A stretch of 64,000 bases of DNA, taken from NCBI GenBank assembly GCA_010015805.1, contig ML978121.1, forward strand, positions 1,674,001 through 1,738,000, written 5' to 3'. Positions 1 to 64,000 of the stretch are shown here, piece after piece (position 1 is the stretch's first letter; each line of letters begins with the position of its first letter). The notes under the pieces are model-generated. The model was given only the letters and a program-made list of their open reading frames with translations, was not told the origin of the DNA and searched no databases. Both the position numbers and the translations under genes were made by a program. Origin of the DNA: Rhizodiscina lignyota (taxonomy: Eukaryota; Ascomycota; Dothideomycetes; Aulographales; Rhizodiscinaceae).

Positions 1-2
1 TG

Positions 3-65
3 CTACCCGCCATTGATTAACTTTTCTGGCTCGCTCCTACCCGCCATTGATTAACTTCTCTGGCT
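3..65. repeat. Two-copy direct repeat, 29-bp unit
   Basis: Positions 3-31 and 37-65 are the same 29-base unit beginning CTACCCGCCATTG, with one difference (T or C near the end). The period is 34 bases. It lies at the window edge in non-coding DNA, so a longer array may extend to the left. Confidence 0.85.
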
Positions 66-503
66 TGGCCTCGGCTGGTAAGCTGGATAGGTACTATATA
101 GACATCGAAGAACTATTCTTGAATTGAACTCCTAGCCTTAGATGTGTGCTATATACATGTGCAGGCCTCCCGTGAGGCGCCAGATGATGAGGCGATTGAA
201 CCACAAAACGTACTTGCCTAAATGATATCGGTGCTAGCCTAAGACTCCATGCCCTTCCTTACTATCAAATAAGCTCAGGGCAATCGTAGAATAAACTATC
301 TCAAGATCATTAATGCAAGTTTTTAATTATGCAACACGCTTCGACGGCTATTGGGTTAAGCGTCTGTGGGATGAACAAATGCAACACATTTCTATTTCTA
401 GTCACTTCCTCAGCGTAACTATTCACTCGGTAAGAGGACAGGGACGAAGAATGTATTGCATCGTGGCAGGGTCTCGATATTTGCGTTCCTACCTCGCCGG
501 AAA
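66..503. other. Intergenic, no gene seen
   Basis: Only short unconvincing reading frames occur here. It ends at the stop codon of the small membrane protein on the minus strand. I see no RNA gene or other repeat. Confidence 0.6.
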
Positions 504-989
504 TTAAGCCTCCTCTTTAGTATCACCCTCTGGAAAACCCACACTCAAATTGCCCCTTCCCCAAACAAAAAACAACAACACACAGCTGACACTTAGCGCG
601 TAGCTGAAGGGATAGGGGGGATAGTTACTCAAAAAGCCAAATATTCCCACTAAGACGCATGACAAAGTATCTGGAGTCCACCAAATATCGACCACATCCA
701 TCACTCTGCATAGCGGCAGCATTCTATATGCCAGCAAGAAGCAGGCCACCAGTCCCAGAGGACATATTACCCAGTTGAACTCGAGGATGCGAAAGAGTTT
801 TTCCGACCTCTTCACAAGGAACTCGTCCACCCCCTCTGGACGTGGGTTGGGAATATCTTGAATCTTCCTCGGAATAGCATTGTCATCGCCTGCGACCTGG
901 AATCTTTGCAGTATGATCCCGTTCGGATCCTCGATCTGATTTGTCGTAATCTGATAATCGGCCATAGCCTGAGGCTCAGGTTTATTCAT
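504..989 (-). CDS. Hypothetical small membrane protein (161 aa)
   Basis: Single exon with an ATG start at 989. I do not recognise a family. The first 80 residues are polar and include a proline-rich stretch (DIPNPRPEGVDEF). Hydrophobic segments follow at about residues 73-92 (WVICPLGLVACFLLAYRML) and within about 108-150 (two stretches around a YPPYPF turn), so two or three membrane passes are likely. The tail is acidic (EGDTKEEA). The pattern of a polar cytosolic domain followed by membrane segments is common in fungal orphan membrane proteins. An intron could change the model, but none is needed. Function is unknown. Confidence 0.55.
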   Translation of the reverse strand: MNKPEPQAMADYQITTNQIEDPNGIILQRFQVAGDDNAIPRKIQDIPNPRPEGVDEFLVKRSEKLFRILEFNWVICPLGLVACFLLAYRMLPLCRVMDVVDIWWTPDTLSCVLVGIFGFLSNYPPYPFSYALSVSCVLLFFVWGRGNLSVGFPEGDTKEEA

Positions 990-1345
990 GTTGGTCGTGT
1001 TTCTCGTGATATCTGAATATAAACTTCTTAAAATGGCAACTCTTTCTTGGCTCTGACACTACGGTATATTTGAAAAGGAAGTTGACACCGCGGCTTGAAG
1101 CGAAGAAGAGGAATCGGCAGCGATTTTATAATTGCTAAGGTAACTATTCCTCCGCCATGACGTCGGCACTGTTGGTAACCTGACCGTTGTACAGCGCTTA
1201 GGATCGCAGATCAACTGGCCAGAGAATGAAACATCGACGTATGTTTAGAAGCGAAACTAAGATTGATGATTCCTTATCGACGTGCCAATTTTTCTCTACG
1301 TGAGGCGGCGGGACTCTGTTACACCACAAACACCGAGACCTTCAT
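990..1345. other. Intergenic, probable promoter of the small membrane protein
   Basis: This stretch lies between the start of the minus-strand membrane-protein gene and the stop of the alcohol dehydrogenase gene on the same strand. No reading frame or repeat of note. Confidence 0.5.
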
Positions 1346-2470
1346 TCACGACATATCAATCACAAGTTTTCCGCCAGCGCCTTTATGGTAGTCTTCCACC
1401 AGTTCATTGAGCTTTGCCAGCGGATAGGTTCTCTTCACAGCTTTGACCTGGTGCTCCGCGGCGAATTTCAGCATTTCTCGCAAAAGCCTGTTGCTTCCAA
1501 CCAAACTGCCTTCAAAAGAGATTTGCCGAAACACGATGTCTCTTGAGGATATGTTGAAACCCTTCTCTGGGAATGAAACAACGATACACTTTCCACGATT
1601 GCGAAGTAGCTTGACAGCGTAGTCGAAAGCTTGCTGACTTTCGGGCAAGATGATGACAGCATCGAGACCCATTTCACTCCTTTCGGTCTTTCCCATTTCA
1701 CGACCAAGCTCTTGCACCACGCTCTCTGGATCTTCAGTTCTGGCGTCTATCAGCTTCGAGCCAGTGTTTAGAGACATTGCCAGTTCGAGTGGCTTGTCAG
1801 CAGCATCGATGCCGAAGACTTTGAGGCCCATCTTCGTCGCAAATTGCAGGCCTAGATGACCCAAACCGCCACCACAGCCCGATATTCCCACACTCTGTCC
1901 TGGCTTGAGGTTACACTTTATTAGTGCCGAATATATTGTGACGCCAGCGCACATAAGCGGAGCGACATCGACACAGTCCAAGCCCTGGGGTATTGGCGCC
2001 ACCTGCCTTGCATCGACGACCGCGTACTCTCGAAAACCGCCGGGTCCGCTCACTCCATTGTTAGCTGACTTTGGACAATAGACGGAATAGCCTGCTGCAT
2101 CACTATATGGGGTGCTCTCGTCAAGGCACTCAGCACAGGCCCCACAGGGGTGAAAGGCCCGGCCGGGGACTCCCAATCTCGTGCCTGGAGGGAACTGTTT
2201 CGCGGTTTCCGAAGCATTGGAAGGCAGATACACCACGCGGCCTGCGAATTCGTGACATCCCACGTGCGGGAATGATGCTGGGTTTGGAGGCATAAGCCCG
2301 GCGGCAAGAACGGCGTCTGTGTGACAGTAGCTCGCAGCGTCTACTTTGATAAGAATGTCGTACGGCGATGAACATGTTGGCACTTCTGTTTCCCTGAAAT
2401 TGTATGGTTGGTTGAATGCGTCAAGGAATTGCGCCTTCATGATGCGCGGTGGTTCTTCTGTAGCCGCCAT
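1346..2470 (-). CDS. Zinc-dependent alcohol dehydrogenase (MDR superfamily)
   Basis: Single exon, 374 aa from the ATG at 2470. The frame stays open upstream but has no earlier ATG, and a second Met lies ten residues in. The GroES-like domain carries catalytic zinc residues Cys49 (SYCHTD) and His73-Glu74 (GCHE). The structural-zinc lobe begins CGACAEC (Cys109, 112, 115), but the next Cys (132) is 16 residues on instead of the usual 7, so the lobe has an insertion. A Rossmann fold follows, with a glycine-rich SGCGGGLGHLG loop, consistent with NAD(P)-dependent oxidation of a primary or secondary alcohol. Fungal cytosolic ADHs of this type are about 350 aa. Substrate cannot be read from sequence. 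It sits beside a hydroxyacid dehydrogenase and a lactonase, suggesting use in catabolism of a small molecule. Confidence 0.9.
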   Translation of the reverse strand: MAATEEPPRIMKAQFLDAFNQPYNFRETEVPTCSSPYDILIKVDAASYCHTDAVLAAGLMPPNPASFPHVGCHEFAGRVVYLPSNASETAKQFPPGTRLGVPGRAFHPCGACAECLDESTPYSDAAGYSVYCPKSANNGVSGPGGFREYAVVDARQVAPIPQGLDCVDVAPLMCAGVTIYSALIKCNLKPGQSVGISGCGGGLGHLGLQFATKMGLKVFGIDAADKPLELAMSLNTGSKLIDARTEDPESVVQELGREMGKTERSEMGLDAVIILPESQQAFDYAVKLLRNRGKCIVVSFPEKGFNISSRDIVFRQISFEGSLVGSNRLLREMLKFAAEHQVKAVKRTYPLAKLNELVEDYHKGAGGKLVIDMS

Positions 2471-3133
2471 TGCCTGAGTGGTGTTACGAATCGTGAAGGA
2501 GATAATGCACAGATGTCGGGCCAAATACTCGCGGTGCAAAATTGACGGAGTAGGAGTTTTACGTCGCTAACCGCGCTGCGCCGAACGTTAAAAAGCGATC
2601 ATGTTGATTTTGATAGCAACGTTCTGATTTGGGAGGTGTGTCTTCCCGGCGGCGGGAGTATTCCCATGGCTTGCAAGCATCCGATGTCGGACGGTGAGTC
2701 GCGAGAATGTTGTTCTTTTCGTATCGCGACTTAGATTTTAAAGATCACACAGATTTCATAATGCCCTCTACAGGCTCTATCAGAGGTATTCATTCAGCCT
2801 TTTTGCAACCCCTTTGTGCTGACGATGCCGCTAGCGTCATAGCCCACGGTGTATATCAGGATTTTCTCTTCTTTCACAGATTTTCCCTTCTTTCATAGAT
2901 TTTCTCTCTTTCAATTAATTTGTTCAGGGCACTCCTGGGTCTTCGTTTGTTGGGTGCTTGAGCCTTGACAGGTGGGAGAGTGAATGTGGAGATGGACAGG
3001 ACACGGAGGTGAAGAGACGGGATATTACAGCTCCTCTACCTTCAGCTGCTGGAATTTCACCACTCACGAACGGTTACAGACTCTAGGGACCCTTCGAACA
3101 AGGACCGATGATTTGGGAATACATTATTTGAGC
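2471..3133. other. Intergenic, promoter of the alcohol dehydrogenase
   Basis: About 660 bases upstream of the ADH start and downstream of the next gene's stop. Apart from the three-copy pyrimidine repeat at 2860-2915, nothing identifiable. Confidence 0.5.
2860..2915. repeat. Three tandem copies of a 19-bp pyrimidine-rich unit
   Basis: Units start at 2860, 2879 and 2898, each resembling GATTTTCTCTTCTTTCACA; the third has lost one base. All are strongly pyrimidine-rich on the plus strand. The array lies about 390 bp upstream of the ADH start, so it may be promoter-associated, or it may be simple slippage. Confidence 0.8.
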
Positions 3134-4304
3134 TTACTGCCACCCTCCACCAGGTTTCTTCACACTTTCGTTCAGCCATTTATATACGACTCTAGCGTCC
3201 TTCCCAGCGTATCTCGGATCAGCTGACGCCTCCTCGAACGCCTCCATCGTCGGTTTATCCAGAATGTGCCTTGCACCAACCATCTCGGCCAGATCAGTCC
3301 CCATCTGAAGCACCTTCTTGCACAGTTCTATCCGAAACCCACCCTCATAGTTACGACTAGCTGGCGCATTCGGGTGGATCCCAGGGACCGGATTCGAGTT
3401 GGATGTTATCCAGGTTTGGCCGCCGGACGAATTAATCACATCGGTTAGGAGCTTAAGATCCAGGCCCATCTTGTCTCCGATATTCAATGCCTCAGAGGAA
3501 GCAAGACTGACGACTGCGGAGATGTAGTTATTTATCACCTTGAAAGCAGTGCCAGCACCGACGTCTCCGCAGAGAAAGATATTGTCCGAACGTCCCATGT
3601 GAGACAAGACTGCCTTGATTTCGGGAAAAACCTCCTTCCTCGTCGACCCAACCATCAGACAGAGACTACCAGCCTCTGCTCCCATTGGGCCTCCAGACAC
3701 GGGGGAGTCAATGAAGGTCAGGCGCATTCCTGTCGGTAGTTTGAATTCCGCTTCTTCGACAGCTTTACTGACTTCCAAAATTGTGGCGACTTCAATCGTC
3801 CCGCATTCCATCAGGATCTTTTTCTTGGAGCCAGAACTCATCGCTTTCACTGCACCAGCAATAATACCAGTCTTCGGATCTAGGTATACTGCTTTGACGG
3901 CTGGGCTGTCAGGAAGCATAGTGATGACCATATCCTAAAGTGAGCGTAAGCAGATGCCCCATCTCAACAGCGTTGAGGTGAATATACCGCGGCTTGAGCG
4001 GCCTCAAATCCATTCTCAACGACGTCGATTTCGCCTTTGCCTTTCATTTGTGACTGATATTTTGAGATTGCATCTTTTGATATGTCGCAAATGACGATCT
4101 TGTACGAAGAATCAATCTTGGAGCGGAGATTCACTGCCATGCGGTATCCCATGACACCAAGGCCTACGAAACACCATGTTAATCGGATATTCTCAAGCGC
4201 AGGTGTACAACAACTTCTAAATGACCGTGATCCAACACTGAACTTTCTCGGAGGGCCAAATGGTTCTTACCAATGAAGGCAATGGTTTTAGCCGGGGTAG
4301 CCAT
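3134..4304 (-). CDS. 3-Hydroxyisobutyrate dehydrogenase-like beta-hydroxyacid dehydrogenase
   Basis: Three exons: 4304-4271, 4163-3988 and 3934-3134; 336 aa. Splicing rebuilds the N-terminal NAD-binding loop: exon 1 ends ...KTIAFIG and exon 2 begins LGVMGYRMAVNL, giving GLGVMG. The second junction restores AAQAADMVITMLP, as expected for the family. The substrate-binding signature DSPVSGGPMGAEAG and the catalytic-lysine region GTAFKVINNYIS are present, followed by the helical C-terminal dimerisation domain. The family oxidises beta-hydroxyacids such as 3-hydroxyisobutyrate (valine breakdown, mitochondrial) or related acids. The start here is short, with no obvious long mitochondrial presequence, so a cytosolic paralogue acting on another hydroxyacid is possible. 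It lies 416 bp from the lactonase gene on the same strand; a lactonase would yield a hydroxyacid, a plausible substrate. Confidence 0.92.
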
Positions 4305-4720
4305 CTTGAGTAAGGCGATCTGTGATCAGTCTATACGTCTTCAAGATTCACACACTCCTTTGGGAATGAGGATTGAAGTGTCGTCTGCATCTTGCATGTC
4401 TGCTCTGGGGTACTCCACTCCAAGGGAAGCGAAGTTGCCGTCCATGTCACGGGAATGGCAAACAACAACCCCGCACTCACAATGACCCATTATGAGAGCC
4501 GAGTATTGACACCGAGGAATCGCCCAATTTTACAGACTCACGAACTGGTTACATTCCGGTACAAGATTCCCGGAAGGTGCTGTTATATGCTTTCTGAACG
4601 CGGTGATCATCCGATTGGGCAGGATGAAGCTGATATTGATTGATGAGATACGTGCAGGACAATTGGATGGAGGCTGGAGTTTCTCAAATGTATTCAATTC
4701 ATATTTTATTTCCATACGCT
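4305..4720. other. Intergenic, promoter of the hydroxyacid dehydrogenase
   Basis: Separates the dehydrogenase start from the stop codon of the same-strand lactonase gene. Only unsupported short frames. Confidence 0.5.
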
Positions 4721-5731
4721 TCATATTGTCCCTGGGAAGAACTTATCCTTATTTTTCTCCCTCCACCCAATGTCATGAGCTACAATGACTTGAACTTGAG
4801 CGTTCTTCCCCAGGAAAGACTTGATCTGGTCGAGCGTCTTCGTTGCAGCTTGGGTGTCCATGTGCACAGTTCGTTGCCCACCGTGACCGTCATCATATGT
4901 GGCAATTCCCTTCTCTCCTTTCAGAATCCGCACATCATGACAGCAGTCGCCTCCCAAATACACCCAGCGGTCCTTGCCAATTCTGGCGAGCAGATTGACG
5001 TGGCCAATGATGTGGCCAGGGGCGTCAATGACCCAGACTGAACCGTCGCCGAAGAGGTCCAAAGCGTTCGGGAACCCTGCGAAAGACTGCCAGGTGTGGC
5101 CAGTCCGCCTCCCAGAAGCGATACTCTGGTCTCCCGAGCTCGTCGGTGGAAACTCAAACGTAGCCACCGTCGGAAGCAAGTCCTTATTGAATATCTCCGC
5201 TGGGTAGTGAGACCCTGCTCCGTTTTGGAGAACATGCAAAGTCCCACTGCCGACGAAGAATTTTGCGGTTTTATAGTCGCTTGGTGTACCGACATGATCC
5301 CAATGAACGTGGCTTAGAATGACAATGTCGATGTCAACATCCGGCTCCAGACCACCTGCTTGAAGACTTCCAGCACAATCGGGTTCCGTGATCACCGGTT
5401 GTCGGTTTGCAATGTGACTCGCCATTGCTGGCGTGTACTGTGTCAAGTCGCGCTTGAGGCCAAGGTCGAAAATTAGATTCATAGTGTCGCGGCCATTGTT
5501 CCCAAGGCTCGGATGCTGGATCAAGAAGCAAAGGGAAGGCACTGTAGCCCTCCTCTCTGGGTCCGCATCCGTGATGAAGAGATACTCCGGAAGAGTCAAA
5601 TGGCCGCCATCGAGCGCTGAGATGGTGACATATTTCTCATCTTCTTTCGCTGAAGGCAGCGAGTCGCCAGACTGAGATCCATTACCTGCCATGTTGACCC
5701 TTGGGTCCGCAGCTCCGGCGTTGTTGAGCAT
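4721..5731 (-). CDS. Metallo-beta-lactamase-fold hydrolase, lactonase-like
   Basis: Single exon, 336 aa, start taken at the ATG at 5731. The frame stays open to 5929, but a TATA-like run (TATGTATATATTAGAT, 5753-5768) lies just upstream of 5731, and the extra 66 residues look non-coding. The key motif is SHVHWDHVG (HxHxDH dinuclear-zinc site). Further expected ligands are visible: APGHIIGH after a WVIDAPG strand, the YLGGDCCHD aspartate, and AHDIGW near the C-terminus. This is the layout of AHL-lactonase-like and fungal gamma-lactamase/lactonase members. It should open a lactone or lactam ring to the hydroxy- or amino-acid; the actual substrate is unknown. It is divergent from the carboxymuconolactone-decarboxylase gene across 421 bp, so joint control is likely. 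Confidence 0.88.
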   Translation of the reverse strand: MLNNAGAADPRVNMAGNGSQSGDSLPSAKEDEKYVTISALDGGHLTLPEYLFITDADPERRATVPSLCFLIQHPSLGNNGRDTMNLIFDLGLKRDLTQYTPAMASHIANRQPVITEPDCAGSLQAGGLEPDVDIDIVILSHVHWDHVGTPSDYKTAKFFVGSGTLHVLQNGAGSHYPAEIFNKDLLPTVATFEFPPTSSGDQSIASGRRTGHTWQSFAGFPNALDLFGDGSVWVIDAPGHIIGHVNLLARIGKDRWVYLGGDCCHDVRILKGEKGIATYDDGHGGQRTVHMDTQAATKTLDQIKSFLGKNAQVQVIVAHDIGWREKNKDKFFPGTI

Positions 5732-6152
5732 TATTGACTCCGCGTGCGGAGCTATGTATATATTAGATAAACGGCCCGAAGGTACCTTTGTGACTTTTGA
5801 TGCAACTTTATGTGCCGTTGTAAGAAACAAGACGCGCCCGTATCGTGATTCGCTGTTAAGTCCGCTAAGTACAAAAGTGGCTAAAGAAGTGCAGCCCGCT
5901 AGCCTTGAGTCACGTGATGGTCCGTGCACGTTAGATGCGCCTCACCACATCCTGCCATGAAGTCTGTTCCTTGCAGAATGGGCCCGACTGCGGAGCCAAA
6001 GCCGACAAGGGGATGGCTCGCGGGGAAGCCGTCAGCTTAAAGGGATCGATACAACCGACACGTACCGAAGTGATTTATGAGTCTAAGGACGCTTGTGAGA
6101 GACGGGACACGCCAATTCAGAAACCCGCGTATTCGCCCCGTTCAAAATAAGA
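5732..6152. promoter_or_regulatory. Divergent promoter between lactonase and decarboxylase genes
   Basis: This 421-bp gap is bounded by two start codons on opposite strands. A TATA-like run lies near 5753-5768 for the minus-strand gene. A perfect 8-bp palindrome TCACGTGA (5910-5917, an E-box core CACGTG) lies close to the middle. Shared regulation is inferred from position only. Confidence 0.6.
5910..5917. promoter_or_regulatory. E-box palindrome TCACGTGA
   Basis: CACGTG cores are bound by basic helix-loop-helix factors (Cbf1/Pho4 class) in fungi. A single copy in a divergent promoter is suggestive only. Confidence 0.4.
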
Positions 6153-7001
6153 ATGGCATCATCAAGCGAGCTGAAGCAGCAATTTGAGGCCGAGCTCGGC
6201 AAAGAAGCTTGGAATGAAGGTTGGGAAGCAATGCTGAGATTCAGTCCGGAGGCATTCAAGACCAGTCTCGAACTGCATGCCGTTCCGAAGCGAAAGCAGC
6301 ATCTATCTCGAAAGATACAAGCTCTCCTAGCTTTGTCCGTAGATGCTTCGGCGACACATCTCTACGTTCCCGGGATCCAGGAGAAGGTCAAAGCAGCTCT
6401 CAGAGCCGGGGCAAGCGTCGCCGAAATCACTGAGGTAATTGAGTGCACATCAACATTGGGTGTTCATGCTTGCAACATAGGCGTTCCTTTACTTGTGGAA
6501 GTCATGAGAGAGGAGGGAGTTTACGATATCCATCCAGCTGCAGGACAGATGGACGAGAAAAAGGAGAAACTCAAGGAAGAATTTACGAGAAACAGAGGCT
6601 ACTGGCATACCTTTTGGGAGGACTTCTTGAAGCTGGATCCGGAATTTTTTGAAGCGTATATGAACTTTTCAAGCGTGCCTTGGGTAAAGGATGTCAATGG
6701 CGATGGAAAGGGCGGAGGAGTATTAGAGCCGAAGGTGAGAATCGCTTGTACAATGCCTCAGTTTGCCTCTAACGACGTGGTACAGGTCAAAGAGCTTATA
6801 TATTGCGCGTTCGATGTTGCTGCTACTCACCTGTATCAGCCGGGACTCAAGCTTCACATGCGAAACGCTCTTCGATACGGAGCTTCACCAGAGGAGATCA
6901 TGGAGGTCCTCGAAATTGCTACGGCGCTCAGTTTGCACACCGAAGAAACGGCATTTCCGATTCTTGCTCAGTGTGTAGATGACAATGCAGGCAAGCAATG
7001 A
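6153..7001 (+). CDS. Tandem carboxymuconolactone decarboxylase (CMD)/AhpD-like protein
   Basis: Single exon, 282 aa. Two copies of the all-helical CMD fold are visible. The first is at about residues 35-115, with SVDASATHLYVPGIQEKV and a later GVHACN. The second is at about residues 200-275, with AFDVAATHLYQPGLKLHM, GASPEEIMEVLE and SLHTEE. The repeated ATHLY-x-PG segment shows the internal duplication. Bacterial CMDs decarboxylate gamma-carboxymuconolactone, while AhpD members are CxxC-dependent peroxidases. No CxxC is present here, so a peroxidase role is unlikely. Whether it decarboxylates a lactone is inference, but pairing with a divergent lactonase fits successive steps on a lactone intermediate. 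The start is the first ATG, closely following an AAAATAAGA leader. Confidence 0.88.
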   Translation: MASSSELKQQFEAELGKEAWNEGWEAMLRFSPEAFKTSLELHAVPKRKQHLSRKIQALLALSVDASATHLYVPGIQEKVKAALRAGASVAEITEVIECTSTLGVHACNIGVPLLVEVMREEGVYDIHPAAGQMDEKKEKLKEEFTRNRGYWHTFWEDFLKLDPEFFEAYMNFSSVPWVKDVNGDGKGGGVLEPKVRIACTMPQFASNDVVQVKELIYCAFDVAATHLYQPGLKLHMRNALRYGASPEEIMEVLEIATALSLHTEETAFPILAQCVDDNAGKQ

Positions 7002-7044
7002 TTAACTAGATACCTTTCAATGCTATTCCTTGGATGGCCTCATT

Positions 7045-8042
7045 CTACTCCTCTTTGGTGAAGCCGAATGACTTATCCTCGCCCCATGTTGGATTCTCAA
7101 TTGGCTTATTCACCCACCACTTCCTCAAGAAGTCCTCGATCGACACAGGCCTGACTTCCGGGCACAACTGGTTCAATGTCGGCTTCATCTCGAAGCCACC
7201 TTTTGCGATGCAAATCCTGGCCTGGTTATAGAACCTCTTCTGTGGGACCTCGGCCATCTTTTCCATGTCCTCAATTGTGTTCGTTCTGACGAGCATCTTC
7301 TCACCGCCCCTGACCTTCTCGATCATCTTCACTACGTCGATGTAGCTCGCGTCGTCCCCACTCATCATACTCTCAGCTGGCCATTTCTCGAGATCAAGGC
7401 TCGCCACGACGAAGCGACAAATATCATTGATCTCCGTGTACGTGACCTTGGTTGTTCCGTCTCCTGGCAAGTCTGCTGTGCCGGCTGTCATGTTGATCAC
7501 AAAGTTCCACGGACGAAGACCAGCCAATGCCTCATCGTTGTGAGGCGCCAGCAGGTTCATGAACAGGCCACAAGAGTAACGTGTGTATTCCGTACCACTA
7601 CGTTGAACAGCCTCCCAAGCAGGGATCTTAAAGCGGTACTAAAATGCAGAACAAGTTAGCACAACTCTAGACTTCATCTTTACACCACAAGATAACCGAC
7701 CAGATCAACGCCTTCATAGGAGCCATGTGCAAATTCAGAGGGCGCAAACCGCTTGACCCCCGCAACACGAGCAGCTTCGATCACTGCGAGTTGGGGATCA
7801 GATTCAGTGAGAACAGCGCCGGCGCCCATACAGCTGATAACAGTATGAACACCAGTGAGGACTTGAACAAGCTCTCCCTGGTTGCTGTAGTCTACAACGC
7901 AGACATTGACACCAAGCGCAGAGAGCTCCGGCTTTGCTGACCGTGAGAGAAGTGTGATGGTATGCTTCTTTGACTTTACGAGATGATGGAGAAGGGTAAG
8001 GCCAAACCCGGAGCTTGCACCAGCAAGTGCTACGTGTACCAT
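7045..8042 (-). CDS. NmrA/isoflavone-reductase-like NAD(P)-binding protein
   Basis: Two exons, about 8042-7701 and 7638-7045, giving about 311 aa. The start at 8042 (MVHVALAGASSGFG) places the NAD(P)-binding loop at the N-terminus as the family requires; the upstream in-frame extension has no family character. Later features are ISCMGAGA, the catalytic-type segment KRFAPSEFAHGSYEG, and TRYSCGLFMN after the junction. The acceptor TTTTAG is clear. The donor is ambiguous: GTCGGT at 7700 gives GVDLYRFKIPAWE, the best family match, while a weaker GTGTAA donor would add four residues. The family includes reductases of phenolic compounds and NAD(P)-sensing regulators. The gene is convergent with the CMD gene, 43 bp apart. 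Confidence 0.85.
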
Positions 8043-9017
8043 GTTGGTCTGGCTGGAACGTAAAGCAAATCGAGAGTGCTGGAAAAGCTGAAAAAACTCA
8101 AACAGATGAGAATTTGCGATAACATAGTGCAATGAATGAAACAAGCCCCTTTGTCCATTTATACTTCCCCTTCTCGGAGATACTCCAAGCTGTCGCCGTC
8201 CTTGAGTAACACTACATGAGCCTCCAATTGATAATCTTAACAGCGACGGAGTTAGAGAGAGCTTATGATTCGCCAAAGCCCTCCAAACGAAGATATTTTT
8301 GCGATAGCTCTGTAGTCAAAGCAGATGTTGTCTGTTGATTGCAATGTCAGGGAGGAGGTTGGGTGGCGGCACCAGCCAATCAGGGCCAGGTCGGTACGAC
8401 AAACGACCCGAAAACCTGCTCACCCGGGGGCTCCTTCGGCCCATCGTGAGGGGTTTTCGAGAGGAGACAGCGCTGGTGTATTATCTTTCCTGTACTCTCT
8501 CTACATTTGCTCTTTTTCCAAGGCCAAAATCTTTCGCTCCAAGGTTATCTCCTCGTCCTGCTGCTTTGGACTCCAAACTCTGTTTGTAACGTCGTGCGTC
8601 CTTAGGACATTGAAAGTCCAGTCCGCTGTGGGGTTATCGTACGGGGTACTCCGCAGATTACCGACGGACGGGGTGTAAGAGCTGCTTGCGATCATTAGGC
8701 GTTCCTTATCGTGCAACTTGCCCGGTGACCAAACATTCTGTCCTCCTCAGGCTTGCTTTAGGAATTTCATATCGAAATTATGTCTTGCAAATGCTCCAAC
8801 AGTCTCATGATTGGCCTGTTTCATCTGGAAGCTCTCTCTCCAAATTGACGATAATTCCTACTCTTCTTCGATTGACTTTCTTGTCGAGCAGTTCTGTGAA
8901 CAACGAATCTAATCTGCTTGAAAGAATCTGTTTTGATGTCATCTAGCATCGAGTCCAGTCCAATCACTTGAGCTTACTAAAATCCATCTGCTTCAAGGTC
9001 ATATTCATTACACGCGG

Positions 9018-9047
9018 CCGCGGACGCTGAGGCCCGCGGACGCTGAG
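9018..9047. repeat. Two copies of a 14-bp GC-rich unit
   Basis: CCGCGGACGCTGAG occurs at 9018-9031 and 9034-9047, next to a GCGGCCGC run. Too short to assign a role. Confidence 0.7.
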
Positions 9048-9284
9048 AGCCGCTAGGTCACAGAGCAATGCTTACGCCGGTTTATATGTGAAGGCTACAT
9101 TTTTGCCAATTCGATAAGGCCCCAGCAAGCGTCCGGAGCGAGAAGCAACAAATTCTGGGAGTACGTATGATGGATGTGGCTGTGCTCGAATTAAAATTCT
9201 CCGTCGCAACATACATAACAGAAGGACTGATGAGTACGTTCCATATCATCCCCTCAACGTACAATTACTTCGAATCTCTTCAAC

Positions 9285-9880
9285 TAAATAAATATCCCCT
9301 TAGATTCATCCCATGTTGAGCTTGGAGCCGCTTGCTCTCCGACTGTGCTGGATCCCACGTGGCCCTCCAAGGACCGAATTCCGGGTTGATGAGTTATTGT
9401 CGCCCAAGTCCGTCTCCACGTTTTCAGTCCGCGTGAGCCCCATGGGCGAAATTGCATCGAATCGAACGGCAACTTGAACGGCTTCAAGAACCCGCTTCTT
9501 TACTGATTTCGGAAATAAAGCGGGTTTGTGAACCCATACCCACTGCGGGTTGTGGAGAAGGTGGAGCGGAGAGGACCATTCTTGGGCATGCCTAGCAAGG
9601 TCTTTCCCCTGATCTTATCGTTCCTCACATCCTCCAAGCCTTTTCTCACCTCTTGGCCCACCTTGACGGTTTCGGGAGAGGTCACACGGGGAGAAAACGG
9701 AACAAAATCGCCACGGAAGTATACATCCGCACGGTGAAGTTCGGCACTTATGCTGTCACCACGGTACCTTAGTCCTGTCTCTTCGAGAGTGGAACCATGG
9801 TTGCAGCCATGCAATGGAATCCAAATATCAAGTCCAACCCCAACTGCTCTGAACGTTTCAAAATGCGGTCAACTTTCCGA
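9285..9880 (-). pseudogene. Possible unidentified gene remnant
   Basis: Reading the minus strand downstream of a stop near 9875, about 125 protein-like codons run to 9500. They include DIWIPLHGCNHGSTLEETGL, LRYRGDSISAELHRADV and FRGDFVPFSP. After a stop, a shifted frame continues to about 9310. No start codon heads the frame and I recognise no family; the WIPL...GSTLE order faintly recalls phytanoyl-CoA dioxygenase-type enzymes, which I do not claim. It could be a decayed gene, an unresolved intron-containing gene, or chance. Confidence 0.25.
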
Positions 9881-10038
9881 ACGGCGAACGCTTTGTCCTC
9901 CTAACTTACCCCAGTCAATGATATTCTTTTAGGAAATCTAGTATAATCTTATCATTCTTCCAGATTCTATTTCGACTCCAAAGGATGCTCTAAGCCAAAC
10001 TTTTCTCAATTTTCATCCCCACATCCTGCTCTTCAACC

Positions 10039-12110
10039 ATGGAGGACGAAACGAAAGACGAGAAACACTTCGAGGAATTCACGGTCGAAGATGAATCGCC
10101 GGAAGCTATTGAGTTCAAGAAGAAGGAGCGAAAGCTCGTCAGAAAATTGGACACCTTTGTAGCTCCGGTGGTAATGATGCTCATGCTCATTTCCTACCTT
10201 GACCGCGGTAATATAGGATTTGCAGCAACCCAAGGCATGAATGAAGACCTTAATTTGAAAGGATCTGAATACAACGTATGTCATCTCTCACTTTCAACTG
10301 TTCAGTCTAGACTAATACTGGCACAGATTGCGGTATCATTATTTTACATCACGTATATTCTTGCTGAGGTGTGTATTCCGACAACATTCTTGCGCGAAAG
10401 TACTGAACCTAGGCAGTTTCCGGCTTCACTTCTTGTGAAGAGGCTTAGCTTCAAGCGCGTTATGCCCGCAATCGCCTTCGGCTGGGGCCTCATTTGCATG
10501 GTAAGCAAATCGAGCTCCTTTCTCCAAACTAGGACAAATGCTCACTCGTATTTAGTGCGTCGGCTTCGTTAAGGGCTTCGCGTCCCTAGTTGTACTCCGA
10601 TTACTACTTGGTTTCTTCGAGGGTTGTCTTTTCCCAGCTCTGACTTTGTTCCTCGCCAATTGGTATAAGCGTGAAGAACTCGGTGAGCGTGGGCCACAGT
10701 AAACAGAAACTCAAATATACTAACACTAGAAAGGTCTAAGAGTATCATATCTCTTCATTGCATCAGCCTTATCCGGAGCTTTCGGAGGTCTCATCGCACT
10801 CGGTATCTTGTTCATGAACGGGACGGCTGGCTATGCAGGTTGGCGATGGTATGGCTAATTGCAACTACCGAAGGAGCTAGTTTCCAGCGAGCGAACAGTC
10901 TGCGCATCCACCTTGTTAAAGTTACCCCTGGTACTTCCAAGAAGCTTCCTCGTATTGGTGAAGTTGCATTCGAGGTTGTTAGGGCGTAGCTTGCATAGCG
11001 TACCTTGGACGATTTGCTTCTCCTTATTACGTAAAAGAGACGCTGTTGCAGGTCTTGTTCGCTCGCCGGAATCTAGCTCCTTCATCTTATCATATCGAAG
11101 AAACTAACAGTGAACAGGCTCTATATCATCGAGGGCATCATCACCATTGCCTTCTCGTTTATTTGCTACTTTCTTGTGCCGGAAAATTACTCCACGGCGT
11201 ATTTCCTTAACGCAGAAGAGAAGGCTATCATGAAGCACCGCTCAGAGCTGATGGAGTCGTATAGTGGTGGCGACGGCAAATATACGAAGAAGGATATCAA
11301 GCTGGCGTTGACGGATATCAAGACTTGGCTCCACGGTATCCTGCAGGTGGCCGTTGTCACAATCCTGTACGGGTTTGGCACATTTTTGCCTGTGATCCTG
11401 AAATTCGGCTTCCATTACTCCACTTTACAGTCTCAGTATCTTGTCATTCCAGGTGAGTCTATTAAACTCCTAAAAGCTTTGCTATACACTCACAATTCGA
11501 CAGTTAACCTTTGGGGCGCACTATCATACCTCGTCGGCGCAATCGTACGTATCTCTTTAGGACTTTCGCTGTTTCATTCCACCCCCCCAAAACCAACCAA
11601 CCCCCTTTCTCCCCGGGAATAATCCTGCTGATTCCTTCATAGCTGGCCGATAGATACAATGCAAGATGGATAACTCAAATGATCTGCGCGCCCATCGGAA
11701 TAGCGGGTTATGCGATTCTGCTCAATCTGGACAAGGTCTCTCCCGGAGTCCAATATTTCGCCACTTATTTAATCTCTACGGCCTGCTACCTCTGCACGGG
11801 GACGAATATTGCGTGGCACTCGATGAATACCGCTCCGGATGGAAAACGCGCTGCTGCACTCGGTGTCCAACTGACGCTCACAAACATCGGAGGTGTCATC
11901 AGCGGACAGATATATCGCGACCCTCCAAATTACACTCTTGGACATGCCTGGTCTTTAGGATCTCTCGGCTTTGCCTGGTGCGGGTGGTGGATCTTATTGT
12001 TCATCTACAAGAGGCGTGACGCTTGGAAGGCAAAGGCGCGGGCGGAGGGAGTTGTTATCCCATCCGAAGACTTTTCAGACCGTTCTCCAGAGTTCAAGTA
12101 TCAGTACTAG
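10039..12110 (+). CDS. MFS transporter, anion:cation symporter (Dal5/TNA1-like)
   Basis: Eight exons: 10039-10275, 10327-10368, 10417-10500, 10556-10682, 10734-10848, 11118-11452, 11504-11544, 11643-12110; about 482 aa. All phases join. A polar N-terminus leads to LISYLDRGNIGFAA, the TM1 signature of the allantoate/nicotinate/pantothenate permease family. Also present are LLGFFEGCLFPALTLFL (TM4, motif F/YEGxxFP), SALSGAFGGLIALGI, the long central loop, and a C-terminal half with GTNIAWHSMN and LTNIGGVISGQIY. These plasma-membrane symporters import organic anions. Intron 5 (10849-11117, 269 nt) is four to five times longer than the others because it contains an inverted-repeat element. Location next to catabolic genes suggests import of a carboxylate substrate. 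Confidence 0.9.
10870..11083. mobile_element. Inverted-repeat (MITE-like) element inside an intron
   Basis: Arms at 10870-10897 (GAAGGAGCTAGTTTCC...) and 11056-11083 are inverted copies matching at 26 of 28 positions, enclosing 158 bp. The element lies wholly within intron 5 of the transporter, and normal intron ends remain outside it (donor GTATGG at 10849, branch-like ACTAAC and acceptor AACAG at 11117). No clear target duplication was found, so the family is unknown. A stable hairpin of other origin is the alternative. Confidence 0.65.
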
Positions 12111-12268
12111 CGAGAGGGGATCTTTGTACACTGTCTGCTGATACATTGGCGAGGAAGGACGTTCAATTTGCAGGTACCAAGCTTGGTGTCAAAAGCGAGG
12201 CCTGCCTGTGCAAATCTGAACATACGCGGTGTGTCAAATAACTTGTACAACGCTGAAGTAGTCCAAAA

Positions 12269-14141
12269 TCAGAGATCATCGTCTTCGCTATCAATACCGC
12301 TCTCCCAACCTTCCGTATACTCTTCTGCCATTCCCCTCAATGCTTCGCCGATCCCATTCCGATCATCGACATTCACGCCCGGCGAGCGCAGGACGATCTG
12401 CTCCAGATTCTGAAGCCTCTTTGAAACGGCGGAACTGGTAGAAAGTGCCGCTCGCATCGCTAGAGTGTCCATACCTGCAGTATCGACGTCGAAAATTCGG
12501 GGAAAGCTAGACAACAGCGGGAAGAGTAGAGAGCTTTGGTGCCTAATGTAGTGTCAGTTGGGAATAATGTAGAGTGGATGTGATATACGAAACATACCTG
12601 ATGATGGTAGTGCCCCCTCCACTAGCGAAGCGATCTCTCGAGGCAATATTTCCTTCCTCGATTTCAATGGTAGGCTTCCACGTCCCTCGAAGGCTCTCCG
12701 CTCTCCCAAATATATGATCTTCAGTGCCACCATGCCCATTAAGATGTGTTCGAGCTTGCTGTTGATCAGCAGAGAATAGACGAATTTCGAATCGATCAAT
12801 CTTCGATGGCGCATCTTGATCATCGTTTACAGCTCCGTTCATCATGCGATGATCTCCGTCTCCGTTCGCGGCCGAAGCTCCTGACAGGGCAGACGCGCTT
12901 GCAGCACCGTACTCGAGCTCAGAGACTTTTCTTACTCCGTCTCGATTTAGTGCCAATTCCAAGTCTCCGAGCAACACCATCCGGCCATCCACTGGACGAA
13001 GCCGTGCAGGAAGTGTACAGCTCTCGACCGCGGCGGCTTGGAGAGCGCCAATCTGCCACATGGATTTGTCGACGTGCAGATATGATGGCGGGTGCTGCGT
13101 CTCACTGGAGACCGGAACGTAGATTGAAGCGTTTGGCACTATCGCCGAAAGTGACCGAGATGCATCCAATGCATGCTTTAATCTTCTCTCCTACGTTTGT
13201 AAGAGCTTTGACAGACAACCGTGCAGATTTGACTCACCCTTGTGTCTCCAATGGGTCCCTCAAGTCCCCAAGTCCATATCCCAGTTTTGCCGTACTCATC
13301 TCTCAGTCGTTCTAACCAACTTGCGGTCCAGCCGCCCCAAGCGTCTCCAACATCAGCGAAGATCTGAAAAGCTTGTAGCTGATCGCATTCTTCCGCAAAA
13401 TGCCTTACATCTCTGTCCAAGAGGTCATGCTCCCGGTCGAGGACAGCGAATAATTCTTCTCCAGTCTGCCAGTCGCCAAAGGAAGAAAGCTGAGATGAAG
13501 ATGGTATGTCATTTAGTGACACAGGGACTAGCGAGCGCGGATGGTAATAGACGCGATTGAAGTCTGACCAGTATCGTACTGTTGATGAGCTCAACGGCGG
13601 AGGAGCTGTACCTTGTTCCAGATGTACTTGGTACGGATGCGGCTGAATCGGAGGTTGTCGGTGAATGGTTGGAGAATTGTTCCTGCATCACATTCAGCCA
13701 TATAAGGCAAATGCTTTGACTATTTAACCCTACCAGAGATTTGAATTATTTCCCTGATCACTCGCTTCGTAGAGTGCATTGAGCTTGCGAAGCGATCCAA
13801 AGTTGCTCTTCAAATCGTAAACGAGGGCCCTCGGCATGAACGTGTCGGAGCCATCAGATCCAACTCCAGGCTGAAAGAAAAGTCTGCGTCAACCGACTGC
13901 TTTTGACCAAGAACACCGCAGTAAAGAGTTTAACGGAATCAGAAGGTTTCATGCTTACTCGAAAATGAATGTCATGATCTACGGGAGATTCATCTTCAGC
14001 GGAATACGTGAAATACGACTCCTATGCGATATCAGCACTGGGGCAGGCTATGAATTCCGAACTCAATACCTGAGTGTTCCAGAAATGTGTTCCAAGGTAA
14101 TTTCCTTGTTCGCCGAACTGAAGAGTCACGATCTCATGCAT
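12269..14141 (-). CDS. DML1: DML1/misato family protein, mitochondrial and DNA segregation
   Basis: Six exons: 14141-14070, 14021-13959, 13870-13734, 13682-13238, 13190-12598, 12542-12269; 527 aa with all phases consistent. The N-terminus [20 protein letters not shown] is the family hallmark, followed by [13 protein letters not shown] and the [15 protein letters not shown] segment. The tubulin-like body continues with [19 protein letters not shown] and [21 protein letters not shown]. The C-terminus is acidic (GIDSEDDDL). Yeast Dml1 and fly misato resemble tubulin and FtsZ and are needed for mitochondrial partitioning. Length matches the family (about 480-530 aa). The gene is convergent with the transporter. 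Upstream, 350-385 bp from the start, lie four ACGCGT boxes, consistent with cell-cycle-timed expression. Confidence 0.93.
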
Positions 14142-14637
14142 ATCTTCCAAAGTCGTTTATGAATCTTCGAATTCACACTTGAAAGAATGCAATGACAAGC
14201 TGTTTACGCTGTACTCGGCATCTTTCTTCAAGAGCTAGCTCAAAACAGAGTTGCTGCTATGTAAAGAGTCGTCCTCAAGAGGTCGCAAGGTTTCTCCAAA
14301 ACCTTCTTGTTGAATAAGTTTGATTACATAATCTATCTCTCTCGATGACATGGAATGATTTCTCTGCGAACGCGCTCCACAATTTTGTCCGTTCAGTTTT
14401 GCTGCGATTCCGCGCAAATGATTCAGTATTTTGTTATACATATATCATAAAATATATATTCAAGAACTCAAGGTTTGAGTTGCTTCTCGAACGCGTCCAC
14501 ACGCGTCCACACGCGTCCGGACGCGTCTGTGGTTTCAGCTGCGGCCGCCCTGGCTCCGTCTCTTTCATCCTTATAAGCTAAGATCGTGTCTCTCGTCAGC
14601 TGAAAATCAAGTTCTCTACATTCATCTGTATGCTCTG
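14142..14637. other. Promoter of DML1 and 3' end of the UNC93-like gene
   Basis: Both flanking genes are on the minus strand, so this stretch is the DML1 upstream region plus the 3' untranslated region of the neighbour. Its one clear structure is the MluI-box array at 14491-14526. Confidence 0.6.
14491..14526. promoter_or_regulatory. Array of four ACGCGT (MCB) boxes
   Basis: ACGCGT starts at 14491, 14501, 14511 and 14521, an exact 10-base spacing made by tandem copies of ACGCGTCCAC with decay in the last two. ACGCGT is the MluI cell-cycle box bound by MBF (Mbp1/Swi6, Res1/Cdc10) in ascomycetes. The one-helical-turn spacing would put all sites on one DNA face. The array is 350-385 bp upstream of the DML1 start. 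Confidence 0.6.
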
Positions 14638-16268
14638 TTACAGTTTGACGTCCGCAGCAACTCCCACAGGCGCAGGGAGATTTCCACTCTCTCTTTGCAC
14701 CTTCCGATCCCCCAAAGTGACACCAATTTTGGATACCACCAGCCATGCAGGCAAAAGGGAAACCGCCCACAGGCCGAAATTGAAGTAAACGCCTCCAACC
14801 GAAGCCATGATGGCGACGCTGTTAACTCCGTACTACGCATGGTGAGTTTCCATCTGCCCAGGAGAGATCTTCACTACTTACGCTGATGGCTTGCCATGCT
14901 GATTCTGTCCCTCGCAACAAGCCTGCGATGCGAATAACTTCCGCTAATGAATTTGCCAAGTTGCTGACCACGAAGTAGAGATACATGTAATTCAACTGGA
15001 ATCCTGCAACCCACAGCAAGGAGAGCGCGAATGCCTTGCCAAAGCCGTGGTCAACCCAGTCGTACGATGGATTCGTTCGGTGGAAGTCAGTCACCAGTAT
15101 TGTCGCCCAGATCCACCATGCGCCTTGCAGTCCGAGGATCGTAAAAATTGCTGCTCTGGCACGTGTTTTGAGCGCAATCTTGTTTCGATCCAGGAAAGCT
15201 CCCAATAGATTGCCTGCGATTATGGCAGTGATGCCGGAAAGGAAAGATCCAAGAGCTCTCGCTCGGACTGAAAACCACAATGATTCAAATGTGAACATGA
15301 CTGCCTCGGAGTAGACTCCTTGCCCGATTAGTGGAACGATCAACAGGAAATCCCTGCTGAAGAAGAGCTTTGTTGTGAGCTTCATTTCCTTCCAGTTGCT
15401 GTTGGTGATGCTCATGTCCACGGTCTTTCCGTCCTTGCGCTGAACTTTGGAAGGCTTGTTCAAAAGCAGCCCTGCAAATGGTCCCAAAGCTTGCAGCGCA
15501 ATGAATGCCTCATAGACGTGGTAAGAGACCTTGCCTGCCACATTGTTCTTTGCGTTTATTCCAAGATTAATGGCCTATTCAACCGTAGACTAATTAGCAT
15601 GGTCTTCAGGAGTCAGGGAAAGCGTTTTCTTGAGACTGCTTACGCCGCCAATGACCTGTCCACCAACTCGGAAAGAAAGCCAGAAACCTAAGAAGCGTCC
15701 TTGATTGTACGGCTCTGGGTAAGAAAGGGCGATTGCGGCCTCCGCCATCCAAAACACGCCGGCTGAGATGCCACAGAGGGCCGCTCCGAAGAGGACAAAC
15801 CATTGCGTTCCATACCTATTGTTTGTGTATAGGCCAGCTGCATAAGGAGCATATCCTATTGTGCCGATTATGAGCGCCCACTTGATGCCGATGTACCGAA
15901 CGATGATGCTGCTAAAAGCACATGAGACGACCATAAGGCAGAATGTAAGTGCGTTTGCACCATTGACCAGATATGGTTTCTCTTCGCCGCCGGCGCCCAA
16001 TGAATTCATCGCTGCTTTTCTTAGTCACCATCTCGATCTTGCAGAAGAAATTGCTTACCGCCCCATATACCAGGCGCGAGTAGATTACATATTCCGAGCA
16101 CCAAAGCATTATAAGATGTCGAACGATACCATTTGACTGCGCATACTTCAGCAACGACGACTATTTTGGGCAGCACTTTCAATCACCCTTCACTCTCCTC
16201 TCGCCGCCTACAGCTCCGTCATTCTCCAAAGATATCTCCGCATCGGATTTAATATTCTCTTCAGCCAT
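14638..16268 (-). CDS. UNC93-like major facilitator transporter
   Basis: Five exons: 16268-16187, 16136-16059, 16011-15644, 15574-14882, 14832-14638; 471 aa. A polar N-terminus (MAEENIKSDAEISLEND) leads to KWYRSTSYNALVLGICNLLAPGIWGAM, the TM1 region of fungal UNC93-like proteins. Further family marks are GYAPYAAGLYTNNRYG, SAGVFWMAEAAIALSYPEPYNQGRFLG and, in the C-terminal half, GAWWIWATILV and FQLNYMYLYFV. The last exon gives ASVGGVYFNFGLWAVSLLPAWLVV. About 11-12 membrane spans are expected. Animal UNC93 is a channel or trafficking regulator; the fungal members have no assigned substrate. Confidence 0.9.
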
Positions 16269-17401
16269 TGCGGCGATGTGAGATTATCCAAAGTTAAAAG
16301 CGCTCAATTGGATGGGTTAGCAGCTGACATGAATGATCTAGATATTTAAAATTCTATAACGGCCTCGTGTTGGCACAGGACAAATTTTATACTCTCGCAT
16401 TAATTAACCACAAGCATTTTCAACATCTTCTACCCCACAAATTGACCGACGCCATATGAGGAGACGTTCCTCAGTGGGTACAAGCAGTACCTATCTCGGC
16501 AAGCACGCCGTTGGTGGCGTGCTCGCACGAAATCGCATCCTTGTCATTGCATGCTTCTTCTCATCACAACGTCCAAACAACTCACGAAAAGCTCTGCGCA
16601 TGCAAGGCATTTGCTGCCATGCTGGTGAATTCTCTCTCTGGGGTCTCGCCAACAGTGTAATGTGTCGGCACTGAAATCGGTTTCCAATCGGCGAATCGGA
16701 TCAGCCCACGAGCGGAGACAAGCATCTCATCGTCTTTTCCGGCTTGAAGAAGTCTTGCCATCGCAGCGGCTCATCGTTGATGCAATGAAAATTGATGTAG
16801 TGATGAGGTGCGGAACGAGTCGCCTGCTTCGACGCGTTGTTATGAAATTGCGCGAGTCAACCGCCTCATGTCGCCATTCTAAATCAAGGTTTGCCGGTAT
16901 TCAACACGAGTGGGTCTGCTCCAGTTTGTTCTTATCTGTCGAGCCATTATCGTGTGGACGTTATAGAGCTTGCCGCCTTAATACGAAAAGCCATAGTATC
17001 CTAAATGAGAAAAGTGCTTCTCTGACGGCTCCAACGCTCTCCACTCCCTGTTTCAAAAGACGACCGTGTTGACTATCCTGCTAGCAGATAGAGTCTGCTC
17101 CGTTAAATGAAACACGACCATAACAAGCTCCTGGTCGCCAACATCAAATTGGTTGAAATTCTTTGAAAATAACCTTAAGCGAACGAATGTGATTGTGTGA
17201 AGAGGTTAGCAATAGTGTTAAGCTAGCGCTAAACTAATCTCGGGAAGGGGTGTATTCCCTTCGGATGACGCTATGCCGTTTATAAGTTGCGTGAGGGAAT
17301 AACAGCTACCCAGTTAGCTGCAACCTTCGCAGAAACTCTCTAAATTAAAAGTGCCGCTCCCATCGCTACTTCCAAACCTGGCATTACAACAGACACTCAA
17401 A
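16269..17401. other. Intergenic between divergent UNC93-like and monooxygenase genes
   Basis: About 1.1 kb. Short frames at 16456-17072 show no family or motif. The region must contain both promoters; an AT-rich stretch near 16337-16360 could serve the UNC93-like gene. Confidence 0.5.
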
Positions 17402-19345
17402 ATGTCACCGCATCTGTTAGACACGCTGACAGACTCCGCTTCGAACCCAAATATCCAGAATGGCTTTCCGTCGAATATCGGCTCCGGGGTCAACAGCGAA
17501 ACTGTACACATCAGCAAAGTACAGCCGGTAGCTCCCGTGCATAGCGAAGCAAAGTTTGAGCTTGAAGATCACCCAATCGATGAACCCCGAAGCTTAAACG
17601 TACGTCCAATCCTAAACAACTGTTTAAGCGATTCTTCTAAGATTCAATAGGTTGCAGTAATAGGCGCAGGGATAGCTGGGATTACAGCGGGAGTGCTGTT
17701 ACCAGTTAAGGTACCGGGTCTTCGATTGACCATATTCGAGAAAAACCCAGACGTTGTAAGACCACCAATATGACCCATTCTACTTCAAGTTGCTCATGGA
17801 TTACAGTCAGGAACGTGGTTAGAGAATTCATACCCAGGTGTAAGGTGTGATATTCCGGCACATGTTTATCAATCGACATTTTCGCCAAACACGCAGTGGA
17901 CAGAAGAGTACGCCCAAGGCCATGAAATCCGAGACTACTGGCAAGGCGTTGCGCGCAAGTACGACGTATACAAATATCTGCGGTTGAACTCGCATGTCAC
18001 ACTCGCCGAATGGGACCCCGAGAGCGCTCAGTGGTTGCTCAGTGTTAAAGATTTGAAAAAAGACTCCACCGACACGACATCCGTGGAAAGGTTCGATGTC
18101 GTCATTACAGCCATTGGACGTTTCAATGCGTGGAAGCTCCCAGATATCCCCGGTATAGAGACTTACGAAGGCCATCTCCGCCATTCAAGCAACTGGGATA
18201 AATCATTCGATCCAAATGGCAAGAGAGTTGCTGTCATAGGCAATGGAGCTAGCGGTATCCAAGTTGTTCCGAGCCTGCAGCCGATCGTAAAGCATCTTGA
18301 CCACTACGCCCGGAGTCCAACCTGGATCGCAGGCTCCTTTGCCGGAGAGGGAGAGGGGCGCACATTGGAGCCAAAGCTGTACCCCGTCGAAAAACTGCAA
18401 TCTTTCGAGGATCCAGAGGCATATTATAAGTTCCGAAAGGAGTTTGAAGCCAAGTTTTACCGCCGTTTTGAAACCATCTTCAAAAACACAGAGGGGAATG
18501 AGAAACTGCGAACAGATTTCAAAACTGCAATGACGGAACGTCTGAAGGAGAAGCCTGAGCTTCTTGAGCAGATCCTCCCGGATTTCTCACCCAACTGCAG
18601 GAGGCTGACGCCTGGTCCGGGATATTTAGAGGCACTGACGAAGGATAATGTGAGCTTCATCCGTACTCCAATCGCCAGGTTCACCAAGGAAGGCATCGTG
18701 ACGAACGATGACACAGAGCGAAAAGTCGACGCCGTCATCTGTTCGACTGGAGCAAATAGGGATATGCTGCCGCCTTTCCCTATACGAGTACCGGGCGTGG
18801 GAAGCATCCAGGATGCATGGAGTCCGTCACCGTACACCTACTTGGGCGTTGCAACACCCTCATTTCCAAATCTCCTCTCCGTCCAAGGGCCTAACGCCAC
18901 CGGACACAGTGGGACTGTGCCGAACCAGCTCGAAACTCAGGTGACATACATCGCACAGCTCCTGCGAAAAGTGACGCAACAGGGCATCAAGACTTTCTCC
19001 CCCTCCAAAGCTGCTACAGATGATTTCGTCGCGTACTGCGACGCGTTCTTTGCACGCACCGTCTGGTCTGAGTACTGCAGTTCGTGGGCAAACGGCGGAA
19101 AACCTGGAGGAAGGGTGCAAGGTCATTGGCCGGGAAGCGCATCGCATCTGAACATCGTGCGAAGGAGCCCTCGGTGGGAGGACTGGGAATGGACGTACCG
19201 CACCCCCTCAGGCAATCGCTTTGCGTACTTTGGCAATGGTTGGACGGCGAAAGAGTTACAGGAGGATTCGGACCTGACACCATATTTGAAGAAGCCAGAT
19301 GAGATTGACTTGCGGATTTATCATGAGGAGTGGTTCACTGTTTAA
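17402..19345 (+). CDS. Baeyer-Villiger-type flavin monooxygenase
   Basis: Three exons: 17402-17599, 17651-17755, 17807-19345; 613 aa. The start at 17402 has a good context (CTCAAAATGTC); an in-frame ATG 51 bases upstream is possible. The FAD-binding loop VAVIGAGIAGITAG is rebuilt at the first junction (about residues 67-80). SGTWLENSYPGVRCDIPAHVY follows, then a variant Baeyer-Villiger fingerprint YEGHLRHSSNWD (about residue 220; consensus FxGxxxHxxxWP). The NADPH loop is AVIGNGASGIQ (about residue 245). Such enzymes insert oxygen into ketones to form esters or lactones using NADPH and O2. The product class matches the lactonase 12 kb away, but linkage is only suggestive. The roughly 65-residue N-terminal extension before the Rossmann fold is typical of fungal members. 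Confidence 0.92.
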
Positions 19346-20011
19346 GCAGGAAAGTCTTGAGAACGAAAGGGAGAGATGCCATTGTCAATGTCAACTACAT
19401 ACGGCGACGGACATCGTATTCATTAGGGCCGATCTAGGGAATCCCTGCAAAAGGCTCGGCTATAGCTCTTCCCAAAATTTCTTCGATCCAAATTGAAGGC
19501 TATTTACTGACTTATTAAGTTGTGAAGAACAAGAAGAAGAAAGTACAACCGGGCAGAGGCTCCATTGTTGACATTGCTGGGTGTGACTACAGATGTTGTG
19601 TCATATTTTGGCCATCCCTAACCCCTTCGCAGGTAGGTAAGCCCCCAAAGAGGCCAACAATGAAGTCAGGATATGTTCATTTCCGTTGCTCGTTAGTCGG
19701 AGATACAGGGTTGCGCGGTATCTTTGAATGACGCCTGTCGTGGTTGATATCCCACCGTTTCCACGGCGTGTCCGACTCAGCCGGTATCTCTCAGTGGGTG
19801 GTCGTGTGCTCTTGATCTTTTGCGGCAAGGAAGCGACCTGATCGTATTCAGGGCCCCCCTGGTGGTTCATGCGAAGCCTAAACAGAGTAAGGTTAAAAGT
19901 CCTGCCTATCCCGTTGCTTGTTGACTCGGCCCCCAGTGTCGGGTCGCGTTGTGGGGTTTAGCAGAATCTCAACTCGCGATCAAAAGCCGTACATCTGACA
20001 CGGGTGCTGTA
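19346..20011. other. Intergenic between monooxygenase and transposon
   Basis: Non-coding. It has normal base composition up to the TA at 20010-20011, where the transposon starts. No gene or RNA recognised. Confidence 0.55.
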
Positions 20012-20056
20012 GGAGATCCGACGGTCACGTGCAACAGATCACCAAATGTAACACCA
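20012..20056 (+). repeat. Left terminal inverted repeat of the transposon
   Basis: Begins GGAGATCCGACGGTCACGTG and is preceded by TA. GC-rich and almost unmutated, in contrast with the interior. Confidence 0.95.
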
Positions 20057-22118
20057 TCCTAAAATTTAACCACGAATTTCAAAGTACGATTTCTTAATAA
20101 CTATAAGAGATAATTACTTTAAATTAAAACTAGTGATAGATTATATTATTACGTATAAGTTTTATTAAGAAAACCTTTTTAGAAAGTACTTTATTAGCTT
20201 TATTTTACGCTCTAATCGTGTTTAGGTCGCTTTAAGTACTAGAATAGTATTTACCTTATAAAAAATCTTAACCTCTTCTAGAATCTGCTAATACTTATTC
20301 TTCTACTTCTTTAACTTCTTATTAGCTGCTTTAGCTTTAGATTAAAGCTATTTATTAGCCTATTTTTCTATATAAGCCTCCTAAAGTTATATTTTTTTCT
20401 AAGCCGTCTCCTCTACCTTTTATAACCTCGCTACCGCTAGCTATTCTCGCCTTTAATTAGCTAAGCGCTCTTTTTCTTATTTAGCTTCTTATTTACGCTT
20501 CTTTTCCTTCTATTTCTATACTTCCTATTATTATTAATCTTTCTCTTCCTATATAATTTACTCTTATACTAGCTAAACCTTTAAAGGTAAGTATATAATC
20601 GCTTTATAGTTAGATTTATTACGAAGTCGATTAAATAGTAGCTTACCTTAGTAGCCTTTAAGCTTTTCTACGCCTAGTACCTATTTTAAACTATCTCTTT
20701 TAATTCTAAGCTAGTAGTTTTTAAAGACTAAATACTTAATATAGTTAGTAATCTTTATAATATTCTCTTAAATTAATTTATTAATAGTCTCTTTTAGAAC
20801 TATATAAACCTTCCTTTAATTAGATACTAAGAGTACTAAACTATTTAAAGTACTTAAGGCTAGCTAGGATATAGGTCTAACTTATAAGAGTACTATTTTA
20901 GGATTAAAGGGCTAGATACTAGCCTATTAGAACCTTAATTTAATAATATTTTTAGTAAATACTAATTAAAAAGCCGGCTAAAAGAGTAAGAAGAACTACT
21001 ACTTACTAAGGGAGGTTAGTCCTTAAGTCTTTATCTACTAGGTATCTAGATTTATACTATAATAATACCTAATACTTAGAAAGTAGGTAAGATCTAGTAG
21101 CTAGAGTCTATAGGTTAAATAAGGTAGAAATACTACTATAAATACTTTATACTTATTATACTAATCTAGAAAGCGTATATTAATATAGCTATTATAGCTA
21201 TTAACGATTAGAAGCTAATAATTACGACCGTTATATACTTTCTTCTTACTAGCTAGGTCGAAAACTATTATTAGCTACTATATTATAAGGTCCTTATTAG
21301 TCTAGCCGCTTAGCGTTACTATAAAGTAGTAGTTATACTCTTTAAGATCGAAATTATAAAGCTAGCTATCTAGAATATTACCTAGAGCGCCTAGGTAGAT
21401 TAGAGTTAGTTATAATATAGTACTATCTATATAGTAGCTAGTAATAAGAGTAATCTAGTTATAAGAGCTATCTTAGCTTATACTAATAAGTCGACGTTTC
21501 TAAGCTTCTTTTTAGGTGAATATACGCTTTATCTTATATAAGATACCTAGTAGAAAGCCCTTTTTATCTATATTATAATAGTTTTCAGCTCTAATATTAT
21601 ATTACTAGATTTTCGATTATAGCTATTAAGTTAGTAACGAAGTAAGGTAGTATAGTAATACTTACTAGGTTAAAATATAGCTTATACTTATATATATTAT
21701 CTACCTTCTTTTAGCTTTAATCTATACCTACTAGGTAGCTTAATAGTAACTCTTTTTTATACTATTAAATAAAGCGAGAAGCCTACTTTTTTCCTAGCTC
21801 TTTCTTAGCTAAATTACTAGTAAAGCGCTAGATTATTAGCTATATAGGAGGTATACCTTACTTAGTAAGTATATCGATATAGTTTATAAGGTCTTTTTCT
21901 TATTAATACGAGAGTAATGACTAGTATTCTTGTAAACGGCCTTTTAGCTTCGATATGCCTTTATAGCAGCGTAGAAGTATACTAGGTATAACCCTATACT
22001 TTTTAGCTATTACCCTATAAAGAGGAGGATCTTAGCTTTTCAAATCTTTAAGCGCGAGCTCAATTACGCTCATATTAGTAGAGTTATTAAATTTTGAAAT
22101 TCATTGATTTCCGGTGCG

Positions 22119-22163
22119 TGGTGTTGCATTAGGTGATCTGTTGCACGTGACCGTCGGATCTCC
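22119..22163 (-). repeat. Right terminal inverted repeat of the transposon
   Basis: Reverse complement of the left arm with two differences in the inner 13 bases. It is followed by TA. Confidence 0.95.
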
Positions 22164-22743
22164 TAGGCCAATCAACTTATGGTTTCAGCCCACGAGCGTG
22201 TACTTTAGACAGCGCCACCCCCGGTCTACGCACGTTGAAGCTTAGACTCCCGTCATTCGGGAGAAGCCATCAACGTCAACACTTTGTTGAAGGAATCATC
22301 CACCAGCTGCACCAAACCCGCGCGATGCCGCGTTCCACGCGCCCTGCCCGCCAAGGCTGCTTAGAGCTTCGACTGCAGGTCTCCCGGCCACCAAAATTTT
22401 GGATGCCGCTATATCGTTCGCTTTACCGTACACGGCAGCTCCATTGTACCTCTGCGAGGCCCGTACTCTTCGACATGCCTAATTGCGAATGTGTCATTGG
22501 CGGGTCCCTGACCCCAAGCCATGTACATTGTGCATCATGACGCAGCATATCGACGTGGGTAGCAGGGTAGCTACAGCATTTTTCGCTCGAAGCTCTGTGG
22601 TCCTGCTTCTCGGCGTGCAGGCTTCGAAGAAAACGCCTCGAAGCTTCAAAAGCTTGCTTGTCCCCTCTTCCTAGCGGGGAAGTCGCTCTCCTACCGGTAG
22701 GTTGCAATTGTTGCCAATTGCTATCTTCTGATTGCTTGTCAAT
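22164..22743. other. Intergenic, promoter of the PhoD-type phosphatase
   Basis: Base composition returns to normal after the transposon end. Short frames occur on both strands but none is supported. The transposon end lies 580 bp from the phosphatase start. Confidence 0.5.
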
Positions 22744-25266
22744 ATGTTTTTTGCTCTGGTTGGGCTGCTTTACGCGGCTGTTGTTTACGCCAGCTATGGC
22801 AACAACTTGAACTACCGTTCTCCCTCAAATCACCATGCTTCAATGGGCATTTCGATTCGCAAGATCGTGAAGAGAGGTGACATTGAAGCGCGTGTGAATC
22901 CATCGGACCTCAAGTTCACTCATGGCATTGCCTCTGGCGGTATGTACACTGGCCGTTGAAGCCATCTTTACAGTTACTCACAGCTCGCTAGATCCATATG
23001 CCAACTCTGTCATCCTTTGGACGCGAATTGCACCGGAGGAGGACGATGACAAGTCGAACGTGACGGTGTCGGGCTTTGTGCCCCTGTACAACCACGAAAC
23101 CGAATCATACGTAAAGGCTTCTACCGCGCCCATCTGTGTCAACTGGAAGGTTGGCACGGAAAAGAGCATGGCCGATAGCTGCATTGTCTCTAAGGGTACC
23201 GCCTATACTACCTCCGACATTGACTACACCGTCAAGGTGAGACTTATCGATGTGAATCGAAGCTGGTTGGGAACAACTAACGGCTCTCAATAGGTTGAGG
23301 CTGGCGGACTCAAGCCATTCAGCACGTACTACTATCAATTCGAGGTCTGCAACTCAAACAATAAGTCTCCCGTCGGCAGAACGAAGACTATTCCGTCAAA
23401 GCATGACAAGGCCGCAAATGTCCGCCTGGCCATTTACTCGTGCTCAAATTACCGTAAGGCCATTCTTCAAAGAGAAAATGGTGGAAACTAATAGCTGTAG
23501 CCTTTGGGTTCTTTAATAGCTACGGAAATGTCGCTCGGAAAGTGAGTGCCCTTGTTCGGGGGCGGTACACGGTCAAATGGACCATCGTGCTGCCCCCCAA
23601 CCAAAAAAAAACAATCGTAGTAGCTGACAGGTTTTTGCTCCAGGACTCGGTTGATTATATTGTCCATCTGGGAGATTTCATCTACGAGGTGAGATATCCC
23701 CGTTAGCGCTAAACCTGGCATTCCCGGTACCTTTTTGGGGGTTTCCCGCGCGGACACCCCCCCCCCCCCCAAAGTGGACTTCTGATACCCAAATTCGCCC
23801 CAGAGACCAATTGCTCATTGATTATCAGTACCAAGAGGGGGTGTATGGATGGGGCTGGAGTATTGACCGTATACCGCTCCCGGACAAGGCAATCTACTCG
23901 CTTTACGATTACCGCAAGCGCTATGCCACCTACAAGACTGATCTGGACCTGCTCGAAGTCTCCGCTGCTTTCCCTTGGATTGCGGTGCGTATATCCCAGC
24001 TAATAAAGATGAAATGTGCTGAACGAAGCTAATATATCTCTTGTGTTACAGGTTTGGGACGACCACGAAGTTGCGGATAACACATGGAGGGACGGCGAAG
24101 CAGATCTGAACAACACCGAGCAGTCATTTGTCTTCGATGGCGGTGTAAGCGTGGACCAGCGGAAGATGAACGCGTGAGTTATGAAGTAATCGAAAGCTGG
24201 ATTGCGGAACGCTGACAGTGAAAAGTGTGCGCGCATACTTTGAATGGATGCCCATTCGCCAAGTCGATATGGACGACAACCTCCGAATCTGGCGAACATT
24301 TTCCATCGGCGATCTGTTCGATCTGATCATGCTTGATACTCGTCACTACGATCGGTCTGAATTCCAATTCTCTGAGTCTATGAGGTGACCGGCTGACTGA
24401 GACCCGCAGCTCGATCACTGACTTGTACTGGAACACCGAGTATATCTGGGATATCCATAACGATGCTGGCCGTTCGATGATGGGTAGCCGTCAAGAAAAC
24501 TGGTTTTACGATCAGCTTACTGAGAGTAACAAGCGTGGCGCTCAATGGCGACTCATCGGCTCGCAGATCGTCTTCTCCCGCATGAATGAGAGTTTCTCAT
24601 TCGGCAACGAAGTGCCATTGAACATGGACAGCTGTATGTCCTGTGCAAATTATATTCTCTGATACTCAGAAATCGCTAATATTTATGTTGCAAATAGGGG
24701 ATGGATATATGGCAAACAAGAATAGAACCTTCGACCACCTCTACAAGAACAAAATCGGCAACAACATCCTGCTTTCCGGCGACAGCCATCTCTCGTGGGT
24801 CACTGATCTCGTCTGGAGCGGCGAGAAACCCTACGATTCTGAGACTGGCGAGGGCGCCATCGGTGTGGAGTTCGGCGGCACGGCTATAACATCGCCCTGC
24901 CCATACGGCCAGAACATCACCATCAAGCAAGCGAACAACTTCAGCCACATCTTGACCTCGTCGAACGAGGAGCTGCAGTGGCAAGAGACATATTATCGCG
25001 GCTACTACGAGCTCGATATAAGCTATGAGGAAGTGAAGGCGGAGTACTTCGGCACACCGACTGTCATCACACGCAACCCATACGAGATCAGTCTCGCAAA
25101 TTTCACCGTCAAGAGCGGCGCGAACAAGCTGCAGAGACCAGTTGCAGGCGGCGTGGCGGAGAGCGGCAGCTTGAGATATGGAAAGATTAAACAGACCAAC
25201 ATCACGCATGACACGAGTAAGAACACTTATTTCATCAGCCATGAGAAGCTCGCGGAAGATCTGTAA
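22744..25266 (+). CDS. Secreted PhoD-like alkaline phosphatase
   Basis: Ten exons: 22744-22939, 22992-23236, 23294-23453, 23501-23541, 23644-23688, 23829-23984, 24052-24173, 24226-24354, 24410-24633, 24698-25266; 628 aa, all phases fit. A signal peptide is evident (MFFALVGLLYAAVVYA). The PhoD N-terminal domain has HGIASGDPYANSVILWTR. The metallophosphatase core shows VHLGDFIYE, AVWDDHEVADN, LDTRHYDR and LLSGDSHLSW, the metal-binding Asp, Asn and His positions of PhoD enzymes. These secreted phosphodiesterase/monoesterases release phosphate outside the cell. Several predicted N-glycosylation sequons (NVT, NIT, NFS, NFT) support secretion. Introns 4 and 5 carry a 9-A run (23603-23611) and a 14-C run (23757-23770). 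Nothing suggests the gene is broken. Confidence 0.92.
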
Positions 25267-25691
25267 GAACACGCAGCTCCACGAGAAACGGTTACGCTCG
25301 CTATGACAAATTCAAGGGGGAGTTAAGATGCTATGAGGTCATTCAGTGGCGTGCCTGAAAATAGCTGTAAGTTTGTAAATAATTATAATGAGATCATTGC
25401 GGATCCATGCATTTACATAGCATTTTGGTTGCCCCAATTTAAACCTCTACATAGTGATTGCGGCACCGAAATACTAGACAGCCGCACATGCTTCGTTTCC
25501 TTCTTCTCCGTGAGTCATACCGGTCTCACTGCAACTTGGTTGATCGACGATAGTGAATTGCTTATTCGTGCATTATGAGAAACCTGGTATTCTGCACTGG
25601 TCCCGATCAAGGTAAACATAGTGGGCTATTTCTTATAGGCTACGAGCAAAAGGTACATTTGACGAGACCCCCATGAGAACGCTACTATTCG
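25267..25691. other. Intergenic between convergent genes
   Basis: Contains the 3' untranslated regions of the phosphatase and of the minus-strand neighbour. Nothing else seen. Confidence 0.5.
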
Positions 25692-27362
25692 CTACACCTC
25701 AGAAAAGTCAATCTCTTCCGTCCGATAGTGCTGATTCATAGCCTCCAGCTCCACCAACTCACGTTCTGCTATCGATTCCGGCCAAACAATCCTCAGCTGT
25801 GGTCGGTCGACACCCATGTTCTCCCAGATGTCGAGAGTCAAGTTGACCAGCTTCACCAATAACAGCCTGAACGTCTGAATCTGATGATCCGGAACAGCAA
25901 AATCCTCTAGTTCGAAGTGCGCCTGAGAACGAACGGTCATTTCCCTGTGCGATCGCAAGCCAGTATCGTCCCATAATGGATCGACTGTCAGATGAGTGAA
26001 TCGCATCATGTGCGCTCTCTCAAATACTTTGTCATTTTCCTCCCACCTTTCTTCCAAATATCTCTTCAGTCGAAAATGGAGCAGACGCTCTCCGTGGGTA
26101 ATCCTCCGTTTCTTGAATAGTCGATAGACCGCGGCGGCCTCATCAAATGAAAGACATTTCCGTGCCAGACTGAAAAGGATCAGTGTATCTACCACGGGCA
26201 TCCTCACGTTGACCTTTCGAAGCGATTCGAGACTGTCATTCCTCAGGCCAGATATGAATTCGTGCAGACAGGATACGCTAGAGAAGCGAAATTCGGGCTG
26301 AACATATATCACTTTAATTGCTTCCTCTCTAACTTGTCGATTGGATGTCAGAAGCGCTGGTATCAGCACTGACCTGCGGTCGTCCTCGATGCCCTCCTCA
26401 TGATCACTCGGAAGCTGCTCGAATGAATCAGGCCTCATCAATGAAGACAGAAGTGAAGGAAATATGCCTCGCACTCTCTTCGGTAAGATCAATCCGGTAA
26501 GTTGGACTATGAACCGACCACAATCTCGCTGTCCCTCAATATGATTGCGGAACGACTCGTCATATGGCAAGATTCGCTGCGGTCGGAGCTGTCCCCAGGC
26601 TCCGCACGCGATTTCGTACACCCTGCTTCGAAGCTCGAGAGGCAGTTTCCAGAAATCGGAAAGTGGCTCGATAGCGTCCACTCGTGCTTTCAAGATTTTC
26701 TTGTCAATGGCAGCGTCAACAAGCAGCTCTGCGTGTGCGGTACCAGCTGGCGTAACCCAAGTAAGCTTCTTTGCGATCTGCTTCGTCCGTCCTTCTTGCG
26801 CCATTTCAAGAGTGGCAAGGAAGTCTTTGAGGGGCTCACGACTAGTTGTGCTTCTGACGAAAATCGTAGCGGGCGCCATATTGTGCCCAAAAGCAGACTC
26901 GAGAGTTACCGGAGCAGGAGTTCGCGGGAGGGGAGACATAAGCTCCAGACGCGCAGTCATTGATTTCGCGGGCTGCGGCTTATACTTGTCCAGAGGTTGA
27001 AAAGTCCAATCTTGAGCGAAGTCGTTGCACTCTGGCTTGACTGGGCCGACTGTAACACGGAAGAAGGATGGATGCACTGGCTGCGGCATCAAATATCGAC
27101 GAATCTCAAAGTAAAATTTCTGATTGACATCGCTCATATGTTCCTCAGGACAGGAGAGGTTCAACGTTTCATCATAGCAACCAGGAGCGTGAAAGAAGTC
27201 GGTGAATTCTCTACGCGCCTTGGCAGTTTCATAGGAGACGTTATGGGAGATGCGATGATTGTTGAGGACATTGCAGTCTCTTGGAATCTGATAACGTGGG
27301 TCCCCTGGTGAAGTCTTCTCAAGGGCGCGGCCAGCTCGTTTATGTCGCCACCTGTCGGACAT
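25692..27362 (-). CDS. Hypothetical F-box-like/2EXR-type protein (556 aa)
   Basis: Single exon with ATG at 27362. The centre carries DFWKLPLELRSRVYEIACG (about residues 240-258), the typical opening of the fungal F-box-like/2EXR domains that occur in many Pezizomycotina orphans. A second feature is LTSNRQVREEAIKVIYVQPEFRF (about residues 340-360), the partner block often found downstream in this class. The N-terminal 200 residues are charged and proline-containing without a known domain. By analogy it may be a substrate adaptor or an uncharacterised nuclear or cytosolic protein; no function is established. It is divergent from an F-box/LRR gene, sharing 514 bp. Confidence 0.7.
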   Translation of the reverse strand: MSDRWRHKRAGRALEKTSPGDPRYQIPRDCNVLNNHRISHNVSYETAKARREFTDFFHAPGCYDETLNLSCPEEHMSDVNQKFYFEIRRYLMPQPVHPSFFRVTVGPVKPECNDFAQDWTFQPLDKYKPQPAKSMTARLELMSPLPRTPAPVTLESAFGHNMAPATIFVRSTTSREPLKDFLATLEMAQEGRTKQIAKKLTWVTPAGTAHAELLVDAAIDKKILKARVDAIEPLSDFWKLPLELRSRVYEIACGAWGQLRPQRILPYDESFRNHIEGQRDCGRFIVQLTGLILPKRVRGIFPSLLSSLMRPDSFEQLPSDHEEGIEDDRRSVLIPALLTSNRQVREEAIKVIYVQPEFRFSSVSCLHEFISGLRNDSLESLRKVNVRMPVVDTLILFSLARKCLSFDEAAAVYRLFKKRRITHGERLLHFRLKRYLEERWEENDKVFERAHMMRFTHLTVDPLWDDTGLRSHREMTVRSQAHFELEDFAVPDHQIQTFRLLLVKLVNLTLDIWENMGVDRPQLRIVWPESIAERELVELEAMNQHYRTEEIDFSEV

Positions 27363-27876
27363 GGTGGTTTGCCCAATTGGCGTTGAGCTCCAGTCGCGTG
27401 AACTGAACTGGACGCAGAGGGAAAAGTATAATCGAGAGACTCAGAGAAATTGGAACAACTTAGAGTGCCGATCAAGGCTCCTTGCAAAATTCAAGTTGTT
27501 GAACAAGTTTATGGCGAGGCTGGGCTGCACGTGAAGGAGGCAGCAGCTGGAGCGGAGTGGAGTAAGGGAGCAATGCATCCCTGGCATCCCTTAATCCTTA
27601 GCACGTGAAGGTGGAGCTGACAGCCGAGGATATTCCAGAAAGTGGGTTAGACTCCCGACTGCTTGGCTCTCCGCGCCCATGCCGAATCGGAAACTCTGGA
27701 TCACAGCCTCATCCACGCTGCGAGTCTCAAATGCATCACCCGCCACCGACCCATTCATATTCATCTCCTGTTCTCCAAAGCCAGTCTTTGTATTAGTAGG
27801 CTCCGCTACCTTACTTTCTTTTCCCTCGTGCTTCTCGATCAATTTTCCGGTCTACTCAGCTTTAGCGTCGGTGGCG
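27363..27876. promoter_or_regulatory. Divergent promoter, 514 bp
   Basis: Lies between the starts of the 2EXR-type gene (minus) and the F-box/LRR gene (plus). A frame open from 27679 runs into the latter, but the ATG at 27877 begins the conserved-looking part. GCACGTGAA occurs twice, near 27527 and 27601. Confidence 0.5.
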
Positions 27877-29884
27877 ATGGACAATGATGTATTTGCGCTG
27901 CCAACCTACGAAGCAGCAAGAAGGCCTGATGCTTGGCCATACATCCTGCCATATCTGCCTCGAAAAGAGCTTGTTGTACTAACGAGAGTCTCGCGCCATC
28001 TACAAGGAAGAGCAGAGGGCTTTCTGTGGAGTGAGCCTCGCCGATTCTGGCCAAGTGATGAAGCGACTCCGTTAGGTACGTCATGCCTTTTTCCAGAGAG
28101 CTTCTTATTTGCCTCGAAACTTATACCGGTCGTAATATTATCATGACTGACATTACGATGAAGAGCATTTTCAGCGATTCTCAAAGGCCGTACACTTTGC
28201 AACTTCATCCTTGAGCATGCCGAATATGTATACGCAGACCTTGGATCTGTCCAACATAGGATCTGAAATATACTACACCGCGCCCCCTCGGGGATGGTTG
28301 TCAACTCTAATGTCTCGTCTTCCAAATCTCCGATCGTTGATTATATCGAATACCGACATCCTCAATCACGAAGCTGTTGGTCATACTGTTGAGGAACATG
28401 AATCTCTTCGACTTCTGACTATCAGAGGCTGCTCAAACCTAACTTCAAGAGCATTAGTCAAGATATTAGGCGCTACGACAAATTTGTATTACTTGGATGT
28501 CTCGAATACCACAGGACTCGGCATTTCCGGCGTTTTCGAGGCAATTTCAGAGCTTCGAAAGCTTGGAATTCTTAGACTCTCTCAACTTGGGCTTAAAGAT
28601 GACGACATCCTTAACTTGACTCGTTTCATACTTGATCTTCGTGCAACATCCACGGCCGTCAGCCCCCAGTGTCTGCAATGTCTGGATCTCAGAGACAATC
28701 GCATAACCGATCGAATCGTTAACAATTTGATACGGCTAGGCGAAGCTCTACCGTCGGTGGAAGAACCTCCTCCCTACAATGCAGATGCTCTTGGTGAAGT
28801 GGAAAGCGGTAAATATGTGCAAGCGCCGGATGGCGGCTGGTCGGCTTTCTTCGAACCAAGGATAATGTCCCGCTCGTCAAACACTGAATTAGTTGACCGT
28901 CAAGAAGACGTAGTCAAACACGTTCGCGATCCTGAATTCAAAAGCCCCGTGGAGTCTGGTGTGCTAGGGCAAGGACTCACGCACGTATATCTATCCGGAA
29001 ACAAGTTCACTGCCTCCGGGATATCAGGCTTGATGAAAAGTCTGCCTTTGCAAGTGCTGGATTGTGGGGATGTCCAAGTCGGAAACAAGACTTCCACGTC
29101 ACTTCAGCAAGATGCGGACCAAGCATTCGCTGTACGCGAAATTTTGGATGCTCTCCCTGTTTGCCCAAGTCTCCGAAGTCTGAGGATAGGCCACCAGATA
29201 GTCACCGGATTTGCAGGCCATGTCAACAAGTCAATCAATGCTGTTGTTAACGGAGCAGATTCCAAGGAGCGCCCTTACCCTTATTCTTGGCTCAGGAATC
29301 AAGGGACACAGTGGGATCCTACAGTCTTACGAAGCCAGCCAGTGAAGATATTCCAATTCAGTCCCGCACTTCTTTCGATTAGCTCGCTTATCCTAACCTC
29401 CGTACCCAACAAGACATCAAACGAGGATATGACGAATTGCCTTCTGGCGTTCCTGGAAGCTAGTGCGGACATGCGACATGTATCTACAGAATACCAACGG
29501 CGCCGAGGGCAGACAAACCGCGATGCGACTGAGACAGAGAAGGTTCCAATCGTTGAGTGCTACTTGCAAGAGCTGCGACTTGAGATGCAATCCCAGAAGA
29601 GTCACAAAGATCAATACGACGAAGACACGCAAGTCTACGATGACGCTAGCCGCAATGATTTCTCCTTCTTCCAGGACGAGAATGACGCATACGTCAGCAC
29701 ACACAAGCACCGTGGGAGTGTTGTTAAGGAGAACGGACACCTCCAGAACATTGACGTGATAGCCACGCTTAGCGGCATTCGACGCAAACAGCGGGAACAG
29801 CTAGCATCGCCTAAGGCGCCTTCATCGGATCAGAACGGCTTCTGGTATGGCAAATTGGTCGTCATTCGGAACGCTACAACATGA
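27877..29884 (+). CDS. F-box/leucine-rich-repeat protein
   Basis: Two exons, 27877-28075 and 28164-29884; 639 aa. The N-terminus has an F-box-like helix set (AWPYILPYLPRKELVVLTRVSRHLQ, described as about residues 15-40), which would bind Skp1. Leucine-rich repeats follow from about residue 120 (LRSLIISNTDIL, LRLLTIRGCSNLTSRAL, LYYLDVSNTTGLG, LGILRLSQLGL, LQCLDLRDNRITD), with further ones after a low-complexity insert (LTHVYLSGNKFTASG). The LRR face would select substrates for an SCF ubiquitin ligase. The acidic segment near residue 560 (QYDEDTQVYDDAS) is likely disordered. The exon junction PLE-HFQRF restores a single frame. The specific target is unknown. Confidence 0.8.
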
Positions 29885-30023
29885 AGTGTCTACCATTGGG
29901 CGGGAGGTTCGTGCTAGGACTATATATTACACTCTTAGAAGAGGCAATGAAACCCGCTTAACGCCTTAACCTTTGGGCGTGAGAATTTCAAGCCCCAGCG
30001 TACCTGTCAATTCGAGAGGAGAT

Positions 30024-31754
30024 TTAGACGGTCACCGATTCAAAGCTCAGGATACCGCCATGCATCGAAGTGGCCGCGGATGATACCGCAGCCGGCGTTG
30101 ATCCTGTCGAGATATCCATCTCAATCGGTTGCGTGTCAGAGGAAGTGTCCGACGAGCTCGCTGTGGTATTGCGCGAGAATAATCGTCGCATTTGGTGTGC
30201 CCAGCTGCGCAAGACCGGCCTTTGCAATGATTGCTGAATATCCTCAAGACTCCTGCCTCGTGTCTCCGGCATCGAAATCCATAGCACAATGACCGTAAAC
30301 AATGAGAGTGCGCCATACAGGAAGTATGCACCGGATGAAGAGTTTGCGAGGAAGATTGGCGTTGCAAATGCAACGAGCCAGTTGGAGAACTAACCAAACA
30401 GTATCAGCATTTTTGAGATTGAATTATTCACCAGGAACTTCGGGGAACCACTTACGAAGTTCAGTCCTTGTGCTGTGCAAATTGCTGCGGCTCTTGTGTT
30501 TGCCGGCTGGATCTCGCAGGCTACAAGCTTGGCTGTAACGTTCCACGTAAAGCAATATGCAAGCGCAAAGGCAAAGATGGAAACAACAACAACCCATCTC
30601 CCAGAGCCATATGCATGCACACTGTCTGAAGCGTACAGCGAGCCAATGAGGAGCATGCTTCCTGACAACATCAGTCCGCCCGAGATGATGGCCGTTCGAC
30701 GGCCCCACCGATCAGCAAAGAGGGTCCCGGGTATCGAGATTGCTAACATCAATATTGCGGATACGCCAGATGCGAGGAATGTGGCTTCTTGCCCAGGAAG
30801 GCCTGCTTGCTTGAAGAGCGTCGGGGCGTAGTAAAGCACGCCGTCAATTCCGCAGAGCTGCACCATGCCGAGCACGAAGAGTGCCATACCAGTCATTCTG
30901 CGATACGGCCTCCGGAAGATGAGTGCAAGGCTTCCCCATAACGACAAGCTCGGTGCGGCTTGCACTTGGGACAATATGTCCTTTTCTGCTTCTGCGCGCG
31001 AGACGCCCAGCTTTTGTAATTCTCGTTCAGCTTCTTCACGCCTGCCCCGTGCCATGAGCCAACGCGGCGATTGCGGCAAGATGTAGCAGACTATGACGAG
31101 AAGCATGGCTGCAGATGCCATGATGATGAACGGCAGACGCCATGCCATGGATCCGTGGATCTTGACGCTACCATAGCATGTGAAGTAACCAAAGCAGATT
31201 GCACTCGAAGTAACCAGTTGCGGGAGTGACACCATGACGCCGCGTGTCTTTGCTGGCGCAATCTCAGAGATGTATCTGACGAACATCAATGCCTGGTCCG
31301 AATTCACAGTACAGGATACTTACACCACTATATTCGAGACCCACATGCCCTGACCGAAGCCGCAAAGCGCCCGCCCAACAAGTAACATCGCCAAGTGGGA
31401 CGCACCAGCTTGCAGCGCAGCGCCGATCGCGAATATGGTGGCTCCCATACTCACCACCTGAAGCCGGCCTAGCTTGTCTGCCATTTGCCCTGCAAAGAAA
31501 GACGGTATAACGCCTGTAAGCATAATCAAGGAGACGGTGAATCCGCGAAGTTGAGGAGAAAGCACGCCAAAGGTCTCAGCGAACTGCTCCATATCCGTTA
31601 CGGCACCAATGGAACCGGTATCGAAGCCATTGAGGAAGCCGCCGAGAGATACTGCGAGCGATGCAAGGAGATAACCAGGTGTATGAGGGAGCCGAACATT
31701 GATACGATGTTGACGAGGAGGCTGAATGGATTGAAGGGCGGTTGGGAGATCCAT
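30024..31754 (-). CDS. MFS sugar transporter (hexose transporter family)
   Basis: Three exons: 31754-31324, 31275-30456, 30389-30024; 538 aa. Family signatures are all present: GGFLNGFDTGSIGAV in TM1, DKLGRLQV between TM2 and TM3, GRALCGFGQGM, YISEIAPAKTRG at the first junction, LPQSPRWLMARGRREEA, ADRWGRRTA, and PETRGRSLEDI after TM12. A central cytosolic loop carries KLGVSRAEAEKDILSQ. The C-terminal tail of about 70 residues is rich in Ser and Thr and could hold phosphorylation or ubiquitination sites. It is a proton-coupled or facilitative plasma-membrane transporter for a sugar or related polyol; the substrate is not predictable. Confidence 0.93.
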
Positions 31755-33231
31755 TTTAATCGGATGCCTTTTTGGCGGGTATCAAGTCAACGACGATAAA
31801 TTGTGAGATATTTGCACGACCTCGGCCACAGAGGTAGAGCAGATCGAGAGTGCGAGGAGTTTCAGAGGACGGCCGGCGGTCTTGTCTATATACCACACTT
31901 CACCTATCGTTTCGTCATGCCAAGAAAGTCACGATATAAAAATTCATACGATAGTGCTTCGCATGACTATGCTCCACTCGGAAATTGCATTATGCTCAGA
32001 TGATCTCCCGCTCTGGCGTTTTTTTCCCGCATGAATCTTGATGAGCTCTCAACAACCTGCTTTGAAATGCTCCCAGCTGCGACACAGCCAAGCAGTTCGA
32101 CTGCAGGCTTGTGACTCCGAGCACCGTGGAGGGTGCTTGTCTGGGTTAGTTGGAGGGGCTATCGTGCATTTTGTGGGGATCGGACGACACCCACCCGATG
32201 GTGTGGAGAAGATGATAAAGCAGCTTGCACAAGACTGGAACCCAGCAATTGAGGCTCGGTTTATCGGCAATGTACTAGGGCAAACCAGAATAATATAATT
32301 GGATGTCGGCCGTGCCATATGCTACAGTGCTGCTGTATTTCAGGGCACTTGAATATGATACTCTATACCCTAACCCTAAATTGTCATCCATTATCGCATT
32401 CAACTCCAGATTTACGGAGTTGAGAGATCCTGAAAGTCTAACATGGTGACCTCATTTTCTTTATATTCTGTATCAAGTACGGCATCCCATACTATCTCTC
32501 GTATTGTGCTTAGAAGAGCCATCTAACATGTAGAATGACACCTAAATTTGGAGTTCTACACTGCTGGACAATATTCTTCTATGCCGCTTTTTTGTCAACC
32601 GTTTAGAGACAGTTGCAGATATTATCCTTTGATACATTTCCTATCTGCCTAAGACAACAGGGGTGTGAGAATCATCGTGGAATTCTTTGTTCTATTCCGA
32701 CTCCATCCTGCAAGATAAACACAGCTGCACAGATTGCTCCTGTTTCGATGACACAGGACGAGCTGGGCTCGGGCGCATATGTATATTCCCATACTTTACA
32801 AGACCAAATACAGCCCATCGCCATGATGGACCTCTCCTCTTCCGCTCCAACTCCATACGTCATTTCGTATATCTCAGAGCATTTACCTGTGAAAACCCAA
32901 AGTCTATGTAACAAAGAAATTGTCACCACCTCACAAATCGTCTCTCTTTGTCTCCCTGAACAAGGCCATTGTCCACACCGCACGAAAGACATGTCGAACG
33001 CCACAATCACCATGCTCCCACAACTTTCACGAATGAGAGTGAGATTTAATTCCCTATATGGCACATCTCTCTTTCGTCGTATCATCCAATCTTTCTGGAA
33101 CCGGTTTACAACAGTATCTGTTTGCCTAGACGGTTGCTTTTCAGCAGCTTCAAACGAAAATCATAAACAGCAGCACTACAAAGACACCCATACCGGTAGT
33201 ACCATTTTATCCAATACCATCGTCGATAAAC
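31755..33231. other. Intergenic, 1.5 kb between divergent genes
   Basis: Upstream DNA of the sugar transporter (minus) and of the unknown protein at 33232 (plus). Frames exist on both strands over 32613-33299, but neither has a family or a convincing start. A (CCCTAA)2 run at 32368-32379 is isolated. Confidence 0.5.
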
Positions 33232-35040
33232 ATGCCTACCCGACGTGCCCCATACAGCTCAAAGCACGCAGAGCACATCCACGAACTATCGACAAATGAA
33301 ATCGGCATACTCTGCCGTCTACTTACCAACGCCCCCTCTCCTCACCTTCCGCCCGACTCCCAACGGCGCACGACATACAACAAGTTTGTAAAAGATGCGA
33401 TCATCGGCCTGCCCGAGCGGCTCATTAGCAACCCGGCCTGGCTTACGCGCAAGATGATCGAGCATGCCTCCGACAATGAACGGGCGAACGCTGGCGAGAT
33501 GTGTCCAGTGCACCTGCGTCTGCGCCCTGAGCTGATCCACAGCATTCTCTACTTCATCGTGAGGGAATGCGATATCAAGATCGAGGCGACGCTGTACCAG
33601 CTCCTTGAGCTTGGCATCGGTCTCAGTAGCGACGAAGACTTTCGTCGCTTGTTACCGTTTGCGGCGCTGGGTTTCGCGTCATCGATGTGGACACCACAAA
33701 AAAGGTGGACAGAGCGCTTTATGGGATGTGTTGTCGATGCGCGATTCCCGCGGCAGCATGATTTCTGCCCCGGTTGTATCCTTGCGAGGATGGGGGCTGA
33801 GACCGACGTGCTAGTTGCGTTAAGAGCTAGCATATTGGTATGGATCAGTAAGAAGCATGCCCCGGAGTCCAGGCGAGTCAAATGGATTGAAATGTGGATG
33901 GCAGGATTTGACAATAAGAAGTACGATGAGATGATGAGAGAGAGTGCAACTCTTGCGAGGTGGATCCGACAGAAAGTGGAGGAAGGCGATGAGAGAGATG
34001 AGAAGAGGAGGATCCATGAGTATGAACCACGCTATCTGATGGCGAACTTGATGCGGACGGTTCAGGGGGAGAAACTCGAGATGAAAATGGCGGCTGAGAG
34101 GAGATTTATCAGCCGTCTCCCTCCAGGGGAGGCGCCTGTGCCCAATGGTCCGGAATACATTGAGGTACGTCGCACCCTTTCCAAGCACACTCCTCGGACT
34201 AACGTGACAGCAGCGGCAGCCAACTCGCTTCCAAGACCGGTACCAAATGGGGGTAGTACACCTAGCCAGAGTCGTTCAACTGTTTTCCTTGATCACGACT
34301 CAGGCCGAGGAGACTTCCACATCCGTCGCCGTGGCGACTCCAACATCACAGTACCCAATGGGAGGAGTACACCCAGCCAGAGTCGTTCGACAGTCTTCCT
34401 TGACCAGGACTCAGGCAGCAGCAACTTCCACGTCCGCCATCGCGGCCACTCCAACATCGCAGATGTCGGGGAAGTCCCAATCATTCCTACCGAAATGGTT
34501 GGGGAGAGCTCTCGCGCATCTCAAATGAGTAACGGCACTGACTACGTTCCTCCGCGAGCTGGTTGGTCTACGATTGACAAGCCGTCGGACTTCGATATGC
34601 CTGCTGTGGAGCACATATCGGACTACGAGCAACCTGCCGCGCGGAACGAGTCAGCAGCAAGCCGAACGACACCTGCCCTTTGGTCGAGCCCGGCTGTGGC
34701 GCCGTCCTCAAGGACGACAACGAGTACGCGGCGGTCACCATCCATGGTGTCATCATGGTCATCCGGGTCTTCTAATGCCACGGTAACGCCCTCTGAAATG
34801 CTTGACCCACACGGATATGATCCGAAGGGAAAGGCCAAAGCGAGGGCGAGAGCGCGCAAGGCACGCTCCATGGCAAAGTCCTACCAGGACCTCATTGGCA
34901 TGACAGAGATGATTTCATCTCAAGAAGCTCTCGGTCCACCGTCAGCGGAGTCGTTTATGGGAGAGAGTAGTTCCACTCCTCGTCGGTCAGCCACGACTAG
35001 TGAACGTCGGAATACGGTTTGGCCCCCTGCTTGGATTTGA
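33232..35040 (+). CDS. Hypothetical protein with internal 37-residue duplication (602 aa)
   Basis: Single exon. The N-terminal 300 residues look globular (for example LRPELIHSILYFIVRECDIKIEA, noted as helical at about residues 100-122, and a CPGCILARMG segment), with a charged helix near residue 250. The rest is Ser, Thr and Pro-rich and probably disordered. Two adjacent copies of a unit with the core STPSQSRSTVFLD span 34240-34350 and 34351-34461. The C-terminal part includes a basic run (KGKAKARARARKARSMAK) that could be a nuclear localisation signal. I do not recognise the family. Absence of introns over 1.8 kb is unusual for this window but not diagnostic. Confidence 0.65.
   Translation: MPTRRAPYSSKHAEHIHELSTNEIGILCRLLTNAPSPHLPPDSQRRTTYNKFVKDAIIGLPERLISNPAWLTRKMIEHASDNERANAGEMCPVHLRLRPELIHSILYFIVRECDIKIEATLYQLLELGIGLSSDEDFRRLLPFAALGFASSMWTPQKRWTERFMGCVVDARFPRQHDFCPGCILARMGAETDVLVALRASILVWISKKHAPESRRVKWIEMWMAGFDNKKYDEMMRESATLARWIRQKVEEGDERDEKRRIHEYEPRYLMANLMRTVQGEKLEMKMAAERRFISRLPPGEAPVPNGPEYIEVRRTLSKHTPRTNVTAAAANSLPRPVPNGGSTPSQSRSTVFLDHDSGRGDFHIRRRGDSNITVPNGRSTPSQSRSTVFLDQDSGSSNFHVRHRGHSNIADVGEVPIIPTEMVGESSRASQMSNGTDYVPPRAGWSTIDKPSDFDMPAVEHISDYEQPAARNESAASRTTPALWSSPAVAPSSRTTTSTRRSPSMVSSWSSGSSNATVTPSEMLDPHGYDPKGKAKARARARKARSMAKSYQDLIGMTEMISSQEALGPPSAESFMGESSSTPRRSATTSERRNTVWPPAWI
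34240..34461 (+). repeat. In-frame 111-bp tandem duplication
   Basis: Two head-to-tail copies (34240-34350 and 34351-34461), each 37 codons, encode PNG-x-STPSQSRSTVFLD followed by DSG, a basic HIRRRGDSNI or HVRHRGHSNI end. The differences show moderate age. Confidence 0.9.
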
Positions 35041-36080
35041 GAAGTAAATGAATGTTCCATTTAATGTCTTGGATTATTTCGAGTTAGTTTCGAGACGTTG
35101 GTCGATATGTGTTCGGTTTCGTTAGATTGTTGTAGAGTCTAAAATATCAACTGTAGAGTTTCGTACTTGAAATAAGTCGTCCGGTGATTTGCAGAATCGA
35201 CAAGTGAAATGTGCAGTGCCACAACATGCTGCATCTTACTAGGGAGGCAGATTTGTCTCTGATGTGGCCCCTCTGCGCTAAAGAGTGATTCCACAGCATT
35301 GCATTGCTCGAGGAGCTGTAGGTTCGCCGTTGATGGCGGAGTCTACTCTTGAAGCTACTAGTGAGAGGATGTCATCTAACAATGTATTAACAACGAAAAC
35401 ACAGAGACGAAATAGATGCACGATCGCCCGCATTACTTATAACAGAGATAATGCGAGTCGCATGCACAGCGCCCGGATGCAGAGAGAGATGGAGAGGCTG
35501 AGGTACGAACTACGAAGCGAAGGCACGACAGGGCAGCGCCGCAGGTACCCACCCTGGAGCAGCGTAAGACGCGATCCTTCGGGGGTTGATACATATTCAT
35601 ATCGTCCTGCGCACCTCCTCCTCTTCTCCGTGCAAAGGTCGAGACGACGCACACACATTTGCGTCGCGAAGACGACAGAGACGCGGCGATCAAACGCGTT
35701 GCCGTCGTAAGCCTGGCTCTCTGGCTTGGCATTGTCCGTTCGCGTGAGAGATCCGGACTTGCAGCGACGCTCCTCCCCAGCAACATACATCACCACCCGT
35801 CCATCTCCGCCTTCGACGCTCTTTTCGACCTCTCACTCCCCCAAACACATCGTGTCCTCTATCCGTATCCCCTTCGTCGAGTCTCTCCACCGATTCCTGC
35901 CGCCTCCGCCTGACTCGTCCTTCCCGCGCCACCAAACGTCACCAGCCCCACCGACCACCAGTTCCCGGATTCCTGGGCAACGGCCATCTGCCTCGCACCG
36001 CCACGGCGGCCGTACCTCTCCTCGATCCTCACTTAAACATCGCAGTCCACGCCTTCACAACGGCGGCATTGTAACGGAGC
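35041..36080. other. Intergenic and probable long 5' leader of the SSH4-like gene
   Basis: About 1 kb. A frame at 35726-36124 overlaps the next gene's start in another phase and is low-complexity (Ser/Pro/Arg), so it is more likely leader sequence or a short upstream frame than a gene. Many CG-containing, pyrimidine-rich stretches. Confidence 0.5.
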
Positions 36081-37923
36081 ATGGGCCCCTTGGGCATGGC
36101 GGCTTCGCCTTCATCAACAGATAATACGGGCTCATCAGCAGCCATGTCGCACACGACCACGCAAATCTCTCCTTCCGCCTTCCAAACCATTGTAATATCA
36201 CCACAGAATCCTCTGAGTAGTAGTCCTGATGTCTCTACTGGCCTCGGAGCGGTCAGCGCAGCCGCCACGTCCACCGGCAAGGGAGTGCTGATCGGCATGC
36301 TATCCGCCTTTGGGACTGCGCTGCTGGTCTCTATCGTACTGCTTGTAATATACTTCTTCAACTTCACGCAGAGGGGGCGGATATTATTGGATCGATTGGG
36401 ACGGCCCGGAGAGTACGATGACGAACAACAGTTTGCCAAGGAGGAGGCCGAGGCTTTGGAGGAGATGGATGATATGCAACGGACAGAGTACATGAGGGCG
36501 AAAGGTACGTCGTATGCATGTTTATTGAGTATATACTACATTGGACGGTCTTATTTACACATACCCATCGCACAGCTTTTATCCAGGCCAATCCTCCCGA
36601 ATCCGCGCAAACCGATATATCGCTATCGCAGTTCTTGGCAATACAAGAAAAAGGTGTCTCAGCATGGGAGTTTGAGCCCGAACTCGAGATAGCAAATTGT
36701 TTTGTCGAAGGACGAACCCAGATTGAGTTCTTCGACAGTGAGTGCAGCGTTCAGAGCAATCTGCCTATACCAAAACAGAACGAAGTGTACTACTGGGAAG
36801 CGAAAATTTATGAGAAGCCGGAAAATACATTGATAAGCATTGGCATGACAACAAAACCGTATCCGCTATTCAGATTACCTGGTAAGCGCATTTTCCATCT
36901 TTAGTTTTGCTCCTAACCACCGAGAGCCGGATGCTGACTCGTCAATGTTTAGGATGGCACAAAACCTCCCTTGCCTACCTCTCATCAGGCCACAAACGCC
37001 AATCCTACCCCTTCCTCCACCCCTCAACCTACGGTCCTTCCTTCGTCCAAGGCGACGTCATCGGTGTCGGATATCGACCACGAACCGGCTCCGTCTTCTT
37101 CACACGAAACGGCAAGAAGCTCGACGACGTCGTACACGGCCTCAAGACGCAGAATTTCTTCCCCACAGTCGGCGCGGTGGGACCGTGCCAAGTACACGTC
37201 AATTTTGGACAGTTAGGCTTCGTCTTCATTGAGGCAAATGTCAAGAAATGGGGCTTGGCACCCATGACAGGGAGCCTCGCACCGCCTCCACCATACGGAA
37301 GCGAGCAGGGTAGCATTCTTCTCGAAGGTGGGAGGGAAGGTGTGAGAGAAGGAATGGGACTGAGTGGATATGCGGCAGCTGCAGCAGCGGCAGTATCAGG
37401 TGGCTTTGGCCACGGCCGGTCCAACTCACAGCAAATACGTCTTGTGAGGTCTGGAATGCACCCGACAAGTCCAGGGCCCCAAAGAAGTCCAACGGATATC
37501 AGTCTTGCGCAGTTAAGCCTGGTGGACTCAAATTTAACAGAGTCTGATGCAGGTGAAGGAACGAGCGGCAGTGGTCAGCTTTCAGGACCAATGGATACGA
37601 TATCAGCTGCACAGAGCACTCAAGACCTCCACAGCCCTGGCCACCCTGGACAGTCAGGCCTAGGCCTGGATTCACATATCGCAGCAATGGCAGCGGCAGG
37701 AGATATAGCACCACCCGAATACTCAAGTCCGGAGGCGAGTCCAGATGATGAGAGGCGGGTAGAGCTCGGCAGTGAGAGTGAGGCTGACAGCGAGAGGAGA
37801 CCGCTTGTGGGCAGAGTGCCTAGGAGAGGAGAACGGAGTCCACCGATACCGAGTTACGATGTTGCAGTTGCAGAGAGCCAGCGAGGAACGCCAGTTTCGC
37901 GAGGCAGAACCAACACTCGGTAG
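36081..37923 (+). CDS. SSH4: SSH4/EAR1-like endosomal SPRY protein, Rsp5 adaptor
   Basis: Three exons: 36081-36504, 36576-36881, 36953-37923; 566 aa from the first ATG (in-frame ATGs at 36096 and 36144 are alternatives). A single membrane span follows a luminal Ser/Thr-rich stretch (about residues 73-95, GMLSAFGTALLVSIVLLVIYFF). The cytosolic part begins with DRLGRPGEYDDEQQFAKEEAEAL. The SPRY domain runs from about residue 175 to 345, with EVYYWEAKIYEKPENTLISIG, a central WHKTSLAYLSSG and GSVFFTRNGKKLDDV. Two PPxY motifs follow (PPPY near residue 360, PPEY near 500), ligands for WW domains of the Rsp5/Nedd4 ubiquitin ligase. Yeast Ssh4 and Ear1 have the same layout and sort membrane proteins into multivesicular bodies. 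Confidence 0.9.
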
Positions 37924-38890
37924 AGAGGTTGAGCGGGACTTGGTCGATGTATTATGCGCAGATAGCGCTTCTACTCCTTCGTGTAGAGGGTAGTAAAGAG
38001 TTTTGATGAGCGCTTTTGATACGGGCGCGGAACAGGTGGAGTGAGCCGGCAGTACTGCTGTGTTCCTCACTACTGTCGTGCATCACGACTTTACACTACC
38101 ATGCGGCATGGCGTTGACATTTTCCTTGTCTTGTCTATATCTTGGGATGGTTGGTTGGTTGGCTGGCTGGGTTGCACTTTCTTCTTGGCGGTCGAGGCTT
38201 CGCTCATTTTCCCATGATTCCTATCTGATACCACATGATATCTCTTGTGTTTTTGCCAGCGTTGGACTATGTCAGAGTAGCTCAAGTTACCATCAGCGAA
38301 CCCCTGTGGAACCGAAATCGAAACGATATCTTGACGATTGCTGTGTATGGTTTCCTTGATTGAAGTGTGACTACAGTGTTCCTGCGCCTCGTGAACGCCT
38401 AGCTCCATCCATCGAACGCGTTTACCAGCCACTAGGGAAGCAGAACGTCGAATTATTTAAGTCGCCCTCGAAACGACAACGTAAACGTTATGCAGCCGAC
38501 GTAGTTTAGACATAGAGAAGTGAGCCCGATATGCACAAAACGCCTCCCGCTGATATGCCTTCGTTTACTCCCATCCATGTACATGAACGGTACAACAGAT
38601 ATGCAAAGAAGCCAGAACCATCCTCCCAGAGCAAGAAGAGCCAGAGAACTCGAAGGGAATTTGCACGAAATCACAAATGTAGTGTACATCATTACGTGCC
38701 ATGTACGGCGCGAGGATCTAAATATGTGCAAGCGATGAAATAGTCCAAGTCGGACCGGAAAGCGGAAAGCGAGGCTCAGTGAGTTAGTATCGTAGTTTCC
38801 CCAGCAGCGAAAACGCATATGCGCACTCCCTTTCACTTCGAGTCTGTCAAAAAAGTCATCGTTAGCGATTTCCGATCATACTTTGACTCG
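37924..38890. other. Intergenic between convergent genes
   Basis: Nearly 1 kb with only short frames. A GGTTGGTTGGCTGGCTGG microrepeat lies near 38150. Likely 3' untranslated regions of both neighbours. Confidence 0.5.
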
Positions 38891-41800
38891 TCACTTTCGG
38901 AATTTCTCAGTCATCCGCGACTCCCCTACAATCTCGTAACATCTCGTTCCCACCAAGAAACGAACAACAAAATCAAACACATTACGTACCTGGAGCATAT
39001 ACGTCTTCACTACGCCGGGCGCAACTCCTCCTCTTGCCGCCACTGGCGCCTCGATGCGTTCCCATACGCTCACTGCGACGCCAGTGCGGCCAACCCGCTC
39101 GAAACAGCTCTCCCCCAGCGTGACATCGAGCAGTATCTCGCCCTTCGTCTTGCCCTGTACCAGGATGCGCTTCTGCGGGCCTGTCTGCAATCCTCTGGGG
39201 CTATTAGAATTCTGTGTGATCATAACCGGCGGCGCGGAGTTAGCCGAATGCGCCGCGCTCGAGTTTGTAGATGAGGATGGCGCGGTTGATGCTGCGCCCG
39301 CGCCGGAGGCATTGCGATACTGTGGTGTGGGCGGAGTAGGTGGAGGCGCGGGCTGCATGATATTGAGCTTCGTCTGGCCGAGATCGCGCCATCTATTGTT
39401 CGTCTCGCGGATATAGAGCCTCGCTTTGACGCTCGCAATCGTTCCGGGTGGCAAGTTTTCAGCCTCTGCCGCAAAAGCCGCGCCCAAGGACGCGCGCTTT
39501 CTGGCATCCGTACCGACAGGAGGAGTGCTGGCACCGGAGCCAGATAGAGAATCACTGTTGCCCGTACTGCCGCCTGAGCTGCGCTTCCAACTCACGCTGC
39601 TGCGCGCGACGTTGAAGAGTTTGCCTCCGCCGCTGAAGCGCTTCATTGCACTGAACATGGATGCGGAGGAGCGAATACTGCTCTCGCTCATCGCGTTGGT
39701 ACTTGCAGCACGTGTGCTGTTGGCGCGATAGCTCTTGCTCTTGTTGCTGCCGCCAAACTGCCACCAGCTGCTATTACCCGTAGCGCTACTCGCCCTTGCA
39801 GCATTTTGCCGATCCATCGCCTCGGCCCAAGACATTTGCGCCTGCGAGCCTCGTGCATTCTGCAGTGCAATGTAGGTTGGATTGTTGATGCGGGCATAGT
39901 TGATGAGGTTGTACAAGGCCTCGCATTCCTCCGGCGAGCGAGAGCGGAGCATGATATTGTTTCCTGCCTTGGCAAGAAGAGAGTTTTCCGTTGGTGGAGA
40001 GCGGATAGAGATGTCGACAGCAGTACCACGGCGAAGAGGAACTAAAGGCGTGAGTTCAAGCCCGACGAGCGGCCGGCCGGTAGGGACGGATGAATCACTC
40101 GGAGCTTGTGAGGCAGCTCCTGCCTCTTTCTTCTCCAAGGAGTGAGCAGCACTCATCTCAAAGGCTTGGATAAGACCCGGTGTGATGACAATGCTGCATT
40201 CGTCTGGGTGGAGTGATTCCCAGTGTCCCTTGTCTGACCACGCAAATATAGACGCAATCGTCTTTGAGGCCTTTGTGGCTTGCTCTGGAACTGTACGATA
40301 AGGAGCCTGCGATGCAGACTGTGACGGAGCCACAGTACCGCCTGGAGGAGAGTACAATGTCTCAGGTGGCGTTGGCGGCTTCTCGGGTTTCTTAAGGAGC
40401 CCAAGTGGGACATCATCGTCATCAAGCTCACTCTCAGACGATATGGAATCGTCATCGGACGCCGATTCTTCTGTTTCTGAAGCTGACTCGCTTGCTGTGG
40501 AAGGTTGATATTCGTGCTTGAGGGGTGAGGACGTCCGACGGTGAGTCTTCTTTCCAGGCGGCGTGGGTGTAAGCTGCGTTGCAGGTGAGCCTCGAAGAGG
40601 AAGGGTGACAGAAGCGCGATGAGGAGGTGGCGCCGGTGGACTCGACGGTGGGCTTGTTGGTGGGTTTCCCGATAGCTTTTCCCGCTCAGGACTCCTTGAT
40701 GCCCGCTTATACCGCGCCGGAAGTTCTTTCTGAAGCTTAGACGGCGCGGAAGCCGGTGGCTCCTTGGCTTTTACTGCTGCTTGCGATTCAGTTGATGGAC
40801 CCTCCTTGATCGGTGTTTGAGGAACGCTGTTCTGGCTAGCTTTGCGCAGCTTTGGGATCGTAGGCAGATCAAGCGTTGGGACGGAGGAGGCGCGACGGTG
40901 GAGATCAGGACGTGGTTTTTGTAGTTTCTTGGGAAGGATCTTGACCTCATCTTCGCTTTCTGACTCGGAAGATTCCTCATTGCCAGATGGAGGATACCAC
41001 ACGCTATAACCCTTGCTCTCCTGAGATTTGGCACCGGGTGTAGCTGGTGCTGAAGATGCTGCATCCCCCCTCCTCGAAGCTTGGCGATGCTTCGGCGCGC
41101 CATCTTGATAAGAATTGCGCCGGCCTTCCGAAGGACGAGTGGGCTCTTCGTCAGCGGGAGATGAGGAGTAATGGCGTGACAGCCTCTTCGCCTTGCTCCT
41201 CTTCAGGGTTGGAGAACCATTTCCGGTAAGATTGAGGAATGCTTCTTTTATGCTTTTGAACGGTGAGTCGGACTCGTAGCCATCACGGTCATCTGATCTC
41301 TTTTGCGCTATATCCTTATCGCCAGACCGTCGGCGGGTTGGTGTTGCATCGATTGAATTGTCGGACTTTGTGGACCTTGGCTCCCGGTAATGCTCCTCGG
41401 ATGGAGGTGTGATGGGAGACACTGGAGAAGGTGACCTCTTAGTTGACTCTGGTGCCATCTTCGACCACCGTTTTGATGTGGCACCCGCCTTTTCGCCAAT
41501 AGGAATTTCAATCTCCCTTGGGCTCGGTGTCCGACTCTTCTGCAGTGGCGTCGATGCTGTATCCACAGTTAAGTAGGACGATGAAATAGTGCTGCTTGGT
41601 GCAGTGCTGCTTGGTGCATGGCTGCTTATAGGGCGCTCCGACTTAGTCATAAAGCTCTTCGCTCTTGTAAGGTGCGGAGGCACAGGTGTGACTCCAAGCA
41701 TCTCTATCCACTCCAGCACCGCTTGTTCATCGTTCATGGTCAGTGACAATAGCTCGCGCCATTCCTGCGCGGTCGAGTCGACGCCGCGCACCATTAGGAT

Positions 41801-44800
41801 GATCTGATCTGGCGCGTCTCCTCTCCTGGCGGATACACGAGAGCGCTGAATGGGTGGGAAAAACAACCAGCGGCCCTTGCCATCGATTTCACAGATCAGT
41901 AAATCCCCAGCGTGGTTTTCTGCCTTCTGGCCAGACGTCTCATCCCGCATCAAAATCTCTATTCTGCAGTCGATCTCTTGCCCGCTCGAATGCAATAGAT
42001 GCATGTCGAAATAATCACGTGCTTTGACGAATTGCTTCGGATCGATGGAAACTCCAGCTAGCGGAGCTAATGATTTCAGATCTCGTGCTCTTGTAGGATC
42101 GATATTTGCAGCAGCTTCGTCTTCTAGTCTTGCACGTTCTTCGTTCGTCCGATTGCGTGCCAGGATGACGATATTCTGATAGGCGTCCGCGAGTTTTGCC
42201 GCCTGGTCGGATGGCTTGAGGATGTTAATGCCTTTCAAAGTCTTTGAGAGATATTTGACTCTCACGAGTGGCCTCTTAAGCAGAAATGCCACGTCCACTC
42301 TCTCCCCGTCCGCGTTCACAATATCTCCATCTTCATTTTGCGGAAGGCGATCTTCCCATGCAGTGTCATCACCGCCCTTGCCGGCAGCGTCTTTGTCGGC
42401 CGGCGCAAGGTTGACAACAACATCTTGAAAACCCAGTCGCCAGGCTTTGACATAATCGGTATACACCTTCTGTGCGTTTTGTGCCCAAGTCAACAGAGCA
42501 TCTGAATCACCTTGCGGGATGCGCCTGTGCACACTCTTGAGTCTCTCTAGTGCGACACCCATCTCCACAATTGGCTGGGTGACATTCGCGTCCTTGCCGT
42601 TCGTAGAACGGCTGAATAAGCCAGCAGCAACGGCAGAATCGGCCTTTGAAAGTACACAGCTAAGAAGCACGGGGATGACTCCGTCCACAAGTGTACGAAG
42701 CTCACGCATGTACTTCGCCTCGTCAGAGCCAAGCTCGTCCATTAGATCCGCCATGGTTGCTGTAGCCAGTCTGCTCCGGTTCGTTCGTATGCTGCGTGCA
42801 GACACAATGCTTTTGCCCGTACGAGGTAGTGACAAGACAGACATGAGGTCAGCGTGTTTCGTCAGTCTTCGTTTGAGGCTGGTTTGGTTCCCTTTGAGAG
42901 TAGGTGCGGAGCTTTCAGCGTTAGACCCGCCCGCCTCAGATTCCGCGGCTTTATTGTGATTCTCATCTTGCGTAATAGTTGGAGCGGCCTCTGAGCCTTC
43001 TGCAATTGACGGTGCCGCATTCTGGGCCTTTGTGGTGAATGTTTCCACTGAGGCAATAGTTGATAGTCGCTTCCCTGTGGTTGGGAACGCACGTTTCAGT
43101 GGAAATGAGCCACGTCGCGGACCAACTTCATTTCCTGCAGGCTGGAAACTCGGAGGATCAATTGAGGATGATGTGACCGAAGAAGCAACATCGTCGACGG
43201 CGGAAGTTGAATGTTGAGGAGGTGGGGGCGCAGATGACGCTGTAGATGCTGTGTAATCAGAAGGTTCTTGAGGTGACGATTCTCTCAGTGGTGAGGCGAT
43301 GTGTTCCTTAACTGGGGAATGAGAATGATTTCGACGAGCTCTGCTCCGCTTTAATGTCGACGCGGATGCGCTTGAGGAGTATTCGGTCTGGATCTCCGGG
43401 TCCGCATCGCGTGCCTCACTTGGTGTTTTTGGCGTTTCCGGCGTCTTCGGTGAGCTCGATGCCTCGGGGATATATTTGGACTTTGGCCGGGTATCATATG
43501 TCCGGAGACGAGCTCTGCGTCTTTCTCGCTCTGCCCGATTTTGTGCGTTTGAGATAGCATCTGAGGGAGCCACAGTATCCGTGAACGAACTACTGGTAAA
43601 GTATGAAGAAGCGAGGTATGAAGAAGAGACATCAGAGCGCGCAGCGGGCTTAGACGGTGCAGAAGAGGAGCGGCCATCTTCAACAAATGGATCTTGAGTG
43701 CCTGTAAGCCACGCCTCGACCCGATTGCCAAACACCTTTGGAGCCGGTGCTGTAGCTGGAGCGGGAGCGGGAACTGGAGCAGGAACCGTCTGTGGAGATG
43801 GTGCAGGCAGAGGATCTGACTGAACCTCCGATGCTTGTTGCTTGATGGATGGACTGTGACTAGACTTTGGCCGCTCGCTTCGTTTCTTCTTGGATGATCT
43901 GATCCGGTCTGGTGTCTCTGTGGGAGCAGCGGGAGCATTGCGTGGAGATTCTGAGACTTCGTCTGATGGTATGGTCGGGGTATAGCTGAAATTGCGTTGC
44001 TTAAGGGACCTCTGAAGGCGACGACGCTCGACACCACCTTCATCATCTTCGTCTGCTGGGGATTTATCTGGTACATTCCGCTCACGAAGTGATCTCTTCA
44101 GCCTTCGGAGCTCAACGTCGGCACCCTCATCATCTGCAGGCGATGCTGAGTCTGCCAATGGCTCACTCTTTCCTCGACTGAATGCTCTGTCGCGTCTTGA
44201 CGATCGTCTTGGGGTGTGTTTTTCCGGAGGAGGTGAGGTTGATCGCACTCGTTCTTTGCGACTTGATCTCTCGGGTGTGTGTTTTTCCAGCGATGGAATC
44301 ACAGCGGGAGGTGAAAGAGATCTTGGACGTTCCCTGCGGCTCTTCCGTTTTGGTTTGAGAGGCTCGATTGGTGCAATCAGTGGTAGAGGAGGTGCTGCTG
44401 GTGAAACAGATCGTGTACGGCGATTTGCTCCATGATCGCTGTCGTGTCGTTTTGCAACTAGCTCCGCTGCTCTCTCTCGTGGATCTCTTGTGTCCATCGG
44501 ACTACTTGCCCGCTTTCTGGTTGGTTTGGGGATATCTAGACTCTCGTCTCCAGCCTTCCATGACATATCGCTGACTTGGCGTCTACCACGTCGCGACGCT
44601 GTACGAGGATCAGATGCACGTTCCTCTTCATCAGCAGATTTTGAAGGTCGTGATTTCTTCCTCGAATGCCACGTTGAATTATCGCCAATCTCGTCACCAG
44701 ACTTGGAATATCGAGAGTTCTTCGCTGACCCTGGCGCTGAACTCCCATCAACTTCATCCCAGGACTTTGATGTTCGGGATTTTCTCGAGGACTGCGAATG

Positions 44801-45565
44801 TGGAATTGGAGTTTCCTCGACCTCGTTGATCCAAGCTGCAATGCCCGTAGGCTTTCGTGCAGGTGTCTCTGGTGTCTTGTCTTGCTTCTTAGGACGCGTT
44901 GTTTTCTTTACTGGCGAAAGTGGAGCAAGCGGCACAATCTCTCGCTCCTCGTCTGACTTTGGCTTTACGGGCTTTCGCACCCAACCAAGTTCTGGTCCAG
45001 CCGGAGAGTCTTCTTGCGGCTCATCCTGCGGAATCTCGTCCTTCAGCTTTTTCCGCACCCAAACAGCTTCCAATTCAGGTCCTGATTCCTCCTCCTGTAC
45101 CTGTACCTGTACCTCTTCCTTTGCCTTTTTGCGAACCCACACCCCTTCGGGCTTTTCTGGAGGCGGCGGTGGCGGCGGATCGGGCTTCGGCACTTTCTTT
45201 ACCCAGTGTGCATCGCTAACGATGCGCTTCTTCGGTGCCACGGCTCTTTTCACGTCTTCATCGACCACCGGGCGCGCAGGGCTGCCTTTGGCACCGGCGA
45301 TCTTCTTCTTCGGTGACGTCTGCCTCTCGGCAGACAGTGCAGGCTTGTCATCGCTCTCAGACTCAATCGCGAGCTCATCTATAATCGCGGCAACTCCACC
45401 ACCCTCCGTCTGCCATTTTCTAATCTTGTCTTGAGTGCTCGTTTCTCCATGTGGACCAATTGGACTCCCCAGATTGAGCTTCTTTGGTGATCCATCTTTT
45501 TCGGGGCTGTTTTCTCTCGGGTTTGCGGTCGATTTGCGCCGGACTTGGACAACTGGAGCTGGCAT
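38891..45565 (-). CDS. Large Ser/Pro-rich protein with DH (RhoGEF-like) and PH-like domains
   Basis: Single long frame, 2224 aa. Residues 1-900 are disordered, basic and Ser-Pro-rich, with four spaced W-V-R/K-K motifs (Trp 121, 143, 169, 195). A Dbl-homology-type helix begins at about residue 930 (MADLMDELGSDEAKYMREL) and continues to about 1150. A PH-like domain follows (about 1180-1290, including LLICEIDGKGRWLFFPP). After another disordered stretch, a second PH-like segment lies near 1760-1905 (SIVITPGLIQAFEMS...CEALYNLINYA). The conserved C-terminus has ASVKARLYIRETNNRWRDLG. It is probably a Rho-family exchange factor or scaffold at sites of polarity. A consensus donor GTACGT near 39000 and an acceptor near 38930 suggest the true C-terminus may come from a small last intron. 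Confidence 0.8.
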   Translation of the reverse strand: MPAPVVQVRRKSTANPRENSPEKDGSPKKLNLGSPIGPHGETSTQDKIRKWQTEGGGVAAIIDELAIESESDDKPALSAERQTSPKKKIAGAKGSPARPVVDEDVKRAVAPKKRIVSDAHWVKKVPKPDPPPPPPPEKPEGVWVRKKAKEEVQVQVQEEESGPELEAVWVRKKLKDEIPQDEPQEDSPAGPELGWVRKPVKPKSDEEREIVPLAPLSPVKKTTRPKKQDKTPETPARKPTGIAAWINEVEETPIPHSQSSRKSRTSKSWDEVDGSSAPGSAKNSRYSKSGDEIGDNSTWHSRKKSRPSKSADEEERASDPRTASRRGRRQVSDMSWKAGDESLDIPKPTRKRASSPMDTRDPRERAAELVAKRHDSDHGANRRTRSVSPAAPPLPLIAPIEPLKPKRKSRRERPRSLSPPAVIPSLEKHTPERSSRKERVRSTSPPPEKHTPRRSSRRDRAFSRGKSEPLADSASPADDEGADVELRRLKRSLRERNVPDKSPADEDDEGGVERRRLQRSLKQRNFSYTPTIPSDEVSESPRNAPAAPTETPDRIRSSKKKRSERPKSSHSPSIKQQASEVQSDPLPAPSPQTVPAPVPAPAPATAPAPKVFGNRVEAWLTGTQDPFVEDGRSSSAPSKPAARSDVSSSYLASSYFTSSSFTDTVAPSDAISNAQNRAERERRRARLRTYDTRPKSKYIPEASSSPKTPETPKTPSEARDADPEIQTEYSSSASASTLKRSRARRNHSHSPVKEHIASPLRESSPQEPSDYTASTASSAPPPPQHSTSAVDDVASSVTSSSIDPPSFQPAGNEVGPRRGSFPLKRAFPTTGKRLSTIASVETFTTKAQNAAPSIAEGSEAAPTITQDENHNKAAESEAGGSNAESSAPTLKGNQTSLKRRLTKHADLMSVLSLPRTGKSIVSARSIRTNRSRLATATMADLMDELGSDEAKYMRELRTLVDGVIPVLLSCVLSKADSAVAAGLFSRSTNGKDANVTQPIVEMGVALERLKSVHRRIPQGDSDALLTWAQNAQKVYTDYVKAWRLGFQDVVVNLAPADKDAAGKGGDDTAWEDRLPQNEDGDIVNADGERVDVAFLLKRPLVRVKYLSKTLKGINILKPSDQAAKLADAYQNIVILARNRTNEERARLEDEAAANIDPTRARDLKSLAPLAGVSIDPKQFVKARDYFDMHLLHSSGQEIDCRIEILMRDETSGQKAENHAGDLLICEIDGKGRWLFFPPIQRSRVSARRGDAPDQIILMVRGVDSTAQEWRELLSLTMNDEQAVLEWIEMLGVTPVPPHLTRAKSFMTKSERPISSHAPSSTAPSSTISSSYLTVDTASTPLQKSRTPSPREIEIPIGEKAGATSKRWSKMAPESTKRSPSPVSPITPPSEEHYREPRSTKSDNSIDATPTRRRSGDKDIAQKRSDDRDGYESDSPFKSIKEAFLNLTGNGSPTLKRSKAKRLSRHYSSSPADEEPTRPSEGRRNSYQDGAPKHRQASRRGDAASSAPATPGAKSQESKGYSVWYPPSGNEESSESESEDEVKILPKKLQKPRPDLHRRASSVPTLDLPTIPKLRKASQNSVPQTPIKEGPSTESQAAVKAKEPPASAPSKLQKELPARYKRASRSPEREKLSGNPPTSPPSSPPAPPPHRASVTLPLRGSPATQLTPTPPGKKTHRRTSSPLKHEYQPSTASESASETEESASDDDSISSESELDDDDVPLGLLKKPEKPPTPPETLYSPPGGTVAPSQSASQAPYRTVPEQATKASKTIASIFAWSDKGHWESLHPDECSIVITPGLIQAFEMSAAHSLEKKEAGAASQAPSDSSVPTGRPLVGLELTPLVPLRRGTAVDISIRSPPTENSLLAKAGNNIMLRSRSPEECEALYNLINYARINNPTYIALQNARGSQAQMSWAEAMDRQNAARASSATGNSSWWQFGGSNKSKSYRANSTRAASTNAMSESSIRSSASMFSAMKRFSGGGKLFNVARSSVSWKRSSGGSTGNSDSLSGSGASTPPVGTDARKRASLGAAFAAEAENLPPGTIASVKARLYIRETNNRWRDLGQTKLNIMQPAPPPTPPTPQYRNASGAGAASTAPSSSTNSSAAHSANSAPPVMITQNSNSPRGLQTGPQKRILVQGKTKGEILLDVTLGESCFERVGRTGVAVSVWERIEAPVAARGGVAPGVVKTYMLQVRNVFDFVVRFLVGTRCYEIVGESRMTEKFRK
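44966..45205 (-). repeat. Four spaced W-V-R/K-K motifs in the large DH protein
   Basis: HWVKKV, VWVRKK, VWVRKK and GWVRKP occur at Trp 121, 143, 169 and 195 (spacing 22, 26, 26), each followed by acidic or proline-rich linker. This looks like a degenerate tandem repeat of about 26 residues. Confidence 0.75.
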
Positions 45566-46322
45566 CGGTATCCTGTTGCTTAAGAATCACTTGTTAGCCT
45601 CCCAAAGTGTCTCAGTATTGTCCGATAGCAGCGCGTTCGAATGTTTATTTACCTCTTCACCAGGCCGCAACAGCCTCTGCTCTCCAGACAATAGGAAATC
45701 CGCTGTGGCGCAACCTCCTCAAGCGTGCCAATTGCTTATCTGAAGTCATGGAAGCTTCATTAGTCGTGTCGTGAAGTGGTTGTTGTCGCGGCGCAGTCCC
45801 GGTGTTGTCTTGGACACTCCGCCGCGGGTGGTGGGTAGGCCGGCGACTTTCCCAGGCGACGACGGCAGCCAAACTAACTTGAGACGTGAATCCGGAAAGA
45901 CGTCTGGGCGCCGCGTTTGCGCTCGATGGAAAGCTGCAGGTGAAGTGTCGCTTTAGAGGATATGTAGTGCGAAGGAAGTCGGTGAATTGCATTGTAAACA
46001 AAGCTGGCTGAGCCTGCGTAAGTCGTGCCCGTGCCACCCCTGCACTATCGTAGCTCAGGATAGCTGCCGCGCCGATCTTTGGAGATAGAGTTGGCCAATC
46101 TCAAGCGACCAAACAACGCGTGCGAAAGCGCGTTTCAGACTCGTCTATCATTTATGCAGGCGTTATCAGTGCCATATAGAATGCATCACAGCCGTGGGCC
46201 TTTACAGGTATGCCATTAAGCGTATAAGCTATATATTTCAGGTATCCTATATACCTTTGCCAGCTTCTAGCCAAAGCGTCTAGCCAAAGTCCTCCCTGAC
46301 ATCTTCCACATCCACCAAAGTC
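45566..46322. other. Intergenic, promoter of the large DH protein
   Basis: About 760 bp between two minus-strand genes. Short frames on both strands near 45657-46037 are not supported. No repeat of note. Confidence 0.5.
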
Positions 46323-47079
46323 CTAATACGACCATACAGGCGGGGTGGGACCCGTGTAGTTGTGAGTTCCCATCCCGACCAACTCCACACAACCTGTACG
46401 ATTGAATTCCGGCGTCACTGCGTAGACGCTCGTCACGTTTGTATTGTACTCGTTCGGGCAAGCCATTACCCCTCCCCGGGTCGCATTTGGCGCCTTGAAG
46501 TCGAAGTATCCGCTGGGAATGTCGCAGTTGTAGAGATCATTATTCCGAGGGCAGCCGGGGAGCTGCTTCGCTGTTTGTCCTGTTGGTTTCAAGAGAGGCG
46601 TCCACGTCCATCCATAGTACTCCGGCCAAGAGCCTGGCGGGAAGGAGTGCGAATGCTGAACGGTGATCGAAATGAGGCCGTCGACGTTGACGTAGAGATC
46701 CTGACCGCCGGGAACTTCGGAGTCCTATGAATTCACGTGAGCTCACATACTGGACAGCAAGTGCCGACAAATGATTGAGCTCACATACTGGATAGAGAGT
46801 GCCGACAAACACTGTGTCCGTCCCGTTCGGGCACAGACTTGACTGGTTGCCAACAAAAGGACAGTAGGTGGATACATTGGCTTGGAACAAATTCAAGGCG
46901 CCACCCCAGTTGATTTTCAGACCGTTGAGCGTCGTGTTATGAGAAGCATATGCAGTAAGAGTGTACTGGTTCGATAGCGTATTATTCTGTGCACGAGAAA
47001 CTAGTCGATATGTGTCCTGCGCGAGTGCAAGAGGCAGGCACATCAATTGCGCAATGATTGAGGAAGAAAGAAGAATCAT
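46323..47079 (-). CDS. Secreted cell-wall/IgE-binding (phiA-like) protein
   Basis: Two exons, 47079-46789 and 46724-46323; 230 aa. A signal peptide is clear (MILLSSSIIAQLMCLPLALAQ). The mature protein has several sequons (NNT, NHT-like NTT, NVS, NQS) and ends TGPTPPVWSY. The second exon begins DSEVPGGQDLYVNVDGLIS, matching the VPGGQ-x-VYV block of Aspergillus phiA-like and IgE-binding-type secreted proteins, followed by QHSHSFPPGS and GGVMACP. Such proteins are cell-wall or culture-filtrate components with no enzymatic role assigned. The intron (46788-46725) contains a tandem copy of the exon end and splice donor, so two identical GTATGT donors are 38 nt apart; only the first keeps the reading frame. 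Confidence 0.8.
46738..46809. repeat. Tandem duplication spanning a splice donor
   Basis: 34-base copies at 46738-46771 and 46776-46809 match at 31 of 34 positions (period 38). The unit includes the last bases of exon 1 and the first bases of the intron of the secreted-protein gene. Confidence 0.9.
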
Positions 47080-47631
47080 CGTGACAGTTGGGATTGTTGT
47101 TTGCCACTGACCTGGCGGTGCTGCTGGTGAGAGGCACCTTTATATGCGCTGGCTCTAGATACATCAGGAAGGCGTAAGGCATGAAACAATACTTCGCTAT
47201 GCACAGATCGCTCGTATCAAGGACATATTCGCTCATTGTGCGAATAGGGCCATGAATGGTTGGCGAAGAAACCTGTATGGTTAATTAAGATCCCAGGCGC
47301 CTTACTAATTTTAGACTTTGGTTCGCCACTGGTCGATCGTATCGCCTTCAAGAACTTGACGTACGGACATTATTCGCAAGGAGCCTCAGAAGAACATCAA
47401 ACGTGCCGAAGTTTTACGACCTTGTGGAACATGTTAGGTCAAAATTACAGCAAGATCGAATGTGCATTTCAGCTGCTTTAGGCTTTCGGGTATCCGACAT
47501 TACGCAGAATACGACAGAACGCTCAAAATGTCCTGAAATGTAGGTACCACCACGTACACAGCTGCAGGCACCCTGAATCGCGAGGCGGCTGTAGCTGTTC
47601 AAATACTCGGCGAATTCGAATTCTTCGCGTG
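47080..47631. other. Intergenic, promoter of the secreted protein
   Basis: 552 bp between two minus-strand genes. No supported gene or repeat. Confidence 0.5.
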
Positions 47632-48520
47632 CTACCGTCGTGCAAGACCTCCGCGCCCTCTGCCTCTGCCGAATCTCACACTCGGCGGTACGAATTTGAG
47701 CGACGACATAGACTTCGTGATCTCCTCCATCTCGGCGTCGACTTTGAAACCTTCCACGTTACTTGTACCTGCAGTTGAAGTTTGCTTGTCGTTCTCAGAG
47801 CCAGTGGTGGTCGGTGCTGCCGCCGATTCGGTGTCGATTTCCATGGCTGTTGGAGGCAGCTGCTGTTCTTTTCCAGGCCCAGATTTTCGCGCTCTGGAAA
47901 TTGAGGCACTCCCTCCGGCAGACGCTCTCCTTCGATGGTCGGTCCTTAACATCGTTTTTCGTTTATCGATACCGTCATTGACGATAAAGAAGTCATAGTT
48001 CTTTGGGAATTGGTGTTTGATGATAGCGTGTTGCCTTCTACTGTTCGGCGTTGAACAGACTTTCTCGCAGTCTTCGACAAAACACCTATACTGAACGTAA
48101 CACTTAGTATGTTAATGTGGTCTTGAAGGGCAGACTTACGGTCTTCTCCTCTCTCGCCCTCCGCGCGTCCATTAGTGAGTCATGATTGTCCTCTATGTGA
48201 AGGCCTAGGTAGTGCTCCGATGGAAAATTCTTCCTGCATTCCAGACACCTATTCACATGAAATTTCTGATAGTGAACGTCATAGGCATCGTAGCTATCGA
48301 ATTTGAGAGGTTCGTGGGGTGGGAGAGAGCATTTTATCACAACTTCATATCGATCTTGCACTTCCCCAGAACCCAGATGCGTGTATTTTGCCGTGTGAGA
48401 TTGCTCTTCCACTGTGGATGGAGTCAATGGCCCAGTTGAGCTGCTTTCTCCAGGAGAAAGTGGGCTCTGGCTGCTCAGAGAGGCTGCAGAAGTGGATTCT
48501 GTTCGCTGGCGCTTGACCAT
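47632..48520 (-). CDS. ZNF511-like C2H2 zinc-finger protein
   Basis: Two exons, 48520-48140 and 48090-47632; 279 aa. The start at 48520 (MVKRQRTESTS) is the first true ATG in frame. A Ser/Pro-rich N-terminus leads to HVNRCLECRKNFPSEHYLGLH, a C2H2 finger ending IEDNH. After a linker (DSLMDARRAREEKT) and the exon junction comes a second finger, YRCFVEDCEKVCSTPNSRRQH, ending AIIKH, then QFPKNYDFF. This order and spacing is that of the conserved eukaryotic ZNF511 family, whose molecular role is not firmly known. The C-terminus is low-complexity and ends in an RG-rich tail (RFGRGRGRGGLARR) typical of RNA binding. It is divergent from the EST1/SMG7-like gene across 479 bp. Confidence 0.88.
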
Positions 48521-48999
48521 TGGCAAGTTTGATATTGGTGATGCTTTGATGAGCCAGGCGACGAATCTGTTTAAAACTCCAAATGGCTTCGGCGACAAAA
48601 CAAGCCTTGGATGATGAACATGAACGATTCAAAATTGTGTTAGTTTTTGTGAACTGTTAAACGAACATATGGGTGACGTTGATTGGGTGTCTGGATTTCG
48701 CTCCTGTATATAGCTAATGCGCTAGCCTGATTAGGGATAGCCGGTTATCGACCGCAACAACATCAAATAAGCCGCACTGTAATGGTTGATCGTGAACGTC
48801 TTCCATTGCCCCACAGTACCTAAAGTTGCTCTCGAACACTCTTCTAGTTCTTTTCCTCCTTCCTAAGGAGATCCATCGACTGCCATCAATGGATTGCAAC
48901 ACGAAGTCGGACGACGCGAATTACGACTCCCACCTCTGACCTCGCTGCTGACCGAGGGGTCGTCAATGTCCTCTCTCCACACCACCCATCCTCCTAGGA
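48521..48999. promoter_or_regulatory. Divergent promoter of ZNF511-like and EST1/SMG7-like genes
   Basis: Bounded by two starts on opposite strands. In-frame codons continue upstream of the zinc-finger ATG but lack another ATG. No clear known motif seen. Confidence 0.5.
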
Positions 49000-51873
49000 A
49001 TGGCAACATCTTTTGAAGATGCGCTCCAGTATGTATTCATAAAATTGCCGGATCTGCTGTTCCTGACACAGCCTTAGGCGCTTCCAAACCATCGACGCAA
49101 GCCTTGCGGAACTATTCGCGACTCCAGAATCTCCCCATGCACATATCGCCACTACACTGAGCGAGTGAGTTCCGGGCCACCCTATTACGGCGCATTCGTT
49201 GACTCGTTTATCAGATACCGCCATGCTGGTCGCTCAGTTACCTACGCGAACTTCCACGAAGCGATTCGATTGAACGTGGAGGAACAAGTATGGCAGGCCC
49301 ACACCAAAGCCAACTCTCGTTACCGGAAGGATTTACAAGAGGTCGGTGGAAACTGAGTTATTGTGTTGAACTCACAGTGCTCACCCATTGCAGTTGAAAA
49401 GGAGGCCCCAGAACAGTGCTGTAGAAATACGCAAACTGTCCAAGGACTACCAAACCTTCCTCAAGTCTGCCCAGCGCTTTTATCGCTCAAACATCTGTGA
49501 GTTAGATATGCAGTACCACGGCGGCATTCCGGAGTTGCGCAAAGCTGCACGTAAAATGGATCCTGATGGTATGTTCTGTTACCGACTGAAGCGAAATCTA
49601 CTAACGTCCCTGGAGAAGCAGGATCAGGCTCAAGCAGTGGCAATCCGCCAGACGCAGATACTTGCAGGAAACTGGTCTTATCATGCTATCACTCTCTGAA
49701 TCACTTGGGTGACCTGTCTCGATATCGAGAAGCAGAAGCCAAGAAGGACCATCCAGACTGGCGTCCTGCGATTGGGTACTACAACCTTGCGATTGAAATT
49801 TACCCCTTTTCCGGCGTCTCTTACCATCAGCGAGCAATCATTGCACTTGCAGACTCCCATCACCTACGGACAGTGTACTATCTTTATCGTTCTCAGACGG
49901 TACATGATCCGTATGCTCTCGGGCCTCAAAATCTTGAGATAGAGTTCAAGAAGATCACGACGGCTTGGGAGAAAGGCGAGCCTATTAAGCAAGGACCATC
50001 GCGAGACGGCAACGCCTCAACTCATACCCTCGTCACGTGGTTTGTACGATTGCATAGCAAATGCCGCCTGGGTGAGGATTTTGCGGGCCACCGTGAACTC
50101 GAGGATGAGGTGCTTGGTCAGCTGGCTCAAGCAATCAAGCAGCAGTCACTCGATGATTTATTTCGACGATTGGTTCTGACCAACATCTCCGCTGAGTGGT
50201 ACACAGTGCAAAGGACGCAAGGTTTGTTTCTTCCTCCAGAATCTGCTCTAACTGTAGATTCCCTAACTGTTAAAATAGGGGATAAAACATCTACTGAGGT
50301 CATCAAGGCTTATCAGTTCTATCTTCGACTTAATATTCGCACTTTCACTACACTCCTCCAAGTCCTGCTAGACGAGCTCGAACTGCCTGTTAATGCTCGT
50401 AGCGATGACAAGCTTCCTGAAGTCAGTGTGATCGCTCGGCGTGCGCTCCCTGCTGTCAGACTGTACAGCTATTGGCTTTCTGAACAGGTTCAGGTGCTCT
50501 CAGCAAAAGTGGCATCACCATCAATTCGACAGCGTCTAGAGGAGATGTGGCGAGTGTACGGCGCGGTTCTCACCAAAGGAGTATCAACCATTCTTGATGG
50601 AGGTCTTCCTAACATCGACTACCTTTTTGAAGAGGACGCAGATATTATTGGTTTCCTTCCACTTGCCTCTGAAAGGACTCATAAGGCTTGGTACTCTAAG
50701 CAAGGAAATCTCAAACCTAGATTCAGCGACGAAGGCGTTGAGCTGCACCATCCGACAACAGAAGCTTTGATCAGACTGAAGGATTTAGTCCTTGGCGGAG
50801 TTGAACTTATATCGAAGGCACCTGGTGATCCCGAGCTGGAGGTGAGCCGTCCGTATCTTTGCATCACATACGTGATTGACCAGTTACAGCGAGTCCCTTT
50901 GGTGTATGATAAATATCGCTTCCACTACAAACCCGACTACGACCTAACCAAGAGCCTCGGGGGAGGCGCTCAGAAAGAGGCAAGTATGAAGAATGCCGAC
51001 ACCACAATGGAGGTTATGGAGAACGTTCCGCAGCCAGCCGAAAAGGTGACTGCCGCTCCTGTTCGTCAATTGAATGACCCGCTTGCTCGGACAACATCGA
51101 GAACTACGTCGGACTCCACGTCAGTCACAAAGGAGGTCTCGATGAATCACATGGTGGATACTCTTGTCAGAGACGACGAGGGTCTCGACCCTGTGCCCGA
51201 AGAAGAGCACAATCTTCCACTAACGCCACCTGCTAATTTCGACAACGTACCTATGGTTCGAAACGCTTCAAATACCATCACTCCTCTGACAGCCAGCGAT
51301 CTTGTGCAGCAAGTCCAAAACTGGGGCCAGTCAAAAAGCTCTCCCAACCCAGTTTATGCCCCTCAAGGCTCGACCATGTCGCCGTTTCTCAAGAACACAC
51401 CTTCGCCGCGACAACATCCCGACCCGTGGACACGTGCTCCTCCCAACTCTGGACCATCATCTCCATATCAGGCTGTTGCGCCATACTCAGTAAGATCTCC
51501 CGTGGCGAATGCCGTGACACCCAGTAACTCCTTGCACATTCGTGGGACTTCTCTGCAGCCTCTTCGGACAGACATGTACAATGAAACCTTGTCTACATCT
51601 CGTCCCTCCACGGCACGAACGATCACGCCTACGCTTCCTCGCTCGAACCAGTTCGAGGAGATTCGCCAGGTATGGGGCGTGACTCCCAACGTACCGACGG
51701 CAGAATGGGTGCGTATGCGACAGCCAAGATATGGAGAGCCGGGAGCGAATGCTATGAACAGCTCGATGCTATTCGGAAATGCTGGTGGCCCGTGGAGTGC
51801 GGGTCCTAGCAGGAGCAGTACCGACCAGGAACATGCGTGGAGTCCAATGAACGGCCAGGGAGGTAAAGGTTGA
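49000..51873 (+). CDS. EST1/SMG7-like telomerase-associated or nonsense-mediated-decay factor
   Basis: Five exons: 49000-49028, 49078-49164, 49215-49341, 49394-49568, 49622-51873; 889 aa with consistent phases. The N-terminal 14-3-3-like/TPR region includes VWQAHTKANSRYRKDL, LSKDYQTFLKSAQRFYR and LVLSCYHSLNHLGDLSRYRE. The hallmark of the EST1 DNA/RNA-binding domain follows (about residues 190-230): AIGYYNLAIEIYPFSGVSYH, AIIALADSHHLRTVYYLYRS. The C-terminal 300 residues are disordered and Pro/Ser-rich, without a PIN nuclease domain, so it resembles SMG7/EBS1 more than SMG6. Such proteins bind phosphorylated Upf1 or telomerase RNA complexes. The first exon encodes only MATSFEDALQ, supported by a good GTATGT donor. 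Confidence 0.9.
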
Positions 51874-52323
51874 AGTTCGGCATACGCCTTGACTCCACCA
51901 CTCATGCCCCAGTCATTTGCCTCTCCCACAAGGTCATACGTTGGAACTAGGCGAGTTAGTCACGTCGAATAATAATTCTCGAAGGGAGGTGGAAGCCCCG
52001 TCGTGTTCGACGGTCGGATCGCCCAGAACGCCACACGCTGGCTGGAAGTAGAGCCGCTCGCTATAACACGCATCACCAGAATGGCATATTTGCAAAAGGA
52101 GATTCAGAATGTGAAAGGGGAGACGAACGGAAGTGGAACCAGATTGAAATTCAATAAGTCTTTGTTTATCCTTCTTTCGTCGCTCAGATTGCTACTTGAA
52201 CCAGGGACACAGGGGAGGGTGTAATTCAGGAACTAGTTTAGAAACCACCAAAATTTTCGGAATGAAAGAAGAGTTCGATTTAAATGCGTGAATTCGGAGT
52301 CTAATTAATATTGTAACCTCAAA
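51874..52323. other. Intergenic between convergent genes
   Basis: 450 bp, probably both 3' untranslated regions. Nothing further seen. Confidence 0.5.
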
Positions 52324-54186
52324 CTAGATAAGACGATCCCTGGGCCTGTCGCTGGGGTTGGAGAGATCTGCTGGCGTAGATACCTCCATCTCACTCACTC
52401 CATGATCTGCAGGCAACTCGTTCATCTCTGTATCAAGTTCCTGCGGAGAAAGTGGGCGATTCAGCACTCCGGAACCCGCCAATTCTGGTTTCTCGTACAT
52501 GGCAGCCTCATCTGGTGGTACACGGTTCCGCCTTCGAAGAAGGTAGCATGCAACACCTGCTATTAAAGCAAGGCCTGCAACTCCTCCTACGACCCCTCCA
52601 GCAATAGCGCCGGCTTGATTGGATGACGAGGGAGATGCTACCGAGGAGGCAGATGAAGAGGGAGATGAAGATGGCGTTGCACTTGAACTCGGTGCTGCCG
52701 CTCGCTTTGAGAAGATTGACTTCAAGTCTGTAGACTTCCAGCCAACTTCTGGCTCCGTAAGAGTCGCTTTTCCGCTACTGTCGCCGCCGATGACATCAGT
52801 GATTATACGAGGCACCGTATACGTTAAAGAAGCATCGATGGAATTTTTCCGAGTATACGTAGTCGTATCCAAGATCCTGAGTGGAGGTGACTTCGTTGCG
52901 CAGGTCACGTCGTCCCCAGACAAGTTATTTCTCGGATCTTTTGGTACCGTTCCTCCGAAAGCAATCATTTGAGAGTTCCTGTAGGTGGCGCATCTCTGAT
53001 TCATTCGCCCGATTCTAGCGTTCGGCGCTGTTTGATTAGCGTTTTGCTCTGCAACTTTAATCCAACGGAATGCAGGCACAGTGAGGACCCAGACATCGTT
53101 GTACCTCATGCTCGAGTTCCACTGGAAGCCGCCGTTAATGGTTATTTGGAAGGAGGAGAGGTCGGGAGCGGCAGACACCGCAGCACAGAGTTGGCGACGA
53201 GTTCCTGGCATGCTTCCAGAGGCGCTTGTCGCTAGTTGAACCTGCCAACTAGATGATGCTATGTCGAAGACCGAGATCTGCGACATCGGCATATCTTGTC
53301 CCTGTGGGAACGAATTTAACTGTATCATGCTGTCAGAACTTGGTTACCGACATCAGGATTGTAAACCCTCACGTCAAAGCCGCCCATGACCAACAACACG
53401 CCTTTTTCGCCTACGGGGACATACACCATCTCTGCTTCAGCAACAGAAGGTCCTGGTATACCCTCTAAGACACCTCCCCCAGATACATTCGTCCAGGTCA
53501 ACTGAGCTGGATTTGAATGGTCAAATATAATCAGTCCAGCCAGGCCAGCTCCAAAGCCGAACGATAGCCCTAGCTCCGGCAGGTTGACAGACATCTCAGC
53601 CCCCTCACCTTCGGGGAAGTGAACACCATTGGCATTTACAGTAGAGGAACTCCAAGTACTGGTGCTTGTATTAAACGTCGACAGTGTGTTGGACGCTGTG
53701 GTTGGGGTGAAGAGAGTATCGTTGGAACTCCAGAGCAGAGGGATGCGATTGAGCGCCGCTCCCTTTACCTCGCTCTCAGTTTGCGAAGGGAGTCCATATT
53801 GCTGAAGAACACTGGCCGGGACGTACGAATTCACTGGTGTACTGCTGTTGAGAACAAGAGACCAAAGATTTGAAACTGTCTATCATCAGTGTTGACGATA
53901 AATGTATATTCGAGCAAGGCTGACATCGAGTGTTCTGGTCGCCGCCTGCGAAAGTGTAAGTTCCGTATGTAAAGTACAGGTGATCGTCAACGAGTGCGAC
54001 TGTGTCTTATGAGCTCATAGCCTTCAAAGATTCTTGCATTTACTTGCTCCTGTGACCGTTCACGAAACAGAGGTCGCCAGTGATGGTGGCTCGATTCGAC
54101 AGTTGCTCGACCGCAGCAAATCTCCCTGGAGAACAATGAACAAGAGAGATGGATGCGAGAATTGAGAGAAAGACGACGAAGTGCAT
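52324..54186 (-). CDS. Kelch-repeat transmembrane glycoprotein
   Basis: Four exons: 54186-54057, 54005-53925, 53875-53373, 53319-52324; 569 aa, phases consistent. A signal peptide (MHFVVFLSILASISLVHCSP) opens the protein. Kelch/galactose-oxidase-like blades are visible: DHLYFTYGTYTFAGGDQNT, MVYVPVGEKGVLLVMGGFD, FQITINGGFQWNSSMRYNDVWVLTV and NSQMIAFGGTV. A Ser-rich stalk (PSSSATPSSSPSSSASS) leads to one membrane span (AGAIAGGVVGGVAGLALIAG...) and a basic stop-transfer RRRNR. The cytosolic tail is acidic with YEKPEL and ends DRPRDRLI. The layout of extracellular propeller, stalk, membrane span and tail is common in fungal surface proteins; ligand unknown. It is a likely cell-surface or wall-sensing protein. 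Confidence 0.88.
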
Positions 54187-54806
54187 CTTCCGTTGCACGA
54201 TGGAAACATTTGAGGCGATAATAAGAATCACAATGGGGAGGGTTACAGCCGCAAAGACTGTTTAGTATACATACCTTTATTACCTGAGGCTTGCAGGCTG
54301 TGTCGAAGGAGCGCGCTGCATATTGCTACCTATTGATGGTGCGGATCCCTACCGCATGTGCTTTGCAAAACAGGGCTTAGGTCGATGCTTGCTCAAGACT
54401 CTCACTCTCGACGAAGAGAAATGAGAAATGAACTGCCATGAAGTTCGGCGACATTCAACGCAATTCAGCGCCTCCCCCTAACTCGAGCTGTGGAGAGGTA
54501 CCCACTACCTCTACATTGCGATTGATCTATTGGTCGAGAGGCATCTGTGCACAGCCACCCGTTTTTAGCGCAAAGCGAATGTCGCCGAAAGCGAATTTCC
54601 TGGTAGGTAAAGCGGTCTTTGAGGACTAGCCTCTCATGTTGAATACAGAGTTGCCAACTCTCTAAAAGGTATCCCTACTTTTGTTTCCGTTGAACTCCAA
54701 AGCCATGCATCTCGTGGCGGATGTCGTTGAGGGCATCTTCCCGTTCATTCATCATCATCGTCCTCGGCATCCACGAGTCTACTTAATTTAAGAAACCGTG
54801 ATCTAC
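54187..54806. other. Intergenic, promoter of the kelch gene
   Basis: 620 bp. Its right end may contain a last exon of the adenosine kinase gene (see that entry). No other gene seen. Confidence 0.5.
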
Positions 54807-56011
54807 TTACGCATACGTCTGTTTTGGAAACGGATACGACGGGCCCAGCTCTTGAATACTCAACTTCGCCAGCCACTGGCCCATGCCAACGCAGGTCTCG
54901 AGAGGCTTTCCCATCACGATTCCTGCTACAAATCCGCCCGCAAAAGCATCTCCAGCGCCGTTTGTGTCGTTGATCTTGTCCGTCCCGATCGCAGGCACAG
55001 GGAACTGCTTCACTTCACTTTCACCTTCCACAGCGACGACCGTTGCGTCAGTGCCTTGTGTGATGATAACTGTACGCTTCCTCTTCGTGTTCTTCTTTGG
55101 AATGCTGGCCATCGCTTTGGCAATCTCTGGGATCGACTTTGTGTTGATGTTGTGACCTTCGGCATAGGATAGTGCCTCAGTCTCGTTGCCGATTACGTAG
55201 TCCCAATATGGTGAGGTCTGGTCAAGCTGGTCTTTGAAGAATTGGGGGATGAATGGTGCGGAGAGAGACAGGATGAAGATCTGGAGAAATCAAGTTAGCG
55301 GCCTTCCCATACGCGACGCTGCTGGTATGAACATGCCTTGTCCTTTGCAGCAGCCTCCTCTGCTAGCGCCATTACAGCAGGGACGCAAACGGTCAAATGG
55401 TATCCGCCCACGTAGAATACTTTTGCCTGCTCAACCAAGCTCCATATTTCCGGCTGCTTCAGATGGTCAATCTTGTAGCAGTTCGCTGCCGCCAGATCTG
55501 TGCACATGCTTCTGTCGTGCCCAGTGATTACTACACCACATCGTCCCGTCGGCTGTTCCTCATCGTAGCGATATTCCACACGAAGTCCGGCTTTCGCGCA
55601 GGCTTCCTGGAGGGTTTCGGCATACTTGTCTTTGCCAACACAGCCAATATAGATCACAGAGTCGGGAGGGAGCATATACTGAACAATTGACATCGTCGTT
55701 AGTATTCTGATCTAGCTTTGAGTTTGTGATGTGAATTACCTGTGCGCCTCTCGCAGTATTTTGTGCTGCTCCGCCAGCGATGAGCTTCGCATCGTGGTTC
55801 TGTAGCAAGTCCTCATAGAGTCCCATGTGCTTTTGCTCAGCCAGGATGGCATCGTTGGGCTTCAAGCCATACTTCCCCAGGAGGGAAGCATCACTATTGA
55901 GAGCGTCAGCAGATGGAGAGGGGCTGCTACGAACATCAATTCTTACCCGACACCTTGGATGTCCAACAATGGATTCTCTAGGCAAAGAAGCTCGAAGTTT
56001 CCTTTCGACAT
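54807..56011 (-). CDS. ADO1: Adenosine kinase
   Basis: Four exons: 56011-55947, 55893-55740, 55678-55337, 55280-54807; 344 aa, the usual family length. The N-terminus MSKGNFELLCLENPLLDIQG and the loop AGGAAQNTARGAQ (nucleoside-binding) are typical of PfkB-family adenosine kinases. The C-terminal signature DTNGAGDAFAGGF holds the catalytic Asp and anion hole. The enzyme phosphorylates adenosine to AMP with ATP in the cytosol, salvaging adenosine and relieving S-adenosylhomocysteine turnover. Intron 3 has a GC donor (AAG|GCATGT at 55336), a rare but functional type. The stop TAA overlaps a perfect GTAAGT donor. Splicing there to an acceptor about 30 nt downstream would replace the last residue with an acidic tail, which cannot be excluded. 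The gene is divergent from the EBP-family gene (293 bp). Confidence 0.95.
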
Positions 56012-56304
56012 GGCGACTGTTGTTGAGATTGGTCAAGCTACAAACGAGCCACCTAGGTGGGCTTTGAAATTAGTGCCCAGTGACGTCGGCAGTTTCGGTA
56101 GAGTACGCCGACTTGCTATGATTGGCCAGGAGTGTTTTATACAAACTTCTGCACGAACTGGCCCAGATGCTCGCGTTCAAAAACTTCATTACAGCAGCCA
56201 CGATCTCAATTGGCCCCCGAAACCGCGCAGTCTACGTTATTCTTTCTCATTGACTCAGAAAACGCAAAAATTCGACGCGTCCGAGACGCACGCTTCCTGC
56301 AAAC

Positions 56305-57131
56305 ATGGCCTACAACGCGACGAGCATGCCGTACCCACCACACCCATACTATCCCCTGGAGGTCCAGATAGCAGGCTATCTTGCTAATGAATGGAGCGTT
56401 CCGACGCTCCTTGCAATATTCTCCGCTGGCTGCGCGTCGATATTCTTCATCACGTACCTCATCGTGTCCCAGGTTAGGCAGAACTTGCCTACCTCGGAAC
56501 TGCTAACTGTCCTGTGGTTCGTCCTGTCCGGATGCATACACTTCTTCTTCGAAGGGTACTACGTCTATAACTTCAAGTCCATGGGCGGATTGCAGGATCT
56601 CTTCGGCCAGTTGTGGAAGGAGTACGCATTATCAGACTCCCGATACCTCACGCTGGATCCGTTCGTACTGTGCATGGAGACCATTACGGCTGTTAGTAAC
56701 ATTATTATGCTACGTTGAGCCTGTGCTAATCCACTATTAGGTATTTTGGGGACCGCTGTCACTCACAGTAGCACACATGATCACAACCGAGCATCCACTC
56801 CGACATCCGTTCCAAATCATCGTCTCCCTTGGCCAGCTCTACGGAGATGTTCTTTACTTCGCGACCAGCATGTTCGACCATTTCATCGCGGACAAGCAAT
56901 ACTCGAGACCGGAAGCTTACTATTTTTGGTGCTACTATGTGCTCATGAATGCTTTCTGGATCGTCTTCCCAATCTGTAAATCTCCGTTGATCCTGTTTTT
57001 GGTACATATTTACTAATTCGATATCAGTACTTATCATTAGTAGCGTCCGCACTTGTGGGAGAGCATTTGCGGCTTTGAACAAGATGGGAAGGGCCTTGAA
57101 CACCAACGGCGCGTTGAAGAAAGAGCTGTAG
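56305..57131 (+). CDS. EBP-family (EXPERA) sterol isomerase-like membrane protein
   Basis: Three exons: 56305-56691, 56741-56975, 57028-57131; 241 aa, all phases fit. About five membrane spans are visible (LLAIFSAGCASIFFITYLIV, ELLTVLWFVLSGCIHFFFEG, VFWGPLSLTVAHMIT, FQIIVSLGQLYGDVLYFATS, FWCYYVLMNAFWIVFPILL). The HFFFE motif gives the His and Glu pair, and METITAVFWGPLSL a second Glu, both required in emopamil-binding-protein sterol delta8-delta7 isomerases. Typical fungi use unrelated ERG2 for this step, so an additional EBP-like enzyme may act on sterols or an unknown substrate. The membrane is presumably the endoplasmic reticulum. The C-terminus is short and basic. Confidence 0.9.
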
Positions 57132-57653
57132 CGGATAGGGAATCAAGTAGAATCGCATACCGAAGATGCGCGCCGTACAGCTTGTATGATATGGATACGT
57201 GTAGTGATCATCTGCAGTTCTATGAGCGCTTCATCTCTCGCACTCTTGTCCACCTTTCCTCCCCTCGCTCATACCTTCTTTCTGCAATATTTTCTTCTCA
57301 CCTTCGTGTGGAGAATACACACTCCTGTCCACCTTTATATTTTCCAACAAACCCGCTTCAAAGTTCTGTAGCATTCCGACGAGCTGTTGCACGAGCGCAC
57401 TCAGACAATCGGCAACCTCCACCCACTCACCTCACCCTAGCGGCATCAATAATTTCGTCTTACTCTCGATACGGGCAGCATTATCCTGTGTATGTTCGTT
57501 TACGCCACTTGCTCAAGCCTCCTCCTAGTATATTGCCTTTGCTCGGTGCTCTGGGTCCTCGAACTGTTCGACTGGCAAGCAGATGTGAAACCTTGCTTCC
57601 CCTGGAAGAAGTTCAATTCCAGCTCTTCATGGATTTCCTTAGACTGACGAGGG
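57132..57653. other. Intergenic between convergent genes
   Basis: 522 bp. A frame that starts inside the last EBP exon and runs across this region is out of phase with it and unsupported. Probably both 3' untranslated regions. Confidence 0.5.
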
Positions 57654-59948
57654 TCATAGACTCAACGAATCTTGGACCGAGTCACAGAGAAAGGTCATGT
57701 CGTCCCCTTGGTCTTTTCCGAAGACGCTAGATGGAAGCGTTCCATCGACATGACGTTCCCGGGCTTTCTTTGCCAGATTCAACTTCACTGCCTTGAATTG
57801 ACGGAAGGAGGACTGCTCTGAAGAATGTTGAGAGGGGGCTATCACAACCCTGGTAGCGCCGCTTAATACCCCCGGATCGGTATTATCGTGTCCCCCTGTA
57901 CTCGAGCTTTGCCTCTCCAGCGGAGGTAGATGAGAAGGCTCGTTAGCCACTGCATGATAGCACGCATTGTCGCTATACTCTTGAAAAGACTCAGCTAGCC
58001 GAGTCGGCCCTGATTCTTTTTGTGCCTTGACGAAAATGTCAAGAAACATACGCGCCACCTCCTCGTCGGGAGCTCTCCTCAAAACGGCGGCGCCTTCATC
58101 GACGCAGAGGAAACAAGGTCTCCGCGAAGAGTTGCCATCGACCCAGAAGGGGGGGTCATGCAGGGACGAATGTGACAATACGTTACTGCTTCTGATGCAG
58201 CCTGAAGGCACGTGCGTGTGCGTGGTGAAACCTGACATGGTCTCGTCTCGTCTCGGAGTGTCAAGAAGCTTTGCAGAAAAAATCATTTTCGTGACAGTAT
58301 AGAGCACCTCACATGAGGATATACCCATGAGTTTCTCGGCCTTGGTGGTCCATAGAGGATGATAAGCGGTGCGACCCGTCTTGGATGCTTGCCAATGCCC
58401 CCATAGAAGCTTGAAGACAAGGTCCTCGCTGGTTTTAAGGTCCAAGTCCCCCTTTCCATATGGTATCCAACATTCAGAGTCAAACAAACCCAGTGTCTTG
58501 GGTAGATGGAGGTTTTCCGAGCACCAACTGATACAGGACCGAAGACATGGATTCCTCAGAAGACCAGCATCAATTTCGAATGGGCCAGGCTTTCGGTAAA
58601 GGAGACGGCCTTGAATCGCTTTGAATCGATGTTCAAGTCGATAAGACTCGAAATCTGATGATGTATCTACTGCGCTGTTTTTCTCACAGTCCAGAACGAG
58701 GAAAGCATACGAGCAGAGGTCGAAACACCGGTGCTCCATGGGCAAGAACGCAACGAATGAATATACGGAAGCCTCAGCCTCTGACACGATGTTGGCAGCG
58801 GCAGCCGCAAAAGGCTCTCCTCCGACATACTGTCCCATGCGACGGTACAAGGCACCTAGAAGCTTGTACACGATATATTTTTCCATTGGCACATTGCGGT
58901 CCTGTATGTCTTGGAGCCAGTCCCACAGCAAGGCCTGAACAATCTCGAGCTGAGTCTTCTCGGTAGCGACTCTTGCACATGCCATTGTTATCCAGGTCAG
59001 CATCCAATCCGGGCTCCTTTTTGTGCTTCTCAAATACTTGAGGATCATGGTGTAGACCACAAAAGCTTCGGCCAGCTGAGACGTTGCGTGGAGGAAGTCC
59101 GCCGTCGATTTCATGTTCCGTATATCAGCGATGGTGAAACTGTCATGAGGATGCGAGACATCGCAAGTGGTCACCAACGTATGTGCCACGGCATAATGAG
59201 AGAAGGGGCCTTGCTCTTTTGTCCATGTTTCAAAGTCTTCCACGATATCATCGGCACTGCTAAGGCGCTGCAGACGAGGCAGCTGCAGTTCGTCTCCAAA
59301 GCTCAAGCGAAGAGCCAGTCTTGTCTCATCCGCAACAGCAGAAGGTAACGTTGGCTTCACGATCTTCATAGATTTACCTCCGGGGCAAGCAGATGGTGAG
59401 CTGAATGTGCTGGGCAAGCTGCGCTTAGATTGTACAGCCTCAGAACTTCCCAGGTGTGTCGTATTCTTGCTTTCAAGGCTCCCGTACTCAAGTAATCGTG
59501 TGAGGGTTTCATTCGCTTTAGATGAAGCTTCATCTTTGATGAGAGCGGATTTGCATTCGATGGAGCCAGCTGGGCCCTCTTCACCGTATTTCCGCACATT
59601 CCACTTATTAAATCGCGATACGTATTGTCGCTTACTGTGAAATGTAGAGATTAGCTTTCCAATGTCTCAAATTTCTGTATCAACAGAGTCGGAACGGGAA
59701 TTGGGTTGAGCCTACGAGGCAGTGAACGAGTATTTGGTCTTCATGTACGCCATCACTTCTCGCAACGTCGTGTGCTGGTATCGATCGCAAAGCTCGTCTT
59801 TGTGCTTTTCCCACTCTCCATCCGGGACTGGCTTCGCACGCCATCTGACCTTCTGATCAATCCATTTGAAAGACTCTCCAATTGAATTTGTTCTCCTGCT
59901 TCTCAAAGAACTGTGACAATCATCGGAAGATGTTGGCATTGCTTGCAT
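57654..59948 (-). CDS. Clr5-domain protein
   Basis: Two exons, 59948-59716 and 59634-57654; 737 aa. Splicing joins the two halves of a Clr5 domain (about residues 42-95): PDGEWEKHKDELCDRYQHTT and YMKTKYSFTAS from exon 1, then KRQYVSRFNKWNVRKYGEE from exon 2. Without the intron the domain is split, which confirms the junction. The rest resembles the tetratricopeptide-like helical regions common in Clr5 proteins of Pezizomycotina (for example STADFLHATSQLAEAFVVYT and YIVYKLLGALYRRMGQY). Fission yeast Clr5 acts in silencing; the many filamentous-fungal relatives have no defined role. Whether this one binds DNA is unknown. Confidence 0.85.
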
Positions 59949-61298
59949 GATGAAGGTACTCGTCCGCGCTGCCGTTAAGCAAAAGGTGAACTAGAGTTGG
60001 AAAGCTGGTTAATACATAACCGTCCCAAGAATCGGAACCACGTCTAGAATATACTTTAGTCACCTCGAAATGGGCTATTTGACTGATATTTGCAAGTCAG
60101 ACGAGAAAGGCCCCTTAAAGTCTGTGGCAGCAATTGCAATTACTCTTTTAGGCCTAGCTAAATCCCTTTTCGTAGCTTTGAAATTTCTCCACTGTCGTTG
60201 TTGCTCTTTCAATGGCTAAGGAGGCCACCAACTTTCGCAACGATACCGGCGTACACTACTCTTGAGACTTACAGTTCTAATGAACTTTGCCGATGTAGTA
60301 AAATATCTCATGACCTTCGAGGCTATCTAGCAGGGCGACAAGATAGCAAGCTACCGAGCGCTGCAGTGCCCAAGGACGAGCAGCTGTCACATTTCATAGT
60401 AAGTCAGACTTTCATTGAACCCATGGTTCTACGTACTTTGAAGTTCGTATAAAGAGAGCACGCCACTAGAGGCCCCTATGCTTTATTGGTTGAAGAGGCT
60501 ATCATCGTAGCCGTGCATGTCTCGGAAGCTCCGAGCCAAACTTTTTGTCACTTTGCGAAGACCCTGCAGGACACGATAGAACTGGAGGAATATGCTGAAT
60601 AATGAAAATGGATGTCGGCAGAGGCGAAATGCTGGAAGTCCCATCCGGCTCCCGTGGGGTAACCATCGACAATCGACTTGAATCAGTGCATTGTTCCTTA
60701 TCCCAATGTGACACCCCGGCTTTTGAGTCGCAGCCAGCAGTGGCAGTCAGCCAATCGTCACGACGGAGGCGCACCCGGGAGGCTATTGTGATTTGTCAAT
60801 AGTTAGCAAGTGGTATACATGGGCTGCCTGACAATGCGGTGAACTTGATTGCGGATTAGAAGTCTTAAAAAGCTGGCTGATAGCGGTCCACGTTCACGAC
60901 GATCCTTGCCTACTTTCCGGAGCCAAACTCCGATCAATCAACGGAGTCGACTCCGCTCCACTTGTTCCCATTTTATTACCTTGGAATGGACAGGGTCTTG
61001 ACATGACGACGGTTACATAAAAGTGGATGTCGGCAAGCCGCCTCTGCTTTTTTAAGGTGCTTTGATATTCCCTTAGTCCGTTTGCTCCCGTTCCGCCTCA
61101 CGCATGCTCTACGCCTTTCCCTCCCTCCCAACACTAGGTTCGCAGATACTGTACATCTCCAGATCGTTTCACAATTGAAATCATCTTCAACCTATTAATG
61201 GTTTCTTCAGCCCTCTAAGCAATCCTATAAAGCCAGAGCTAAATACTTAGTGTCCATTGTAGAATTCCCACGGTCTAGATCCGATCATCGATGAAAAG
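59949..61298. other. Intergenic between divergent Clr5 and bZIP genes
   Basis: About 1.35 kb with only short frames. It must hold both promoters. The paired CGG inverted repeats at 60918-60955 are the clearest structure. Confidence 0.5.
60918..60955. promoter_or_regulatory. Two CGG/CCG inverted repeats upstream of the bZIP gene
   Basis: CGGAG-CCAAA-CTCCG (60918-60932) and the perfect 14-bp palindrome CGGAGTCGACTCCG (60942-60955) share the same arms, 24 bp apart. Inverted CGG triplets with a short spacer are the classic form of Zn(II)2Cys6 factor sites. They lie about 345-380 bp upstream of the bZIP start. Confidence 0.5.
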
Positions 61299-62123
61299 AT
61301 GGCGGTAAGTCGATGGGAGTTTCCCTGATACGTCTCCTTAGTTCTGTACAGAAGCTCAACCTTGGATGTCCGCGTTCAGTGAATAGCGTTGTATAGAGAA
61401 AGTCTAACGGCAAAGCAGCCCGGCCATATACAGCACTGGCTGTCCGGTGCCAATGATGCAGTTCACGAGCACGCAACGATAGACCCAAACCTTTCTATAT
61501 TTCAAGGCCATCCAGAGGCTTCGGTCCAAGGAGAGCCATGGCCAAGCATCGCAGACGACTGCCGCCAAAGACCACCAAATATGGAGGAACTCCGCGAGCC
61601 TCATAAAGCAGCACAACGGAGAACGTCAAGATCCAAGAGAGGGTCAGGAGGACGAAGAGACAGTAAATCTTCAGACACGTCGAGGAAGTCCAGAGCGACA
61701 GTGAAGAAGGAAGGCGATCCGAACGACGGGGGCTTGGACACAAAACAAAAGCGTGAACTTGATTTGTGGAAGAATAGACAAGCTGCAGCAAGATGCAGAC
61801 AAAAGCAGAAGGAAAAGACAGACGAGCTTCAGGCTCACGCACGCCAGCTGGCGGCCGAGAATGCAATGTTGAAGGAGTCCGCAACCACGCTCAAGTCCCA
61901 GCTCTTAGATCTCAAGACTGAAGGCTTGAAGCACACGGATTGTGATTGTGACGGTATCCGCCGATTCCTTATCCAGGGTCTGGACACTCTACCGCCGAGC
62001 TCATTGACGGATGATTTCGAACCGAACATGTTGGTCCCTGTGGGTTTCGATTTGGACCGAGCCTTTCGGCAGCAGAGTTGCCAGCTAGGCAAGGTTGACG
62101 ATGAATATGAAGAAGCTATCTAA
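61299..62123 (+). CDS. bZIP transcription factor
   Basis: Two exons: 61299-61304 (only Met-Ala, followed by a GTAAGT donor) and 61416-62123; 237 aa (or 236 if the acceptor is three bases later). A CTAAC branch sequence precedes the acceptor. The basic region (about residues 112-134) contains KNRQAAARCRQKQKEK, matching N-x2-A-A-x2-C/S-R. It is followed by a leucine zipper with Leu at 140, 147, 154, 161 and 168, an unbroken heptad series. The segment before the basic region is rich in Ser, Arg and Lys; a CDCDGIRRFL motif after the zipper occurs in some fungal bZIPs. It should bind DNA as a dimer in the nucleus. Targets are unknown. The tiny first exon is inferred from splice signals and the lack of another ATG. 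Confidence 0.88.
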
Positions 62124-62883
62124 CGTAGAAAGATCGAGGAGGAAGATGTGTTCTTTTCTCTTTCTGGCTTTACGTGATATCTTTTGGTTCGGCACAAACG
62201 AGTCATTACTCTGGACTGTTCAATCAGCCCATCAATCGAGCACACAGTCAACGGCCGAAGCTCTGGAGCGTTCTGACTCGAGCATAGAGAGCCGATTACT
62301 GCTCCACCTCTTCAAGGATTTATGGCAGACGGTATATAAAACAGTGGGCTTCTCCTGGTGGAGACTCATGGCCGCCGGCCAAGCTATTGATATAGCATCG
62401 GTGATGGTTTGTTGAATGGACCACACAGGCTGAGCGCGTTCAGCATGCTGGAGGCCGTCGACATGTTGAAAGTTGTTATTATGCAACACTGATCTAGCAA
62501 CATACCTAGCGCTGACAATTGTTTGAGGCTATCTCCACGTGCTCTTATGTTATGGATGCGCGTCACGATAGTCATGGCGCATGCGAAATCTCGTACCTGA
62601 GCCAGGTACCTGAATATCGGCAGCGTAGCGGGGCTCGGAACCCGCCAATCCCCCGTCGCGAGAGCCTCACGTTCCACGCGCCGGGGACCTTCCCACCTTC
62701 CTGATTGCAGTCTATCCCACAACGTGCATCTGTCGTTCACGATGCATCGTCCACCATCGCGGTACGATTACCCAGAAAGCGGGCACATATAAGCCAGCGA
62801 TGCGCCATGGCTCCGACATCTTCGCCCTCATCCTCTTCGTTGGAGTTGCCTTTGTCCTGTTTACCAGCTTCACGGATCTTCCA
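62124..62883. other. Intergenic, promoter of the histidine acid phosphatase gene
   Basis: 760 bp. In the last 84 bases an in-frame upstream ATG (62800) could extend the next protein by 28 residues including a hydrophobic run. Otherwise nothing supported. Confidence 0.5.
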
Positions 62884-64000
62884 ATGCTTCTCTCCAGACA
62901 AGCTCCAGCCTTTGTGCTCGCGCTGGGATTGAGCGTGAGTGTTACGGCAAAGAATCTCACGGACGAGATCAATGCGCAATGGCGCAAGCCTGCCAAGTTT
63001 TGGGACACTGACTTGGATGCTACGATCAATGCCAAAGGCACATATAACTTCATCTTCAACTCGTCTACTCTGCCTAAGGGCATCAAGTACGGGTCCTACG
63101 ACTACTGCAATATGCCTCATGTGAGGAAGCCAGAGTACAGGATCCCATCAAAGGAGTATAAACTGGAATACGTTGAGATCATCCACCGACACCACAAGAG
63201 AACCCCTTATGCTTCGAACTTGGTGAGCTGGAGGTCCGTACTTTACCAATCACGGATATCTAACCTCTCGACAGTGGCCTGAGGAGAAGCCTCCATATGA
63301 CTGCAGCAATACCGAGCTTTTCACGTACGGAGAAGGCAAAGGCGTCCCTTCCGTTCCACTGTATTGGACACCTCTCTGGACCAGTGAGAATCCGTTCACC
63401 ACCGTCGGCGAAGGATCGAATTGCCAGTTTCCTCAGCTCACCCAGGGCGGCTTCCAGGACTCGTGGCAGCATGGCAATGATCTTTTTGGCGTCTATCATG
63501 ACTTGCTGCACTTCTTGCCCAACCAGCCAAATGGAAAACAGATGAAGTTCAGAGTTACAAACAACGTCATTACCTCCCAAGTCGCCAGTGCTCTTATTGC
63601 TGGAATGTATCCTGCTCTGGCAAGGAAGGATATCCCATTGAGCGTCTTTATCGAGAACTCGGCCATTGACAGCCTGGAGCCAACATACTCTTGTAACGCA
63701 GCGAATACTCTTTCTTCTGCCTACGGCGTTGGAAGCACTGACCCTGCATGGACACCACATCTTAATGCCAGCCAGGATCTCCGTGAGGCTCTCAACAAGA
63801 TCAGCGGCGTCGATCCAACGGACTCGGGCTGGTCTCAGAGCTGGGACCACTACTTCGACAACCTGTCTTCAAGGCAGTGCCACGGGATCCCGCTGCCGTG
63901 CAACGGGACTTGCGTCACCCAGGACCAAGTGAATGAGGTCTATCGCCTCGGCATGTACGAGTACGCGTACTTGTACCGCGTTGCGCCTGAGTCTCTCCTC
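62884..64000 (+). CDS. Histidine acid phosphatase family protein, 5' part (cut by window end)
   Basis: Exons 62884-63222 and 63275 to beyond 64000; 355 residues visible, no stop reached. The start at 62884 gives a signal peptide (MLLSRQAPAFVLALGLSVSVTA); an upstream in-frame ATG at 62800 would instead give a membrane anchor. The phosphatase signature reads EIIHRHHKRTPYASN, the RHxxRTP phosphohistidine motif with His replacing Gly, a form seen in a fungal subfamily of histidine acid phosphatases. Several Asn-x-Ser/Thr sequons (NLT, NSS, NAS, NLS, NGT) and cysteines fit an extracellular glycoprotein. The C-terminal His-Asp catalytic pair would lie beyond the window. Confidence 0.85.

Follow-up and report, generated by a model that had tools for sequence, protein, structure and literature searches.

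Related lactone- and lactam-degrading systems

The FDB1 cluster of Fusarium contains one MBL-fold protein with an HxHxDHxG motif and one NmrA-like gene. The accessible parts of the reports on FDB1 also list two amidases, a dienelactone hydrolase, an amino-acid transporter, an FAD enzyme, and a transcription factor (PMC4726666, PMC10512309). Its MBL-fold protein, MBL1, is likened to the lactonase AiiB in the accessible text of a further paper (PMC5610705).

The bxd cluster of Microbacterium starts with an AHL-lactonase-family protein and includes an NAD(P)-dependent oxidoreductase. BxdA, a bacterial protein of the AHL-lactonase family, opens MBOA. As far as the accessible main text goes, the bxd cluster also has an aldehyde dehydrogenase and a VOC protein, and the word "carboxymuconolactone" does not appear there (PMC11297187).

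In Aspergillus niger, the carboxymuconolactone step is carried out by ChdA, an alpha/beta hydrolase, and not by a protein of the carboxymuconolactone decarboxylase (CMD) family. According to the accessible part of that study, a CMD-like gene is up 240-fold on protocatechuate, and its deletion has no effect on growth (PMC10406623).

Gene content of the Rhizodiscina lignyota locus

The locus considered here lies in a window of 64,000 nt, the whole stretch of R. lignyota DNA that was analyzed (Table 1). Between positions 1346 and 8042, it encodes an alcohol dehydrogenase (ADH), a hydroxyacid dehydrogenase (HADH), an MBL-fold lactonase-like hydrolase (MBL), a tandem CMD protein, and an NmrA-like reductase. 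All five genes are intact and show no reading defect. ORF and Pfam checks find them where the preliminary description had placed them, and the MBL and CMD genes do form the divergent pair described there. The region between these two genes likely holds both promoters; CGG...CCG-like motifs in the promoters inspected were judged uninformative. The Pfam cut-offs are exceeded by ADH, HADH, CMD, and NmrA, with MBL slightly below. Further along, the window has two genes absent from the preliminary description of this cluster, one for an MFS transporter and one for a Baeyer-Villiger-type monooxygenase. By inspection rather than a dedicated search, no secondary-metabolite backbone enzyme was noticed among the window ORFs listed.

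Table 1. Positions of the features in the R. lignyota window
Feature	Position	Strand	Remarks
Source DNA	GCA_010015805.1, contig ML978121.1, 1,674,001-1,738,000	forward	64,000-nt window
Zinc-dependent alcohol dehydrogenase (ADH)	1346..2470	-	one exon, 374 aa
Beta-hydroxyacid dehydrogenase, 3-hydroxyisobutyrate dehydrogenase (HIBADH) kind (HADH)	3134..4304	-	introns of 107 and 53 nt; 336 aa
MBL-fold lactonase-like hydrolase (MBL)	4721..5731	-	one exon, 336 aa
MBL-CMD divergent intergenic region	5732..6152		421 bp, from gene models
Tandem carboxymuconolactone-decarboxylase-family protein (CMD)	6153..7001	+	two CMD repeats, 265 aa after intron removal
NmrA-like NAD(P)-binding reductase	7045..8042	-	one intron, 316 aa; donor site uncertain
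MFS transporter	10039..12110	+	PF07690, 150.7 bits on spliced model
Baeyer-Villiger-type flavin monooxygenase	about 17402..19345	+	main exon 17774-19345; PF00743, 42.8 bits

The locus shares with FDB1 an MBL protein of the same motif (HVHWDHVG here) and an NmrA-like gene. These are the only common classes; the accessible FDB1 gene list has no CMD, HADH, or ADH, which bears out the mismatch with the Fusarium cluster noted earlier. Among the five window proteins, there is no Pfam match to an amidase or a dienelactone hydrolase. The locus might hydrolyze a lactam in the way of FDB1, although nothing specific points to this. The A. niger protocatechuate branch resembles the locus in its lactone and decarboxylation chemistry and its induced CMD-like gene, but is otherwise made up of other genes, as far as the accessible text describes it.

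The core enzymes

The MBL protein scores just under its Pfam cut-off (20.9 against 22.7 bits) and keeps all metal-ligand motifs: HVHWDH (HxHxDH), PGHIIGH (PGHxxGH), GGDCCH (GGD), and VAHD (AHD). Four solved sequences match at E<=0.001, namely two AHL lactonases, 4-pyridoxolactonase, and, weakly, GOB-18. The best Foldseek matches are 4-pyridoxolactonase and AHL lactonases, obtained with a low-confidence model (mean pLDDT 54.6). Scores fall below the equivalog cut-offs for AHL lactonase AttM (NF045700; 51.4 versus 390 bits) and 4-pyridoxolactonase (NF047925; 49.4 versus 325 bits). The residue at Asp+3 is His, where solved relatives have Tyr. The protein appears nearest to lactonases and is a putative member of the MBL-fold lactonases in the wide sense.

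HADH matches PF03446 (105.4 bits) and PF14833 (73.1 bits), and the solved 3-hydroxyisobutyrate dehydrogenase 2i9p at E=3.5e-42. It retains GxGxMG, DxPVSGG, and GxGxxxKxxNN intact, which we take to be the three active-site motifs of the beta-hydroxyacid dehydrogenase superfamily. The two domains and three motifs together assign HADH, as a predicted enzyme, to this superfamily. It lies below the 3-hydroxyisobutyrate dehydrogenase equivalog cut-off (TIGR01692; 205.6 versus 291.6 bits), and threonate dehydrogenase and related models also match below cut-off. With the NAD-binding fold beginning at residue 7, inspection by eye shows no leader.

The CMD reading frame contains a 51-nt in-frame stretch (6735-6785) bordered by GTGAGA...CAG that interrupts the second CMD repeat. 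Because it has intron borders and breaks the repeat, this stretch is probably an intron, leaving a protein of 265 aa rather than 283. CMD matches PF02627 (54.1 bits) and, over most of its length, the solved protein 2q0t (E=6.5e-76). The latter belongs to the same tandem CMD family and is named a gamma-carboxymuconolactone decarboxylase subunit, a name that is itself only putative. Both repeats keep ATHLYxPG. CxxC, presumably the motif of AhpD-type CMD peroxidases, is absent from the protein, and an AhpD-like peroxidase role was rejected for this reason. The score is also far below the cut-off for 4-carboxymuconolactone decarboxylase (PcaC, TIGR02425; 26.0 versus 155.7 bits). Carboxymuconolactone, which had been suggested as a substrate, is unlikely given this score, the use of ChdA in A. 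niger, and the unchanged growth there on deletion of the CMD-like gene, and was dropped as the leading idea on these grounds (PMC10406623, accessible part). CMD may act as a decarboxylase on beta-keto acids.

ADH exceeds the cut-offs of PF08240 (63.6 bits) and PF00107 (62.8 bits), carries YCHTD, GCHE, and PLMCAG, and has the alcohol dehydrogenase 1llu as its nearest solved chain (E=1e-53). The NmrA-like protein matches PF05368 (64.8 bits) and PF13460 (47.5 bits). Relatives of both are numerous in the same genome, with 48 matching places for ADH and 12 for NmrA. Two ADH paralogues (63% and 52%) lie close to none of the HADH, MBL, or CMD places.

Co-location in the R. lignyota genome

Outside the window, an HADH gene lies within 5 kb of an MBL gene at two places (C18 and C5; 0.047 expected) and within 5 kb of a CMD gene at one (C9). 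C9 is not scored as a full trio, because its neighboring MBL gene belongs to the BLACT_WH type. Three HADH-MBL/CMD pairs were thus seen against 0.099 expected. Their frequency is 0.0002 in 200,000 uniform placements, which ignore gene density and gene duplication; on the same basis, that of the two HADH-MBL pairs alone is 0.0011. At the other 10 of the 13 HADH places beyond the window, no MBL or CMD gene lies within 5 kb. Neighbors of this kind are likewise absent beside the second tandem CMD gene (C10) and the third-best MBL (C9, 43%). Together with the bacterial neighborhoods described below, this co-location shows that the grouping of MBL, HADH, and CMD exceeds chance.

Bacterial counterparts

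Proteins 41-55% identical to CMD are encoded at 33 bacterial loci, 23 actinobacterial and 10 proteobacterial (the partial loci L071 and L072 are counted among the 10). The protein of locus L040 (Actinomycetospora) is 55% identical over 243 aa, and the bacterial MBL query for scanning these loci was taken from the same locus. A lactonase-like MBL lies within the flank (up to 8 kb) at all 23 actinobacterial loci, and a pair of HADH genes at 18. When three of the remaining five were extended, the HADH pair was found 12-16 kb away in each. Counts from 11 of the 23 actinobacterial genomes give at least 3-10 HADH and at least 1-3 such MBL genes each; by these counts, fewer than 0.025 HADH and 0.006 MBL genes are expected per 16.7 kb. 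At the 10 proteobacterial loci, no MBL of this type and a single weak HADH were found.

The full set does occur on two annotated plasmids from other Pseudomonadota (Acidiphilium and Sodalis). Their annotations list a lactonase family protein, two NAD(P)-dependent oxidoreductases, single and tandem CMD proteins, a cupin, an MFS protein, and a GntR protein. The CMD search gave 34 plasmid records, of which six were opened (H1, H2, H4, H10, H12, and H14); four of these have no MBL in the flank. A plasmid search with the bacterial MBL returned 269 records, and nine were opened from 25 listed (H37-H61), picked for different genera. Within 9 kb, five of these nine loci lack a CMD gene and four lack a gene labeled as an NAD(P)-dependent oxidoreductase. 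A lactonase, an NAD(P)-dependent oxidoreductase, and a single-domain CMD occur together in Rhodococcus, Pseudoroseomonas, and Marinobacter. In Rhizobium tropici, a zinc ADH is paired with such an MBL, and CMD lies 4 kb further. One AttM-type lactonase locus taken for contrast has no CMD.

In both the fungal and the bacterial sets, MBL and HADH genes lie within a few kb of tandem CMD genes that are orthologous to each other, and several bacterial loci also share with the window a dehydrogenase of another kind and an MFS gene. SDR, MFS, and GntR genes are frequent in the bacterial set. That set, however, has an HADH pair, a single CMD, a cupin, and often GntR, whereas the five fungal core genes include one HADH and none of the others. 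Gene order and strands also differ. The preliminary description had looked to conserved order across distant species as support for a cluster; the combination recurs in bacteria, but the exact order and strands do not.

The bacterial MBL shares its metal ligands and the His at Asp+3 with the fungal protein. It reads GGHxPG, however, where the fungal one reads PGHxxGH, and the fungal MBL is not of the bacterial subfamily. Identities are 16-21% for MBL and 27-32% for the HADHs. Since the fungal and bacterial MBL proteins are distant, the two sets were probably assembled separately. With HADH distant as well, CMD is the one gene clearly common to both sets, and the substrates may differ. In a CMD tree of 33 rows (31 bacterial, the window protein, and C10, with L071 and L072 left out), the window protein sits on a long branch in no well-supported group. 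There is therefore no support for a bacterial origin of the entire cluster by transfer, as MBL and HADH are distant and the window protein has no settled position in the tree. Literature titles and the openings of abstracts, where passing mentions could escape notice, gave no description or name for an MBL/HADH/CMD set.

Proposed pathway and alternatives

The MBL/HADH/CMD core is also grouped in many bacteria, and for this reason the five genes look like one lactone-breakdown pathway. MBL, HADH, and CMD very probably work in one pathway. The compact catabolic cluster first proposed around the lactonase and CMD genes is strengthened for these three, which recur together here and in bacteria. 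ADH and NmrA may belong to it, as their adjacency suggests. We have moderate confidence that the locus is a small fungal catabolic cluster for a lactone or a lactone-convertible compound, with the following chemistry. The genes would be co-expressed, and MBL would act first, opening the lactone ring to a hydroxy acid. HADH would then oxidize the hydroxyl near the carboxylate, giving a beta-keto acid, and the tandem CMD would accelerate its decarboxylation. Flanking steps on alcohols, ketones, or aldehydes would fall to ADH and the NmrA-like reductase.

The lactone might instead be made by the flavin monooxygenase, 9 kb from the core, which would then be a possible lactone-forming enzyme of the cluster. 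ADH would convert an alcohol to a ketone, the monooxygenase a cyclic ketone to a lactone, and MBL would open it, so that the cluster would degrade a cyclic alcohol or ketone (terpenoid or alicyclic). An alcohol dehydrogenase, a monooxygenase, a lactonase, and a dehydrogenase form a classic reaction sequence. The window enzyme carries YxGxxxHxxxWD, which we take to be the Baeyer-Villiger monooxygenase fingerprint; the neopentalenolactone synthase model matches far below cut-off. Such a monooxygenase is also encoded within the MBL/HADH/CMD region at each of the three extended loci, which are streptosporangial, and near the tandem CMD in two of 10 proteobacterial loci. None occurs within the 8-kb flank of the 23 actinobacterial loci, though, and the window gene lies past other genes and is only 27-29% identical to the monooxygenases within three bacterial clusters. 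This route is rather unlikely. Catabolism of sugar-acid lactones is similarly doubtful. Here, ADH would turn a sugar into a lactone, MBL would open it, HADH would oxidize the aldonate to a keto acid, and decarboxylation would be spontaneous or due to CMD. The threonate dehydrogenase-type matches of HADH agree with this, as does a bacterial-type MBL that adjoins 3-oxo-tetronate kinase and aldolase genes in Sulfitobacter. Neither a kinase nor an aldolase is found among the five core genes, and ADH most resembles ordinary alcohol dehydrogenases.

It is improbable that the locus serves, in the manner of FDB1, to detoxify a lactam or lactone from plants or microbes and not to feed on it. The MBL and NmrA-like genes of FDB1, the likeness of MBL1 to AiiB (PMC5610705), and the opening of MBOA by BxdA (PMC11297187) speak for it, as far as these sources are accessible; the FDB1 amidases and dienelactone hydrolase missing here, and the CMD and HADH missing from the accessible FDB1 list, speak against it. 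Chance neighbors with no common pathway are very improbable: relatives of ADH and NmrA are abundant in this genome, but MBL, HADH, and CMD are co-located both here and in bacteria. We give still less credence to a side branch of the protocatechuate/beta-ketoadipate pathway, with CMD and MBL as counterparts of bacterial PcaC and PcaD. The CMD family name, the 26-bit PcaC match, and the induction of the A. niger gene on protocatechuate fit such a branch. The PcaC cut-off, the lack of a growth phenotype on deletion, and the role of ChdA do not (PMC10406623, accessible part), and the five genes include neither a dioxygenase nor a muconate cyclase.

Beyond the fungal cluster itself, we tentatively suggest an undescribed lactone pathway in fungi and bacteria, although the balance lies somewhat against it. 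Its enzymes would be a lactonase, a beta-hydroxyacid dehydrogenase, and, for decarboxylation of the beta-keto acid, a tandem CMD. CMD alone would be shared by close descent, perhaps by acquisition from bacteria, with fungi and bacteria each recruiting the other enzymes on their own. Genes for CMD-family and lactonase-like MBL proteins are widespread, and few of them have known substrates. That such genes stay together in actinobacteria, recur on plasmids of other bacteria, and are also grouped in a fungus, there as different homologues, argues well on genetic grounds for a single pathway, and the scheme gives a concrete, testable reaction order. If true, it would provide a first function for the tandem CMD family (its solved member carries just a putative name) and a case of two kingdoms building a similar catabolic set.

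The MFS transporter, which by eye we take to be allantoate-permease-like, is a possible uptake gene of the cluster, and its product may bring in the substrate. Close to the MBL-HADH pair on C18 there is a related MFS gene (33% over 119 aa).

Five-gene group

The genome around the window comprises 33.4 Mb in 29 contigs and is fungal, judging by its genes and introns. The preliminary description grouped five enzyme genes at the start of the window, and the grouping is confirmed, with all five reading frames free of defects. The divergent genes MBL and CMD are separated by a shared 421-bp region. Introns of 107, 53, 51, and 47 nt were placed in the group. The 51-nt stretch, a probable intron in CMD, is in frame and was revealed by a break in the second CMD repeat; the donor site of the NmrA intron is uncertain.

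Features of the window and of two further regions of the R. lignyota genome, with window genes in map order
Feature	Position	Strand	Content
ADH	1346-2470	-	zinc alcohol dehydrogenase
HADH	3134-4304	-	3-hydroxyisobutyrate-dehydrogenase-like
MBL	4721-5731	-	lactonase-like metallo-hydrolase
CMD	6153-7001	+	tandem carboxymuconolactone-decarboxylase-family protein
NmrA	7045-8042	-	NmrA-like reductase
MFS gene	10039-12110
Fifth MFS intron	10849-11117		269 nt
Repeat	10869-11083		~215 bp, within fifth MFS intron
Flavin monooxygenase	~17402-19345		Baeyer-Villiger-type
AT-rich tract	20060-20500		starts just past 20.0 kb
Contig C18 (L028, L029)	91-105 kb		succinyl-CoA-ligase-like beta and alpha subunits, Ldh_2 dehydrogenase, HADH, MBL, MFS, Zn2Cys6 regulator, SLAC1 transporter
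Contig C5 (L032, L033)	1672-1690 kb		MBL, HADH, NAD(P)-binding reductase, two flavin enzymes, two P450 pieces, MFS gene

ADH, HADH, CMD, and NmrA score above the Pfam cut-off. MBL falls slightly below it, with all metal-ligand motifs present. NCBIfam matches are sub-threshold throughout: AttM lactonase and 4-pyridoxolactonase for MBL, 3-hydroxyisobutyrate dehydrogenase on top for HADH, PcaC for CMD, and several alcohol dehydrogenases for ADH; NmrA has no NCBIfam match. All five proteins can be assigned to known superfamilies, and none passed the test for a named function.

The five genes had also been proposed to form a catabolic cluster. This is supported for MBL, HADH, and CMD, by co-location in the fungus's own genome and in bacteria, but not for ADH and NmrA, which nothing but adjacency ties to the others.

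Co-location within the genome

With the window counted in, the genome has 14 HADH, 13 MBL, and 8 CMD places. Elsewhere in the genome, contigs C18 and C5 each have an HADH within 5 kb of an MBL, and C9 has one within 5 kb of a CMD. These three pairs compare with 0.099 expected (0.0467 + 0.0272 + 0.0251). Among 200,000 uniform placements, which ignore gene density and family duplication, at least three pairs arose at a frequency of 0.0002 and at least two HADH-MBL pairs at 0.0011. Of the 13 HADH places beyond the window, the other 10 have neither MBL nor CMD inside 5 kb.

Among the paralogues of the window MBL, the one on C18 is closest (51%), and its surroundings look catabolic; the region is a second candidate catabolic cluster. 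The C5 MBL, which adjoins HADH, is a distant relative (26%, E=4e-20, tblastn), and the piece scanned had no Pfam match. On C9, the MBL close to the HADH-CMD pair belongs to another kind. No such partners were found in the 20 kb examined around the second tandem CMD gene (C10) or in the 30 kb around the third-best MBL (C9, 43%).

Bacterial loci

The window CMD, aligned with its C10 paralogue, matched 33 bacterial loci, each of which was searched for relatives of the window and bacterial proteins. A lactonase-like MBL (query from Actinomycetospora, L040) is present in all 23 actinobacterial loci (L040-L061, L070), within a flank of up to 8 kb. Two HADH genes occur in 18 of the 23, and a GntR relative in the flank of 14. 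The order MBL, HADH, cupin, single CMD, HADH, tandem CMD is seen in 11, sometimes with GntR interposed. Three of the five actinobacterial loci without HADH in the flank (L053, L056, L070) were extended with more DNA; all three have the HADH pair 12-16 kb from the tandem CMD, along with SDR genes, an HpcH/HpaI aldolase, and a flavin monooxygenase, and two have a second MBL. The 11 actinobacterial genomes counted, from the 23, each encode at least 3-10 HADH and at least 1-3 MBL of the bacterial-set kind. At these counts, the closeness of MBL, HADH, and CMD in actinobacteria is far from chance.

In the streptosporangial regions L073, L074, and L075, ~17 kb unites a Baeyer-Villiger-like monooxygenase, HpcH/HpaI aldolase, SDRs, MBL, the HADH pair, and an extra CMD-like protein.

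No MBL of the bacterial-set kind was seen in the 10 loci from proteobacteria (L062-L069, L071, L072), of which some lie on short contigs. They contain one weak HADH, and two of them (L064, L068) have a flavin monooxygenase.

Plasmid records annotated by others were also searched. The fungal CMD retrieved 34, and six of these were inspected. The set is complete on Acidiphilium pACRY02 and Sodalis pHS1. Two Paraburkholderia stretches lacking gene annotation hold HADH genes, cupin, single and tandem CMD, MFS, and GntR, with no MBL in the flank (tblastn). Natronosalvus has a tandem CMD with a HADH relative ~8 kb away and no MBL, and in Tsukamurella the match is a short CMD gene, with the rest of the set missing.

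The bacterial MBL retrieved 269 records; from the 25 listed, nine were inspected. An annotated CMD, always of single-domain length, lies within 9 kb of MBL in four (Rhodococcus, Rhizobium tropici, Pseudoroseomonas, Marinobacter). In five (Rhodococcus, Pseudoroseomonas, Marinobacter, Qingshengfaniella, Agrobacterium), a gene labelled NAD(P)-dependent oxidoreductase, likely an HADH, is present within the same 9 kb. R. tropici, with zinc ADH, MBL, CMD, and SDR together, comes closest to the combination of enzyme classes in the fungus. In Sulfitobacter (L086), a same-family MBL adjoins a 3-oxo-tetronate kinase and an aldolase, neighbours that hint at sugar-acid lactones as the substrate type.

Fungal and bacterial CMD share 55% identity and, on sequence, are clearly the same gene; the CMD tree did not place the fungal protein. 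MBL (16-21%) and HADH (27-32%) are, by their identities, of different branches in fungus and bacteria. With CMD shared and the other two differing in this way, the similar clusters appear to have been assembled separately around a common CMD.

Proposed chemistry

We infer the entire reaction scheme of the cluster. Motifs and the best solved relatives of MBL point to a lactonase, with a weak structure model, and MBL would open a lactone. Beta-hydroxyacid dehydrogenases oxidize a hydroxyl close to a carboxylate, and HADH keeps the residues of this family; it would yield a beta-keto acid. Such acids are natural decarboxylase substrates, and CMD, the sole decarboxylase candidate in the set, would decarboxylate the product. 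ADH and NmrA may handle an alcohol or carbonyl before or after these core steps.

A lactone for MBL to open could itself be made by the window's flavin monooxygenase, as suggested by the three extended bacterial clusters, each of which has a flavin monooxygenase. In the window it lies 9 kb off the five-gene group, and this route is kept as a rival to the scheme of MBL, HADH, and CMD.

By the FDB1 gene list in PMC4726666 and PMC10512309, the Fusarium cluster has only MBL and NmrA in common with the window. In Aspergillus niger, PMC10406623 assigns the 3-carboxymuconolactone step to ChdA and describes an induced CMD-like gene as dispensable for growth on the tested compounds. The first member of the Microbacterium bxd cluster is an AHL-lactonase-family protein (PMC11297187). 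A literature search of titles and abstract starts found no paper on the MBL, HADH, and CMD set.

Other features of the window

The AT-rich tract is perhaps a decayed repeat, judged by eye. The repeat within the MFS intron has at least 41 further genomic places longer than 100 bases, at 71-83% identity. Its ends match each other on opposite strands across 28-33 bases, as in a MITE.
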